In this document: positions 1 through 34,640 of the stretch, in pieces
Layout of the letters: each line of letters starts with the position of its first letter
Position numbering within the stretch: position 1 is the stretch's first letter
Source of the DNA: Candidatus Uhrbacteria bacterium
GTDB taxonomy: Bacteria > Patescibacteriota > Patescibacteriia > 2-12-FULL-60-25
NCBI GenBank assembly: GCA_016203535.1
Contig: JACQMO010000027.1
Coordinates: 1-34,640, forward strand
DNA length: 34,640 nucleotides
Reading direction: 5' to 3'
Program-made: the position numbers and the translations under genes
Notes under the pieces: model-generated
What the model was told of the DNA's origin: nothing
Seen by the model: only the letters and a program-made list of their open reading frames with translations
Databases searched by the model: none

Positions 1-832
1 CCACATAGAGCGAGAGCGTGAAGTTCATGTAGACCATGCACAGCGCGATCGTGACGCGCTCGGGCACGCTCTTCCAGGTCGAGACGCGGTAGGAGAGCCA
101 GGTGACCCCGACGATGACCGCGAAGCCCGCCGCGAGGGCGACTGCGGATTCGAGGGAGAGGAGGGATTCGAACGCGCCATCGGACCCATCGCCCACCGTC
201 TTGCTGACGATGGACGCGATGAGCACGCCGAAGGCCGCGATCGAGAGCGTCCGCCAGAGGGCGTCGCGGCGCTTCACGGCCTTCCCGGCCGCGCGCTGGA
301 CCGCCCAGGAGGCGAGGAAGGGCAGGATGATGGCCTGCGCGAGCGAGCGGAACATGCCCGATGCGTCGATTTCGACCGCGCGCCCGACCGTGAGCTCCAT
401 CACGAAGGGGATGGAGAAGGGCGCAAACAGGCTCGTCACGATGACGATCATGATGGCGAGGCTGGCCCGTCCGCCGAAGTAGTCCGCGATGAGCGCGATG
501 GTCATCCCCGTCGGCATGGCGCCGACGATAAGAAACGGGAGCGCCCAATCCGGCGCGAAAATCCGCGGCGGCAGCCACATGGCGACGGGAAGGAACACGA
601 GCATGAAGAGGGTCGTGAGCAGGACCATCCGCCAATCTTTCGCGTAATCCGCGAGTTCTTCCAGCGACAGCCGCAGACTCGACGTGAAGAAAATCAGCAT
701 GAGCAGGAACGACCCATACGCAGCGATCGGTTTGAAGACGGCCGGAAACAAGAAGCCGGCCAGAATGCCGAAAAATACCACCATGATCTGGTTTTCCATG
801 ACGAAATGGCGTAATCGAGCGAGGAGCGTCAT
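1..832 (-). CDS. SBF/bile acid:sodium symporter-like permease (3' end beyond window)
   Basis: A frame open from an ATG at 832 to the window edge gives 277 codons without a stop. The product is very hydrophobic, with about eight predicted membrane spans (for example residues 16-34, 70-90, 98-118, 126-146). A motif GAMPTGMTIALIADYFGG near residue 105 resembles the conserved helix-break region of the SBF/BASS superfamily (bile acid:Na+ symporters, ACR3 arsenite pumps). Family knowledge predicts secondary transport of an organic anion or metabolite; the substrate cannot be read from the sequence. The start overlaps the stop of the upstream PfkB kinase as ATGA, implying translational coupling, so a substrate used by that kinase is possible but unproven. 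The C-terminus lies outside the window. Confidence 0.75.
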   Translation of the reverse strand, partial: MTLLARLRHFVMENQIMVVFFGILAGFLFPAVFKPIAAYGSFLLMLIFFTSSLRLSLEELADYAKDWRMVLLTTLFMLVFLPVAMWLPPRIFAPDWALPFLIVGAMPTGMTIALIADYFGGRASLAIMIVIVTSLFAPFSIPFVMELTVGRAVEIDASGMFRSLAQAIILPFLASWAVQRAAGKAVKRRDALWRTLSIAAFGVLIASIVSKTVGDGSDGAFESLLSLESAVALAAGFAVIVGVTWLSYRVSTWKSVPERVTIALCMVYMNFTLSLYV

Positions 833-1845
833 GCGAGTTTTTTCACCTTCACGCGCCGGAGGTCGGTGTGAGATGGAAATCGTTTCAGGATTCCGGCCTT
901 GGCGCCCATGTGGGTGATGACGCCGAACGCGTTCAGCATCCCGGCACGGAGTCCTGTTTCGATGTTCCCCGTTTTGATCGCGGCGGCAACGAACGCGGAG
1001 CCGAACGCGTCGCCCGCTCCGGTCGTATTGACGCGTTTTCCCGGGAGCGCCGGCGCGTACCACGTGATGCCGCGGCTCGCGATATACGCCCCATGCCGTC
1101 CGTCGGTCACGACAAGCGCCTGTCGCGGGACAGATCCCAACCGTTGCAGGATAGATTCAAGGTCACGCGGCGCGACCTCGGCGAGCGCGGCCGCTTCCTC
1201 GCGATTGACATTCAATATATCCGCCTGCATGAGGAAGGGGAGGAGGCGTTTCATGCCAAGCTCGATCTCCGCGTTCCCGGGGTTCCACGCGACATGCGAA
1301 TGGAATTTTTTCACCTCGGAAAAAATGCGCGTGAGCGCCTTGAGGTCGCCGGCAACGGACGTGAGGTAGATCCATTCGGGCCGCAGGCGGCTCCAGGGGA
1401 TGGCACGCGCGTCCAGCCGGCGCGACGCGCCGCGGAACACGAGGATGGCGCGCTGGCCGGTCCCGGAGACGAGAATCAGCGAGTATCCTGTTCCGAGCTT
1501 CGGATCTGATTGCAGGCCGGATGTCTCGACCCGTTCCCGTTTGAGGCGCGTGATGATTTCATTTCCGCCCGGATCCTTCCCGATGCGCGCCGCGCACGCG
1601 GTTTTCATGCCGAACCGCGCGAATGTGACGGCCGCGTTGGTCGCGCCGCCGCCCGTCTCGAACGTGACGGCGTCCAGGTCGATTTTCGCGCCAAGCGGAA
1701 AACAGGCATCCAGGCCGTCCGGCGCGTGCGGGTTTTTGACGCTCTTGAATTTCTTGCTTTGGATGAAGACGTCGCGGGTGGCGGCACCGACCGTAAGGAC
1801 ATCAAAACGATGGGATCGCGCCCGCGTGAAGGGATTTGTCGCCAT
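829..1845 (-). CDS. PfkB family carbohydrate/nucleoside kinase
   Basis: 338-aa ribokinase-fold sugar kinase. Visible landmarks are the N-terminal start strand FDVLTVGAATRDVFI, the sugar-binding GGGATNAAVTFARFG, and the C-terminal PfkB signature NTTGAGDAFGSAF, with the anion hole and catalytic Asp in GAGD at residues 276-279. The family phosphorylates ribose, fructose, fructose-phosphate, adenosine and related substrates; which one applies here is not determinable. I start at ATG 1845 because homology begins right after it. The frame is open 39 codons further to a GTG at 1962, but that extension shows no family similarity. The only SD-like sequence (TAGGAGGT) lies about 24 nt upstream, further than usual. 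The stop overlaps the permease start by 4 nt. Confidence 0.88.
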   Translation of the reverse strand: MATNPFTRARSHRFDVLTVGAATRDVFIQSKKFKSVKNPHAPDGLDACFPLGAKIDLDAVTFETGGGATNAAVTFARFGMKTACAARIGKDPGGNEIITRLKRERVETSGLQSDPKLGTGYSLILVSGTGQRAILVFRGASRRLDARAIPWSRLRPEWIYLTSVAGDLKALTRIFSEVKKFHSHVAWNPGNAEIELGMKRLLPFLMQADILNVNREEAAALAEVAPRDLESILQRLGSVPRQALVVTDGRHGAYIASRGITWYAPALPGKRVNTTGAGDAFGSAFVAAAIKTGNIETGLRAGMLNAFGVITHMGAKAGILKRFPSHTDLRRVKVKKLA

Positions 1846-1989
1846 AAAAACCGTCGGGCGGGAGCCGGACCTCCTAGGGTCGCCAACGTCTAGGAAAGAA
1901 TAAAAGCGGTCCGAGATCGCTTCCGCCGTTTGATCGCGGCAGCATGCGAGATGCCGCCCCACGGTTTTTGAAAGAATTCCGGCACCCGA

Positions 1990-1995
1990 AGTGTA
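1990..1995 (-). promoter_or_regulatory. Extended -10 element of the PfkB/permease operon
   Basis: The minus strand reads TGCTACACT, an extended -10 (TGN plus TACACT). It lies just downstream of the paralog A terminator and gives a leader of about 140 nt before ATG 1845. No good -35 is visible. The same TACACT box is used before rpiB and the DUF4349 gene. Confidence 0.45.
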
Positions 1996-2011
1996 GCATG
2001 GCGTCAGGCCA

Positions 2012-2039
2012 AGAAAAAACCCACGAGCGTATCGTGGGT
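2012..2039 (-). terminator. Intrinsic terminator of paralog A
   Basis: On the minus strand an 8-bp stem ACCCACGA/TCGTGGGT with a 5-nt loop is followed by a run of T. It overlaps the TGA that ends the -1 frame of paralog A, so the -1 frame stop is the true end of the transcription unit. That supports the -1 frame as coding. Confidence 0.85.
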
Positions 2040-2467
2040 CAGGTTGCGCGGCTCTTTGCGGCCAGGAGCGTCTGCGCGAGCGTCTGGTCCTTCCCGTGGA
2101 GCTCCATGAGGAACATGCGCTCGATGATCTTCCCGTTCTTCCGGCCCAGCCCGTCCTTGGTATACCGGGTGGGGTCGAGTTGAGTCAGGAAGGCGATCAT
2201 CGCGCTCCTGCGGCCCGCTTCGTCTGCAACCCACTCCGCGTGGAGGAGCAGACGCCCGAGCGCGCGGAGGGCGTCGAGCGGGATGTTCAGGTCGGCCGGG
2301 ATCTTCTTCGATTCCAACTGGGCGAGCAGGACCAGGCGTTCGGCCGCGTCCTCTTCGCTCTCTGTCTCCGCGGGTGGAGGTTCCGGCGGGTCGGGCGGCT
2401 CGGAGCCGTTCGATGGCGCGGGCGGAGCGCTCTGAACCGACGGGGTCAGCTCAGGCGCAACTGCGCT
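2039..2467 (-). CDS. -1 frame extension of paralog A: acidic/proline linker plus C-terminal domain
   Basis: This frame is entered from the 0-frame ORF by a -1 slip on C CCA AAA (2473-2467) and runs 142 codons to TGA at 2041-2039, giving a 429-aa fusion. The first ~45 residues are a P/E/S-rich linker. The last ~97 form a domain (EWVADEAGRRSAMIAFL, DPTRY, RMFLMEL) alignable with the end of paralog C (RWLVDEERLRRAIVSTL, KPDTY, DVFLAEL). The linker is coding-like well upstream of the only plausible internal starts (for example TTG at 2317), there is no SD there, and the stop abuts the terminator. I infer it is made mainly by frameshifting. Independent internal initiation is the alternative. Function is unknown. 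Confidence 0.8.
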   Translation of the reverse strand, partial: SAVAPELTPSVQSAPPAPSNGSEPPDPPEPPPAETESEEDAAERLVLLAQLESKKIPADLNIPLDALRALGRLLLHAEWVADEAGRRSAMIAFLTQLDPTRYTKDGLGRKNGKIIERMFLMELHGKDQTLAQTLLAAKSRAT

Positions 2468-2473
2468 TTTGGG
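2427..2473 (-). promoter_or_regulatory. Programmed -1 ribosomal frameshift signal of paralog A
   Basis: In the 0 frame the codons are GCC CCA AAA GCG, containing the slippery heptamer C CCA AAA (X XXY YYZ) at 2473-2467. After an 8-nt spacer comes a stem: GCGC (2458-2455) pairs with GCGC (2430-2427), CTGA (2454-2451) pairs with TCAG (2435-2432) across a bulged A (2431), and ACC (2446-2444) pairs with GGT (2438-2436) around a 5-nt loop. A purine-rich GAGGG sits 6 nt upstream of the heptamer. The spacing and layout match known bacterial -1 signals such as dnaX, and paralog C repeats them. Confidence 0.85.
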
Positions 2474-3327
2474 GCGATGCCCTCGCCGTTCGGCGCGTCG
2501 CTCGCCGTGGCTTCGGCAGGCGCCGCCGACTCCGCGTCGTCACCGCCCTCTTCCTCGGGGAGGTCCTCGTCGTCGGAGGAATCGGTCAGCTCGAGCACGG
2601 GCTCGGCGGGCGGCGGGGGTTCGATGAACCCGTGCGCCTGGGCGACCTTGGGGCCGATGACGTTCTCCCAGATGTGGTCCAGCGGGATGTGCTCGACGAA
2701 CACCGATGCCGGCGTCGTTTCGAGCAGATCGCGGTCCGCGTAGGACCCCTTCTGCCGCCCGGCGGTGACCGTCGCGCGCAGGAGCTTGGCGAGCTCCGTG
2801 TTGGGGAAGCGAGACGCGATGGTATCGAACCCCACCCCGTCCACGATGTCCTGGTGCGTCACGAGACCGTTGGCGAGCGCGCACTCCAGCATGAACTGGA
2901 GGTGCTGCTTGCTGCGGGCCGGGTTCTTCGACACCGCGTCCGGCTTCCAGAAGCCGGACTCCGTGTGGTAGTTCCAGAGGAGCAGGATCGGCAGGAACAG
3001 GACGCGATCGTCCGGATGGATGTGCGCGACGATCTTCGCGGCCGTATCCTCACGAACCTCGAGCGCGAGCAGGAGCAGCGTCGCGGCGTCCTCGGCGCGG
3101 GCCCGCAGCGCGACCTCCTCCATGAGGTTCGTCGTCGGGCAGAGGATGCGTGCGCGCAGCTTCGGTTCGTTCTTGAGCCCCTCCATGATGATGAGGGGCG
3201 AGAAGTTCCTCACGAAGTCGTAGTCGTCACGGATCCCGATGTCGAGCCCGTGGACGATGACCTCCGAGAGGAACCGCTGTCGACCTTCCGGCAGGTTGGA
3301 TTTGAACGTTTGTCCAGCGTCACTCAT
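2446..3327 (-). CDS. Paralog A, 0-frame product: helical protein of unknown function
   Basis: A 293-aa ORF starting at ATG 3327 behind the SD GGAGGG. Residues 1-240 form a mostly helical domain shared with the next two genes (landmarks: LIIMEGL, KLRARI, ESGFW, VEHIPLDHIWENVI). Residues 241-286 are an acidic, proline/alanine-rich linker. After the heptamer at codons 285-287 the 0 frame reads only six more codons (AQLRLS) and stops at TGA inside the downstream stem. I do not recognise the family. There is no signal peptide or membrane segment, so it is probably cytoplasmic. It has its own promoter (3393-3421). It is likely the short form of a short/long pair; the long form adds the domain encoded at 2467-2039. 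Confidence 0.88.
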   Translation of the reverse strand: MSDAGQTFKSNLPEGRQRFLSEVIVHGLDIGIRDDYDFVRNFSPLIIMEGLKNEPKLRARILCPTTNLMEEVALRARAEDAATLLLLALEVREDTAAKIVAHIHPDDRVLFLPILLLWNYHTESGFWKPDAVSKNPARSKQHLQFMLECALANGLVTHQDIVDGVGFDTIASRFPNTELAKLLRATVTAGRQKGSYADRDLLETTPASVFVEHIPLDHIWENVIGPKVAQAHGFIEPPPPAEPVLELTDSSDDEDLPEEEGGDDAESAAPAEATASDAPNGEGIAPKAQLRLS

Positions 3328-3392
3328 TGTTTGCCCTCCAGTGGCATTCAGGGTGTGATTGAACGGAAGAAGTAAGTAAAAGGTGCCGGTTG

Positions 3393-3421
3393 AGAATGGC
3401 AGAAAACGCCGGGAATGTCAA
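3393..3421 (-). promoter_or_regulatory. Promoter of paralog A
   Basis: -35 TTGACA (3421-3416), 17-nt spacer ending in TTTTCTGC, -10 CATTCT (3398-3393), and a leader of about 60 nt with a strong SD. The paralog B and C promoters share the 17-nt spacing, the T-rich spacer end and a CATNCT -10. Confidence 0.75.
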
Positions 3422-3423
3422 GA

Positions 3424-3580
3424 AAGAGGGGGACGAGCCGAACACCCACAGGTCCTGCCGCGGCCCACCCCCGTCGTCCTCGCCCGTGCTCGGGCTGCGC
3501 GGCGCCGGGGGTCCCCCGTTCCCGCGTCACCCGTGCTGACGCAACTTGTCGTTATCGTTAAAAGAATAGATAGAGCGGGA
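3424..3580. other. GC-rich spacer between paralogs B and A, no gene seen
   Basis: This stretch lies between the paralog B terminator and the paralog A promoter. It is very GC-rich, with short palindromes (for example CCCGTGCTCGGG). The small ORFs crossing it show no coding character. I see no tRNA, recognised RNA family or regulatory site. Confidence 0.5.
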
Positions 3581-3615
3581 AAATAAAAATCCCCGTGCGA
3601 GCGTGTCGGACGGGG
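3581..3615 (-). terminator. Intrinsic terminator of paralog B
   Basis: On the minus strand a CCCCGT/ACGGGG stem (3615-3591), with an inner CGA/TCG pairing, is followed by ATTTTTATTTT. It begins 16 nt after the paralog B stop. Confidence 0.8.
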
Positions 3616-3631
3616 GGTCGTGAAAGCGGGT

Positions 3632-4357
3632 TCAACGCATGCCCTTCAAGCTCGGGGGCGGCCGAAGGGATTGCGGCGGGAGCTCGGTGATGAGCCCGTG
3701 CGCGAAGGCGATCCGCGGCGCGATGACCTTCCTCCAAAGCGCGTTGATCGGGTAGATCTGGATGAACGCGCGGAAGGTGACTTGGTTGAAAAAGTCCAAG
3801 GCGGTGTAGCACTCACCGCGGCGGCCGCGCGTGACCGTCTCGCGAACGACTCCGGCCATCTTTTTCCGGAAATGGTTCGCGATGACGTCGTACCCGATGT
3901 GTCCCAGGACTTCCTCGGCCGTGACCACGTCGTGGAATATAGCCCGCTCGAGCAAAACGGCCATGTAGTCGAGAACGCGTTGCTGGTATTCCCGGTCGCC
4001 TTTGAGCTCCCAGAAACCGCTCTCGGTGATGAAGGACCAGACGTCGCGCTTCTCGAAGAGATGCGCGCCTTGTGCAGGATCGATGAGTTGTACTACGGCG
4101 TCGGGGGTCGTGATCCCGACGTCGAGCGCGATCTGAAGGATGTCCGCGCAAGATTCCGGCGCGAGCAGGAACGCGATGTGCTCGTTCATTCCGGTGAGCG
4201 CGGTCACGATGCGCGACCGCAATTTCGGATGTTCGCAGAACCCGCGCATGATCATTTGCGGCGTGATCACCGAAAGGAAATGCTCGGGATCCAGGATCCG
4301 CTTTCGGAACCCCTCCGTCAGCAGGTCCTGGAGAAACCGTTCGATCGCTTCATTCAT
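3632..4357 (-). CDS. Paralog B: helical protein of unknown function, no frameshift extension
   Basis: 241 aa from ATG 4357, preceded by AAGGAGGGTAC, which decides this start over upstream in-frame codons. The whole protein aligns with the N-terminal domain of paralogs A and C. Shared blocks are MIMRGF, KLRSRI, ALTGMNEHIAFLL, TESGFW and AFIQIYPINALWRKVI; the last matches A at VFVEHIPLDHIWENVI. The family is unrecognised and the protein is soluble by appearance. It ends about 10 residues after the shared domain with a short proline-rich tail. It has no CCCAAAA heptamer, no linker and no C-terminal domain, and a terminator follows within 20 nt, so it is a natural counterpart of the short forms of A and C. 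Confidence 0.88.
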   Translation of the reverse strand: MNEAIERFLQDLLTEGFRKRILDPEHFLSVITPQMIMRGFCEHPKLRSRIVTALTGMNEHIAFLLAPESCADILQIALDVGITTPDAVVQLIDPAQGAHLFEKRDVWSFITESGFWELKGDREYQQRVLDYMAVLLERAIFHDVVTAEEVLGHIGYDVIANHFRKKMAGVVRETVTRGRRGECYTALDFFNQVTFRAFIQIYPINALWRKVIAPRIAFAHGLITELPPQSLRPPPSLKGMR

Positions 4358-4406
4358 GTACCCTCCTTGTCGAGAATGAACGGAAGCGCCTGAAATGTGC
4401 CAGGGG

Positions 4407-4435
4407 AGCATGGCAAAAAAATGCGTCACTGTCAA
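4407..4435 (-). promoter_or_regulatory. Promoter of paralog B
   Basis: -35 TTGACA (4435-4430), 17-nt spacer ending TTTTTTTGC, -10 CATGCT (4412-4407), and a leader of about 43 nt with a strong SD. The layout matches the paralog A and C promoters. Confidence 0.75.
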
Positions 4436-4447
4436 GCGTTCGGGCAG

Positions 4448-4472
4448 AAAAAAATCCGCGATGGCTCGCGGA
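4448..4472 (-). terminator. Intrinsic terminator of paralog C
   Basis: On the minus strand a TCCGCGA/TCGCGGA stem with a 4-nt loop is followed by seven T. It lies 12 nt past the TAA of the -1 frame, about 680 nt after the 0-frame stop. The -1 frame is therefore part of the same transcription unit. Confidence 0.85.
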
Positions 4473-4484
4473 GAGGGGAGATCC

Positions 4485-5159
4485 TTATCGGGATGACACC
4501 GGACGCCGCGGGGGCGCCGGTCGTGACGGCGGGGATTCCCGGCGAAGACGGTCCGCCACGGCCATGAGCGCGGGCGTAATCGCCAGTTCGGCGAGGAACA
4601 CGTCGCAGAGCTCCGGAAGTTCGGTGGTTTTCCAGGGGCCGTCCGACCCGTAGGTGTCGGGCTTGATCCGTTGGAGCGTGGAGACGATGGCTCTTCGGAG
4701 GCGTTCCTCGTCCACGAGCCACCGGCCTTCGAGCATGAGGGTCTTCAGATCGCCGGCTTCCTCCTCGGTCGTTTCGTCGGAGAACTGGAGCCCCAACTCG
4801 TCCTCGATCTGGATGAGGTAGTTGAACGCAATGAGGGACGATCCGGATGACCTCGGGGCGTCCGGCGGATCGGTGATGGGCTTGCCGCGGGCCGCGTCGA
4901 ACGCGCTGTCCGGAATGCGCGGGACGTCCTCGCGCGGGTCGCCGTCCGGCGCGTCATAGCCCATGTCTTCGAGCTCCAGCTCTTCGAGGCCGAGACCGTC
5001 GTCGTCGACTTCTTCGGTTTCCAGTTCCGGCGTCGCCTGTGACGGAGGGGGATCGTCCGCCGGCGGACGGGTCGTCTCGCGTTCAAAGACGTCTTCAGGC
5101 GGATGCTTCGGCGCTCTGCCCGGCTCCGTGTGGAGCTCGGCGGCAGGCGCCTCTAGGCT
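4485..5159 (-). CDS. -1 frame extension of paralog C: long acidic linker plus C-terminal domain
   Basis: Entered by a -1 slip on C CCA AAA (5165-5159), this frame runs 224 codons to TAA at 4487-4485, for a 484-aa fusion with the 260 codons upstream. The first ~125 residues are a linker rich in P, E and D (for example LGLEELELED). The following ~95 contain the domain shared with paralog A (RWLVDEERLRRAIVSTL, KPDTY, DVFLAEL). A basic/proline tail closes the protein. The frame happens to be open upstream of the slip site too, but there it reads arginine-rich antisense-like noise while the 0 frame carries the conserved domain. No SD-supported internal start is evident. Function is unknown. Confidence 0.8.
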   Translation of the reverse strand, partial: SLEAPAAELHTEPGRAPKHPPEDVFERETTRPPADDPPPSQATPELETEEVDDDGLGLEELELEDMGYDAPDGDPREDVPRIPDSAFDAARGKPITDPPDAPRSSGSSLIAFNYLIQIEDELGLQFSDETTEEEAGDLKTLMLEGRWLVDEERLRRAIVSTLQRIKPDTYGSDGPWKTTELPELCDVFLAELAITPALMAVADRLRRESPPSRPAPPRRPVSSR

Positions 5160-5165
5160 TTTGGG
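5110..5165 (-). promoter_or_regulatory. Programmed -1 ribosomal frameshift signal of paralog C
   Basis: 0-frame codons TCC CCA AAA GCC TAG contain the heptamer C CCA AAA (5165-5159), and the 0-frame stop is the second codon after it. After a 7-nt spacer: GGCGC (5151-5147) pairs with GCGCC (5114-5110), CTGCC (5146-5142) pairs with GGCAG (5120-5116) with one bulged A (5115), and GCTCC (5136-5132) pairs with GGAGC (5127-5123) closing an ACAC loop. That makes 15 pairs, mostly G-C. The lower stem has the same order and bulge as in paralog A, with a compensatory change (CTGA/TCAG in A, CTGC/GCAG here). Confidence 0.87.
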
Positions 5166-5938
5166 GAGGATTTCTCGAACCCCATCGCCTGTTCGGCCGC
5201 GTCCACGATGCCGGAGAGCTCCGCGATCGGGATGTGGCGAAGGATGAGGGCGGGCGTCGCGATCGAGAGGATCCGCTTCGAACCGAACGGTTCGTTCGGC
5301 TTCACCTTTTCGAGCGCAAGCATCGCTTCGTCGATCGCCATGCGCGTTTCGACGGGGATGCGCGTCTGCCAGCTCCGGCGGTCGATGGACCACAGGAAGT
5401 CGAGCGGGGTCAGGATCGGTTTTACGTTCCCGTCCCCGCGTTCCTTCATGAGCGCATCGATGAGACGCGCGATGATTTCCTGATGCGGCTCGGCATTGTC
5501 GTTCCACGGCATGCGCTCGCGGAAGAGCCACCAGAATTTCCGCGCATCCATGTAGACGACCAGGGTCGTGATGTGGAACGCGGATTCCCAACGCTCCAGA
5601 GGGGTTGCCCCGCACTCGACCGCCAGATCGATCAGGTTCGTCTGGTCTTGCGGCGTCATGCGCCGCGCCGCCATCGGAAGGTAGCCGGTCAGCTCGGTCG
5701 TGATTTTCTGACGCAGATCCGGGCGTTCACCGAACGCGGTCATGCGCTCTGCGGTCGGGAACGCGTCGCGGAGCATCGCGGGCGACCACCAGTCGAGCGA
5801 GAGCAGCCGGAGCGTCTCGAGAAGCTCGGCGACGATCTGGAGCGCCGGTCGCGCGCTCAAATACGCGGCGCCTTCCTTGTGCAGCGCGTCATCGGTTTTC
5901 TTCGCGGCATCGGTATGAACAAGTCCGGTTGCGGCCAT
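5153..5938 (-). CDS. Paralog C, 0-frame product: helical protein of unknown function
   Basis: 261 aa from ATG 5938, chosen because GAAGGAGG sits 5 nt upstream; the in-frame GTG at 5953 overlaps that SD. It is the most diverged member of the A/B/C family but keeps the blocks DLRQKI, ELTGYLPMAARRM, a KFWWLF segment where A and B have ESGFW, and LILRHIPIAELSGIV. The ORF ends in SSPKA directly at the slippery heptamer with TAG, so unshifted ribosomes release a protein lacking the linker and C-terminal domain. It has no signal peptide and a good promoter of its own immediately after the aldolase gene. Function is unknown. Confidence 0.85.
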   Translation of the reverse strand: MAATGLVHTDAAKKTDDALHKEGAAYLSARPALQIVAELLETLRLLSLDWWSPAMLRDAFPTAERMTAFGERPDLRQKITTELTGYLPMAARRMTPQDQTNLIDLAVECGATPLERWESAFHITTLVVYMDARKFWWLFRERMPWNDNAEPHQEIIARLIDALMKERGDGNVKPILTPLDFLWSIDRRSWQTRIPVETRMAIDEAMLALEKVKPNEPFGSKRILSIATPALILRHIPIAELSGIVDAAEQAMGFEKSSPKA

Positions 5939-5986
5939 CGTGGCCTCCTTCACTGGTCAAGCTCCTTGTTGGGAATGTGCGGGTTG

Positions 5987-6015
5987 AGGATGGCAAAAAA
6001 TGTCCGTCGCGTCAA
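5987..6015 (-). promoter_or_regulatory. Promoter of paralog C
   Basis: -35 TTGACG (6015-6010), 17-nt spacer ending CATTTTTTGC, -10 CATCCT (5992-5987), and a leader of about 45 nt. It starts 12 nt after the aldolase stop. The segment TTTTTTGCCAT followed by N and CTC is nearly identical to the paralog B promoter. Confidence 0.75.
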
Positions 6016-6027
6016 GGGATGCCCGGT

Positions 6028-6948
6028 TCACCGCACACGACCGTCGCTGCCGAAGAGTTTCATTTTTTTCATCGCGACCTCGCGCATGAGGAGGGTCGCC
6101 GGTTCGAGGAGCTTGCGCGGATCGATGACCTTCGGGAGATCATCCACCGCCTCGCGGACGCCGGCCGTAAACGCCAATCTCAAATCCGTATCGATGTTGA
6201 TTTTCGCGACACCGTTCCGGATGGCGGCGCGGATGTCCGCATCGAGCACGCCGCGGGCTTCGCCGAGTTTGGCGCCATGAGACTCGGCGATTTTTTTCAC
6301 GTCTTCCCGGACGCCGGACGCGCCGTGGAGCACGAGCGGAAGCTTCACGAGACCCGCGATCCGTTTCAGCCGGGCGATGTCGAGATGGGTCTTTCCTTTG
6401 AACTTGAACGCGCCGTGCGACGTGCCGATGGCGATCGCGAGCGAATCGCAACCCGTTTTCTCCGCGAACCGGGCGGCTTCGTCCGGGTTGGTGAGCTTGG
6501 CGTCCTTCTCCTCGACGCTCACGAAATCCTCGATGCCGGCGAGCGCGCCGATCTCCGCTTCAACGGAAACGCCTTTCGCATGGGCGAGCCGGACGACGGT
6601 CTTCGTGATCGCGACGTTTTTCCGATACGGGAGCGCCGATCCGTCCATCATGACCGAGCTGTACCCGTGCGCGAGCGCCATCTTCACGTACCGGAGTTCC
6701 TTGCCGTGGTCCAGATGCATGACGACCGGGATCTTTCCGGCCGCCGCGACGCGGATCATGGCCGAAAGATACTCGATGCCGGCATAGTCGATTGCGCCCT
6801 CCGAGGTTTGCAGGATCACGGGCGACCGCATCTTCTCGGCCGCGGACATGACCGCCTTGAGGACTTCCAGATTGTTCACGTTGAACGCGGGGACGGCGTA
6901 GTTTTTTGCGCGCGCTGGGATGAGCAGTTTTTTTGCGGGGACGAGCAT
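6028..6948 (-). CDS. fba: Class II fructose-1,6-bisphosphate aldolase
   Basis: 306 aa, the normal size for class II aldolases, which cleave fructose-1,6-bisphosphate to DHAP and glyceraldehyde-3-phosphate using zinc. Visible hallmarks are YAVPAFNVNN (17-26), the catalytic Asp and zinc His in HLDHG (D80, H81), VEAEIG (130-135), zinc His H178 in GTSHGA, H208 in LHGASG, and a C-terminal phosphate-binding NIDTDLR. It follows the PfkB kinase after 9 nt and is the last gene of the sugar operon. No terminator is visible after it; the paralog C promoter follows at once. A tagatose-bisphosphate aldolase role is possible within this family but less likely given the context. Confidence 0.93.
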   Translation of the reverse strand: MLVPAKKLLIPARAKNYAVPAFNVNNLEVLKAVMSAAEKMRSPVILQTSEGAIDYAGIEYLSAMIRVAAAGKIPVVMHLDHGKELRYVKMALAHGYSSVMMDGSALPYRKNVAITKTVVRLAHAKGVSVEAEIGALAGIEDFVSVEEKDAKLTNPDEAARFAEKTGCDSLAIAIGTSHGAFKFKGKTHLDIARLKRIAGLVKLPLVLHGASGVREDVKKIAESHGAKLGEARGVLDADIRAAIRNGVAKINIDTDLRLAFTAGVREAVDDLPKVIDPRKLLEPATLLMREVAMKKMKLFGSDGRVR

Positions 6949-6957
6949 ACGGCAGGG

Positions 6958-7962
6958 TTATGAGGACATCGGATGACGCGGATGCTGGAGCATCTGGGCC
7001 TTGATCCGGGAGAATTTTTTCAGGACCTTGCGCATTTCGTTCACCGTCAGCAGACCTTTTTGCGGGCCGATACGTTGGATGACGCTCCAGCCGTTCGCCG
7101 TGCCCCATCGGAGCGCTTCATGCACATTTTTTCCCAGAAGGATGGCAGCCGTCATGCCGATCGCGAAACTGTCGCCGGCGCCCGTTTTTTCCACCGGTTG
7201 GGCCGGGAAAACGGGGATGCGGCAGTGGCTTGTTCCGTTGTAGCACTCCGCGCCGTTTGCGCCGTCCGTGACAACCACCGTTTTCGCGCCGATGGAGAGG
7301 AACCGTTCCATCATGGCGAGCGTGGTCCGGTCGCCGTCCGGGAGCAGGTGGTGCGCCTCGTCCTTGTTCAGGATGAAGAGATCGCTCCGCATGATGAGCC
7401 CCCGGATGTGCTTCAGCCCGCCCAGGACATGTGTCGTCCCCGGCTGGAACACGAAAAACGTTTTCGGATGAGCCGTCAGGTGTTTCAGCACCGCGCGGTC
7501 GAACGTCGCGTGATGGTTTCCCATGGCGGTGTAGTAGATGCACCGCGCGGTCGCGAGACGCGGAAGGTTGTATGAACGCGGTTGGAAATAGACGAACTGC
7601 GTTCGCTCGGTTTTGTAGTTCAAAATCGTGGCCTCGCTTGTCGGATGGAGTTTGTCGGTGAGGAGATAGCGGCAATCCACGCGGTCCTTCTGGAGCGCTT
7701 CGCGGGAGTGGCGTCCGGCATGGTCGTCGCCGACCCAGCTCACGAGGGCGGATTTCAATCCCAGGCGCGAGGCGCCGACCGCGGCGTTCGATGCGTTGCC
7801 GGCCGCCGGAACCTTGACGACGTGTTTCACCGGAATTTTTTCCGCGTACTCGAAGCAGAGGAGGTTCCGTTCGGTATCCAGGTGCGAGCTCCCGTTGGCC
7901 TCATCCAGCTGATAGAACACGTCGCGAAGCGATTCGCCGATCGAAATGATGTCGTAGGTCAT
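6958..7962 (-). CDS. PfkB family carbohydrate kinase in the transketolase/aldolase operon
   Basis: 334 aa. It starts MTYDIISIGESLRDVF and has the sugar-binding block PAAGNASNAAVGASRLG and the C-terminal signature KTGAGDSFAIG (catalytic Asp in GAGD, 261-264). It overlaps the coiled-coil gene upstream by 4 nt (ATGA) and lies 9 nt before the aldolase gene. Because classical ATP phosphofructokinase is often missing in Patescibacteria (general knowledge), a kinase beside aldolase could supply fructose-1,6-bisphosphate. That is only inference; ribokinase or adenosine kinase activity would fit the fold equally well. Confidence 0.88.
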   Translation of the reverse strand: MTYDIISIGESLRDVFYQLDEANGSSHLDTERNLLCFEYAEKIPVKHVVKVPAAGNASNAAVGASRLGLKSALVSWVGDDHAGRHSREALQKDRVDCRYLLTDKLHPTSEATILNYKTERTQFVYFQPRSYNLPRLATARCIYYTAMGNHHATFDRAVLKHLTAHPKTFFVFQPGTTHVLGGLKHIRGLIMRSDLFILNKDEAHHLLPDGDRTTLAMMERFLSIGAKTVVVTDGANGAECYNGTSHCRIPVFPAQPVEKTGAGDSFAIGMTAAILLGKNVHEALRWGTANGWSVIQRIGPQKGLLTVNEMRKVLKKFSRIKAQMLQHPRHPMSS

Positions 7963-8555
7963 AGGGCGAGCCGCTCCATGAGCGACGTAATAGACTGGAG
8001 CCGCCGTTGGGCCGACAGATACCCTTGCTCAAATCGCGGATCGGTCTGTTTTTTCTCGTACAGCGTCCGGAGCTGTTCCGCGGCCTGGCTTTGGATTTCG
8101 CGCAGCGCAGCGCGCGACTCCGGAGGGATGGGGCGTCCGTGTTCGAATGCCTGAAACGCCTGCTCCAGGCCGCGCTTCAAACCGAGTTGGCGGAGCATCG
8201 CATCCTCCTGCGCTTCGATGGCTTTTGGATCGAACTGACGAGGCTGGTACCCTTCGTACATGGTTTGCGCTCCGGGTGTGCGTTGCATGAGGCGAAGCTG
8301 CGTTTCAGACGCCTGGAGCGCCCGTCCGACATCCGAAAGTTCCTCCTGCAGGGATCCGGAGACCTCCTTTTTTGCAATCTCTTCCGGCGACGGCGCCGCC
8401 GCTTCCGACGCTTCACGCATTTGTTTCCGTCGGGCTTCGACGTCGATTCCGGCCTCTTCGAGTTTCCGCTGCATCGCCGCAACCTCTTCGGGTGAAAAAA
8501 ACTGAACGTGCTGTCTCCGCGCTTCGGGTTGTTGGGGTTGTTCAGATGGGCTCAT
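7959..8555 (-). CDS. Coiled-coil protein of unknown function in the sugar operon
   Basis: 198 aa, unrecognised. It is rich in E, Q, R and A, with long predicted helices (residues 20-50, 60-95, 115-180) typical of coiled coil, and a polar, Gln-rich N-terminus containing SPEEVAAMQRKLEEAG. There is no signal peptide, membrane segment or cysteine. It starts 4 nt after the transketolase C-half stop and overlaps the PfkB start by 4 nt, so it is co-translated with sugar enzymes. It could be a scaffold or a lineage-specific protein; no catalytic motif can be seen. Confidence 0.8.
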   Translation of the reverse strand: MSPSEQPQQPEARRQHVQFFSPEEVAAMQRKLEEAGIDVEARRKQMREASEAAAPSPEEIAKKEVSGSLQEELSDVGRALQASETQLRLMQRTPGAQTMYEGYQPRQFDPKAIEAQEDAMLRQLGLKRGLEQAFQAFEHGRPIPPESRAALREIQSQAAEQLRTLYEKKQTDPRFEQGYLSAQRRLQSITSLMERLAL

Positions 8556-8559
8556 AGCA

Positions 8560-9582
8560 TCATTTTCGTTTCAGGGAGGTGAGAATGGCGTTGGTGATCG
8601 AGTTGACGCCCATGCCGAAATGCTCCACCAGTTCGTTCGGGTCGCCGGACTCTCCGAAGACGTTCGGGACGCCGACGAATTCGATCGGGGTCGGAAGCTT
8701 TTTTGCCAGGAGTTCCGCCACCGCGCCGCCGAGCCCGCCCGTAATCTGGTGTTCCTCGACCGTCACGACCGCGCGGCATTTCCGCGCGGCGGCGAGGACG
8801 GCTTTTTCGTCCAGCGGTTTGATGGTGTGAGAATTGAGCACGAGGACGTCGATATTTTTTTTCGCCAATTCCTCCGCGGCCTGGAGCGCTCTGTAGACGA
8901 GCGGACCGCAGGCGATCACCGCGACGTCCGAGCCGTTCCGGAACACCTCGGCCTTCCCGATCTTGAACGGCGTCCGTTTCGTCGTAAAGACCGGCGTTTT
9001 TTCCCGCGCGAATCGGACGTAACAGGGGCCGACTTTCTTGGAGATCGCAACCGTCGCCTTTCGTGCTTCGATCGCGTCGCACGGCGCGATGATTGTGATG
9101 TTCGGGATCGGACGCATGATCGCGATATCCTCGATCGCCTGGTGCGTGGCGCCGTCGGGCCCGACCGATACCCCCGCATGGCTCCCGATGATCTTCACGT
9201 TCACGTCGTTCAGGCAGATGTTCGTCCGCACCTGCTCCCATGCGCGTCCCGGGCAGAACATGGCGTAGGACGTGATGAACGGGATCTTTCCGGCGAGCGC
9301 CATGCCGGCGCCGAGCGCCGCGAGGAGCTGTTCGTGGACGCCCATCTGTACGAACCGGTCGGGAAAGAGTTTTTTGAATTCAAGGTTGCGCGTCGATTCC
9401 GTGAGGTCCGCGCAGAGCACGAGGATGTTCGGGTTTTTCTTCGCCGCTTCCACCACGCCGAGGCCGTATCCGTCGCGCGTGGGTTTTTGCGGGACGTCCG
9501 TTCCGAATAATTTCGGCGCAAGATACGCGTTCGCCTTCCGGACAGCGGTTCGAGCGGGGGATGTGAATGGATTACGCGGCAT
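8560..9582 (-). CDS. Transketolase, C-terminal subunit (pyrimidine-binding and C-terminal domains)
   Basis: 340 aa covering the second half of transketolase. The catalytic glutamate that activates thiamine diphosphate is in GVHEQLLAALGAGMAL (E84). Next come FITSYAMFCPGRAWEQVR, the substrate/phosphate region GSHAGVSVGPDGATHQ, and a C-terminal domain with VTVEEHQITGGLG. Together with the N-terminal subunit encoded just upstream (11-nt overlap) it should form the active enzyme moving two-carbon units between pentose, tetrose and hexose phosphates. Split transketolases are common in archaea, Firmicutes and Patescibacteria. DXS is excluded because its long N-terminal arrangement is missing and the partner is transketolase-like. 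Confidence 0.92.
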   Translation of the reverse strand: MPRNPFTSPARTAVRKANAYLAPKLFGTDVPQKPTRDGYGLGVVEAAKKNPNILVLCADLTESTRNLEFKKLFPDRFVQMGVHEQLLAALGAGMALAGKIPFITSYAMFCPGRAWEQVRTNICLNDVNVKIIGSHAGVSVGPDGATHQAIEDIAIMRPIPNITIIAPCDAIEARKATVAISKKVGPCYVRFAREKTPVFTTKRTPFKIGKAEVFRNGSDVAVIACGPLVYRALQAAEELAKKNIDVLVLNSHTIKPLDEKAVLAAARKCRAVVTVEEHQITGGLGGAVAELLAKKLPTPIEFVGVPNVFGESGDPNELVEHFGMGVNSITNAILTSLKRK

Positions 9583-10435
9583 GTTCTTTGGTGAGACGTT
9601 TTTCGATCCCCTTCAGTTCGGCGAGCGCCTGTTCGGCTTCGCCGGACTTGAACGGCTGGGAGTGCCAGAGATAGTTGTTCTCCATATACGACACGCCCCG
9701 GCCGGGGACGGTGTGCGCGATAATGCAGATCGGCCGTTGGTGGATTTTTTTCGCCTCCTCAAGGGCGCGCGCCACGTCCAGGATGTCGTTTCCGTTACAC
9801 TCGATCACATGCCAGTTGAACGCCTCGTATTTCGCGCGGAGGGGTTCGAGCGGCATGATGTCCTCCGTGTTCCCGTCGATCTGGATGTTGTTCCGGTCCA
9901 CGACCGCGATCAGGTTGTCCAGGCGGTTTTTCCCGGCAAAGAGGACCGCTTCCCAATGCACCCCGGCTTCGTGTTCGCCGTCGGAGGTGAGGCAGAACGT
10001 GCGCCAGTTTTTTTTATCCATCTTTGCCACATACGCGAGTCCGGCGGCTTGCGCGAGTCCGGATCCGAGCGGGCCAGATGTCGTTTCGCTTCCTGGAAGA
10101 CGCAGGCGTTCCGGGTGTCCCTGGAGCCGGCTCCCGAGCTTGCGGAGCGTGAGGAGTTCCTTCACCGGGAAGTATCCGGCTTCGGCCATGGCCGCGTATC
10201 GGATGGGGCAGATGTGGCCATTCGAGAGAATCAGCCGGTCGCGGTCCGGCCACTCCGGATCTTTCGGGCGATGTCGGAGCTCATGGAAGTATAGGACCGT
10301 GAAGACGTCGGCCATCCCGAGCGATCCGCCCTGATGGCCGCTTTTCGCCGCCGCGACGGACGTGATCACGTGCTGGCGGAGCTTGTTCGCGATGAGCTCG
10401 AGTTGCTTGATTTTTTTTTCGTGCAAATGAGGCAT
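9572..10435 (-). CDS. Transketolase, N-terminal subunit (thiamine diphosphate-binding)
   Basis: 287 aa. Contains KSGHQGGSLGMADVF (H34), LSNGHICPIRYAAM (H74), SGPLGSGLAQAAGLA, and the ThDP/Mg motif SDGE followed about 28 residues later by NN (151-154 and 182-183). It forms the PP domain of transketolase and needs the C-terminal subunit, whose ATG lies 11 nt inside this gene. It starts 5 nt after the DUF4349 stop, so the operon reads through from there. Confidence 0.92.
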   Translation of the reverse strand: MPHLHEKKIKQLELIANKLRQHVITSVAAAKSGHQGGSLGMADVFTVLYFHELRHRPKDPEWPDRDRLILSNGHICPIRYAAMAEAGYFPVKELLTLRKLGSRLQGHPERLRLPGSETTSGPLGSGLAQAAGLAYVAKMDKKNWRTFCLTSDGEHEAGVHWEAVLFAGKNRLDNLIAVVDRNNIQIDGNTEDIMPLEPLRAKYEAFNWHVIECNGNDILDVARALEEAKKIHQRPICIIAHTVPGRGVSYMENNYLWHSQPFKSGEAEQALAELKGIEKRLTKEHAA

Positions 10436-10440
10436 GCGGT

Positions 10441-11415
10441 CTATTTTTTAAATCGTCGCAGAATGAGTTTCACGAGTTTCCAGCCGAGCCAGACGAGGAG
10501 AGCGACGAGCGCCGCGATGGGGAGGAGGAGGCCGACGAGCGCGATCACGAACCGGATGAGGAAGTCCACGAGCCCCTGCAGCGCGATCACGAGTTCGCGC
10601 GTCGCCTGGCGGAGCACCTCGAGCGGCTTCCACGTCCGTTCCGGGAATTCCACGCGCGTTTCTTCGGTGAGGGAAATCGAGATCGTCGCAAGGTCGGTCA
10701 AATTCTCGAGGTACCGTTTGCGCGCATCGAGCCGCTCGATCTCCCCGCGGGTCTGGTTCAGTTGCTGGGTGACGGCGAGGATTTCTTCGATGCTTCCCGT
10801 GCGTTTCAGGAGGTCGAGATAGGACGCTTCGGCGGCGCGCGCGTTGCGGATGTCCGCCTCGAGATCGACGTATTCCGCGGTGACGTCCTGTCCGCGGACC
10901 GAGGCGTTCAGAACGACCACGGCGAGCGCCTTGAGTTCCTTCATCGTGTCTTCGAACGCGGAGGCCGGAACACGGACGGTCACCCAGGCCGTTCGGGGGC
11001 CGGCGCCCGGATCGCTGATGGACGACGATTCCACGTAGCCGTTCCGCGCGGTCGCGATCCGTTGGACCTCCTCGAGGCTCGTTGCCGCGTCCGCGACGCG
11101 GAGGGAGAGTTCCCCGTTCCGGATGATCCGTTGCAGCGGCGAGCTCGGCTGGGGCGCGGCGGTTCCGGCTGGCGCGAAGGCCTTCATGTCCGCCACCGCG
11201 GTTTCCCGGGCCATGGGCGGCTCCCCGACAAATGAGGGCGCGCCGATCCCCAAGGAAATCATGCCTTCTTCCGGAGCAAGGAGCGGGCGTCGAGGCGCCG
11301 TTCGGAACACTGTGCTCCACGCGGACCAGACGACGTAGAGGGTGAGCGCGACGGCTCCTACGTAGATGGACCACGAAAGGAAGCTCGGACGTTTTGGCGA
11401 TGAGAGGGGAGGCAT
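10441..11415 (-). CDS. DUF4349-like membrane protein
   Basis: 324 aa. An N-terminal membrane anchor lies at about residues 14-36. A periplasmic/extracytoplasmic segment follows (IIRNGELSLRVADAATSLEEV, VTVRVPASAFEDTMKEL, EYVDLEADIRNARAAEASYLDLLKR, then a coiled coil through TQQLNQTRGEIERLDARKRYL). A second hydrophobic helix pair sits at about 285-315 and a basic tail ends the protein. This order matches DUF4349 proteins, whose function is not established. It is the first gene of the sugar operon by spacing (5 nt to transketolase N), although a functional link is not evident. The -10 box TACACT lies 10 nt before the ATG and no SD is visible. Confidence 0.8.
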   Translation of the reverse strand: MPPLSSPKRPSFLSWSIYVGAVALTLYVVWSAWSTVFRTAPRRPLLAPEEGMISLGIGAPSFVGEPPMARETAVADMKAFAPAGTAAPQPSSPLQRIIRNGELSLRVADAATSLEEVQRIATARNGYVESSSISDPGAGPRTAWVTVRVPASAFEDTMKELKALAVVVLNASVRGQDVTAEYVDLEADIRNARAAEASYLDLLKRTGSIEEILAVTQQLNQTRGEIERLDARKRYLENLTDLATISISLTEETRVEFPERTWKPLEVLRQATRELVIALQGLVDFLIRFVIALVGLLLPIAALVALLVWLGWKLVKLILRRFKK

Positions 11416-11425
11416 AGATGGGGGA

Positions 11426-11431
11426 AGTGTA
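11426..11431 (-). promoter_or_regulatory. Extended -10 (TGCTACACT) of the DUF4349/transketolase operon
   Basis: TACACT preceded by TGC on the minus strand, 10 nt from the ATG with no SD between. This suggests an almost leaderless mRNA. Confidence 0.5.
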
Positions 11432-11447
11432 GCACCGTGAACCGGAT

Positions 11448-11478
11448 AAAAAAACCGCTCCGATGACCATCGGAGCGG
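11448..11478 (-). terminator. Intrinsic terminator of the cupredoxin gene
   Basis: On the minus strand a 10-bp stem CCGCTCCGAT/ATCGGAGCGG with a 4-nt loop is followed by seven T. It separates the secreted-protein genes from the DUF4349 operon. Confidence 0.9.
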
Positions 11479-11505
11479 CGTTTCGATTCTTTGGGAGGCG
11501 TCCGA

Positions 11506-12303
11506 TCAATTCACGACGTTGATGGTGCCCTGCATCACCGGATGGATGCCGCACGCATAGTCGAACGATCCCGTCGCGCTGAACGTCCGCGTGTATGACT
11601 GTCCGGGTTGCAGCGTGCCGGAATCGAACGCGCTTCCCGTGACCGTGTGGGGGACGATGTCCCGGTTCGTCCAGGTGACGGTCTTGCCTTTTTTGACGGT
11701 CGTCGATGTCGGCACGAACCCGTTCGAGACGCTGCCGATCGTGATCGTCACCAGGGTCTCGTCGAACTGCTTGTCCGTCGCGATGTTCGGGGTGAGCGTC
11801 ATGACATTCGCGGCATTGTAATCGGCCGACGTTTCAAGCGCCGTGCCCACCTTGTAGTTCACGAAGAACGCGTCCGGCACGTCTTCAATCTTTTGTTTCC
11901 AGTTGAGCCCGAAGAGCGTCTCCGCGAGCTGTTCCGTCTTGACCCAGCGGAGCACGCCGCCCTGGTCCACCGCGTACACTTTCGGATCCGTCGTGATCTT
12001 CACCATCTTCACGCCCGGGCGGTATGTCACGTTCGAGGTGCCGAGCGGGATCGCGCCGAGCAAATTATCCGGGATCATTTTGACGCCAGAAAAGTCGGCA
12101 TACCAGGTGAAATACGTCTTTTCGTTGGGGAAGACGTACCGGCGGCCGTCCGGGGAGTAATAATAGACCGTGTTCACGGTTTCGCCGCGAATGAGGTCTC
12201 CGGTCGAAAAGGCGCTCGTCGTCGCGGCATGGCCGGCGAACGGGAGCGCGAGTGAAGCGGCGCCGAGAAGAGCGGCGCCGGCACGCAGGAGTTTTTTGCG
12301 CAT
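11506..12303 (-). CDS. Secreted protein: shared surface domain plus blue-copper cupredoxin domain
   Basis: 265 aa. The N-terminus MRKKLLRAGAALLGAASLAL followed by GHAA is a clear signal peptide. Residues ~30-165 are a domain found four times in this window (VYYYSPDGRRYVFPNEKTYF, YRPGVKMVKITTDPKVYAVD, LRWVKTEQLAETLFG, DAFFVNYKVG). Residues ~180-265 are a plastocyanin-like domain with type 1 copper ligand candidates H219 (VPHTV), C251, H254 and M257 (CGIHPVM). It is likely exported, binding copper at the cell surface; electron transfer or copper handling are both possible. A promoter lies upstream and an intrinsic terminator downstream. No SD precedes the ATG. Confidence 0.87.
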   Translation of the reverse strand: MRKKLLRAGAALLGAASLALPFAGHAATTSAFSTGDLIRGETVNTVYYYSPDGRRYVFPNEKTYFTWYADFSGVKMIPDNLLGAIPLGTSNVTYRPGVKMVKITTDPKVYAVDQGGVLRWVKTEQLAETLFGLNWKQKIEDVPDAFFVNYKVGTALETSADYNAANVMTLTPNIATDKQFDETLVTITIGSVSNGFVPTSTTVKKGKTVTWTNRDIVPHTVTGSAFDSGTLQPGQSYTRTFSATGSFDYACGIHPVMQGTINVVN

Positions 12304-12338
12304 AGGGAAGAGTGAGGAATGAATGAGGTGATGGGAAA

Positions 12339-12367
12339 AGTGTGCGCGGATCGGGCGATCGCGTCAA
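12339..12367 (-). promoter_or_regulatory. Promoter of the cupredoxin gene
   Basis: -35 TTGACG (12367-12362), 17-nt spacer, -10 CACACT (12344-12339). The leader is about 30 nt, pyrimidine-rich and without an SD. Confidence 0.6.
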
Positions 12368-12383
12368 CCGCCGAACAAGCGCG

Positions 12384-13790
12384 TCAGTAGGCGGAGGTAA
12401 CCGTGACTACCGTGTCGTCGTTCGTCGCCGAAAGTCCGAGGGTGTCCGTCGCCCGGCCGTTGAAGTGCAGGGCGCCGACCGATGGCCAGGGGCCGGTCAC
12501 CATGCTGCACGGCGATGCTCCCTGGCAGGTTTTGATGACCGCGCCGTCCTTCAGGATGTCAATCATCGTGATCCCGTCGTCGTCGCTCGCCATTACCGTC
12601 ACATCCACCGTCTCGCCCGTGTAGATGGAGGATTTGCCCACCGCGACCGTGACGAAGGGCGTGTCGTTCGTGCCGACCGTGATCGTCTTGTGCGGGGTTT
12701 GGTAGGTGCGGCCGATGGTATCGGTGACGAGCCCGTAAAAATCGTAGACCGTTCCGACGGCGCCCGTAAGCGGATCGCTCCAGCGGCATTGGCGGATCCC
12801 GGAGGCGCACGCTTTCACCGAGACGCTGTCGCGGTAGATGTCCGTCCGGAGCACGGCGACGGAAGCGTCCGCGTCGACGATTGCGCTTCCCACCTGTCCC
12901 TGGCGGATGATGGGCCGTTCGATGGTGAGTCTGGCGAGCGCGCTGGCGCTCGTATCGAGCGGGACGGTGATGAGTTTTTCGAACGTGTCGGTATTCACGG
13001 CGATCGCTTTCGCGCGCGCTTCATAGGACGACTTGGTTCCGGAAATCGGCACCGTGGCTTCCCCCGTGCAGGTCGTCGAATTGCAGGTTTGGATGAGGCT
13101 GCCGTCGAAATACAGTTCGATTTTCGCGATGCCGCTCGTGCTCGATGCCGACGCGGTCAGTGTTTCGACGTCGCCTGCGCGGACCATGGCTTTTGAGACG
13201 GAGAATTGGATCCCGCCGGTGCTCGTTGGGGCGGGCGTCGGAGTCGGTACAGGCGCCGGTGCGGGCGCCGGTGCGGTGAGCGTCGCCTGGATCGTCGGCG
13301 CGGCATCGCGGAGCGCCGTCCGGTCGTAGTCGCCCGCGGAAGAAACTTCCGCGCCGAGCATATAATTGATGAAGAACGGGTCCGGGATGTCATCCACCTG
13401 CGTGGCCCAGTCGGCGCCGTACAGTTCCTTCGCGACTTGTTCCGTCTTGATCCAGCGAAGCTGATTGCCCGGGCCGATGGCGTAGACCTTGGGATCGGTC
13501 GTGATCTTCACGAGTTTCACGCCGGGTCGGTACGTCGCGTTTCCGCCGATCATGAGCGCGCCGAGTTCGGCGTCCGTGACCGTTTTGACCGAGGAAAAAT
13601 CCGCGTACCAGGTGAGGTACGTTTTTTCGGTCGGGAACACGTATCGTTTTCCGTTTTCCGCGTAATAGTACACGCTCGGGCCGGACGCCTTCACAAGATC
13701 GCCGGGCGTGAGCGTCGCGGCAGAGGAGGTCGCCGCGGCGAGGAGGCCGAGAAGGGACAGGGCGGAGAGGAGAAATGGGCGAAGAGGCAT
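12384..13790 (-). CDS. Secreted protein: shared surface domain plus three cysteine-paired Ig-like repeats
   Basis: 468 aa from ATG 13790, the start that places a proper signal peptide (MPLRPFLLSALSLLGLLAAA) at the N-terminus; the frame is open to 13856. Residues ~25-145 are the shared surface domain (VYYYAENGKRYVFPTEKTYL, YRPGVKLVKITTDPKVYAI). A Pro/Ala/Thr linker follows (about 175-195). Then come three Ig-like repeats of about 90 residues, each with a short Cys pair after a D-G/S turn: LIQTCNSTTCTGE, VKACASGIRQCRW, VIKTCQGASPCSM. The cysteines probably form local disulfides outside the cell. Function is unknown; a surface adhesin or structural role is the simplest reading. Confidence 0.85.
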   Translation of the reverse strand: MPLRPFLLSALSLLGLLAAATSSAATLTPGDLVKASGPSVYYYAENGKRYVFPTEKTYLTWYADFSSVKTVTDAELGALMIGGNATYRPGVKLVKITTDPKVYAIGPGNQLRWIKTEQVAKELYGADWATQVDDIPDPFFINYMLGAEVSSAGDYDRTALRDAAPTIQATLTAPAPAPAPVPTPTPAPTSTGGIQFSVSKAMVRAGDVETLTASASSTSGIAKIELYFDGSLIQTCNSTTCTGEATVPISGTKSSYEARAKAIAVNTDTFEKLITVPLDTSASALARLTIERPIIRQGQVGSAIVDADASVAVLRTDIYRDSVSVKACASGIRQCRWSDPLTGAVGTVYDFYGLVTDTIGRTYQTPHKTITVGTNDTPFVTVAVGKSSIYTGETVDVTVMASDDDGITMIDILKDGAVIKTCQGASPCSMVTGPWPSVGALHFNGRATDTLGLSATNDDTVVTVTSAY

Positions 13791-13799
13791 AAATGGAAA

Positions 13800-13825
13800 T
13801 AGTCCCTGAACAGGTCGAGGGGCTA
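13800..13825. repeat. Short palindromic intergenic repeat (TAGTCCCT / AGGGGCTA)
   Basis: TAGTCCCT and AGGGGCTA flank a 10-nt centre and can pair (one G-U). The sequence resembles the CCCTTCGACAGGCTCAGGG-type palindromes scattered between genes in many bacterial genomes. It sits just upstream of the secreted-protein ATG. Confidence 0.45.
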
Positions 13826-13887
13826 CCTTGAACAAGGGTTGCTCATACGATACCAAAAAAACGCGTTGATGTCGTCTGGTTCAGTGT

Positions 13888-14523
13888 TTAAAGGAGATCG
13901 CGAAGTCGCTTCGCCGTTTCAAGCGGATCCGCGACGCCGAAAATCGCGCTGGCGGCGCAGAATCGCGAGATGCCCGTGGGTTTGAGCTTTGGGATTGTTT
14001 CCGCGTTGACGTCGATGTCGAAGCCGAGCGGGATTTCCGGCCAACGGCCGTGGATTTCCCAGGCGCGATCGATCATTTGCGGCTGGAGTTTCTGTCCCGA
14101 GAGTCCCGGCTCTGCGCCCATGATGAGGATCTCGTCGAGTTCGAGGGCATGCCGCGCGATCGTGTCGGTCGGGGTCTTGGGGGACAGCGCGAGCCCCGCT
14201 TCTTTTTTAAGCGTGTGGCAGCGGGCGATGAGCGACGCATGGTCGATCTGCGTTTCGACGTGCCAGATGTGGCGCACGACCGACGCGATGTCGCTTGTTT
14301 CCTCCACGGAGCGACCGGGATCCATCACCATGAGATGGAGCTCGAAACGCACGGGAGTCTCGAGCCGGCGCAGGACGTTTACGTCGAACCATGTCCGGTT
14401 CGGAACGAATGCGCCGTCCATGATGTCGATCTGCACGACGGGGAATTCATCATGGAGCAACGCCAACCGTTCACGGAAGGTTTTTTCGTCCGGGGCGAGA
14501 ATCGCCGGGATTAATTCATTCAT
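13888..14523 (-). CDS. Ribulose-phosphate 3-epimerase-like protein with an altered metal site
   Basis: 211 aa, TIM-barrel size for Rpe, which interconverts ribulose-5-P and xylulose-5-P. It keeps IDIMDGAFVPN (D33, D36), ELHLMVMDP (H63), the phosphate loop GAEPGLSGQ, and a late Asp in GFDIDVN (~D173-175). The usual metal-ligand histidine two residues before D33 is Gln here (VVQIDIMDG), and the canonical VDGG is replaced. It may be a divergent epimerase or a related barrel enzyme. It lies 33 nt downstream of rpiB on the same strand. Start ATG 14523 is chosen by homology; no SD is clear. Confidence 0.75.
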   Translation of the reverse strand: MNELIPAILAPDEKTFRERLALLHDEFPVVQIDIMDGAFVPNRTWFDVNVLRRLETPVRFELHLMVMDPGRSVEETSDIASVVRHIWHVETQIDHASLIARCHTLKKEAGLALSPKTPTDTIARHALELDEILIMGAEPGLSGQKLQPQMIDRAWEIHGRWPEIPLGFDIDVNAETIPKLKPTGISRFCAASAIFGVADPLETAKRLRDLL

Positions 14524-14528
14524 ATGGA

Positions 14529-14556
14529 AGATCCTTCGACGTCGCTCAGGATGACG
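14529..14556. repeat. Short intergenic repeat fragment (GTCATCCTGAGCGACGTCG type)
   Basis: The minus strand reads GTCATCCTGAGCGACGTCG and then AAGGATCT. This matches a dispersed palindromic repeat I know from intergenic regions of many bacterial genomes. It occupies almost the whole rpiB to rpe spacer, so it is transcribed between the two cistrons. Confidence 0.45.
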
Positions 14557-14994
14557 TTACTGTAACTGCCTCACTCGTCGGTGGTGGCGCTTGGCCCGGG
14601 AAAATGGCGTCTTCAAAAATATCCGGATCAAATTCATGGCGGCGAGTTTATCCAGATTCCATCCGGACAGGGCGAGGATGTTCGCGTCGTTGTGCCGGCG
14701 CGCCAATTTCACCTCCGCAGCCGAGTGCGCGTCGAATGCCCGCGCGCCGTTCACGCGGTTCGCCGCGATCGCGACGCCGATCCCGCTTCCGCAGATGAGG
14801 ATTCCCCGAGCATCCTTTCCCTTTGCGACCTTCCGTGCGAGCGTCCGTCCGATTGCGGGGTAATCGTCGCCCGCGACGAACCTCGGCGTGAGATCCACGA
14901 GCTCGACCGGCAATGCGCACAGCGCGGAAAACAACCGCTCTTTCAGCCCGAATCCGGCGTGGTCGGCGGCGAGGTAGATCGTTTGCCGTTTCAT
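14557..14994 (-). CDS. rpiB: Ribose-5-phosphate isomerase B
   Basis: 145 aa from ATG 14994 (homology starts at MKRQTIYLAADHAGFGLKER). RpiB interconverts ribose-5-P and ribulose-5-P. Seen: AADHAG (D11, H12), active-site Cys C68 in ICGSGIGVAIAANRV, and HNDANILALSG (H101-N105). Length is normal for the family. The -10 TACACT is 6 nt upstream of ATG without an SD, so the mRNA is probably leaderless. It is divergent from ileS and upstream of the rpe-like gene. Other LacAB/RpiB substrates such as allose-6-P cannot be excluded. Confidence 0.92.
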   Translation of the reverse strand: MKRQTIYLAADHAGFGLKERLFSALCALPVELVDLTPRFVAGDDYPAIGRTLARKVAKGKDARGILICGSGIGVAIAANRVNGARAFDAHSAAEVKLARRHNDANILALSGWNLDKLAAMNLIRIFLKTPFSRAKRHHRRVRQLQ

Positions 14995-15000
14995 GGGCAG

Positions 15001-15006
15001 AGTGTA
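15001..15006 (-). promoter_or_regulatory. -10 element of rpiB (leaderless)
   Basis: TATGG followed by TACACT on the minus strand, the hexamer ending 6 nt before the rpiB ATG. The start of transcription should therefore coincide with the start codon. Confidence 0.55.
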
Positions 15007-15049
15007 CCATAGTCCGGCACCGATCGTCGGACGTCCGACGTCCGAATAT

Positions 15050-17998
15050 ATGTCAGAACCGACCTCGTCTCGTCCTGATTTCCCCAAAATGGAAGAGGAG
15101 ATCGCCGCCTTTTGGAAGAAGAAGGAGATTTTCGAGCGTTCGATTTCGGAACGGTCCGAGAAGAAGGAATTCGTGTTCTACGACGGGCCGCCGTTCGCGA
15201 CCGGGCTTCCGCACTACGGCCACCTGCTCCAATCCGCGATCAAAGACGCGGTGCCGCGGTACTGGACCATGAAGGGCTATCGCGTGCTCCGCCGCTGGGG
15301 GTGGGACTGTCACGGGCTGCCGATCGAAAACCTGATCGAGAAGGAGCTCAAGCTCGACTCCAAGCGCGACATCGAGGGATACGGCATCGACAAGTTCAAC
15401 GCCGCCTGCCGCGCTTCCGTCGACCGGTATGAAAAGGAATGGGACCGGTACATCAAACGCCTCGGCCGCTGGGTGGATTTCGAGCGTTCGTACAAGACCA
15501 TGGACAACGACTATATCGAGTCCGTGTGGTGGGTGTTTTCCGAGCTCTACCGAAAGGGGCTGGTCTACAAGGATCGGCGCGTCTCGCTCTATTGCCCGCG
15601 GTGCGCGACGCCGCTCTCCAATTTCGAGACGGCGATGGGCGACTCGTATGAAACCCGCGAGGATCCTGCGGTCACGGTGAAATTCAAGGTCCGCGGCGCG
15701 GACAAGACCTATCTCCTCGCGTGGACCACGACGCCGTGGACCCTGCCGGCCAATACGGCGATCGCGGCGCATCCGGACCTCGAATACCTGAAGGTCCTGG
15801 TGAGCGCAACCGGAGAGACGTTCATCTTCGCGAAGGATCGGATGAACGACGTCCTCCACGCGTTTTATCCGCTGAAGTCGAACGCGGAGGTGCCGTTCGA
15901 GACCCTTGAGCGCTTACACGGGTCCGACCTCGTCGGGATGGAATACGAGCCGCTCTATTCGTTTGTGCCGCTCGAGAAGCCGGCGCACCGCGTGGTCGCG
16001 ATGGACTACGTGAGCGCGTCGGAAGGCACGGGACTCGTGCACACCGCGCCGGCGTTCGGCGAGGAGGACTTCGCGGCGTCGAAGGCGCATGATTTGCCAG
16101 TGCTCCTCACGGTGGACGAGGAGGGTCGGCAGCGGCCGGAGCTGGGGGACTTTGCCGGGCTGCCGGTGAAAGCGTCGAACCCGCTCATCATCGCGGACCT
16201 GAAGAAACGGGGGCTCCTGTTCGACGAGACGACGATTTCGCACAGCGTCCCCGTGTGCTGGCGGTGCAATTCCGAGCTGCTCTACAAAGCGCAGGCGGCG
16301 TGGTTCGTGGACGTCACGAAGCTCAAACCGAAACTGCTCGAGACCGCGAAAAAGATCACCTGGCATCCGGAACACTTCAAGGAAGGGCGGTTCGGCAACG
16401 GCCTCAAAACCGCGCCGGACTGGTGCATCTCGCGGACGCGCTATTGGGGCGCGCCGCTTCCCGTGTGGGAATGCGGAACCTGCGCCGAGCGTCGCGTCGT
16501 CGGGTCGGTCGCAGAGCTGAAGAAGCTTGCGGCCAAGGAACGTGTGGACGCGAAAAGCGATCTGCATCGTCCCGCGATCGACCGGGTCGTGCTTCCGTGT
16601 TCGTGCGGCGGCGAGATGGCGCGCGTGCCGGACGTGTTCGATTGCTGGTTCGAATCGGGCAGCATGCCGTACGCGTCCGCGCATTATCCCTTTGAGAAGA
16701 AAGACTGGTTTGAAGAACATTTTCCCGCGGATTTTATCGCGGAGGCGCAGGATCAGACGCGCGGCTGGTTTTACAGCCTGCATGTCCTCGCGACGGCGCT
16801 GTTCGGCAAGCCGGCATTCACGGACGTGATCACGACCGGTTTCATCATGTCGGAGGAAGGGAAGAAGCTCTCGAAAAAACTGAAGAATTACAAGGACTCC
16901 TGGGACATCATGACGAGCGTGGGCGCGGACACGTTCCGGCTGTACCTCCTGTCGTCGGCCGTCGTGCGTGGCGAGCAGCTGAACTTCGTGGAAAAGGATT
17001 GCGAGCAACTTCAGCGCGCGGTCCTGGGCACGCTCTGGAACGTCCGCGCGTTTTACTTGCTCTATGCCGGTGACGATCGGATTGAACGGAAGAAGCCGCG
17101 CTCCGCGCACATTCTCGACCGGTGGCTGTACGCGCGGCTCATGACGCTGGAAAAAGAGATGGGGGACGCGATGGACGGATACGATCTCGTCGAGGCGTCG
17201 CGCCTGCTCCGGCCGTTCATTGAAGACCTCTCGACCTGGTGGCTCCGGCGGTCGCGCGAGCGGATGAAGGGGGACGATCCGGACGAGCGGATGGATGCGC
17301 TTCGGACGCTTCGCGAAGTCCTTACGGAACTGGCGCTGCTTATGGCGCCGTTCACCCCGTTTTTTGCCGAGCGGCTGTACCAGGACATGGAGGGCGAGAA
17401 AATGTCCGTGCATCTCGACCGGTGGCCGAAGGCGGACGAGCGGCTCATCGACACGCGGCTTCTCGAAGACATGGCATGGGTGCGCGACGCCGTGACGGAA
17501 GGGCTGGAAGCGCGTGCCGTCGCGAAACTCCCGGTGCGCCAGGCGCTCGGACGGTTCTCGATCCGGTTCCGCGACGCGTCGCAGGCGGACCGGCGTTCAA
17601 AACGCCAGGATCTTCTTGCGCTCGTCCGCGACGAACTCAATGTCGAGCGGGTGGAAATTTCGTCGGGCGAGGATGGGCTCGAAGAATCCGTGGCATGGCA
17701 GGTGACGCTCGACACGACGTTGACTCCCGAGCTCCGTCGGAAAGGCGCGCTCCGCGAGCTGGTCCGGCAATTCATGCACTTGCGCAAGGAGGCGTCGCTG
17801 AACCCCGCGGATCGTATCGTGGCCTTCATTTCGTCCGCCGGCGCCGAGGAGTTCCTGGCGGCGGTCGAGACGGAACTCAAAACGGACATTCGCGCCGCGC
17901 GACTCGCGGTCGGCGAGGCCGCGCCGGCACCCGCGAAATTCACGGCGACGGTGAAGACGACGGAAGGGGAGTTTTTGATCGGCCTGGAGAAGGCGTAG
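15050..17998 (+). CDS. ileS: Isoleucyl-tRNA synthetase, eukaryote-like type
   Basis: 982 aa class I synthetase that charges tRNA-Ile. Start at ATG 15050 (MSEPTSSRPDFP); an in-frame ATG at 14993 would overlap rpiB and adds non-conserved residues. HIGH motif is HYGH (55-58), followed by GWDCHGLPIE. The CP1 editing domain shows TTTPWTLPANTA and GTGLVHTAPAFGEEDF. The KMSKS loop is KLSKK (606-610). The anticodon-binding domain contains STWWLRRSRERMKG. A CPRC motif lies near residue 182. The KLSKK loop and the C-terminal region fit the type 2 (eukaryote/archaea-like) IleRS common in Patescibacteria rather than the E. coli type. Confidence 0.95.
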   Translation: MSEPTSSRPDFPKMEEEIAAFWKKKEIFERSISERSEKKEFVFYDGPPFATGLPHYGHLLQSAIKDAVPRYWTMKGYRVLRRWGWDCHGLPIENLIEKELKLDSKRDIEGYGIDKFNAACRASVDRYEKEWDRYIKRLGRWVDFERSYKTMDNDYIESVWWVFSELYRKGLVYKDRRVSLYCPRCATPLSNFETAMGDSYETREDPAVTVKFKVRGADKTYLLAWTTTPWTLPANTAIAAHPDLEYLKVLVSATGETFIFAKDRMNDVLHAFYPLKSNAEVPFETLERLHGSDLVGMEYEPLYSFVPLEKPAHRVVAMDYVSASEGTGLVHTAPAFGEEDFAASKAHDLPVLLTVDEEGRQRPELGDFAGLPVKASNPLIIADLKKRGLLFDETTISHSVPVCWRCNSELLYKAQAAWFVDVTKLKPKLLETAKKITWHPEHFKEGRFGNGLKTAPDWCISRTRYWGAPLPVWECGTCAERRVVGSVAELKKLAAKERVDAKSDLHRPAIDRVVLPCSCGGEMARVPDVFDCWFESGSMPYASAHYPFEKKDWFEEHFPADFIAEAQDQTRGWFYSLHVLATALFGKPAFTDVITTGFIMSEEGKKLSKKLKNYKDSWDIMTSVGADTFRLYLLSSAVVRGEQLNFVEKDCEQLQRAVLGTLWNVRAFYLLYAGDDRIERKKPRSAHILDRWLYARLMTLEKEMGDAMDGYDLVEASRLLRPFIEDLSTWWLRRSRERMKGDDPDERMDALRTLREVLTELALLMAPFTPFFAERLYQDMEGEKMSVHLDRWPKADERLIDTRLLEDMAWVRDAVTEGLEARAVAKLPVRQALGRFSIRFRDASQADRRSKRQDLLALVRDELNVERVEISSGEDGLEESVAWQVTLDTTLTPELRRKGALRELVRQFMHLRKEASLNPADRIVAFISSAGAEEFLAAVETELKTDIRAARLAVGEAAPAPAKFTATVKTTEGEFLIGLEKA

Positions 17999-18012
17999 AC
18001 GGCCCGCGGGAG

Positions 18013-18041
18013 TTGACAAAACGCCGGAAATCGCCTATGGT
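18013..18041 (+). promoter_or_regulatory. Promoter of the Ser/Thr kinase gene
   Basis: TTGACA (18013-18018), 17-nt spacer, TATGGT (18036-18041). The overlapping TGGTACGCT could serve as an alternative extended -10. A leader of about 65 nt contains the SD AAGGGG. Confidence 0.75.
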
Positions 18042-18112
18042 ACGCTGTTCCCAGATCAGGTGGTTTGGGATTCTTTCACAACCGAACAACGGCCCGCAGA
18101 AAGGGGTGTTGG

Positions 18113-19615
18113 ATGTCCAAGGAGACGTTCATCAAGCGGTTCATTCGAACCAAGGAAGACGACCAGCGCTACGAGCTCGTCGCCGTCCTGGGCGAGGGCG
18201 GCATGGCGAGGGTCTATCTGGGCATCGATCATCTCGAGGGGCGGGAAGTGGCGGTCAAGTATCCCTTGAACGACCTCTATCCCAATCCCGAAGTGATCAG
18301 CCGGTTCCGGCGCGAGATGAAGGTGATGAGCCGCCTGGCACATCCCCATGTCGTCCAGTGCCTCGATCAGGGGCTCGACGAAATGGAGCCCGGCTGTTTC
18401 GACATTTTCTATGTGATGGAGTTTTTCGACGGCGTCGAGCTGTCGGACCTCATCCACCACCATGTCGTCGCCCAGGGGAAGGACCCGATCACGGGGACCC
18501 TGCTCCCGTTCGCCGACATCGGTGACATCCTCCTGCAGCTGCTCGACGCCCTGGGCGCGATCCACAAGCTGGGGCTGGTCCACCGCGACGTCAAGCCGCA
18601 GAACATCCTGTGGCGCCGCCAGCCGAACGGCCGCCTCTTCATCAAGCTCTCCGATTTCGGAGTGGTAAAGGTGATGGAGGACTGTTCGTTCGGGACGCTG
18701 GTGAAGACCGCGAAGCTCACCAAGCCGGACCAGGTCATCGGGACGCTGCTCTACGTGTCCCCGGAACAACTGTTCGCGCAGAACGTGGACGAACGGTCGG
18801 ACCTCTACGCGGTCGGACTCATCGCGTACGAGCTCGTGACCGGACGCTCCGCGCGCGAGTGCACGTCCATCGGCGGTCTCATCATGGAGACGACGCGTGA
18901 CTTTGACGCGAAAAAGCATCCCAGCCGGTTCATCCGGGAGATGAACTCCGCGCTGGAACGATGGATCCTCGATCTCCTGGAACGGGAGCCGGAAAAGCGC
19001 ATCCCGAACGCCCGCGAGGCGATCCGTCGCCTGCAGGAGATTCTGGACGCCCACCGGTCGAGCCTGTCGGAAAGCGGCCGAAAGCCGAAGCCGACGCACG
19101 TGTCGGTCCGGCCGGCTCCGCTCAAGCCCACGAAGCCGTCCAACCCGGCGCGGAGCGGCCGACGGGTGGCGATTGCCGCAGGGGGAGTCCTCGCCGCTCT
19201 CGTCGCGATGATCTTCCTCTTTCCGTCTTCGCAAGGGAACGGAGGCGGGGGAGAGACGCCGGCCGCCGCGGTCGCGTCATCTGCTGAGATGCCGCCTCCG
19301 CCGCCGCCCCCGTCCGCGACGGCGATCCGGCCGGTCCGGCGCACCTCGCTCGCGGATCTTCCGTCAACGGATCAGCGCGGGTACGTCATGGCGACGACGT
19401 CCGTCAAACGGGCGCTCGACCGGAGCGCCGGCGCGACCTGTCCCATCCAGGCCGAGAACGCGCTTTTGTTCATCGCGAACAAGTATCCGGATTTTCCCAA
19501 TCCGAAGTACTGGATCGCGGAGTGCTTCACGCGGAAAAAATGGACCGAAGAAGCCGGACGCATGCGTGAACGGTACAGGGCGCTCTCCGGCAGCGACGAC
19601 GAACCTTCCTACTAG
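18113..19615 (+). CDS. Membrane-anchored Hanks-type Ser/Thr protein kinase
   Basis: 501 aa from ATG 18113. The kinase domain (~20-285) is complete: glycine loop GEGGMARVYLG (27-37), Lys in AVKYPL (K49), HRDVKPQN (157-164), SDFG (D181) and VSPEQ. A basic linker leads to one membrane helix (VAIAAGGVLAALVAMIFLF, ~352-370). A proline-rich stretch and an extracytoplasmic C-terminal domain (~400-490) with two cysteines follow; no PASTA repeats are present. By family it phosphorylates cytoplasmic proteins in response to an external signal. The target is unknown, and no phosphatase gene is seen nearby. The gene has its own promoter and terminator. Confidence 0.92.
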   Translation: MSKETFIKRFIRTKEDDQRYELVAVLGEGGMARVYLGIDHLEGREVAVKYPLNDLYPNPEVISRFRREMKVMSRLAHPHVVQCLDQGLDEMEPGCFDIFYVMEFFDGVELSDLIHHHVVAQGKDPITGTLLPFADIGDILLQLLDALGAIHKLGLVHRDVKPQNILWRRQPNGRLFIKLSDFGVVKVMEDCSFGTLVKTAKLTKPDQVIGTLLYVSPEQLFAQNVDERSDLYAVGLIAYELVTGRSARECTSIGGLIMETTRDFDAKKHPSRFIREMNSALERWILDLLEREPEKRIPNAREAIRRLQEILDAHRSSLSESGRKPKPTHVSVRPAPLKPTKPSNPARSGRRVAIAAGGVLAALVAMIFLFPSSQGNGGGGETPAAAVASSAEMPPPPPPPSATAIRPVRRTSLADLPSTDQRGYVMATTSVKRALDRSAGATCPIQAENALLFIANKYPDFPNPKYWIAECFTRKKWTEEAGRMRERYRALSGSDDEPSY

Positions 19616-19625
19616 GCGTTTCCTC

Positions 19626-19660
19626 AACGCGCTTCGATCACCTTCGGAGCGCGTTTTTTG
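19626..19660 (+). terminator. Intrinsic terminator after the kinase gene
   Basis: AACGCGCT pairs with AGCGCGTT, followed by a run of T, 10 nt after the kinase stop. Confidence 0.85.
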
Positions 19661-19669
19661 TTTCTTTGC

Positions 19670-19675
19670 TAGGAT
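19670..19675 (+). promoter_or_regulatory. -10 element of ruvA (leaderless)
   Basis: TAGGAT ends 6 nt before the ruvA ATG and no SD is present. The identical hexamer precedes infB at 7 nt. The -35 is not recognisable. Confidence 0.45.
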
Positions 19676-19681
19676 GATCCC

Positions 19682-20239
19682 ATGATCGGTTCCCTTCGCG
19701 GCACGGTGCGCGAGATCCATCCGTCGTTCGTGCTCCTCGAGGTCGGCGGCGTCGGGTATTCCGTGTCCGTCGCGCTTCCGACTCTGGACGCCCTCGGCGC
19801 GGGCCAAGACGCGATGCTCTACATCTATGACCACGTCCGCGAAGACGTTCGGGACCTGTTCGGTTTTTTGTCGTATGACGAGTTGGATTTTTTCAAGAAA
19901 CTCCTGAACGTCCCCGGGGTCGGTCCGAAAGCCGCGTTGTCCATGTTGTCCGCAGGGCCATTCCGTGACGTCCAGGGCGCAATCATGTCCGGCGATCTTG
20001 CGCGGCTCACCTCCGTTCCCGGCGTGGGGATGAAGACGGCGCAGAAGGTCGTACTCGAGCTGAAAGGAAAGCTCGTCGGGGAACAAACCGTCAGCCAGCC
20101 CGAGCGGGAAATCATGGACGCGCTCGTATCGCTCGGATATAGCGCGGTGCAGGCGCGCGACGCGCTCGCCCATGCCGGAGGGGAGTCCGGCGATACGTCG
20201 GAACGCGTCCGTCGGGCGCTTAAATATCTTGCCCCATGA
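19682..20239 (+). CDS. ruvA: Holliday junction branch migration protein RuvA
   Basis: 185 aa, slightly short of the ~200 usual for RuvA. The N-terminal OB fold starts MIGSLRGTV and contains GVGYSVSV. Two helix-hairpin-helix motifs follow: NVPGVGPKAALSML and SVPGVGMKTAQKVVLELK. The C-terminal UBA-like domain, which contacts RuvB, is present (ALVSLGYSAVQARDAL). RuvA binds four-way junctions and works with RuvB and RuvC; neither is in the window. The stop overlaps the next gene by 4 nt. Confidence 0.95.
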   Translation: MIGSLRGTVREIHPSFVLLEVGGVGYSVSVALPTLDALGAGQDAMLYIYDHVREDVRDLFGFLSYDELDFFKKLLNVPGVGPKAALSMLSAGPFRDVQGAIMSGDLARLTSVPGVGMKTAQKVVLELKGKLVGEQTVSQPEREIMDALVSLGYSAVQARDALAHAGGESGDTSERVRRALKYLAP

Positions 20240-21255
20240 CCCTGCATGAGATTACGTCGCGCGACGCGTGGGAATCATTCCAGTCGGCACGCCCATGGAG
20301 CCAGTTCACGCAGTCGTGGGCGTGGGGGGAATTTCGGCGCGGCGGCGGATGCGACATCCGGCGGCTCGCGCTGATCAGCCAAGACGGGACCTGGAAGCTC
20401 GCGGCGCAGCTCGAGTTCCGACCGAAGCGGCCCATGAGCGGGTACTGGTTCGCCCCGCGCGGTCCCGTATTTTCCGAGCGGCTCGGTCCGGATGAGCGGA
20501 TCGAAGCGTTTCGCCTGTTCCGGGAGCGCCTGTCCCGTGCGGCCGGCCGCGCGCTGTTTCTCCGCGTGGAGCCCGTCGCCGAACTCGGGAAGCCGGAGGG
20601 GCTTCTCGCGCTCCCGTTCGTACGCAACGTTCCGGTGAATCCCGCCTCAACCGTCCTCATCGATCTTGACCGGTCGCGCGATGACCTGCTCGCCGCCATG
20701 AAACAGAAGACCCGCTATAACATCCGTCTCGCGGAACGGCACGGGGTGACGACGCGCCCGGCGACGCGCCCGGAGGACGTCCGCGCCTTTTTTGACCTGC
20801 ACGAGGCGACGGCGGAGCGCGATCGGTTTACGACGCATGATCGCGCATATCTCACGGAGATGTTCCGGACGCTGGAACGCGAGGGGCTGGCGCGGATCCG
20901 TCTGGCCGAGCGGGACGGAACGCTTCTCGCCGGGAGTCTCGAGATCGTATACGGCCGGACCACGACCTATCTCCATGGCGCGTCATCCGCCGACGGGAAA
21001 AATCTCATGGCGCCATACGCGCTCCACTGGGATGCGATCATGCAGGCGAAGCGCGACGGGTTTTTGACGTACGATTTCTGGGGGGTGAATCCCGCGTCGA
21101 AAGGGGCGTATGCGTACAAGCCGTCATGGGAGGGAATTTCGCGCTTCAAGCTCGGATGGGGCGGGCGGCGCGCCGACCTGTGCGGGACATGGGATCTGCC
21201 GTATCGTCCGACGTTGTACTTTTTGGCGTTTCCGCGGCTGTGGTGGAGGTTATAG
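20236..21255 (+). CDS. FemAB-like aminoacyl transferase (peptidoglycan bridge type)
   Basis: 339 aa with the double GNAT layout of Fem/MurM proteins. N-terminal SFQSARPWSQFTQSWAWGEF, a central block KQKTRYNIRLAERHGV, then DFFDLHEATAERDRF-type and YGRTTTYLHGASS, with a C-terminal YDFWGVNP and KPSWEGISRFKLGWGG. Family members add amino acids from aminoacyl-tRNA to the lipid II stem peptide; substrate and residue cannot be predicted here. It starts 4 nt inside ruvA (ATGA), so translation is coupled. Several Fem-like genes per genome are common in Patescibacteria. Confidence 0.88.
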   Translation: MTLHEITSRDAWESFQSARPWSQFTQSWAWGEFRRGGGCDIRRLALISQDGTWKLAAQLEFRPKRPMSGYWFAPRGPVFSERLGPDERIEAFRLFRERLSRAAGRALFLRVEPVAELGKPEGLLALPFVRNVPVNPASTVLIDLDRSRDDLLAAMKQKTRYNIRLAERHGVTTRPATRPEDVRAFFDLHEATAERDRFTTHDRAYLTEMFRTLEREGLARIRLAERDGTLLAGSLEIVYGRTTTYLHGASSADGKNLMAPYALHWDAIMQAKRDGFLTYDFWGVNPASKGAYAYKPSWEGISRFKLGWGGRRADLCGTWDLPYRPTLYFLAFPRLWWRL

Positions 21256-21309
21256 CCGTGCCATGGTATTCTGAAATGGTCCTTTATTCTTAAGTTTTTC
21301 ATCGCTTGT

Positions 21310-21543
21310 ATGATGATGAAAATGTGCGGTGTGCATAAGGTCGCCTGGATCCTCGTGATCGTCGGCGCCTTGAATTGGGGGCTGGTCGGCGCCTTCAACT
21401 TTAATCTGGTGAATACGATTCTCGGCGCCTGGCCGACGGTCGAGCGCATCGTGTACGTCCTCGTCGGACTGTCCGCGGTCTCCATGTTCTTCTGCGGCGC
21501 TTGCAAGGCCTGCAAGATGGGCGGGGAGATGAAGAAGATGTAA
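21310..21543 (+). CDS. Small DUF378 membrane protein
   Basis: 77 aa. Two membrane helices (about 10-30 and 45-64) and the DUF378 hallmark ILVIVGALNWGLVG. The C-terminus is Cys/Lys/Met-rich (CGACKACKMGG), with four cysteines in total, so metal binding or disulfides are conceivable. Function is unknown. Alternative starts lie 3 and 6 nt downstream (ATGATGATG). It is followed 17 nt later by the bidirectional terminator shared with tRNA-Lys. Confidence 0.8.
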   Translation: MMMKMCGVHKVAWILVIVGALNWGLVGAFNFNLVNTILGAWPTVERIVYVLVGLSAVSMFFCGACKACKMGGEMKKM

Positions 21544-21560
21544 GAGAAAAGATTTTCAAA

Positions 21561-21586
21561 CAAAAATCCCCGCGAGGGGATTTTTG
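21561..21586. terminator. Bidirectional terminator (DUF378 gene and tRNA-Lys)
   Basis: AAAAATCCCC/GGGGATTTTT stem with loop GCGA. It ends the DUF378 gene on plus and tRNA-Lys on minus. It is the exact reverse complement of the element at 21846-21871. Confidence 0.85.
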
Positions 21587-21589
21587 TTT

Positions 21590-21666
21590 TGGTGCGTCGC
21601 CCCGGAATCGAACCGGGAACCTTGGGCTTAAGAGGCCCCTGCTCTAACCAATTGAGCTAGCGACGC
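21590..21666 (-). tRNA. tRNA-Lys(CUU)
   Basis: Full cloverleaf on the minus strand: acceptor GCGTCGC/GCGACGC, D-arm GCTC...GAGC, anticodon loop CTCTTAA giving CUU, T-arm CCCGG TTCGATT CCGGG, discriminator A and encoded CCA. The top pair of the anticodon stem (27-43) is G-A, a mismatch. It has its own promoter at 21686-21714. Confidence 0.93.
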
Positions 21667-21685
21667 GCGCGTTTTGAGCGTTCGG

Positions 21686-21714
21686 ATGATACGAAATCCC
21701 AAACGCCCAGTCAA
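21686..21714 (-). promoter_or_regulatory. Promoter of tRNA-Lys
   Basis: -35 TTGACT (21714-21709), 17-nt spacer, -10 TATCAT (21691-21686). Confidence 0.8.
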
Positions 21715-21723
21715 GAAAACCCC

Positions 21724-21752
21724 TTGTCCCAAATGACGTTTTCCGTTATGCT
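21724..21752 (+). promoter_or_regulatory. Promoter of tRNA-Arg
   Basis: -35 TTGTCC (21724-21729), 17-nt spacer, -10 TATGCT (21747-21752). It is back to back with the tRNA-Lys promoter; the two -35 boxes are 9 nt apart. Confidence 0.75.
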
Positions 21753-21765
21753 CGCTCCGCTTTCC

Positions 21766-21842
21766 GCGCCCCTAGCTCAGCTGGATAGAGCGCTTCCCTC
21801 CGAAGGAAGAGGTCAGACGTTCGAATCGTCTGGGGCGCACCA
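21766..21842 (+). tRNA. tRNA-Arg(CCG)
   Basis: Acceptor GCGCCCC/GGGGCGC, D-arm GCTC...GAGC, anticodon stem CTTCC/GGAAG with loop CTCCGAA (anticodon CCG), T-arm AGACG TTCGAAT CGTCT, discriminator A and encoded CCA. It reads CGG codons, in keeping with the high GC content. Confidence 0.96.
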
Positions 21843-21845
21843 TTT

Positions 21846-21871
21846 CAAAAATCCCCTCGCGGGGATTTTTG
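21846..21871. terminator. Bidirectional terminator (tRNA-Arg and large secreted protein)
   Basis: AAAAATCCCC/GGGGATTTTT stem with loop TCGC directly after tRNA-Arg. On the minus strand it also follows the stop of the 799-aa secreted protein gene. Confidence 0.87.
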
Positions 21872-21887
21872 AGTCGCCGCTGAGTCG

Positions 21888-24287
21888 CTACAGACTTTGA
21901 TCGATCGTGAGCGCGACGGCTTGTTCCGCGGTGACGCTATAGTCCGATGCCGAGTTGATGTCCGCGCCGAACGCGTAGTTCACGTAGAAAGCATCGGAGA
22001 TGTCGTCGATTTTTTTGTTCCAGTCGGAGCCGTAAAGCGCCGTGGCGATCCCCTCGGTTTTCACCCAGCGGAGCACGCCGTTCTTCGCGACGGCATAGAC
22101 GTTGTTCACGGTGGTGAATTTCACCATGCGGACACCGGGGCGATAGGTGACGTTCTTGCCGAGGGTCATGCTTGAAAGGGTCGCAAGCGGAACCTCCGTG
22201 ACCGTGTCGAAATTGGCATACCAGGTGAAGTACACCTGTGAATTTGGGAAGGCATGACGCTTGCAGTCCTGCCCATAGTAATATACCGCGCTGTCTTCCT
22301 GCGTTTCTGCATTTCCGTCATTCGGGAGCTTCACGAGCGTGCCGACCGAGAGCGGACAGTTGTTCGGGTTGGGGGTCGGGGTGGGGGGCGGCGGCGGAGG
22401 TGTTTCTGTTGCCGTGAACGTGATTGCCGCGGTACCCAGTGTGATCGAATCGGCCGTCGCCGTCAGGGTTGATGAACCGGCCGTCGAGGACTTCACCGTG
22501 AACGTCGCCTGACCAGAGCCATTTGTCGTCCCCATGGTCGCTGCAATCGTGTCGGTCGAGCCCCGAGAAGAGGCAAGCGAAACCGTTTTTCCCGACAATT
22601 CCTGTCCGCTCATGTTTTTTACCGTGACCGTGATCGTCGAGATGCTTGATCCGTCTGCTGCGACTGACGCGGGGTTCGGTGAAACGACGGACGCGCTCGC
22701 CGATGGTGTCGTATCCGCTGGTGGTGGGGGAGGCGTCGTGATTGTCATCGTCGTCATCCCGCTCGATCCTTCATTCCCGGCGTTATCGATGCATTTCACT
22801 TCAACCTGATAGGTCCCGACAGTTGCGAAGGTATACGTAATGGATGCCTGGCCGCCGGCGACGGTCATGTCCGGTTTCCCGGCGTCCGGATAAAACGCGC
22901 AGCTCTTGATGCCGCTCGCATCGCTCACGTTCGAGGTGAACATCGTGGCGGAACCGGCCACCGCCGTGACGGGGGAGATGGCGCCGATCGCGGGAGATGT
23001 CGTATCCAAGACGAATGCGAGGCTTGCGGTTTCAACATTGCCGCCCTTATCAATCGCCTCGATGAAGACCGTGTAACTTTGCTCCGCGAGCGGGTTCCCG
23101 GTCGGTACCGTCCAGGTCGTGCTGGCCCCGGGGATTTGTGCGCTGATGTCGGAGTTGCCGTTGCTGTTGCCGTTCACGATCACATTGTAGACAGAGATTC
23201 CCGTCTCATTGTCGATCGCGGGACTCCAGGTGAATGTCGGCGTCGAATCGCTATTCGGCGTCCCTCCGGTGATGGCGAGATTGGTTACGGCGCCTGGCTT
23301 CACGGCATCAAATCGGACGATTTTTCCCCCGCCTCCCACCATGAATTTATCTGTCGAGCTTTTGAGATGCGTGCCGTTCCAGTGGTTTGAGAATGATGTA
23401 AGCGGGCCCTTTTGCTGCCACGTCACTCCATTATCCGTACTTTCAAAGAAATAGCCATTCTGGGCCGTAATGACCAAATCTTGAGGAGATTTTCGGTGGA
23501 TGTCGAGCAAATCCGTTGTCGAGGGAGCAGGGGTACTTGGATTATTGGTCCATGTGAGCGTTGACGCGGTCCACGAGGTTCCGTTCGGTGACGTTGCAAA
23601 CGTTAAATCATCACCGACGGCAAAGTAGTCATCGCCCAATATCGTAGCCGTTAAATCCTGAGCCGTCGGCGTATAGGTTGTAAACGTGGCGTCATCAAGG
23701 TCGGGCTTTGTGGCGTTGGTTACCCTCACTATTTTTCCATCGTCACCGACGATATAGCCGATGATGTAATCCGGGATGAACCAGGTGTCGCGCCAAACGC
23801 CGGTCACCGTTTTTTCCTGCCAGCTTGTTCCATCAAGCGTGCGGACAACCGTGTTGTTTCCGACGGCCCATACATTCGTTGTACCGTTCACGTAAATGCC
23901 GTAGAGCGGCTGGGCGCTGTCATAGGCGAGCGTCCAGTTCGCTCCCGCATCGGTCGTTTTGCGGATCTTTCCATCGTTCGTCGCCATGTAGGCGGTTTGA
24001 TTCTGGTTCCAGGCAAACCCGATCCCTTGGTGGGTTTGCGCGATGCTCCCGACGACCGAGACGGTCCAGGTTTTTCCGCCGTCGCTTGTCCGGGAAATGA
24101 TTCCTGAACCGCCGACGGCGATTCCATAAACTCCGTCTTGGGAAAACGCAACTTTGTTAAGAGCGATCGTCGTGCCGGAAGAGACTTCGCCCCAACCGGC
24201 GGCCAGGGCTGGCAGGGCGCTCGTGAGCGCCAGAAGGGACACGCCGAATCCTGTCACGACACGGGAGAGGAATTTGGAGGATTTCAT
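21888..24287 (-). CDS. Large secreted protein: propeller, FN3/PKD-like and Big_1 domains, shared surface domain
   Basis: 799 aa with a signal peptide (MKSSKFLSRVVTGFGVSLLA then ALPALAAG). Residues ~30-330 are YCF48/BNR-like propeller blades with repeated SDGGKTW, TDAGANW and TDNGVTW signatures. Next come an FN3-like domain (~335-430), a PKD-like domain with two cysteines (~435-525) and a Big_1 Ig-like domain (~535-640). A proline linker leads to the C-terminal shared domain (~650-785: VYYYGQDCKRHAFPNSQVYF, YRPGVRMVKF, LRWVKTEGIATALYG). It should be exposed on the cell surface; ligand unknown. It is a tandem paralog of the next gene. -10 TATAGT lies 8 nt before the ATG without an SD. Confidence 0.87.
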   Translation of the reverse strand: MKSSKFLSRVVTGFGVSLLALTSALPALAAGWGEVSSGTTIALNKVAFSQDGVYGIAVGGSGIISRTSDGGKTWTVSVVGSIAQTHQGIGFAWNQNQTAYMATNDGKIRKTTDAGANWTLAYDSAQPLYGIYVNGTTNVWAVGNNTVVRTLDGTSWQEKTVTGVWRDTWFIPDYIIGYIVGDDGKIVRVTNATKPDLDDATFTTYTPTAQDLTATILGDDYFAVGDDLTFATSPNGTSWTASTLTWTNNPSTPAPSTTDLLDIHRKSPQDLVITAQNGYFFESTDNGVTWQQKGPLTSFSNHWNGTHLKSSTDKFMVGGGGKIVRFDAVKPGAVTNLAITGGTPNSDSTPTFTWSPAIDNETGISVYNVIVNGNSNGNSDISAQIPGASTTWTVPTGNPLAEQSYTVFIEAIDKGGNVETASLAFVLDTTSPAIGAISPVTAVAGSATMFTSNVSDASGIKSCAFYPDAGKPDMTVAGGQASITYTFATVGTYQVEVKCIDNAGNEGSSGMTTMTITTPPPPPADTTPSASASVVSPNPASVAADGSSISTITVTVKNMSGQELSGKTVSLASSRGSTDTIAATMGTTNGSGQATFTVKSSTAGSSTLTATADSITLGTAAITFTATETPPPPPPTPTPNPNNCPLSVGTLVKLPNDGNAETQEDSAVYYYGQDCKRHAFPNSQVYFTWYANFDTVTEVPLATLSSMTLGKNVTYRPGVRMVKFTTVNNVYAVAKNGVLRWVKTEGIATALYGSDWNKKIDDISDAFYVNYAFGADINSASDYSVTAEQAVALTIDQSL

Positions 24288-24295
24288 AGAAGACT

Positions 24296-24301
24296 ACTAT
24301 A
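24296..24301 (-). promoter_or_regulatory. -10 element of the 799-aa secreted protein gene (leaderless)
   Basis: TATAGT on the minus strand, 8 nt from the ATG, no SD in between. The -35 is unclear because the preceding sequence is the upstream gene's terminator. Confidence 0.5.
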
Positions 24302-24309
24302 TCACCAAT

Positions 24310-24343
24310 AAAAAAATTCCCGCCATCCGGAGGGAATTTTTTT
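24310..24343 (-). terminator. Intrinsic terminator of the 1013-aa secreted protein gene
   Basis: AAAAAAATTCCC pairs with GGGAATTTTTTT around a 10-nt loop. The structure is symmetric, but only the minus-strand gene ends here. Confidence 0.85.
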
Positions 24344-24352
24344 GATTCGGGA

Positions 24353-27300
24353 TCAGAGCTTCCCCGGTCCTAATGGATTGTAACCGCCGTCAAGCTCGGT
24401 CTTGTCCGGGTATCCGTCCCCGTCCGTATCGGCATTTTTCGGGTCCGTGCCGAGCTGTTTCTCCTTCCCGTCGTTCAAGCCGTCGTTGTCCGTATCCGAG
24501 TCCGCCGGATCGGTTCCACCGGCCTTTTCTTCCGAGTCTGGAACGCCGTCTTTGTCGGAATCAGCTACGGGGCAGGCGGGAATCGACGGCCGGAGGGGGC
24601 TCTCCGCGTACCCTTCGATCCGCATAGAGTCGCTCGGCGCCGCGACGGTCCGTTCGGCAATTTCCGGATGGTAGTCCGTCTCGCCGGCGACGTCGTTTCC
24701 GAACACGTAGTTGGTGAAGAAGGCGTCAGAAATGTCGTCGACGTTCTTGTTCCATGCCGACCCGTACAGGGCGATCGCGATCGCCTCGGTCTTGATCCAG
24801 CGCAGCACCCCGCCTTTATCGACCGCATAGACTTTTGGATCGGTTTGGAACTTCACCAGTTTTTTGCCGGGAATATAGGTGACGTTGAGGGAGAGCGGAA
24901 GTTCCGCAAGTTTGTCCGGCACGATGGTTTTCACGTTCGAGAAGTCGCAGTACCAGGTGAAAAAAACGCGTTCGTTGGGGAAGGCGTGGCGTTTCCCGTC
25001 CGCCCCGAGGTAGTACACCGCGCTGTCCTCCTGCGTGTTCGCGTTTCCATCATCGGGAAGTTTCACGATTTCATGGAGGTTGAATCCGGCCGACGAGATT
25101 TTCGTTACCTGCACCGGATCGACTTTTGACGCAAACCCTGCCTTGGCGATCTGTGCCGTCTGCGCTTCTTGTTGTTTTTCGATCAGCTCCTCGGTCACCG
25201 GAACGCTCGGCTTCGTCTCCGGGGCCGGCGTGACGGCTTTTTCCGTAAAGGTGACCGTGGCTCCGAGCGTCGTGCCGTTAAATTTGGCCGTGAGCTGCGC
25301 GGTTCCGGTGGCGGATGACCTGATCATGAACGTCGCCTGGCCCGATGGGTCCGTGACCGCTGAAACGGCGGAGATCGTGTCCGCTGGCCGCGACGAAGAC
25401 AGGACGACGGTTTTGCCCGAGATGGCAGTTCCGCCGGCGTTCTTTACGGTGATCGTGACGAGGGACTTGCTCGTGCCGTCCGCCGGGACGGTCGTCGGGT
25501 CGGCCTTGATTGACGAGGTTGATGTTGCGGCGACGGTATCGGCCGGAGGTGGCGTCACCACCTTCACTTCCGTAAACGTGACGGAGGCGCTCAATGTCAT
25601 CCCGTTCGTTTTCCCCGTGAGCGTCGCGGTCCCGGTCGCGGAAGATTTGACCGTGAACGTGGCCTGTCCCGCCGAATCCGTCGTCGGGCTGACCGCCGTC
25701 ACGGTATCCGACGTCGGCCGCGAGGACGTGAGCGTCACCGTCTTCCCGGACAGCGCTCCGCCGCCGGCGTTCTTCACGATGACGGCAATTTTCGAGGTTG
25801 ACGTATTGTCTGCCTGCACGGAGGTCGGGTCAGCAGAGATGGACGACGTTGACGTCGCGGCCGTCGTATCCGCGACTACGGTTGCGGTGGTCGCATCGCT
25901 ATACGTCACGGCGCCGAAGATGTCGTCACAGCGCATCTGGACCTTGAACGTTCCGGGATTTTTGAAGATGTACGCCTGCGTTGCGACGTTTTTTTCAACC
26001 TTTGCGCTGTCGCCGATCGCACTTTCCACGACCAGCCAGCAGGCCTTGATGCCGTCCGCGTCTTCTGCTTTCGACGAGAAGGTCACCGGCCAGTCTTCCG
26101 TGATGATTTTCTGATCCGGCGCCGGGATGCCGACCGTCGGCGGCGTTGCCTTGACCTCGAATTTCATCGAGGCGGCGGTGGACGTGTTTCCGGCCGCATC
26201 CATGCTCTGGACGTCGCAGGTGTGGGTGCCGTTCGTCAGGCCGGAGGAAACCGACGTGGCCGTTCCGACGTTGCTTAGATTTCCATTAAATCCCGCGTTG
26301 TAGGAAACGACGGACGTCTCACCGTCCGCCGCTGCGGACCATTCGCATGTCACGTTGGGAGACGCGCTTACGGTGCCGCCGCTGGAAAGCTTGAGTCCGC
26401 TGGGGGCGTTGGGGGGAGTGCCGTCGTATCGAAGCAGGGATGAGCCGCCGACCGCGAACCGGTCGCCCAGCGTCTTATACATGACTTGGGTGACATTCCA
26501 CGTGACCTTGCTCGGCATGAGCGTCCATGTTTTTCCGCCGTTCGCGGTTTCGAAAATCACGCCGAAGTCTCCGCCGATCATGAAGGTTTCCGCATCGATC
26601 ATCCGAACCGTGCGGAGGGTGAGCGCTGACGCGATGCCAAGCGGATCCAGAACCGAGGCATTGGCAATATCCTGCCACGAATCGCCGTCGTTCGACGTAT
26701 AGAGGATGGTTCGATTTGCGCCCACGGCCACCCCCCGATGGGTATCGAAGAAATGAACGTCCAAGAGATGCTGTGTGGTAGGCGATTTCAAATTTTTCCA
26801 AACCCCATTCTCGTATCGGAGGATTGTCCCGTTCCAACCGACCGCCCATCCGTGGTCTGCATCGACCATATGGACCGCATTTAAGGCCAGTGCGGTTCCT
26901 GATATCTCGCTTGACCAGCTTGTCCCCCCGTCTTTCGTGCGGAGAATCGTCCCATCCGTTCCGACCGCCCATCCCTCCATGTCGCTCACCATGCTGACAT
27001 CCCACAGCTGGATCGTCGAGGTAATTTTTTCTTTCTCGCTGGGACCGAGGGTGAATTTCGTCCAGTCACCCGTCGTATACACGCTTTTTTTCTCCTCTCC
27101 GACCATCATGAGTCCCTCTCCTTTCACGGGAATGTCAAGACCATAGAGCGTCTTGCCCAATCCCGTATCATTGAGGGTCCACGTTTTTCCTCCGTCGAGC
27201 GTTTGGAGAAATTTTCCGGTTTCGGAGGAAAGCGCGGCTCCGGCATTGCCTTTGGAAGTGAAATCGATATCCGTCGCCGGCGTCGGGATCGAGATCTCCA

Positions 27301-27394
27301 CCCACCCCGCGGCGAGCGCCGGGAGCGCGTTCGGAAGCGCCAAAAGAGACACGACGAGTCCCGTCATGGCGCGAAAAAGTTTCGTATGGTTCAT
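24353..27394 (-). CDS. Giant secreted protein: propeller, Ig-like/Big_1 repeats, shared surface domain, TSP3-type Ca repeats
   Basis: 1013 aa. Signal peptide MNHTKLFRAMTGLVVSLLAL then PALAAG. Residues ~30-325 form a YCF48/BNR-like propeller (LDGGKTW, KDGGTSW, ANGGKTW). Ig-like domains follow (~330-520). Two tandem Big_1 domains (~520-735) are near copies, with SGKTVTLTSSRP / SGKTVVLSSSRP and GQATFTVKSSATGTATL / GQATFMIRSSATGTAQL. The shared surface domain is at ~765-900. The tail has three thrombospondin type 3-like calcium repeats (DSDKDGVPDSEE, DSDTDNDGLNDGKE, DTDGDGYPDKTE). It is probably surface displayed and Ca-stabilised. -10 TATACT lies 9 nt from the ATG without an SD. Confidence 0.88.
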   Translation of the reverse strand: MNHTKLFRAMTGLVVSLLALPNALPALAAGWVEISIPTPATDIDFTSKGNAGAALSSETGKFLQTLDGGKTWTLNDTGLGKTLYGLDIPVKGEGLMMVGEEKKSVYTTGDWTKFTLGPSEKEKITSTIQLWDVSMVSDMEGWAVGTDGTILRTKDGGTSWSSEISGTALALNAVHMVDADHGWAVGWNGTILRYENGVWKNLKSPTTQHLLDVHFFDTHRGVAVGANRTILYTSNDGDSWQDIANASVLDPLGIASALTLRTVRMIDAETFMIGGDFGVIFETANGGKTWTLMPSKVTWNVTQVMYKTLGDRFAVGGSSLLRYDGTPPNAPSGLKLSSGGTVSASPNVTCEWSAAADGETSVVSYNAGFNGNLSNVGTATSVSSGLTNGTHTCDVQSMDAAGNTSTAASMKFEVKATPPTVGIPAPDQKIITEDWPVTFSSKAEDADGIKACWLVVESAIGDSAKVEKNVATQAYIFKNPGTFKVQMRCDDIFGAVTYSDATTATVVADTTAATSTSSISADPTSVQADNTSTSKIAVIVKNAGGGALSGKTVTLTSSRPTSDTVTAVSPTTDSAGQATFTVKSSATGTATLTGKTNGMTLSASVTFTEVKVVTPPPADTVAATSTSSIKADPTTVPADGTSKSLVTITVKNAGGTAISGKTVVLSSSRPADTISAVSAVTDPSGQATFMIRSSATGTAQLTAKFNGTTLGATVTFTEKAVTPAPETKPSVPVTEELIEKQQEAQTAQIAKAGFASKVDPVQVTKISSAGFNLHEIVKLPDDGNANTQEDSAVYYLGADGKRHAFPNERVFFTWYCDFSNVKTIVPDKLAELPLSLNVTYIPGKKLVKFQTDPKVYAVDKGGVLRWIKTEAIAIALYGSAWNKNVDDISDAFFTNYVFGNDVAGETDYHPEIAERTVAAPSDSMRIEGYAESPLRPSIPACPVADSDKDGVPDSEEKAGGTDPADSDTDNDGLNDGKEKQLGTDPKNADTDGDGYPDKTELDGGYNPLGPGKL

Positions 27395-27403
27395 ATGGCG
27401 GAA

Positions 27404-27409
27404 AGTATA
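27404..27409 (-). promoter_or_regulatory. Extended -10 (TGGTATACT) of the 1013-aa secreted protein gene
   Basis: TATACT preceded by TGG on the minus strand, 9 nt before the ATG. There is no SD, so the mRNA is nearly leaderless. Confidence 0.55.
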
Positions 27410-27443
27410 CCATACCCCGGTTTTCTTTTTGGCGGTTTTCCGC

Positions 27444-27449
27444 TACGCT
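27444..27449 (+). promoter_or_regulatory. -10 element of proS
   Basis: TACGCT, 10 nt before the proS ATG. No SD lies between; the -35 is only T-rich. Confidence 0.45.
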
Positions 27450-27459
27450 TTCGATCACT

Positions 27460-28719
27460 ATGCGCATGTCCCGCTTGTTCACCAAGACGTCGAAAGAACC
27501 GCCGCACGATGCCGATTCCGCGAACGCCCGGCTGCTCGTCCAGGGCGGGTTCGTCCATCAGGAGATGGCCGGCGTGTACAGCTGGCTTCCCTTGGGTCTC
27601 AAGGTTCTCCGCAAGGTCGAGGCGATCATCCGCGACGAGATGGACGCGCTCGGCGCCCAGGAAATCCTCATGTCCGCGCTCCAACCGAAGGAGCCGTGGG
27701 TCACGACCGGCCGGTGGGACACGGTGGATGTGCTGTTCAAGCTGAAGAGCCAGACGAAAAAAGAATATGCGCTCGGACCGACGCACGAGGAAATCGTGAC
27801 CCCGCTCATCCAGCAATTCGTCACGTCATATAAGGATCTGCCCGTGGCCGTGTATCAGATCCAGTCGAAGTTCCGCGACGAGCTCCGCGCCAAGAGCGGG
27901 ATCCTGCGCGGCCGCGAGTTCGGCATGAAGGACCTGTATTCCTTCCATCTGACGCAGGACGACCTCGAAGTGTTTTACGCCAAGGCGATCGAGGCATACC
28001 TCCGCATTTTCAAGCGGTGCGGGCTGGACGCGAAGGTGACCGAAGCATCCGGCGGCGAGTTCACGAAGAAATTTTCGCACGAGTTCCACCTCGAAACGCC
28101 GGCGGGGGAGGACGTGATTCTCGCCTGCCCGTCCTGCCCGTTCGCGCAGAACATGGAGATCGCGACGAAGGAGAAGGGCAATGACTGCCCGCAGTGCGGG
28201 GCGACGCTCGGACTCACGAAGGGGATCGAACTGGGAAACATCTTCGACCTCGGACACACGTTCGCGGAAGCGTTCAAGTTCGAGGTGACGACCGAGGGCG
28301 GGAAAAAGCAGATGGTGTACATGGGCTGTTACGGCATCGGGACGACCCGGCTCGTCGGCTCGATCGTCGAGGCGTCGCATGACGAACGCGGAATTGTCTG
28401 GCCGAAATCCGTCGCGCCCATGCCGGTCCATCTCGTCTCGCTTTCTTCAAAAGACAACGCGGTCCAGGAAAAGATCCTCGAAACCGCTGGAGGCATCGCA
28501 GACGATCTCGAACACGAGGGGGTTCGGGTGCTCTGGGACGACCGCGATGCGTCGGCGGGTGAGAAACTCGCGGACGCGGACCTCCTCGGATTGCCCCTGC
28601 GCATCCTCGTTTCGGAAAAAACGCTCAAAGAGGACGCGGTCGAATGGAAATTGCGCGGCGAAAAAGAAGCGCGACTCGTGAAACTCGGCGACATTCAGGA
28701 AGAGATCGCGTCGTTCTAA
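27460..28719 (+). CDS. proS: Prolyl-tRNA synthetase, short form without the INS editing domain
   Basis: 419 aa class II synthetase. Motif 1 region QGGFVHQEMAGVYSWLPLG, motif 2 FRDELRAKSGILRGREFGMKD, GPTHEE (106-111), and motif 3 GCYGIGTTRLVGSI. Between motifs 2 and 3 lies a small zinc-ribbon-like insert with C223, C226, C243 and C246 in place of the ~180-residue cis-editing domain of E. coli ProRS. The C-terminal anticodon-binding domain is present. Mis-acylated Ala-tRNA-Pro would have to be cleared by a separate factor or tolerated. ATG 27460 is probable; ATG 27466 is possible. The 3' end overlaps pilT convergently. Confidence 0.95.
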   Translation: MRMSRLFTKTSKEPPHDADSANARLLVQGGFVHQEMAGVYSWLPLGLKVLRKVEAIIRDEMDALGAQEILMSALQPKEPWVTTGRWDTVDVLFKLKSQTKKEYALGPTHEEIVTPLIQQFVTSYKDLPVAVYQIQSKFRDELRAKSGILRGREFGMKDLYSFHLTQDDLEVFYAKAIEAYLRIFKRCGLDAKVTEASGGEFTKKFSHEFHLETPAGEDVILACPSCPFAQNMEIATKEKGNDCPQCGATLGLTKGIELGNIFDLGHTFAEAFKFEVTTEGGKKQMVYMGCYGIGTTRLVGSIVEASHDERGIVWPKSVAPMPVHLVSLSSKDNAVQEKILETAGGIADDLEHEGVRVLWDDRDASAGEKLADADLLGLPLRILVSEKTLKEDAVEWKLRGEKEARLVKLGDIQEEIASF

Positions 28720-29768
28720 AAATTTTTCGGATTGTGCGCGTGGATGCGGGCGACGTCAGGGGAGAGCATTTTTTCCTTGACGAGCCAGGCGAGTTCCTGG
28801 TCGAGGTCCACCATCCGCTCATCCTTTGAGGTAAACATCGTGTTCTGGAGCTGTTCCGTCCGGCCCTCGCGGATGAGGTTTGAGACGGCATGCGAATTGA
28901 TCAGGACCTCATGGACGGGGATGAGCTTTCCTTTCAGTCCCGGCAGGAGGAGCTGCGAAATCACCCCTTTCAGCATCAGCGAAAGCTGGAGGCGGATCTG
29001 CTGCTGTCGGGCTCCGGGGAAGGAATCGATGATCCGTTCGACGGTTTGCGCCGCGCCGTTCGTATGGAGCGTTGTAAGCACCAGATGCCCGGTTTCGGCG
29101 AGCGTGAGCGCGAGCGAGATGGATTCCGGATCGCGCATTTCGCCGACCAGCACGATATCCGGATCCTGGCGGAACACGTGCTTCAGTCCTTCGGAAAAGC
29201 TCACGAAGTCGAGCCCGAGCTCACGTTGCGTCACCAGACTTTTTTTCGACTCGTAGACGAATTCAATAGGATCCTCGAGCGTCACGATATGCTCGACGCG
29301 GTTCCGGTTGATGTGTTCGAGCATGCTCGCAAGGAGCGTCGATTTTCCGGCTCCGGTCGGGCCGGCCACGAGCACGAGTCCTTGCGGCAGGGTGACGAAT
29401 TCGTCCGCGGCTTCCGGCGCTCCGAGTTCCTCGAGCGTCGGGATGGTCGGCGGGATGAGCCGCGCCGCAAGTCCGGGCCGTCCTTTCGTCCAGTAGACGT
29501 TGATGCGGAACCGCGTGCGGTCGGGAAGTTCAAATGACGCGTCGATCTCATGGCGCGCTTCGAACCGCTCGTATTTGTCCGGCGTGAGGATCCTTTTGAT
29601 TTCCCCCAGCAGGATTTTTTCCGTGATGACCGCTTCCTCCTTCACCGGCTTCAGATTTCCCTGGATGCGCAAAATCGGCCGCTCATCCGTGTGCAGATGG
29701 ATGTCCGACGCGTGGGCCTCCACGGTCTGGCTGAACAGGCGCGAGAGGAGCGAGAGGTCGTTCGCCAT
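28716..29768 (-). CDS. pilT: PilT-type twitching motility ATPase
   Basis: 350 aa, the usual PilT size. N-terminal PAS-like part with ASDIHLHTDERPILRIQG, Walker A GPTGAGKST (136-144), Asp box LEDPIEF, Walker B region VLVGEMRDPESI (207-218), and the His box TTLHTNGAAQTVERIIDSFP. PilT is the hexameric motor that retracts type IV pili at the inner membrane. No other pilus gene is in the window. The -10 TACGCT lies 6 nt before the ATG with no SD, so the mRNA is probably leaderless. Its stop overlaps the proS stop by 4 nt, tail to tail. Confidence 0.94.
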   Translation of the reverse strand: MANDLSLLSRLFSQTVEAHASDIHLHTDERPILRIQGNLKPVKEEAVITEKILLGEIKRILTPDKYERFEARHEIDASFELPDRTRFRINVYWTKGRPGLAARLIPPTIPTLEELGAPEAADEFVTLPQGLVLVAGPTGAGKSTLLASMLEHINRNRVEHIVTLEDPIEFVYESKKSLVTQRELGLDFVSFSEGLKHVFRQDPDIVLVGEMRDPESISLALTLAETGHLVLTTLHTNGAAQTVERIIDSFPGARQQQIRLQLSLMLKGVISQLLLPGLKGKLIPVHEVLINSHAVSNLIREGRTEQLQNTMFTSKDERMVDLDQELAWLVKEKMLSPDVARIHAHNPKNF

Positions 29769-29774
29769 GACGGA

Positions 29775-29780
29775 AGCGTA
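29775..29780 (-). promoter_or_regulatory. Extended -10 (TGATACGCT) of pilT
   Basis: TACGCT preceded by TGA on the minus strand, 6 nt before the ATG. Leaderless start expected. Confidence 0.5.
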
Positions 29781-29784
29781 TCAT

Positions 29785-29826
29785 AAAAACACTCACACGG
29801 TGCCTCGGCACCGTGTGAGTGTTTTT
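29785..29826 (-). terminator. Intrinsic terminator of the HU gene
   Basis: A 15-bp stem (ACACTCACACGGTGC with its complement) flanked by A on one side and T on the other. On the minus strand it follows the HU stop and precedes the pilT promoter. Confidence 0.9.
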
Positions 29827-29834
29827 TGATGGGA

Positions 29835-30134
29835 TCACATCGCCGGCGCGGGCGGCCCGCTCTTCAGCGCGTCCTTCAACCCCTTTCCGGCTTTGAACTT
29901 CGGGACGGTGACGGACGGGATCTGGATTTTTTCCGAGGGGTTCTGGGGGTTCACGCCCGTGCGTCCGGCGCGCTGTTTCGCGGAGAACGCTCCGAAGCCG
30001 GCGATGGTGACCTCTCCGCCCTTCTTCAGGGTTTCCGTGACGGTGTCCACCACGCACTCCACCATGTCTTCGGCCTGTTTTTTGGTCACGCCGACCTTTT
30101 CGGCGATGACCGTGATGAGCTCGGCTTTGTTCAT
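29835..30134 (-). CDS. HU family DNA-binding protein
   Basis: 99 aa from ATG 30134 (MNKAELITVIAEKVGVTKKQ). The HU/IHF fold is complete: GEVTIAGFGAF, then the DNA-embracing arm GRTGVNPQNPSEKIQIP, and VPKFKAGKGLKDAL. A short Pro/Ala/Met tail (SGPPAPAM) extends past the usual end. It compacts and bends DNA as a dimer. TATGGT lies about 40 nt upstream as a possible -10. The leader has no clear SD. Confidence 0.95.
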   Translation of the reverse strand: MNKAELITVIAEKVGVTKKQAEDMVECVVDTVTETLKKGGEVTIAGFGAFSAKQRAGRTGVNPQNPSEKIQIPSVTVPKFKAGKGLKDALKSGPPAPAM

Positions 30135-30199
30135 AAAAGAAGTCAAAAAATTAAAAGGCAAAAGCCAAAAGTACCATAGTCAGGGTAGCTTTTTTCGCC

Positions 30200-31006
30200 C
30201 TACACAGCAACAAATTCGCGGATTCGGTCAAGGGCCAGGGTTTTTCCGGTCTCGGCGTCAATCGTCGCGAGGACGGCGTTCAATTCGGCTCGGCCTGTTT
30301 TCGGGAGGTCGTATCCCCGGGATCCTTCGTCCAAAAAGGCCTTGATTGCGGTCTTTTTTTCGTATCCGATCACGGAATCTTCCGCCCCGCACCGGCCGAT
30401 ATCCGTGATATAGGCCGTGCCTCCGGGGAGGATCTTGGCGTCCGCGGTCGCGACGTGTGTGTGCGTCCCGAACACGGCGCTCACGCGGCCGTCCGCAAAG
30501 TGGCCGAACGCCTCTTTTTCCGCGGTCGCTTCCGCATGGAAATCGACGATCCGGACCTTCGTGTCGCGGATGCGTTGCTGCGTGAGGAGCAGGTCGAGCG
30601 AGGTGAAGGGCGAGCGGGTGTCCGGGTGGGTGAAGAGCCGTCCCATGAGGTTCGCGATGAGCACGTCGGTGTCGCCGACGCGGCGAATGATCCAGTTCCG
30701 TCCGTTTTTCGCGTCGCCGTAGTTTGTCGGGACGATCAGGAGATCCGCCCACGCCGGATCGTCGAACAGCGGGACGCCGAGCGGGTTGTTCCACGAGTGA
30801 TTCCCGCCGGTGAAGAGGTCCACGCCGGCGGCGCTGAGCTCAAGGAGCGTCTTCTCCGTGACGCCGGCGCCGTGGGAAAGGTTCTCGGCGTTTGCGATGA
30901 CGAGATCGGGCGCGAGACGATCCTTCAATCCGGGCAGGACCGACGCCAATGCGTTCCGGCCGATGGCGCCGACGACGTCGCCGAAGAAGAGAATTTTGAG
31001 TCCCAT
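30200..31006 (-). CDS. YmdB-like metallophosphoesterase (2',3'-cyclic nucleotide phosphodiesterase family)
   Basis: 268 aa, TIGR00282 type. Metal-site motifs are FFGDVVG, IANAENLSHGAG, GGNHSWNN, VDFHAEATAEKEA and GTHTHVATAD. In Bacillus subtilis YmdB hydrolyses cyclic nucleotides and affects RNase Y-dependent mRNA levels. Here too it lies immediately downstream of rny (2 nt between stop and ATG), a conserved pairing that supports an RNA-linked role. No terminator is seen after it. Confidence 0.92.
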   Translation of the reverse strand: MGLKILFFGDVVGAIGRNALASVLPGLKDRLAPDLVIANAENLSHGAGVTEKTLLELSAAGVDLFTGGNHSWNNPLGVPLFDDPAWADLLIVPTNYGDAKNGRNWIIRRVGDTDVLIANLMGRLFTHPDTRSPFTSLDLLLTQQRIRDTKVRIVDFHAEATAEKEAFGHFADGRVSAVFGTHTHVATADAKILPGGTAYITDIGRCGAEDSVIGYEKKTAIKAFLDEGSRGYDLPKTGRAELNAVLATIDAETGKTLALDRIREFVAV

Positions 31007-31008
31007 TT

Positions 31009-32544
31009 TTACCGCGCGTATTCAATAATCCTCGTCTCGCGGATCAATGTCACCCGCACTTCCCCGGGATATTTCAGTTCCTGTTCGATCTTCAAGGCGA
31101 TGTCGCGCGCGAGTTTCGTCGCTGCGAAGTCGTCGATCGCCTTCGGGTTCACGAACACGCGGATCTCGCGTCCGGCCTGGATCGCGTACACTTTTTCCAC
31201 GCCCTCGAATGAGGTCGCGACGTTTTCCAGCTCCTCCAGCCGTTTCACATAGAGCTCGAGCGAGTCCTTGCGCGCTCCCGGCCGGGCGCCGGAAATGGCG
31301 TCCGCGGCCTTCACGATCACGGCTTCGAGCGTTTTCGGTTTGTCCTCGTGGTGCCCGATGGATTGGTAGCAAATCTCTTCCGGGAACCCGAATTTTTTCA
31401 TGATCTGGTATCCGAGCTCCGGATGGCCGCCCTGCATGTCGTGGTCCACGGCCTTGCCGATGTCGTGGAACAGGCCGCCTTTCTTGCACACGGTGACGTC
31501 CGCGCCAAGCTGTTCGGCGATGAGCGCGGCGAGGTTCGCGACCTCCATCGAGTGGAGCAACTGGTTCTGGCCGTGCGAGGTGCGGTATTTGAGCCGGCCG
31601 AGGATCTGCACGAGCTTGGGGTCGATCCCCGCCATGGAAATGCCGAGCTGGAAGAGCGCGTCTTCGCCGGCCTTTTTGATGTCGATCGCGAGGTCCCGTT
31701 TCGCCTCGTCCACGGCCTCCTCGATCCGTCCCGGATGGATGCGGCCGTCGGCGATGAGTTTGTCGAGCGCGCGTTTCGCGACATGGCGGCGGATGGGGGA
31801 GAAACCCGAAATCGTGATCATGCCCGGCGTGTCATCCACGATGAGTTCGCAGCCCGTGAGCGTCTCGAGTGCCTTGATGTTCCGCCCCTCGCGACCGATG
31901 ATGCGTCCTTTCATGTCATCGCTCGGGAGCTCGACGTGCGTCGTCGTGGTTTCGACGACATGCGAGGATGCGAGCCGCTGGACCGCGACGGCGAGGATGT
32001 TCTTCGCCTTGCGGTCGATGTCCTCCGTCTCCATCTGTTCCAGTTTCCGGACGCGGGAGATCAGCGTGTCCTGATGCTGTTCTTCCACGAGCTGCATCAA
32101 CCGGGACTGCGCCTGCTCGCGGTTCAGCCCCGCGATTTCTTCCAGACGCGCGGTTTCTTCCCGTTTCATCGCTTCGATCCGTTGCTGTTCCTCGGACAGG
32201 AGCGCGTTTTTGGCCTCGACGCTTTTCCGCGCATCCTCCAATTCCAACAGTTTGCCGCCAAAGGCGTGTTCGCGTTCGGCAAGCGAGGCCTGCTGGTTCT
32301 TCAGTTCCTCCAGGGCCCGTTTTTCTTCGAGGCGGGCCTCCTCCAGGATCTTGATCGCTTTGTCCTTGGCTTTGAGGAGCGCCTCCTGTTCCTTCGACTC
32401 GGCGTCTGCCAGGAGTTTTTTCGCCTTCGACTCGGCGTCCTCGATGAGTTGCCGGAGTTTCTTTCCTTTCGCGGAGGTGATCAGCTTGGCGCCTCCGAAT
32501 CCGGCGAGCGCGCCGAGCAAAATGCCAATCAGGGCGTAGAACAT
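31009..32544 (-). CDS. rny: Ribonuclease Y
   Basis: 511 aa endoribonuclease initiating mRNA decay at the membrane. N-terminal helix (FYALIGILLGALAGFGGAKL), a long charged coiled coil (~30-195), KH domain (~203-270; MKGRIIGREGRNIKALE), then an HD domain with H331 (HSMEVANLA), HDIGKA near 359 and HHEDKP. It ends with FVNPKAIDDFAATKLARDIA and EVRVTLIRE as in B. subtilis RNase Y. It is co-transcribed with the YmdB-like gene. No SD or clear promoter is visible before ATG 32544. Confidence 0.96.
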   Translation of the reverse strand: MFYALIGILLGALAGFGGAKLITSAKGKKLRQLIEDAESKAKKLLADAESKEQEALLKAKDKAIKILEEARLEEKRALEELKNQQASLAEREHAFGGKLLELEDARKSVEAKNALLSEEQQRIEAMKREETARLEEIAGLNREQAQSRLMQLVEEQHQDTLISRVRKLEQMETEDIDRKAKNILAVAVQRLASSHVVETTTTHVELPSDDMKGRIIGREGRNIKALETLTGCELIVDDTPGMITISGFSPIRRHVAKRALDKLIADGRIHPGRIEEAVDEAKRDLAIDIKKAGEDALFQLGISMAGIDPKLVQILGRLKYRTSHGQNQLLHSMEVANLAALIAEQLGADVTVCKKGGLFHDIGKAVDHDMQGGHPELGYQIMKKFGFPEEICYQSIGHHEDKPKTLEAVIVKAADAISGARPGARKDSLELYVKRLEELENVATSFEGVEKVYAIQAGREIRVFVNPKAIDDFAATKLARDIALKIEQELKYPGEVRVTLIRETRIIEYAR

Positions 32545-32773
32545 AGTTTCACGCCCGGCACATCAGACAGTCATCCCCATTGAGAGGATGGAACGGCTTG
32601 GCAATCCCGTGCGGAATCGCCATCCCGACCCCTCCCATTCGGTTGGGCGTCGGGATATTCCATTGTCGCGTCCGTTTCGGCCTAAAAATGCGAGGAAAAG
32701 CCGACCTCATTGGAACGTCCCCTGTCTTCAAACCGGTGCGTACTAAGAATCAATGGTCGGTATCCCGAGGATA
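32545..32773. other. Intergenic region rny-truB with a stable hairpin, no gene recognised
   Basis: 229 nt. Contains a pairing ATCCCGAC/GTCGGGAT with an inner CCCA/TGGG (about 32622-32657) and no T-run, so it is not a normal terminator. A 60-codon minus ORF (32731-32549) crosses it but lacks an SD and looks non-coding. It could hold the rny leader or a small RNA. Confidence 0.4.
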
Positions 32774-33427
32774 TCAGTCAGCCGTGAGCTTGTCGAGGGG
32801 CGTCGCGTCCCCGATGAGATGCTGACCGATGGCCGTTCGTCGTAACTCGGTGAGATAGGCGCCGCAGCCGAGTGCGCGGCCGATGTCATCGGCGAGCGAG
32901 CGTATGTACGTGCCGGAAGAACAACGGACGCGGAATTTCAGGCTTGGCCATTCATAGGAGAGAATTTTGAGCTCGGAAATCGTCACGCGCTTGGTCGGCC
33001 GCATGTCTTCCGTCGCGGTTCCTTTTCTCGCGAGCTCGTATAATTTTTTCCCTCCGAGTTTTTTCGCGGAATGGAGCGGTGCTTTCTGATCATATCTGCC
33101 GCGGAATGTTTCAAGAGCGTTTTCAACATCATCCCGAGTTGGAATTTGGAATTTGGGATTTGGTATTTCAACAATGGTTCCTTCGGGATCGAAGGTCGTG
33201 CTGGTGGCGCCGAGGCGGGCCGTGGCTTCGTACGTCTTATCAAGCCCCACGTATTCTGACAGCCGCTTCGTCGCCGCGCCGACGCCGATGAGAAGCAGCC
33301 CGGTGGCGAAGGGATCCAGGGTTCCCGCATGCCCGACCTGCCGCGTTCCGAAAATTTTTCGTACGCGATCCACGACGTCATGCGACGTCATGCCGGCGGG
33401 CTTGTCGATGAGGAGGATGCGATCCAT
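32774..33427 (-). CDS. truB: tRNA pseudouridine(55) synthase TruB
   Basis: 217 aa, shorter than E. coli TruB (~314) because the C-terminal PUA region is missing. Contains DKPAGMTSHDVV, the catalytic Asp D38 in GHAGTLDPFATG, TYEATARLG, QKAPLHSAKKLGGKKLYELAR and the final SSGTYIRSLADDIG. It makes pseudouridine 55 in the T-loop of tRNAs. Residues ~86-98 (VEIPNPKFQIPTR) come from an AT-rich repeat-like insert that keeps the frame. It is divergent from infB, with 55 nt between the start codons. Confidence 0.94.
   Translation of the reverse strand: MDRILLIDKPAGMTSHDVVDRVRKIFGTRQVGHAGTLDPFATGLLLIGVGAATKRLSEYVGLDKTYEATARLGATSTTFDPEGTIVEIPNPKFQIPTRDDVENALETFRGRYDQKAPLHSAKKLGGKKLYELARKGTATEDMRPTKRVTISELKILSYEWPSLKFRVRCSSGTYIRSLADDIGRALGCGAYLTELRRTAIGQHLIGDATPLDKLTAD
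33134..33172. repeat. AT-rich GGAATTTGG-type direct repeat inside truB
   Basis: On the plus strand the units TTGGAATTTGG, AATTTGGGATTTGG and TATTTC follow each other, in strong contrast to the ~60% GC around. Similar in-frame AATTTGG repeats occur dispersed in many Patescibacteria genomes (from memory). Confidence 0.5.
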
Positions 33428-33446
33428 CCGGATACCCTATCATTTC

Positions 33447-33475
33447 TTGACCAAACCGTCGTTTTCCCATAGGAT
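33447..33475 (+). promoter_or_regulatory. Promoter of infB (leaderless)
   Basis: -35 TTGACC (33447-33452), 17-nt spacer, -10 TAGGAT (33470-33475), ATG 7 nt later. Transcription should begin at or within 1-2 nt of the start codon. Confidence 0.75.
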
Positions 33476-33482
33476 GCGACGC

Positions 33483-34640
33483 ATGAACGTATCGGATTTG
33501 GCCCGCCGTCTGCGCACGACGCCGCAGGAGCTCCTCGCGAAACTTCCGGAGCTCGGTTTTGATATCGGCGCGCGCGCCATCAAGATCGACGACGTGATGG
33601 GCGAAAAGATCATGCGCAAGTGGCTGGAGTACGAACGCGCCCGGCGCCTGCGCGATTCCCTGGTGCTCACCCCCACGCGCCGCGTCGAAGGCGCAGAGCC
33701 GCGCGAGCTGAAGCTGGTGAAGCTCCCGCCCGTCGTCGTGGTCCGCGATTTCGCCGGGATGCTCAACCTGCCGGTAACGAAAGTCATCCAGCAGCTGATG
33801 AAGGCCGGGATCCTGGCGGCCCAGAACGAACGGCTCGATTTTGAAACGGCGGCGATCATCGCGGAAGAACTGGGATTCAAGGCGCAGCCGGAGGACGAAT
33901 CCACGGGCGAGCAAAAAGAGGCCGAACAGGTGAGCGATCGCGTCCGCGCGATTCTCGAATGCGATGCGCCGGAGGCGTGCGCGCCGCGGCCGCCGGTCGT
34001 CGTCGTAATGGGCCACGTGGACCACGGGAAGACGAAGACGCTCGACGCGATCCGTTCGACGAACGTCATGGCCGGCGAGGCCGGGGGGATTACGCAGCAC
34101 ATCGGCGCATATCAGATTGAGAAAAAAGCGCGGAACATCACCTTCATCGACACGCCCGGACACGAGGCGTTCACCGTCATGCGCTCCCGCGGCGCCCGCG
34201 TCGCGGACGTCGCGATTCTCGTCGTGGCAGCGGATGACGGCGTGCAGCCGCAGACGAAGGAAGCCATTTCGATCATCCAGGCGGCGAAGCTTCCGTTCAT
34301 CGTCGCGCTGAACAAGATGGACAAGCCCGAAGCCGATCCGGACCGCGTCCTCGCCCAGCTTGCGGAAAACGGCGTGACGACGGAGGCGTGGGGCGGGACC
34401 GTTCCGCTCGTGAAGATTTCCGCGAAGACTGGTTTGGGCATCGACGATTTGCTCGACATGGTGCTGCTCGTGGCGGACCTCCACGCGGACAAGATCGTCG
34501 CGAATCCGAACCGGCTCGCCGCCGGGACGGTGATCGAGGCGCACGTGGACAAAGGCGAAGGCCCGGTGGCGACGGTGCTCGTGCAGACCGGCACGCTCAA
34601 ACGGAACGACCATCTTGGGATCGACGGCGCCGCGTACGGC
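33483..34640 (+). CDS. infB: Translation initiation factor IF-2 (3' part beyond window)
   Basis: 386 codons from ATG 33483 to the window edge. N-terminal IF-2N-like domains are short (MNVSDLARRLRTTPQELLAK; later VVVRDFAGMLNLPVTKVIQQ). The G domain begins at ~170 with G1 GHVDHGKT (177-184), G2 region GGITQHIGAY, G3 DTPGH (223-227) and G4 NKMD (277-280). Domain II starts before the cut (GTVIEAHVDKGEGPVATVLV). IF-2 delivers initiator tRNA to the ribosome. The leader-free promoter means its own mRNA probably starts translation on a leaderless transcript. Confidence 0.95.
   Translation, partial: MNVSDLARRLRTTPQELLAKLPELGFDIGARAIKIDDVMGEKIMRKWLEYERARRLRDSLVLTPTRRVEGAEPRELKLVKLPPVVVVRDFAGMLNLPVTKVIQQLMKAGILAAQNERLDFETAAIIAEELGFKAQPEDESTGEQKEAEQVSDRVRAILECDAPEACAPRPPVVVVMGHVDHGKTKTLDAIRSTNVMAGEAGGITQHIGAYQIEKKARNITFIDTPGHEAFTVMRSRGARVADVAILVVAADDGVQPQTKEAISIIQAAKLPFIVALNKMDKPEADPDRVLAQLAENGVTTEAWGGTVPLVKISAKTGLGIDDLLDMVLLVADLHADKIVANPNRLAAGTVIEAHVDKGEGPVATVLVQTGTLKRNDHLGIDGAAYG

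Follow-up and report, generated by a model that had tools for sequence, protein, structure and literature searches.

CsoS2, a protein of alpha-carboxysomes, is a largely disordered scaffold. It is made as two isoforms by means of efficient -1 frameshifting (PMC5009743), and csoS2 is named in a review alongside dnaX and copA; few programmed frameshifts in bacterial genes outside mobile elements are deeply conserved. In the orfAB genes of IS3-family elements such as IS911, the signal is likewise a heptamer followed by a stem-loop (PMC4066793). The motif C_CC.A_AA.A belongs to an efficient class, and in E. coli the stimulator usually begins 5-8 nt downstream (PMC4066793).

Here, we describe a locus of Candidatus Uhrbacteria bacterium (GCA_016203535.1, contig JACQMO010000027.1) in which two of three tandem genes, A and C, very likely carry a conserved programmed -1 frameshift of the dnaX type, as judged from comparison of homologous sequences. 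The window analyzed is the whole stretch from position 1 to 34,640, and the feature region spans 2,012-6,015. As in dnaX (tau/gamma), the heptamer is in phase, a stop comes directly after it, and a hairpin lies a few nucleotides downstream, with an SD-like upstream site in some homologs; the N-terminal part is common to short and long forms, and both frame orientations exist, a reversed dnaX also having been reported (PMC5009743). The locus differs from dnaX in that its heptamer is C_CCA_AAA, that the A/B/C family matches no Pfam or NCBIfam family, and that in most members frameshifting would make the long form. CsoS2 has no sequence match to A or C, and it is the short form of CsoS2 that depends on frameshifting; neither full -1 product (A or C) matched Pfam, CsoS2 included, and the window showed no carboxysome genes. 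Unlike the IS3-family elements, the family has no transposase match and is chromosomal, with a conserved position beside fba. A literature search returned no report joining ribosomal frameshifting with Patescibacteria or the Candidate Phyla Radiation.

Genes A, B, and C and their transcription signals

The three genes are arranged head to tail on the minus strand, with the following features:

2446-3327, minus: gene A, 0-frame product of 293 aa, helical N-domain plus acidic tail (start 3327, stop 2446)
2039-2473, minus: gene A, -1 frame continuation, predicted disordered Pro/Ala/Glu linker plus C-terminal helical domain (full -1 product 429 aa)
2467-2473, minus: gene A, slippery heptamer C_CCA_AAA, in phase
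2427-2458, minus: gene A, predicted stimulatory hairpin, 8 nt past the heptamer (fold z -4.6)
3393-3421, minus: promoter of A by motif match, TTGACATTCCCGGCGTTTTCTGCCATTCT
2018-2040, minus: intrinsic terminator of A, from terminator scan and folding
3632-4357, minus: gene B, 241 aa, helical N-domain only, lacking a -1 extension, with a proline-rich tail at its end
4407-4435, minus: promoter of B by motif match, TTGACAGTGACGCATTTTTTTGCCATGCT
3582-3615, minus: intrinsic terminator of B, a 9-bp stem with one mismatch followed by a U-tract (fold z -3.2), missed by the scan
5153-5938, minus: gene C, 0-frame product of 261 aa, helical N-domain (start 5938, stop 5153)
4485-5165, minus: gene C, -1 frame continuation, predicted disordered acidic linker of ~110 residues plus C-terminal five-helix domain (full -1 product 484 aa)
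5159-5165, minus: gene C, slippery heptamer C_CCA_AAA, in phase, with the 0-frame stop TAG one codon on
5110-5151, minus: gene C, predicted stimulatory hairpin, 7 nt past the heptamer (-30.5 kcal/mol, z -3.7)
5987-6015, minus: promoter of C by motif match, TTGACGCGACGGACATTTTTTGCCATCCT
4455-4472, minus: intrinsic terminator of C, from terminator scan and folding
6028-6948, minus: fba (class II aldolase-like), conserved upstream neighbor of the family gene

A sequence-only reading had proposed that A, B, and C are paralogs with a common N-domain of about 240 residues, and alignment and profile searches agree: A and B align over ~230 residues (31%, E 5e-34), and a profile of C N-domains retrieves A (5e-10) and B (2e-7). 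The 48 N-domains placed in a tree separate into an A/B-type and a C-type clade. The same reading credited each gene with a separate TTGAC-type promoter, a strong SD, and an intrinsic terminator, all of which were recovered, by a genome-wide motif scan, direct reading of the sequence, and terminator scanning or folding, respectively. The pattern TTGAC-N16-GCCATNCT, which was derived from the same three sites that it matches, has exactly three matches in the 811-kb genome, one ahead of each gene, where by our estimate ~0.5 would be expected by chance; reversed-pattern controls gave none. Each promoter consists of a -35 TTGACR, a 17-nt spacer, and a -10 CATNCT with TGC just before it, and a generic sigma-70 scan called no promoter for A, B, or C because this -10 is not TATAAT-like. 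The SDs of A, B, and C are GGAGGG, AAGGAGGG, and AAGGAGG. The further proposal that separate units mean different expression levels or conditions is not supported: the same specific motif, spaced identically, stands before all three genes, which suggests that they are co-regulated rather than differently expressed. A looser promoter pattern was non-specific in relatives, so promoter conservation is claimed for this genome only.

Elsewhere in the window, four predicted secreted proteins (11506-12303, 12384-13856, 21888-24287, and 24353-27394, all minus strand) have by eye a common domain of ~110 residues, VYYYxxDGKRYVFPNExxYFTWYxDFS...RPGxKMVKxxTDPKVYAV...RWVKTE, in differing contexts.

The slip site, the hairpin, and the -1 frame

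In A (2473) and C (5165), frame 0 ends near an in-phase C_CCA_AAA and frame -1 continues via the linker into the C-terminal domain, so the frameshift that had been noticed in two of the three genes stands as a signal. Its layout is the heptamer, a spacer of 7-8 nt, and a stable hairpin, with the 0-frame stop lying inside the spacer in C (TAG) and inside the hairpin in A (TGA). The signal was found in 16 homologs from 15 genomes and six genera. Eleven homologs besides A and C (in G001, G024, G008, G013, G010, G030, G026, G025, G035, G014, and G057) carry CCCAAAAG in phase beside the end of the N-domain ORF, with a stop one or two codons later, and G031 carries AAAAAAAG, which places A_AAA_AAA at the slip-site position; frame 0 ends close by in 13 genes with CCCAAAA and in this A7 variant. 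The 18-nt motif CCCAAAAGNNTRRNGGCG has 10 matches in the 41 genomes of the GTDB family, all at this junction, against one control match, and the version with TAG, CCCAAAAGNNTAGANGCG, has seven in 57 genomes, again all at this junction, with no control match.

The mean hairpin z-score is -2.44 at the junction and -0.29 in windows elsewhere in these genes (n=16, Stouffer -7.7). The signal peaks where the window begins 9-12 nt past the heptamer's first base; individual hairpins are weak in G025, G035, G010c, G030, and G013. A conserved GGCG forms the 5' arm of the stem, and pairing is kept while the letters change (GGCGTC/GACGCC, GGCGCC/GGCGCC, and CGGCATCC/GGATGCCG), the fifth pair, as read from the folds, being T-A, C-G, or A-T depending on the genome. 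An SD-like stimulator would lie 6-17 nt upstream; SD-like pairing there has a family mean of -5.9 versus a background of -3.5 kcal/mol and is weak in C and several others. Two products could in principle arise by transcriptional rather than ribosomal slippage, and the run of seven A in G031 would suit this. However, in every other homolog C3-4 is followed by just four A, bacterial slippage has been described for runs of ~9 A or T (PMC5009743), and neither the hairpin nor its 7-8 nt spacer would be accounted for, so we give this mechanism almost no weight.

Comparison with relatives shows that frame -1 has been kept as coding sequence for a conserved protein. The C-domain of C, encoded in frame -1, is homologous to the 0-frame C-domains of G018 (E 6e-16) and G034, and in the closest pair of homologs (G013/G030) substitutions in the -1 ORF favor the third codon position (104/97/168). 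The source genome is a single draft of 811 kb in 30 contigs, ~88% complete, in which breaks could stem from sequencing or assembly indels or from A and C being decaying pseudogenes; such an origin is exceedingly improbable, as independent genomes from six genera have the same combination of heptamer, close-by stop, and hairpin, and both frames still encode conserved proteins. It is also conceivable that the -1 region is a separate gene, expressed from an internal start or by translational coupling in the absence of frameshifting, and C does have an in-frame ATG at codon 67 of its -1 ORF with GGAG upstream. Yet the -1 ORF of A offers no ATG before the C-domain proper, start sites vary between relatives in which slip site, spacer, and hairpin are conserved, and relatives exist with these domains in a single reading frame, all of which makes a separate gene highly improbable.

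A programmed ribosomal frameshift would thus join the N-domain to what lies in frame -1. The linkers are 74-85% P/A/E/D/S/T/G and acidic and are, judging from this composition, disordered. The C-domain model is modest (pLDDT 66, best structural Z 3.7), and the long form of G024 seems to have no folded C-domain. The frameshift had earlier been taken as a layer of dosage control; dosage control of this kind is supported, but the description is too narrow, because the signal is conserved across genera and would alter protein architecture, adding a linker and, in A and C, a second folded domain.

Distribution, neighbors, and natural variants

The family is present in 25 of the 41 genomes of the source's GTDB family, in none of ~344 genomes from other families of the class, and nowhere outside that GTDB family in a phylum-wide sample of 379 genomes. 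Rather than being spread across Patescibacteria, it is therefore confined there to one GTDB family, with the addition of Polyangia (Myxococcota). When 84,980 species were scanned by pattern, C-type members turned up in two groups only, Patescibacteria and MAGs of Polyangiaceae/Myxococcales type (5-12 Mb, 39-47% identity), and in the class around one matching Myxococcota MAG, 11 of 144 genomes match, several with A-type members; occurrence in Polyangia is patchy. Myxococcota rows fall among Patescibacteria in both clades of the tree, forcing at least three label changes; the tree does not give the direction of transfer. In the Myxococcota proteins that were read, no slip site was present near the end and no C-domain was noticed. 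No homologs were found in viral contigs, phages, or plasmids, and a first contig scan with A alone as query gave no match.

Most patescibacterial copies come after fba in a tkt-pfkB-fba block. At four loci where fba is not adjacent (L050, L062, L064, and L067), the gene adjoins a PfkB-type kinase and a membrane protein ending in poly-Gly-SW, which in L050 is DUF2207 by Pfam. In two Polyangiaceae-type MAGs the family gene is directly upstream of TRAP dctQ and dctM (identified by Pfam in L109 and by resemblance in L107), and in a Myxococcales MAG (L108, 767-4928) two VgrG-type genes lie upstream of it with a universal stress protein gene between. These myxococcal neighbors are inconsistent between loci and gave no function. 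A C-terminal TNPW motif is common to the myxococcal members (L107-L110) and absent from those of Patescibacteria.

Several relatives depart from the canonical junction. Between slip site and stop, one base has been lost in G033 and an extra TG is present in G011a, and in both, frame 0 now encodes the long form while heptamer and hairpin are retained; slipping would there reach a stop within a few codons, giving the short form. With two cases, both from draft genomes, the swap may be an assembly error. In G018, G034, and G021a, both domains are fused in one frame, the slip site is lost, and a homologous C-domain lies in frame 0; B has neither slip site nor extension. Two isoforms are thus not required everywhere.

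The N-domain and a proposed role for two isoforms

AlphaFold models the N-domain of C with high confidence (pLDDT 94.5, pTM 0.89) as entirely helical, in keeping with the helical character first read from the letters. Its helices form four similar units (53-84, 114-142, 178-212, and 220-252), each of two short helices and one longer one, an arrangement that, going by the secondary structure, we take to resemble a superhelical repeat. The domain had been called unassignable, and family and fold searches left it so: Pfam and NCBIfam gave no match above curated cutoffs, PADLOC and PHROGs gave none, PDB sequence profiles gave nothing credible, and no enzyme signature was found in the A/B/C family. 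A DpdD match (NCBIfam, E 9e-6 in C) was dropped, being far under the cutoff and not reproduced in relatives. VIA-align returned partial helical matches only, of which the best is vFLIP, a death effector domain protein (68 residues aligned, Z 6.2), and a RIG-I/MAVS CARD entry scored Z 3.1. A death-fold-like domain, which would be a six-helix Greek-key bundle, with isoforms that serve signaling rather than a scaffold, is nonetheless improbable: Foldseek found no significant match in the PDB or among viral models (best E 0.33), Z below ~13 for helical bundles can reflect a common arrangement, and the alignment is limited to residues 55-130. On architecture and analogy, with no fold match, the N-domain could instead be a protein-binding superhelical scaffold or adaptor, a reading that is quite possible, if a shade on the doubtful side. 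A proline-rich C-terminal tail with K/R (such as PPPLP...K/R), found in 12 of 26 members including B, is possibly a docking motif.

Taken as a whole, the observations are best explained, and we consider this rather likely, by a frameshift-made mixture of isoforms combined with a helical scaffold or adaptor in an undescribed paralog family. At C_CCA_AAA, with the hairpin 7-8 nt downstream, some ribosomes would slip back one base, and we infer that they do so at a substantial rate. A and C would each yield a short form, the N-domain with a short tail, and a long form made of N-domain, disordered acidic linker, and C-terminal helical domain; B would yield the N-domain only, and the near-identical promoters would co-express all three. 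The isoforms would then co-assemble through the N-domain, with only some copies displaying the C-domain, and a fixed short:long ratio would set the number of C-domain-bearing copies per common assembly, much as the isoforms of CsoS2 or DnaX are believed to do.

Patescibacteria and Polyangia are both known for life on or from other bacteria, and the patchy sharing of the family hints at gene exchange between the two. A more far-reaching and unlikely proposal is that Polyangia and an ultra-small bacterial lineage have exchanged an isoform-ratio system, that the short:long balance is under selection, and that the family serves contact between both groups; if the balance itself is selected, two lineages swapped the long-form frame yet kept slip site and hairpin. 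The comparisons made here give good support to a new case of a known recoding mechanism, which lies in an undescribed protein family unexpectedly distributed over two phyla, and the natural frame-swapped, fused, and short-only variants make the isoform-ratio role testable.

Follow-up and report, generated by a model that had tools for sequence, protein, structure and literature searches.

Genes A and C of the window (the whole 34,640-nucleotide stretch of Candidatus Uhrbacteria DNA analysed here) are each likely to give two proteins per mRNA by programmed −1 ribosomal frameshifting, a reading to which we assign a probability of about 0.94, judged from the sequence and in the absence of expression, proteomic or reporter data. 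An earlier note had proposed that gene A yields a short and a long form from one mRNA, and this interpretation is supported by a conserved heptamer, codon phase, stop and stem and by the coding character of the extension; paralog C, for which that note reported no frameshift, has the same architecture, with its C-terminal domain also in the −1 frame. The features described below all lie on the minus strand, where the gene order is that of a PfkB kinase (6958..7962, presumably a PfkB-type sugar kinase), a gene that we take to be FBA, encoding fructose-bisphosphate aldolase (6028..6948; both were named by recognition), and then the three paralogs C, B and A. Paralog B (3632..4354) consists of the N-domain only and has neither heptamer nor extension, and the N-domains of A and C are only about 16–18 % identical. 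The kinase gene belongs to a conserved PfkB–FBA neighbourhood: apart from the window, FBA adjoins a gene of this family in about eleven genomes and is often preceded by PfkB, and in matched loci the homologues of the FBA neighbour are 69–83 % identical and the synteny is conserved. The family locus is thus fixed and chromosomal rather than part of a mobile element.

The 0 frame of gene A (3327..2446) encodes a short form of 293 amino acids, comprising an all-helical N-terminal domain and an acidic linker, and reads GCC CCA AAA GCG CAG TTG around the slip site. The heptamer C CCA AAA lies in phase at 2473..2467, and is followed by a spacer of 8 nt (2466..2459) and a predicted stimulatory stem–loop with bulges (GCGCCTGAGCTGACC ccg TCGGTTCAG a GCGC; 2458..2427), for which the predicted energy is −21 kcal/mol and the z-score −3.8 when a 45-nt piece is compared with dinucleotide shuffles; the 0-frame stop, TGA, is at 2446..2448. 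The −1 frame starts with CCC AAA at 2473 and runs to a stop at 2041..2039, and this extension (2039..2473, 144 codons including the slipped PK) corresponds to a linker and a C-terminal helical domain, such that the long product would be 287+142=429 amino acids. It is homologous to the equivalent extension of gene G008 (E-value 6.5e-8), and a hairpin resembling an intrinsic terminator (2040..2018) directly follows. The phase of the heptamer within the 293-codon ORF, the 8-nt spacer and bulged stem, the 142 further codons leading to a product of 429 residues and the ending of the long form at a terminator had all been claimed previously, and each is borne out here. A purine-rich, Shine–Dalgarno-like stretch (GCGAGGG, 2480..2487) upstream of the slip site is suggestive only.

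In gene C the 0 frame (5153..5953) starts either with GTG at 5953 or, more likely, with ATG at 5938 after AAGGAGG, and ends TCC CCA AAA GCC TAG. The heptamer C CCA AAA is at 5165..5159, the TAG stop (5153..5155) comes two codons past its AAA, and the predicted stimulatory stem–loop (5110..5151; −29 kcal/mol, z −4.9) begins 7 nt past the heptamer. The −1 extension of 226 codons (4485..5165), which matches the C-terminal part of the single-frame homologue G018 (E-value 2.7e-12), is followed by another hairpin of the intrinsic-terminator type (4455..4472). The sequence CCCAAAA as such is no rarer in the window than expected by chance (three observed, four expected), and two of the three occurrences are at the equivalent position in the tandem paralogs A and C. 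The 22-nt pattern CCCAAAAGCNYAGNKGCGCCTG, which was itself derived from the A and C sites and is common to both, never arises in shuffles.

Homologues are present in 26 of 41 genomes of the same GTDB family, and the frameshift architecture is found in 14 genes of 13 genomes, all within that one family (A and C of the window, G001, G024, G008, G031, G030, G026, G013, G025, G057, G014, G010 and G035). The comparison of homologues that the earlier note had proposed as a check is thus favourable, with heptamer, frame relation and stem kept throughout these 14 genes. The in-phase heptamer is C CCA AAA in 13 of them and A AAA AAA in the remaining one (G031), a change that preserves slipperiness; the 0-frame stop may be TAG, TGA or TAA, and a single codon separates it from the heptamer in 12 of the 14. 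There are 16 slip sites in total, including two (G011 and G033) in which the roles of the frames are swapped. The same sites can be seen in the public records JAHJFW010000069.1 (G001), MGEH01000032.1 (G024) and QEVR01000002.1 (G011), the latter two of which are labelled Candidatus Uhrbacteria. Contig G010:C45 (L040) ends 22 codons into the −1 extension, and the stem of G010b is likewise interrupted by a contig end. Across 380 genomes of the class the motif occurs in this gene family only, apart from one match outside it (G085, L096), which is not in phase with a long ORF and was set aside as a chance occurrence.

It could be supposed that the frame change is merely a sequencing or assembly indel, or a recent frameshift mutation in a pseudogene; the genome that contains the window is a draft in 30 contigs, 87.8 % complete, and single-frame homologues do exist. 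However, two paralogs on a single contig and genes of 12 further genomes show the same frame change at the same heptamer, their stop codons differing and their stem covarying, and CCCCAAAA is not a long homopolymer, so that this explanation can be discounted almost entirely. An indel error at 2467-2474, which the earlier note had named as something that would refute it, is excluded by the conservation in 14 genes of 13 genomes.

Several lines of evidence indicate that the −1 extension is coding. Read in the −1 frame, the extensions agree with coding sequence in their GC content by codon position, and when the extensions are compared by frame, 16 homologous pairs are found in the −1 frame and only one in each of the other two. 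A profile built from the −1 extensions alone detects G018 (7.5e-16), G034 (1.6e-10) and G011 (9.5e-4), with no further match among 863 translated segments. Since the C-termini of single-frame homologues are homologous to the −1 extensions, we conclude that the extension is a real protein sequence. In at least four homologues (G018, G021, G034 and G004) the heptamer is absent and a single frame encodes the long form; such uninterrupted homologues had been put forward as evidence that would count against frameshifting, but those that exist (G018, G034 and others) have C-termini homologous to the extensions. Several other single-frame paralogs lack the C-domain, and together with the one-frame long homologues these indicate that two forms are not universally required. 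Simple readthrough of the stop was considered and rejected, as the homology lies in the −1 frame and not in frame 0. We note that many of the long forms and single-frame homologues end in PPPLP or a similar proline-rich sequence with basic residues (for example L025, L027, L035, L084 and L099), an ending that the short frame-0 forms do not have.

In G008, G031, G057 and G013 the 0 and −1 frames share no more than a few codons around the heptamer, and in the first three of these the shared stretch is about seven codons long and includes the heptamer. The start of the −1 ORF near the 0-frame stop recalls coupled gene pairs, and the extension might accordingly be viewed as an independent gene downstream, the translation of which depends on reinitiation or translational coupling at that stop. 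We regard this as extremely unlikely, since the first ATG, GTG or TTG of the −1 frame is at a variable distance of 4 to 72 codons downstream with no conserved start at the junction, several genes have no start codon at all within the frame overlap, and some homologues are true single-frame fusions; moreover, reinitiation gives no reason for the heptamer and its codon phase to be conserved.

A tree of the N-domains resolves C-type and A-type clades, each with 100/98 support, and frameshift genes as well as some single-frame genes fall within each. The presence of frameshift genes in both clades implies that the signal is older than their split, or that it has moved between paralogs.

Evidence for a structure downstream of the slip site comes from the sites taken together. 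When the longest helix with its start at offset 14 or 15, counted from the heptamer, is taken at each of 15 testable sites, the summed score is 311, compared with a mean of 206 (sd 11.5) after dinucleotide shuffling of the downstream part (z 9.1; 0 of 1000 shuffles as high). When the 3′ parts are swapped among sites the mean is 241 and the maximum 283, and none of 400 permutations reaches the real score; each 5′ arm thus fits its own 3′ arm. Mean helix strength is greatest at offsets 14–15, the spacer from heptamer to stem is 7–8 nt, and the pair at offset 18 covaries, being C-G, T-A, A-T or G-C in different genomes. Loop lengths range from a few to over 40 nt, and z-scores for the folding of single sites go down to −5. 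A stimulatory structure downstream is under selection, as far as computation alone can establish this. Rfam gave no match. Upstream, position −9 is a purine in all 16 sites and position −8 in 15 of them, within a tract from −11 to −7 that is consistent with a Shine–Dalgarno stimulator but only suggestive of one: the combined z-score of the Shine–Dalgarno-like tract is −3.8, and single sites are weak. The bin yielded no 16S 3′ end from which the anti-Shine–Dalgarno sequence could have been taken.

Slippage of the RNA polymerase rather than the ribosome is a further means by which the frame could change, and the run of seven A residues in G031 (L023), which has a TAA stop, could allow some transcriptional slippage. 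Nonetheless, 15 of the 16 sites are CCCAAAA, where homopolymers do not exceed four or five bases and fall short of the long A or T run (about eight or more) that transcriptional slippage calls for, and the stem is conserved at a distance specific to ribosomes; we therefore consider transcriptional slippage very improbable. In the programmed ribosomal frameshifting that we favour, the stem 7–8 nt past the slip site would stall the ribosome with tRNA-Pro on CCA and tRNA-Lys on AAA, in the P and A sites respectively. In some ribosomes the two tRNAs would then pair anew with CCC and AAA, in the −1 frame, and translation would proceed through the linker into the C-terminal helical domain, while ribosomes that did not slip would terminate within a few codons. 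The short form would consist of the N-domain, ending in PKA in most cases, and the long form of N-domain, linker and C-domain with, in most, a proline-rich tail. That slippage occurs, and that it does so by tandem tRNA slippage, is an inference.

The two homologues with swapped frames, G011 and G033, bear on how often slippage might occur. Here the long form is encoded by frame 0 and a −1 shift would yield the short form, as the in-phase C CCA AAA is retained and the −1 frame then ends after four codons (PKSL*) or three (PKR*); the stems are perfect, of 11 and 9 bp, and at the same distance as elsewhere. In comparison with C, G011 has one extra base between heptamer and stem (CCTGTGAGGCG versus CCTAGAGGCG). 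These genes could be relics that no longer frameshift and make the long form only, as each could function in its single frame without slippage and the heptamer has been lost in four other long homologues. We think this doubtful, although it cannot be dismissed, given that the in-phase heptamer, the perfect stem and the immediate −1 stop have all been kept in both, despite only about 25–33 % protein identity to gene A. Reversal of roles by a single base change has been described for sites of ~50 % efficiency in dnaX (PMC5009743), and by that logic the swap in two homologues hints, by inference, at efficient slippage. Because the roles have been exchanged in this way, there may be a need for both forms and the efficiency may be considerable, perhaps close to one half, although this is inferred more weakly than slippage itself and has not been measured. 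On balance we incline, with little conviction, to an old, family-wide two-isoform system of Patescibacteria, with the cassette present in both of the diverged paralog clades, where selection acts on the proportion of short to long form; on this view the swap, with the cassette kept in two lineages, implies that about half of the ribosomes slip and that both products are needed.

What these proteins do remains obscure. Sequence searches of Pfam, NCBIfam, PHROGs and the PDB found no family for A, B or the extensions, and Pfam at E≤1 gave no match except one sub-threshold match in C that is unrelated to AAA+; identity with DnaX, which would require an AAA+ clamp loader, was rejected on the same Pfam result. 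A transposase or IS element was likewise rejected, there being no family match and a fixed PfkB–FBA neighbourhood, and a scan of viral contigs found no relative. Part of paralog C (5606-5866) has a weak match to positions 504-591 of NCBIfam DpdD (E-value 9.6e-6), its 24.7 bits being far below the cut-off of 300. AlphaFold2 gives a confident all-helical model for the N-domain (mean pLDDT 82) and a poor one for the C-domain (pLDDT 55); as Foldseek returned nothing at E≤0.001 for the N-domain model, and the best Z from a second aligner was 3.4, no fold is assigned. A scaffold or adaptor made in two lengths, as for CsoS2, is plausible from the architecture but is a guess.

The kind of mechanism is known from dnaX, csoS2 and copA, whereas the gene family is new. 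IS1 and IS3 transposases also make a longer fusion by means of a shift at a heptamer with a stem, but these elements are mobile and the locus described here has PfkB–FBA synteny and no transposase match. The slip site of Escherichia coli copA is C CCA AAG. That gene, too, is chromosomal and gives two products by −1 frameshifting (PMC5009743; PMC9548414), although its shift yields a 70-aa chaperone and the protein is unrelated. In dnaX (tau/gamma) a slippery heptamer and a downstream stem likewise provide short and long forms sharing an N-terminus from a chromosomal gene, and both frame arrangements occur among bacteria (PMC4066793; PMC5009743); the protein is unrelated, the heptamer is A AAA AAG rather than C CCA AAA, and in the present family it is usually the long form that comes from the shift. 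The csoS2 gene of alpha-carboxysomes is similarly chromosomal and non-mobile and encodes one protein in two lengths, with about 50 % −1 frameshifting and a complex 3′ stem (PMC5009743), but there the shift makes the short form, and protein and setting differ. In E. coli, 18 motifs were selected because their activity exceeded 0.10 % in the absence of stimulators, and C_CC.A_AA.A is one of these; with a stimulator, the sister motif C_CC.A_AA.G performed best, at 54 % (PMC4066793).

Few families of non-mobile bacterial genes with conserved −1 frameshifting are known, and the present genes would add one, with 14 natural variants of the signal. In the literature searched, from which preprints and most subscription papers were absent, no paper connects ribosomal frameshifting with Patescibacteria, CPR or Uhrbacteria; within these limits the case is seemingly the first noted in Patescibacteria, and the earlier statement that no such chromosomal gene had been described there is not contradicted. 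Gene callers would give the short form and either overlook the C-domain or annotate it as a gene of its own. With a natural series of cassettes available, two of them swapped, rules for slip site, spacer, stem and efficiency can be put directly to the test, and there is a way into a protein family whose function is unknown and whose genes lie beside that for fructose-bisphosphate aldolase.

Myxococcota MAGs, too, contain members of the N-domain family: those at L044/L045 are 39–43 % identical to A, and of 115 genomes sampled within the order to which a Polyangiaceae MAG (G385) belongs, 25 have a member. Transfer may link Patescibacteria and Myxococcota. Reading of 13 Polyangiales loci (L097–L109) revealed no frameshift cassette of this kind; one of them (L108) has a single C CCA AAG, in a single-frame gene.

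Follow-up and report, generated by a model that had tools for sequence, protein, structure and literature searches.

A putative programmed −1 ribosomal frameshift signal in two paralogous genes of a Candidatus Uhrbacteria bacterium and in their homologs

Introduction

Does the break in the reading frame of gene C, which directly follows a slippery heptamer, mark a damaged gene, or is it a programmed −1 ribosomal frameshift that would give two proteins from one mRNA? The question is raised by a contig of a Candidatus Uhrbacteria bacterium (source genome of 811 kb, 88% complete), of which a stretch of 34,640 nucleotides, here called the window, was analyzed. An earlier note had read C and its paralog A as independently diverged carriers of one frameshift signal. 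We consider it very likely (probability of about 0.93) that the sites in C and A are programmed −1 frameshift signals which set the ratio between the short and the long isoform of a lineage-specific helical protein. This reading is inferred from sequence, without ribosome profiling, proteomics or reporter data.

The C-B-A locus and its probable frameshift signals

Genes C, B and A lie on the minus strand (as do all features given below) as a tandem set of distant paralogs with 21–30% identity to A, and a strong Shine-Dalgarno sequence can be read before the start of each. Gene C starts at an ATG (5938) located 3′ of AGGAGG. Its frame-0 ORF (5153–5938), corresponding to the short isoform with an all-helical N-terminal domain, ends at position 5153 with the sequence ...TCC CCA AAA GCC TAG, in which the slippery heptamer C CCA AAA (5165–5159) is in the X_XXY_YYZ phase and the TAG (5153–5155) lies one codon past the slip. 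The −1 frame is open from the heptamer for 226 codons, down to 4485 (4485–5165), and codes, as seen from sequence and alignment, for a disordered linker and a conserved five-helix C-terminal domain (4488–4862; structure model and profile). The heptamer is followed by a spacer of 7 nt, GCCTAGA (5152–5158), and by a putative stimulatory hairpin (5110–5151), GGCGCCTGCC...GGCAG-A-GCGCC, for which RNAfold gives 17 bp and −29.1 kcal/mol; none of 66 control positions on the same contig is equally stable.

Paralog A carries the heptamer at 2467–2473, a spacer of 8 nt and a hairpin of 14 bp with a bulged A (2427–2458), whose folding energy of −21.1 kcal/mol is matched at 6 of 66 control positions. The frame-0 ORF of A (2446–3327, short isoform) stops at a TGA 25 nt past the heptamer start, and the −1 frame is open for 144 codons, to 2039 (2039–2473); sequence, alignment and profile place in this extension a C-terminal domain of the same kind as that of C. 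Gene B (3632–4357), an A-type paralog according to sequence and clades, has no frameshift signal, heptamer, extension or C-terminal domain; slip site and domain were either lost or never present. Since the CCCAAAA heptamer by itself is not rare (three copies in the window, both strands counted), the significance of these sites rests on the combination of elements and on their conservation in homologs.

The earlier note had claimed the same heptamer in the same phase in A and C, and a change from CTGA/TCAG in A to CTGC/GCAG in C with a bulged A before the last GCGC; both claims held. Its 7-nt spacer is correct for C, with pairing in A beginning one nucleotide later, and its 15-bp stem in C had to be corrected by folding to the 17 pairs given above. 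A frame-0 stop one codon past the slip was confirmed for C and most homologs and failed for A.

Conservation of the slip site in homologs

Homologs were collected with A, C and profiles of A and C among Uhrbacteria and their relatives, the taxonomic family of the window. At the homologous place, and in the same phase, a heptamer occurs in fifteen split-frame genes from about ten genera (A and C among them); it is CCCAAAA in 14 and AAAAAAA in one (L019). The frame-0 stop is found exactly 10 nt from the heptamer start in 13 of the 15, the exceptions being A (25 nt) and L027 (13 nt). Wherever no contig end cuts it, the −1 extension comprises 144–340 codons, usually reaching the conserved five-helix domain. 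Two of the genes are incomplete: L017 is truncated at a contig end, and L037 (genome G011) covers only the latter half of a gene apparently broken over two contigs.

The heptamer carries 1.85 bits of information per base and positions +8 to +20 carry 1.24, as compared to 0.39 and 0.38 in the upstream and downstream flanks, respectively. Exact matches to CCCAAAAGNNTRRNGGCG number 10 in 41 genomes, all in members of the A/C gene family. Hits with one mismatch fall outside the family, except for L051 and L037; those outside look like chance, hits to control patterns being about as frequent. An upstream Shine-Dalgarno-like stimulator, an optional feature, is found under the definition of PMC4066793 in only 6 of the 15 elements. 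Both the slip site and the direction of the shift are phylogenetically conserved, and divergent homologs retain heptamer, spacer, stop and hairpin. The same signal at the same place in about ten genera therefore points to a real, selected device.

RNA structure downstream of the heptamer

Together with two genes of reversed polarity (L005 and L008, see below), 17 elements could be compared. A clear hairpin starting 7–8 nt past the heptamer is found in about ten (C, A, L003, L004, L015, L019, L028, L029, L005 and L008), with outer stems mostly of the GGCGYC/GRCGCC type. About seven have no convincing hairpin at the expected spacing; the fold is weak or ambiguous in L016, L017, L018, L023, L025, L027 and L037. 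Given that some relatives fold differently or weakly, conservation of the stem is poorer than that of the heptamer, the spacer and the stop. With this restriction, the frameshift reading of the earlier note is supported overall. The absence of heptamer and stem from every other genome, which would have refuted it, is not observed: 15 ordinary and 2 reversed elements are known, A and C included, mostly with a stem.

In 13 of 14 elements, the 63 nt past the heptamer fold more stably than synonymous shuffles of the −1 frame do on average (Stouffer z of −5.9 over the 14). Pairing was tested by permutation and not with a covariance model, because loop lengths vary too much. The 5′ arms pair better with their own downstream region than with those of other elements (permutation P of about 0.004), and changes of whole pairs can be seen by eye: the fifth pair of the outer stem is C-G or U-A among elements, and the fourth is A-U in L008. 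The second possible refutation, a lack of compensatory change in a larger alignment, is thus not met either. It should be kept in mind that the sequences are related, and neither the folding nor the permutation probabilities come from independent samples. A search of the whole window with curated Rfam families at gathering score returned only two tRNAs, and the frameshift element was not matched.

Clades, in-frame fusions and reversed polarity

By their N-terminal domains, the proteins divide into an A-type (10 members) and a C-type (16 members) clade, which are strongly separated and both contain slip sites; the description of A and C as independently diverged copies is therefore upheld. In the C clade, 12 of the 16 members have the slip site, and the other four (L014, L020, L022 and L024) encode the fusion in an uninterrupted frame. 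In the A clade, L005 (at 2358) and L008 (at 2436) keep heptamer and hairpin with the polarity reversed. Owing to indels, their fusion is frame 0, and it is the −1 frame that stops, after PKSL or PKR, 3–4 codons past the slip. Judged from sequence alone, a shift in these two genes would yield a short product, as in E. coli dnaX. The occurrence of both polarities in one gene family suggests that two products are selected rather than a single repaired one; we regard this as the strongest argument for such selection, an inference that depends on two genes only.

A profile search of 381 genomes sampled from the class gave no match outside the window's taxonomic family. We would not lean to either side on whether a recoding cassette inherited from the ancestor has preserved the output of two isoforms in this lineage-specific scaffold family over the whole depth of the candidate-phyla family, through the A/C duplication and through at least two indels by which default and shifted product changed places. 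If it has, selection would act on the isoform ratio, whichever frame yields which product, in genomes of ~1 Mb.

Relatives of the C N-terminal domain without slip site (L091, L092, L094 and L097) occur on MAG contigs labelled Polyangiaceae, delta proteobacterium, Myxococcales and Pseudomonadota. The GC content of these contigs is 0.63–0.71, and in three of the four the relative lies near TRAP transporter, LuxR-type or FG-GAP genes. A transfer of genes between such large-genome bacteria and Uhrbacteria is possible.

Proposed mechanism

At the level of sequence, the elements satisfy the criteria for a programmed −1 frameshift, namely a phased heptamer, a downstream structure (about 10 of 17, weak in the rest), a conserved open −1 frame and phylogenetic conservation. 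In the mechanism that we propose, CCA would occupy the P site and AAA the A site when the ribosome pauses at the hairpin. Tandem −1 slippage would then move the P-site tRNA-Pro from CCA to CCC and the A-site tRNA-Lys from AAA to AAA. The fraction of ribosomes re-paired to CCC AAA would continue as S-P-K-S-L-E-A..., and the others would terminate at the TAG. One mRNA would thus give a short isoform, consisting of the N-terminal helical domain alone, and a long isoform, in which this domain is followed by an acidic/proline-rich linker and the five-helix domain, often with a PPPLP-K/R tail.

Data from E. coli bear on this scheme. Motifs of the Y_YY.A_AA.R type are shift-prone, C_CC.A_AA.G with the IS3 pseudoknot reaches 54%, and stimulatory structures usually begin 5–8 nt downstream (PMC4066793), a range which includes the 7–8 nt found in C and A. 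On the other hand, the slip codon is AAA, whereas the strongest E. coli motifs have AAG. The role of the shift is likely to be the fixing of a ratio between two forms of a scaffold-like protein, by analogy with the tau and gamma products of dnaX; neither function nor efficiency has been tested.

Alternative explanations

The alternative that survives best, although unlikely, is that the frameshift is real and serves to reduce or control expression, with the long product merely incidental. The fast divergence of the linker and the long forms of L004 and L008, in which no five-helix domain is detectable, speak for it. Against it, the C-terminal domain is conserved in most members, in-frame fusions included, and the signal is kept by the members of reversed polarity.

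A second possibility is that two separate proteins are made: ribosomes would terminate at the TAG, and the −1 frame would be translated after re-initiation or by translational coupling. Indeed, the −1 frame offers an ATG 12 nt (L016) and a GTG 9 nt (L017) from the heptamer start. However, the nearest start codon that the −1 frame could use lies >40 nt downstream in most elements (201 nt in C), mostly without a clear Shine-Dalgarno sequence, whereas this frame is already open at the slip. Moreover, coupling would require neither heptamer nor phase nor fusion orthologs, and we consider it very unlikely. The same holds for transcriptional slippage at the A run. This explanation is favored by the A AAA AAA of L019 and by the dnaX genes of several bacteria, which are thought to use poly-A slippage (PMC3711429), yet 14 of the 15 elements have just four A, and three conserved C and a hairpin at fixed spacing would be superfluous. 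Finally, sequencing errors or the decay of a once-fused gene into pseudogenes, for which the four in-frame fusions could be cited, are all but excluded by the recurrence of the identical break at the identical place in 15 genes from independent assemblies, by a motif far more conserved than its surroundings, and by the conservation of both domains.

Protein domains

The AF2 model of the N-terminal domain of C is all-helical with a mean pLDDT of 92.8, and the domain reached by the shift is modeled as five helices (pLDDT 87.7). The profile of the latter matches in 17 of the 41 genomes (one weak match); alignment shows the domain conserved in most members, those with in-frame fusion included, and the profile does not detect it in the long forms of L004 and L008. 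The linker is disordered, acidic/proline-rich and fast-diverging. The sequences of many long forms, e.g., L016, L018, L022 and L025, show a PPPLP-K/R tail at the extreme C-terminus, also found in L006 and L009, which have no slip site; this tail may be a short interaction motif.

Sequence searches against Pfam, NCBIfam, PHROGs, PADLOC and the PDB gave no family for the A/C proteins. Two candidates were rejected: DpdD (E 1e-5, in 1 of 16 members and far under its cut-off) and Rap94 (likewise in one member). Foldseek comparisons of both domains with the PDB, and of the N-terminal domain with viral models, gave nothing significant, and no relatives of the A/C proteins were found in the viral contigs and phages searched.

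Comparison with known frameshift systems

A close parallel is dnaX, likewise a chromosomal, non-mobile gene with short and long isoforms that have the N-terminal part in common. It is known in both polarities, the shift leading to the short form or recoding being required for the long one (PMC3711429), as in the A/C family. The proteins are nevertheless unrelated (A/C have no Pfam or NCBIfam match at a curated cut-off), the A/C heptamer is CCCAAAA and not a poly-A motif, and a consistent upstream Shine-Dalgarno element is missing. The programmed frameshifting of E. coli copA (Meydan et al., 2017, cited in PMC9548414) is another case of an efficient shift in a non-mobile bacterial gene with two useful products. 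The copA slip site is of the C_CCA_AAG type. In copA the shift truncates, whereas in the A/C family it extends in 15 of 17 elements, and these proteins too are unrelated. The frameshift clusters of magnesium chelatase and DUF111 also comprise split-frame genes with some fused relatives, the shift yielding the fusion (PMC3711429); they involve other proteins, and the cassettes of the chelatase rely on A runs. Phage tail-assembly chaperones and IS3-type transposases resemble A/C in that a −1 shift adds a C-terminal extension to a set proportion of the product. A frameshift of IS3/IS1-type transposase or tail-chaperone origin was rejected, the A/C proteins matching no phage or transposase family. 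The A/C family is none of the systems compared, although it would work like dnaX, copA and the split magnesium chelatase cassettes.

A full-text search of the literature, incomplete in coverage, found no paper in which ribosomal frameshifting is connected to Patescibacteria, Uhrbacteria or the candidate phyla radiation. Known examples of −1 frameshifting in chromosomal, non-mobile bacterial genes are few, and A/C would add a deeply conserved case from Patescibacteria, whose natural variants (normal, fused, polarity-reversed and poly-A) can be used to test whether it is the signal, the long product or the ratio that selection maintains. Because gene callers would break such genes in two or cut them short, annotation is likely to miss the long isoform.

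Genomic surroundings of gene C

Assemblies often break within or near gene C, contig ends being found in G011, G017, G021, G026, G031, G034 and G037, perhaps reflecting strain-level variability. Upstream of C on the same strand lie a PfkB kinase and a class II aldolase, or the aldolase alone, in several genera (window 5153–7962, L090, L093, L096 and L098). No metabolic link of C is implied by these neighbours; their recurrence makes it likely that the C genes at these loci are orthologs in place.
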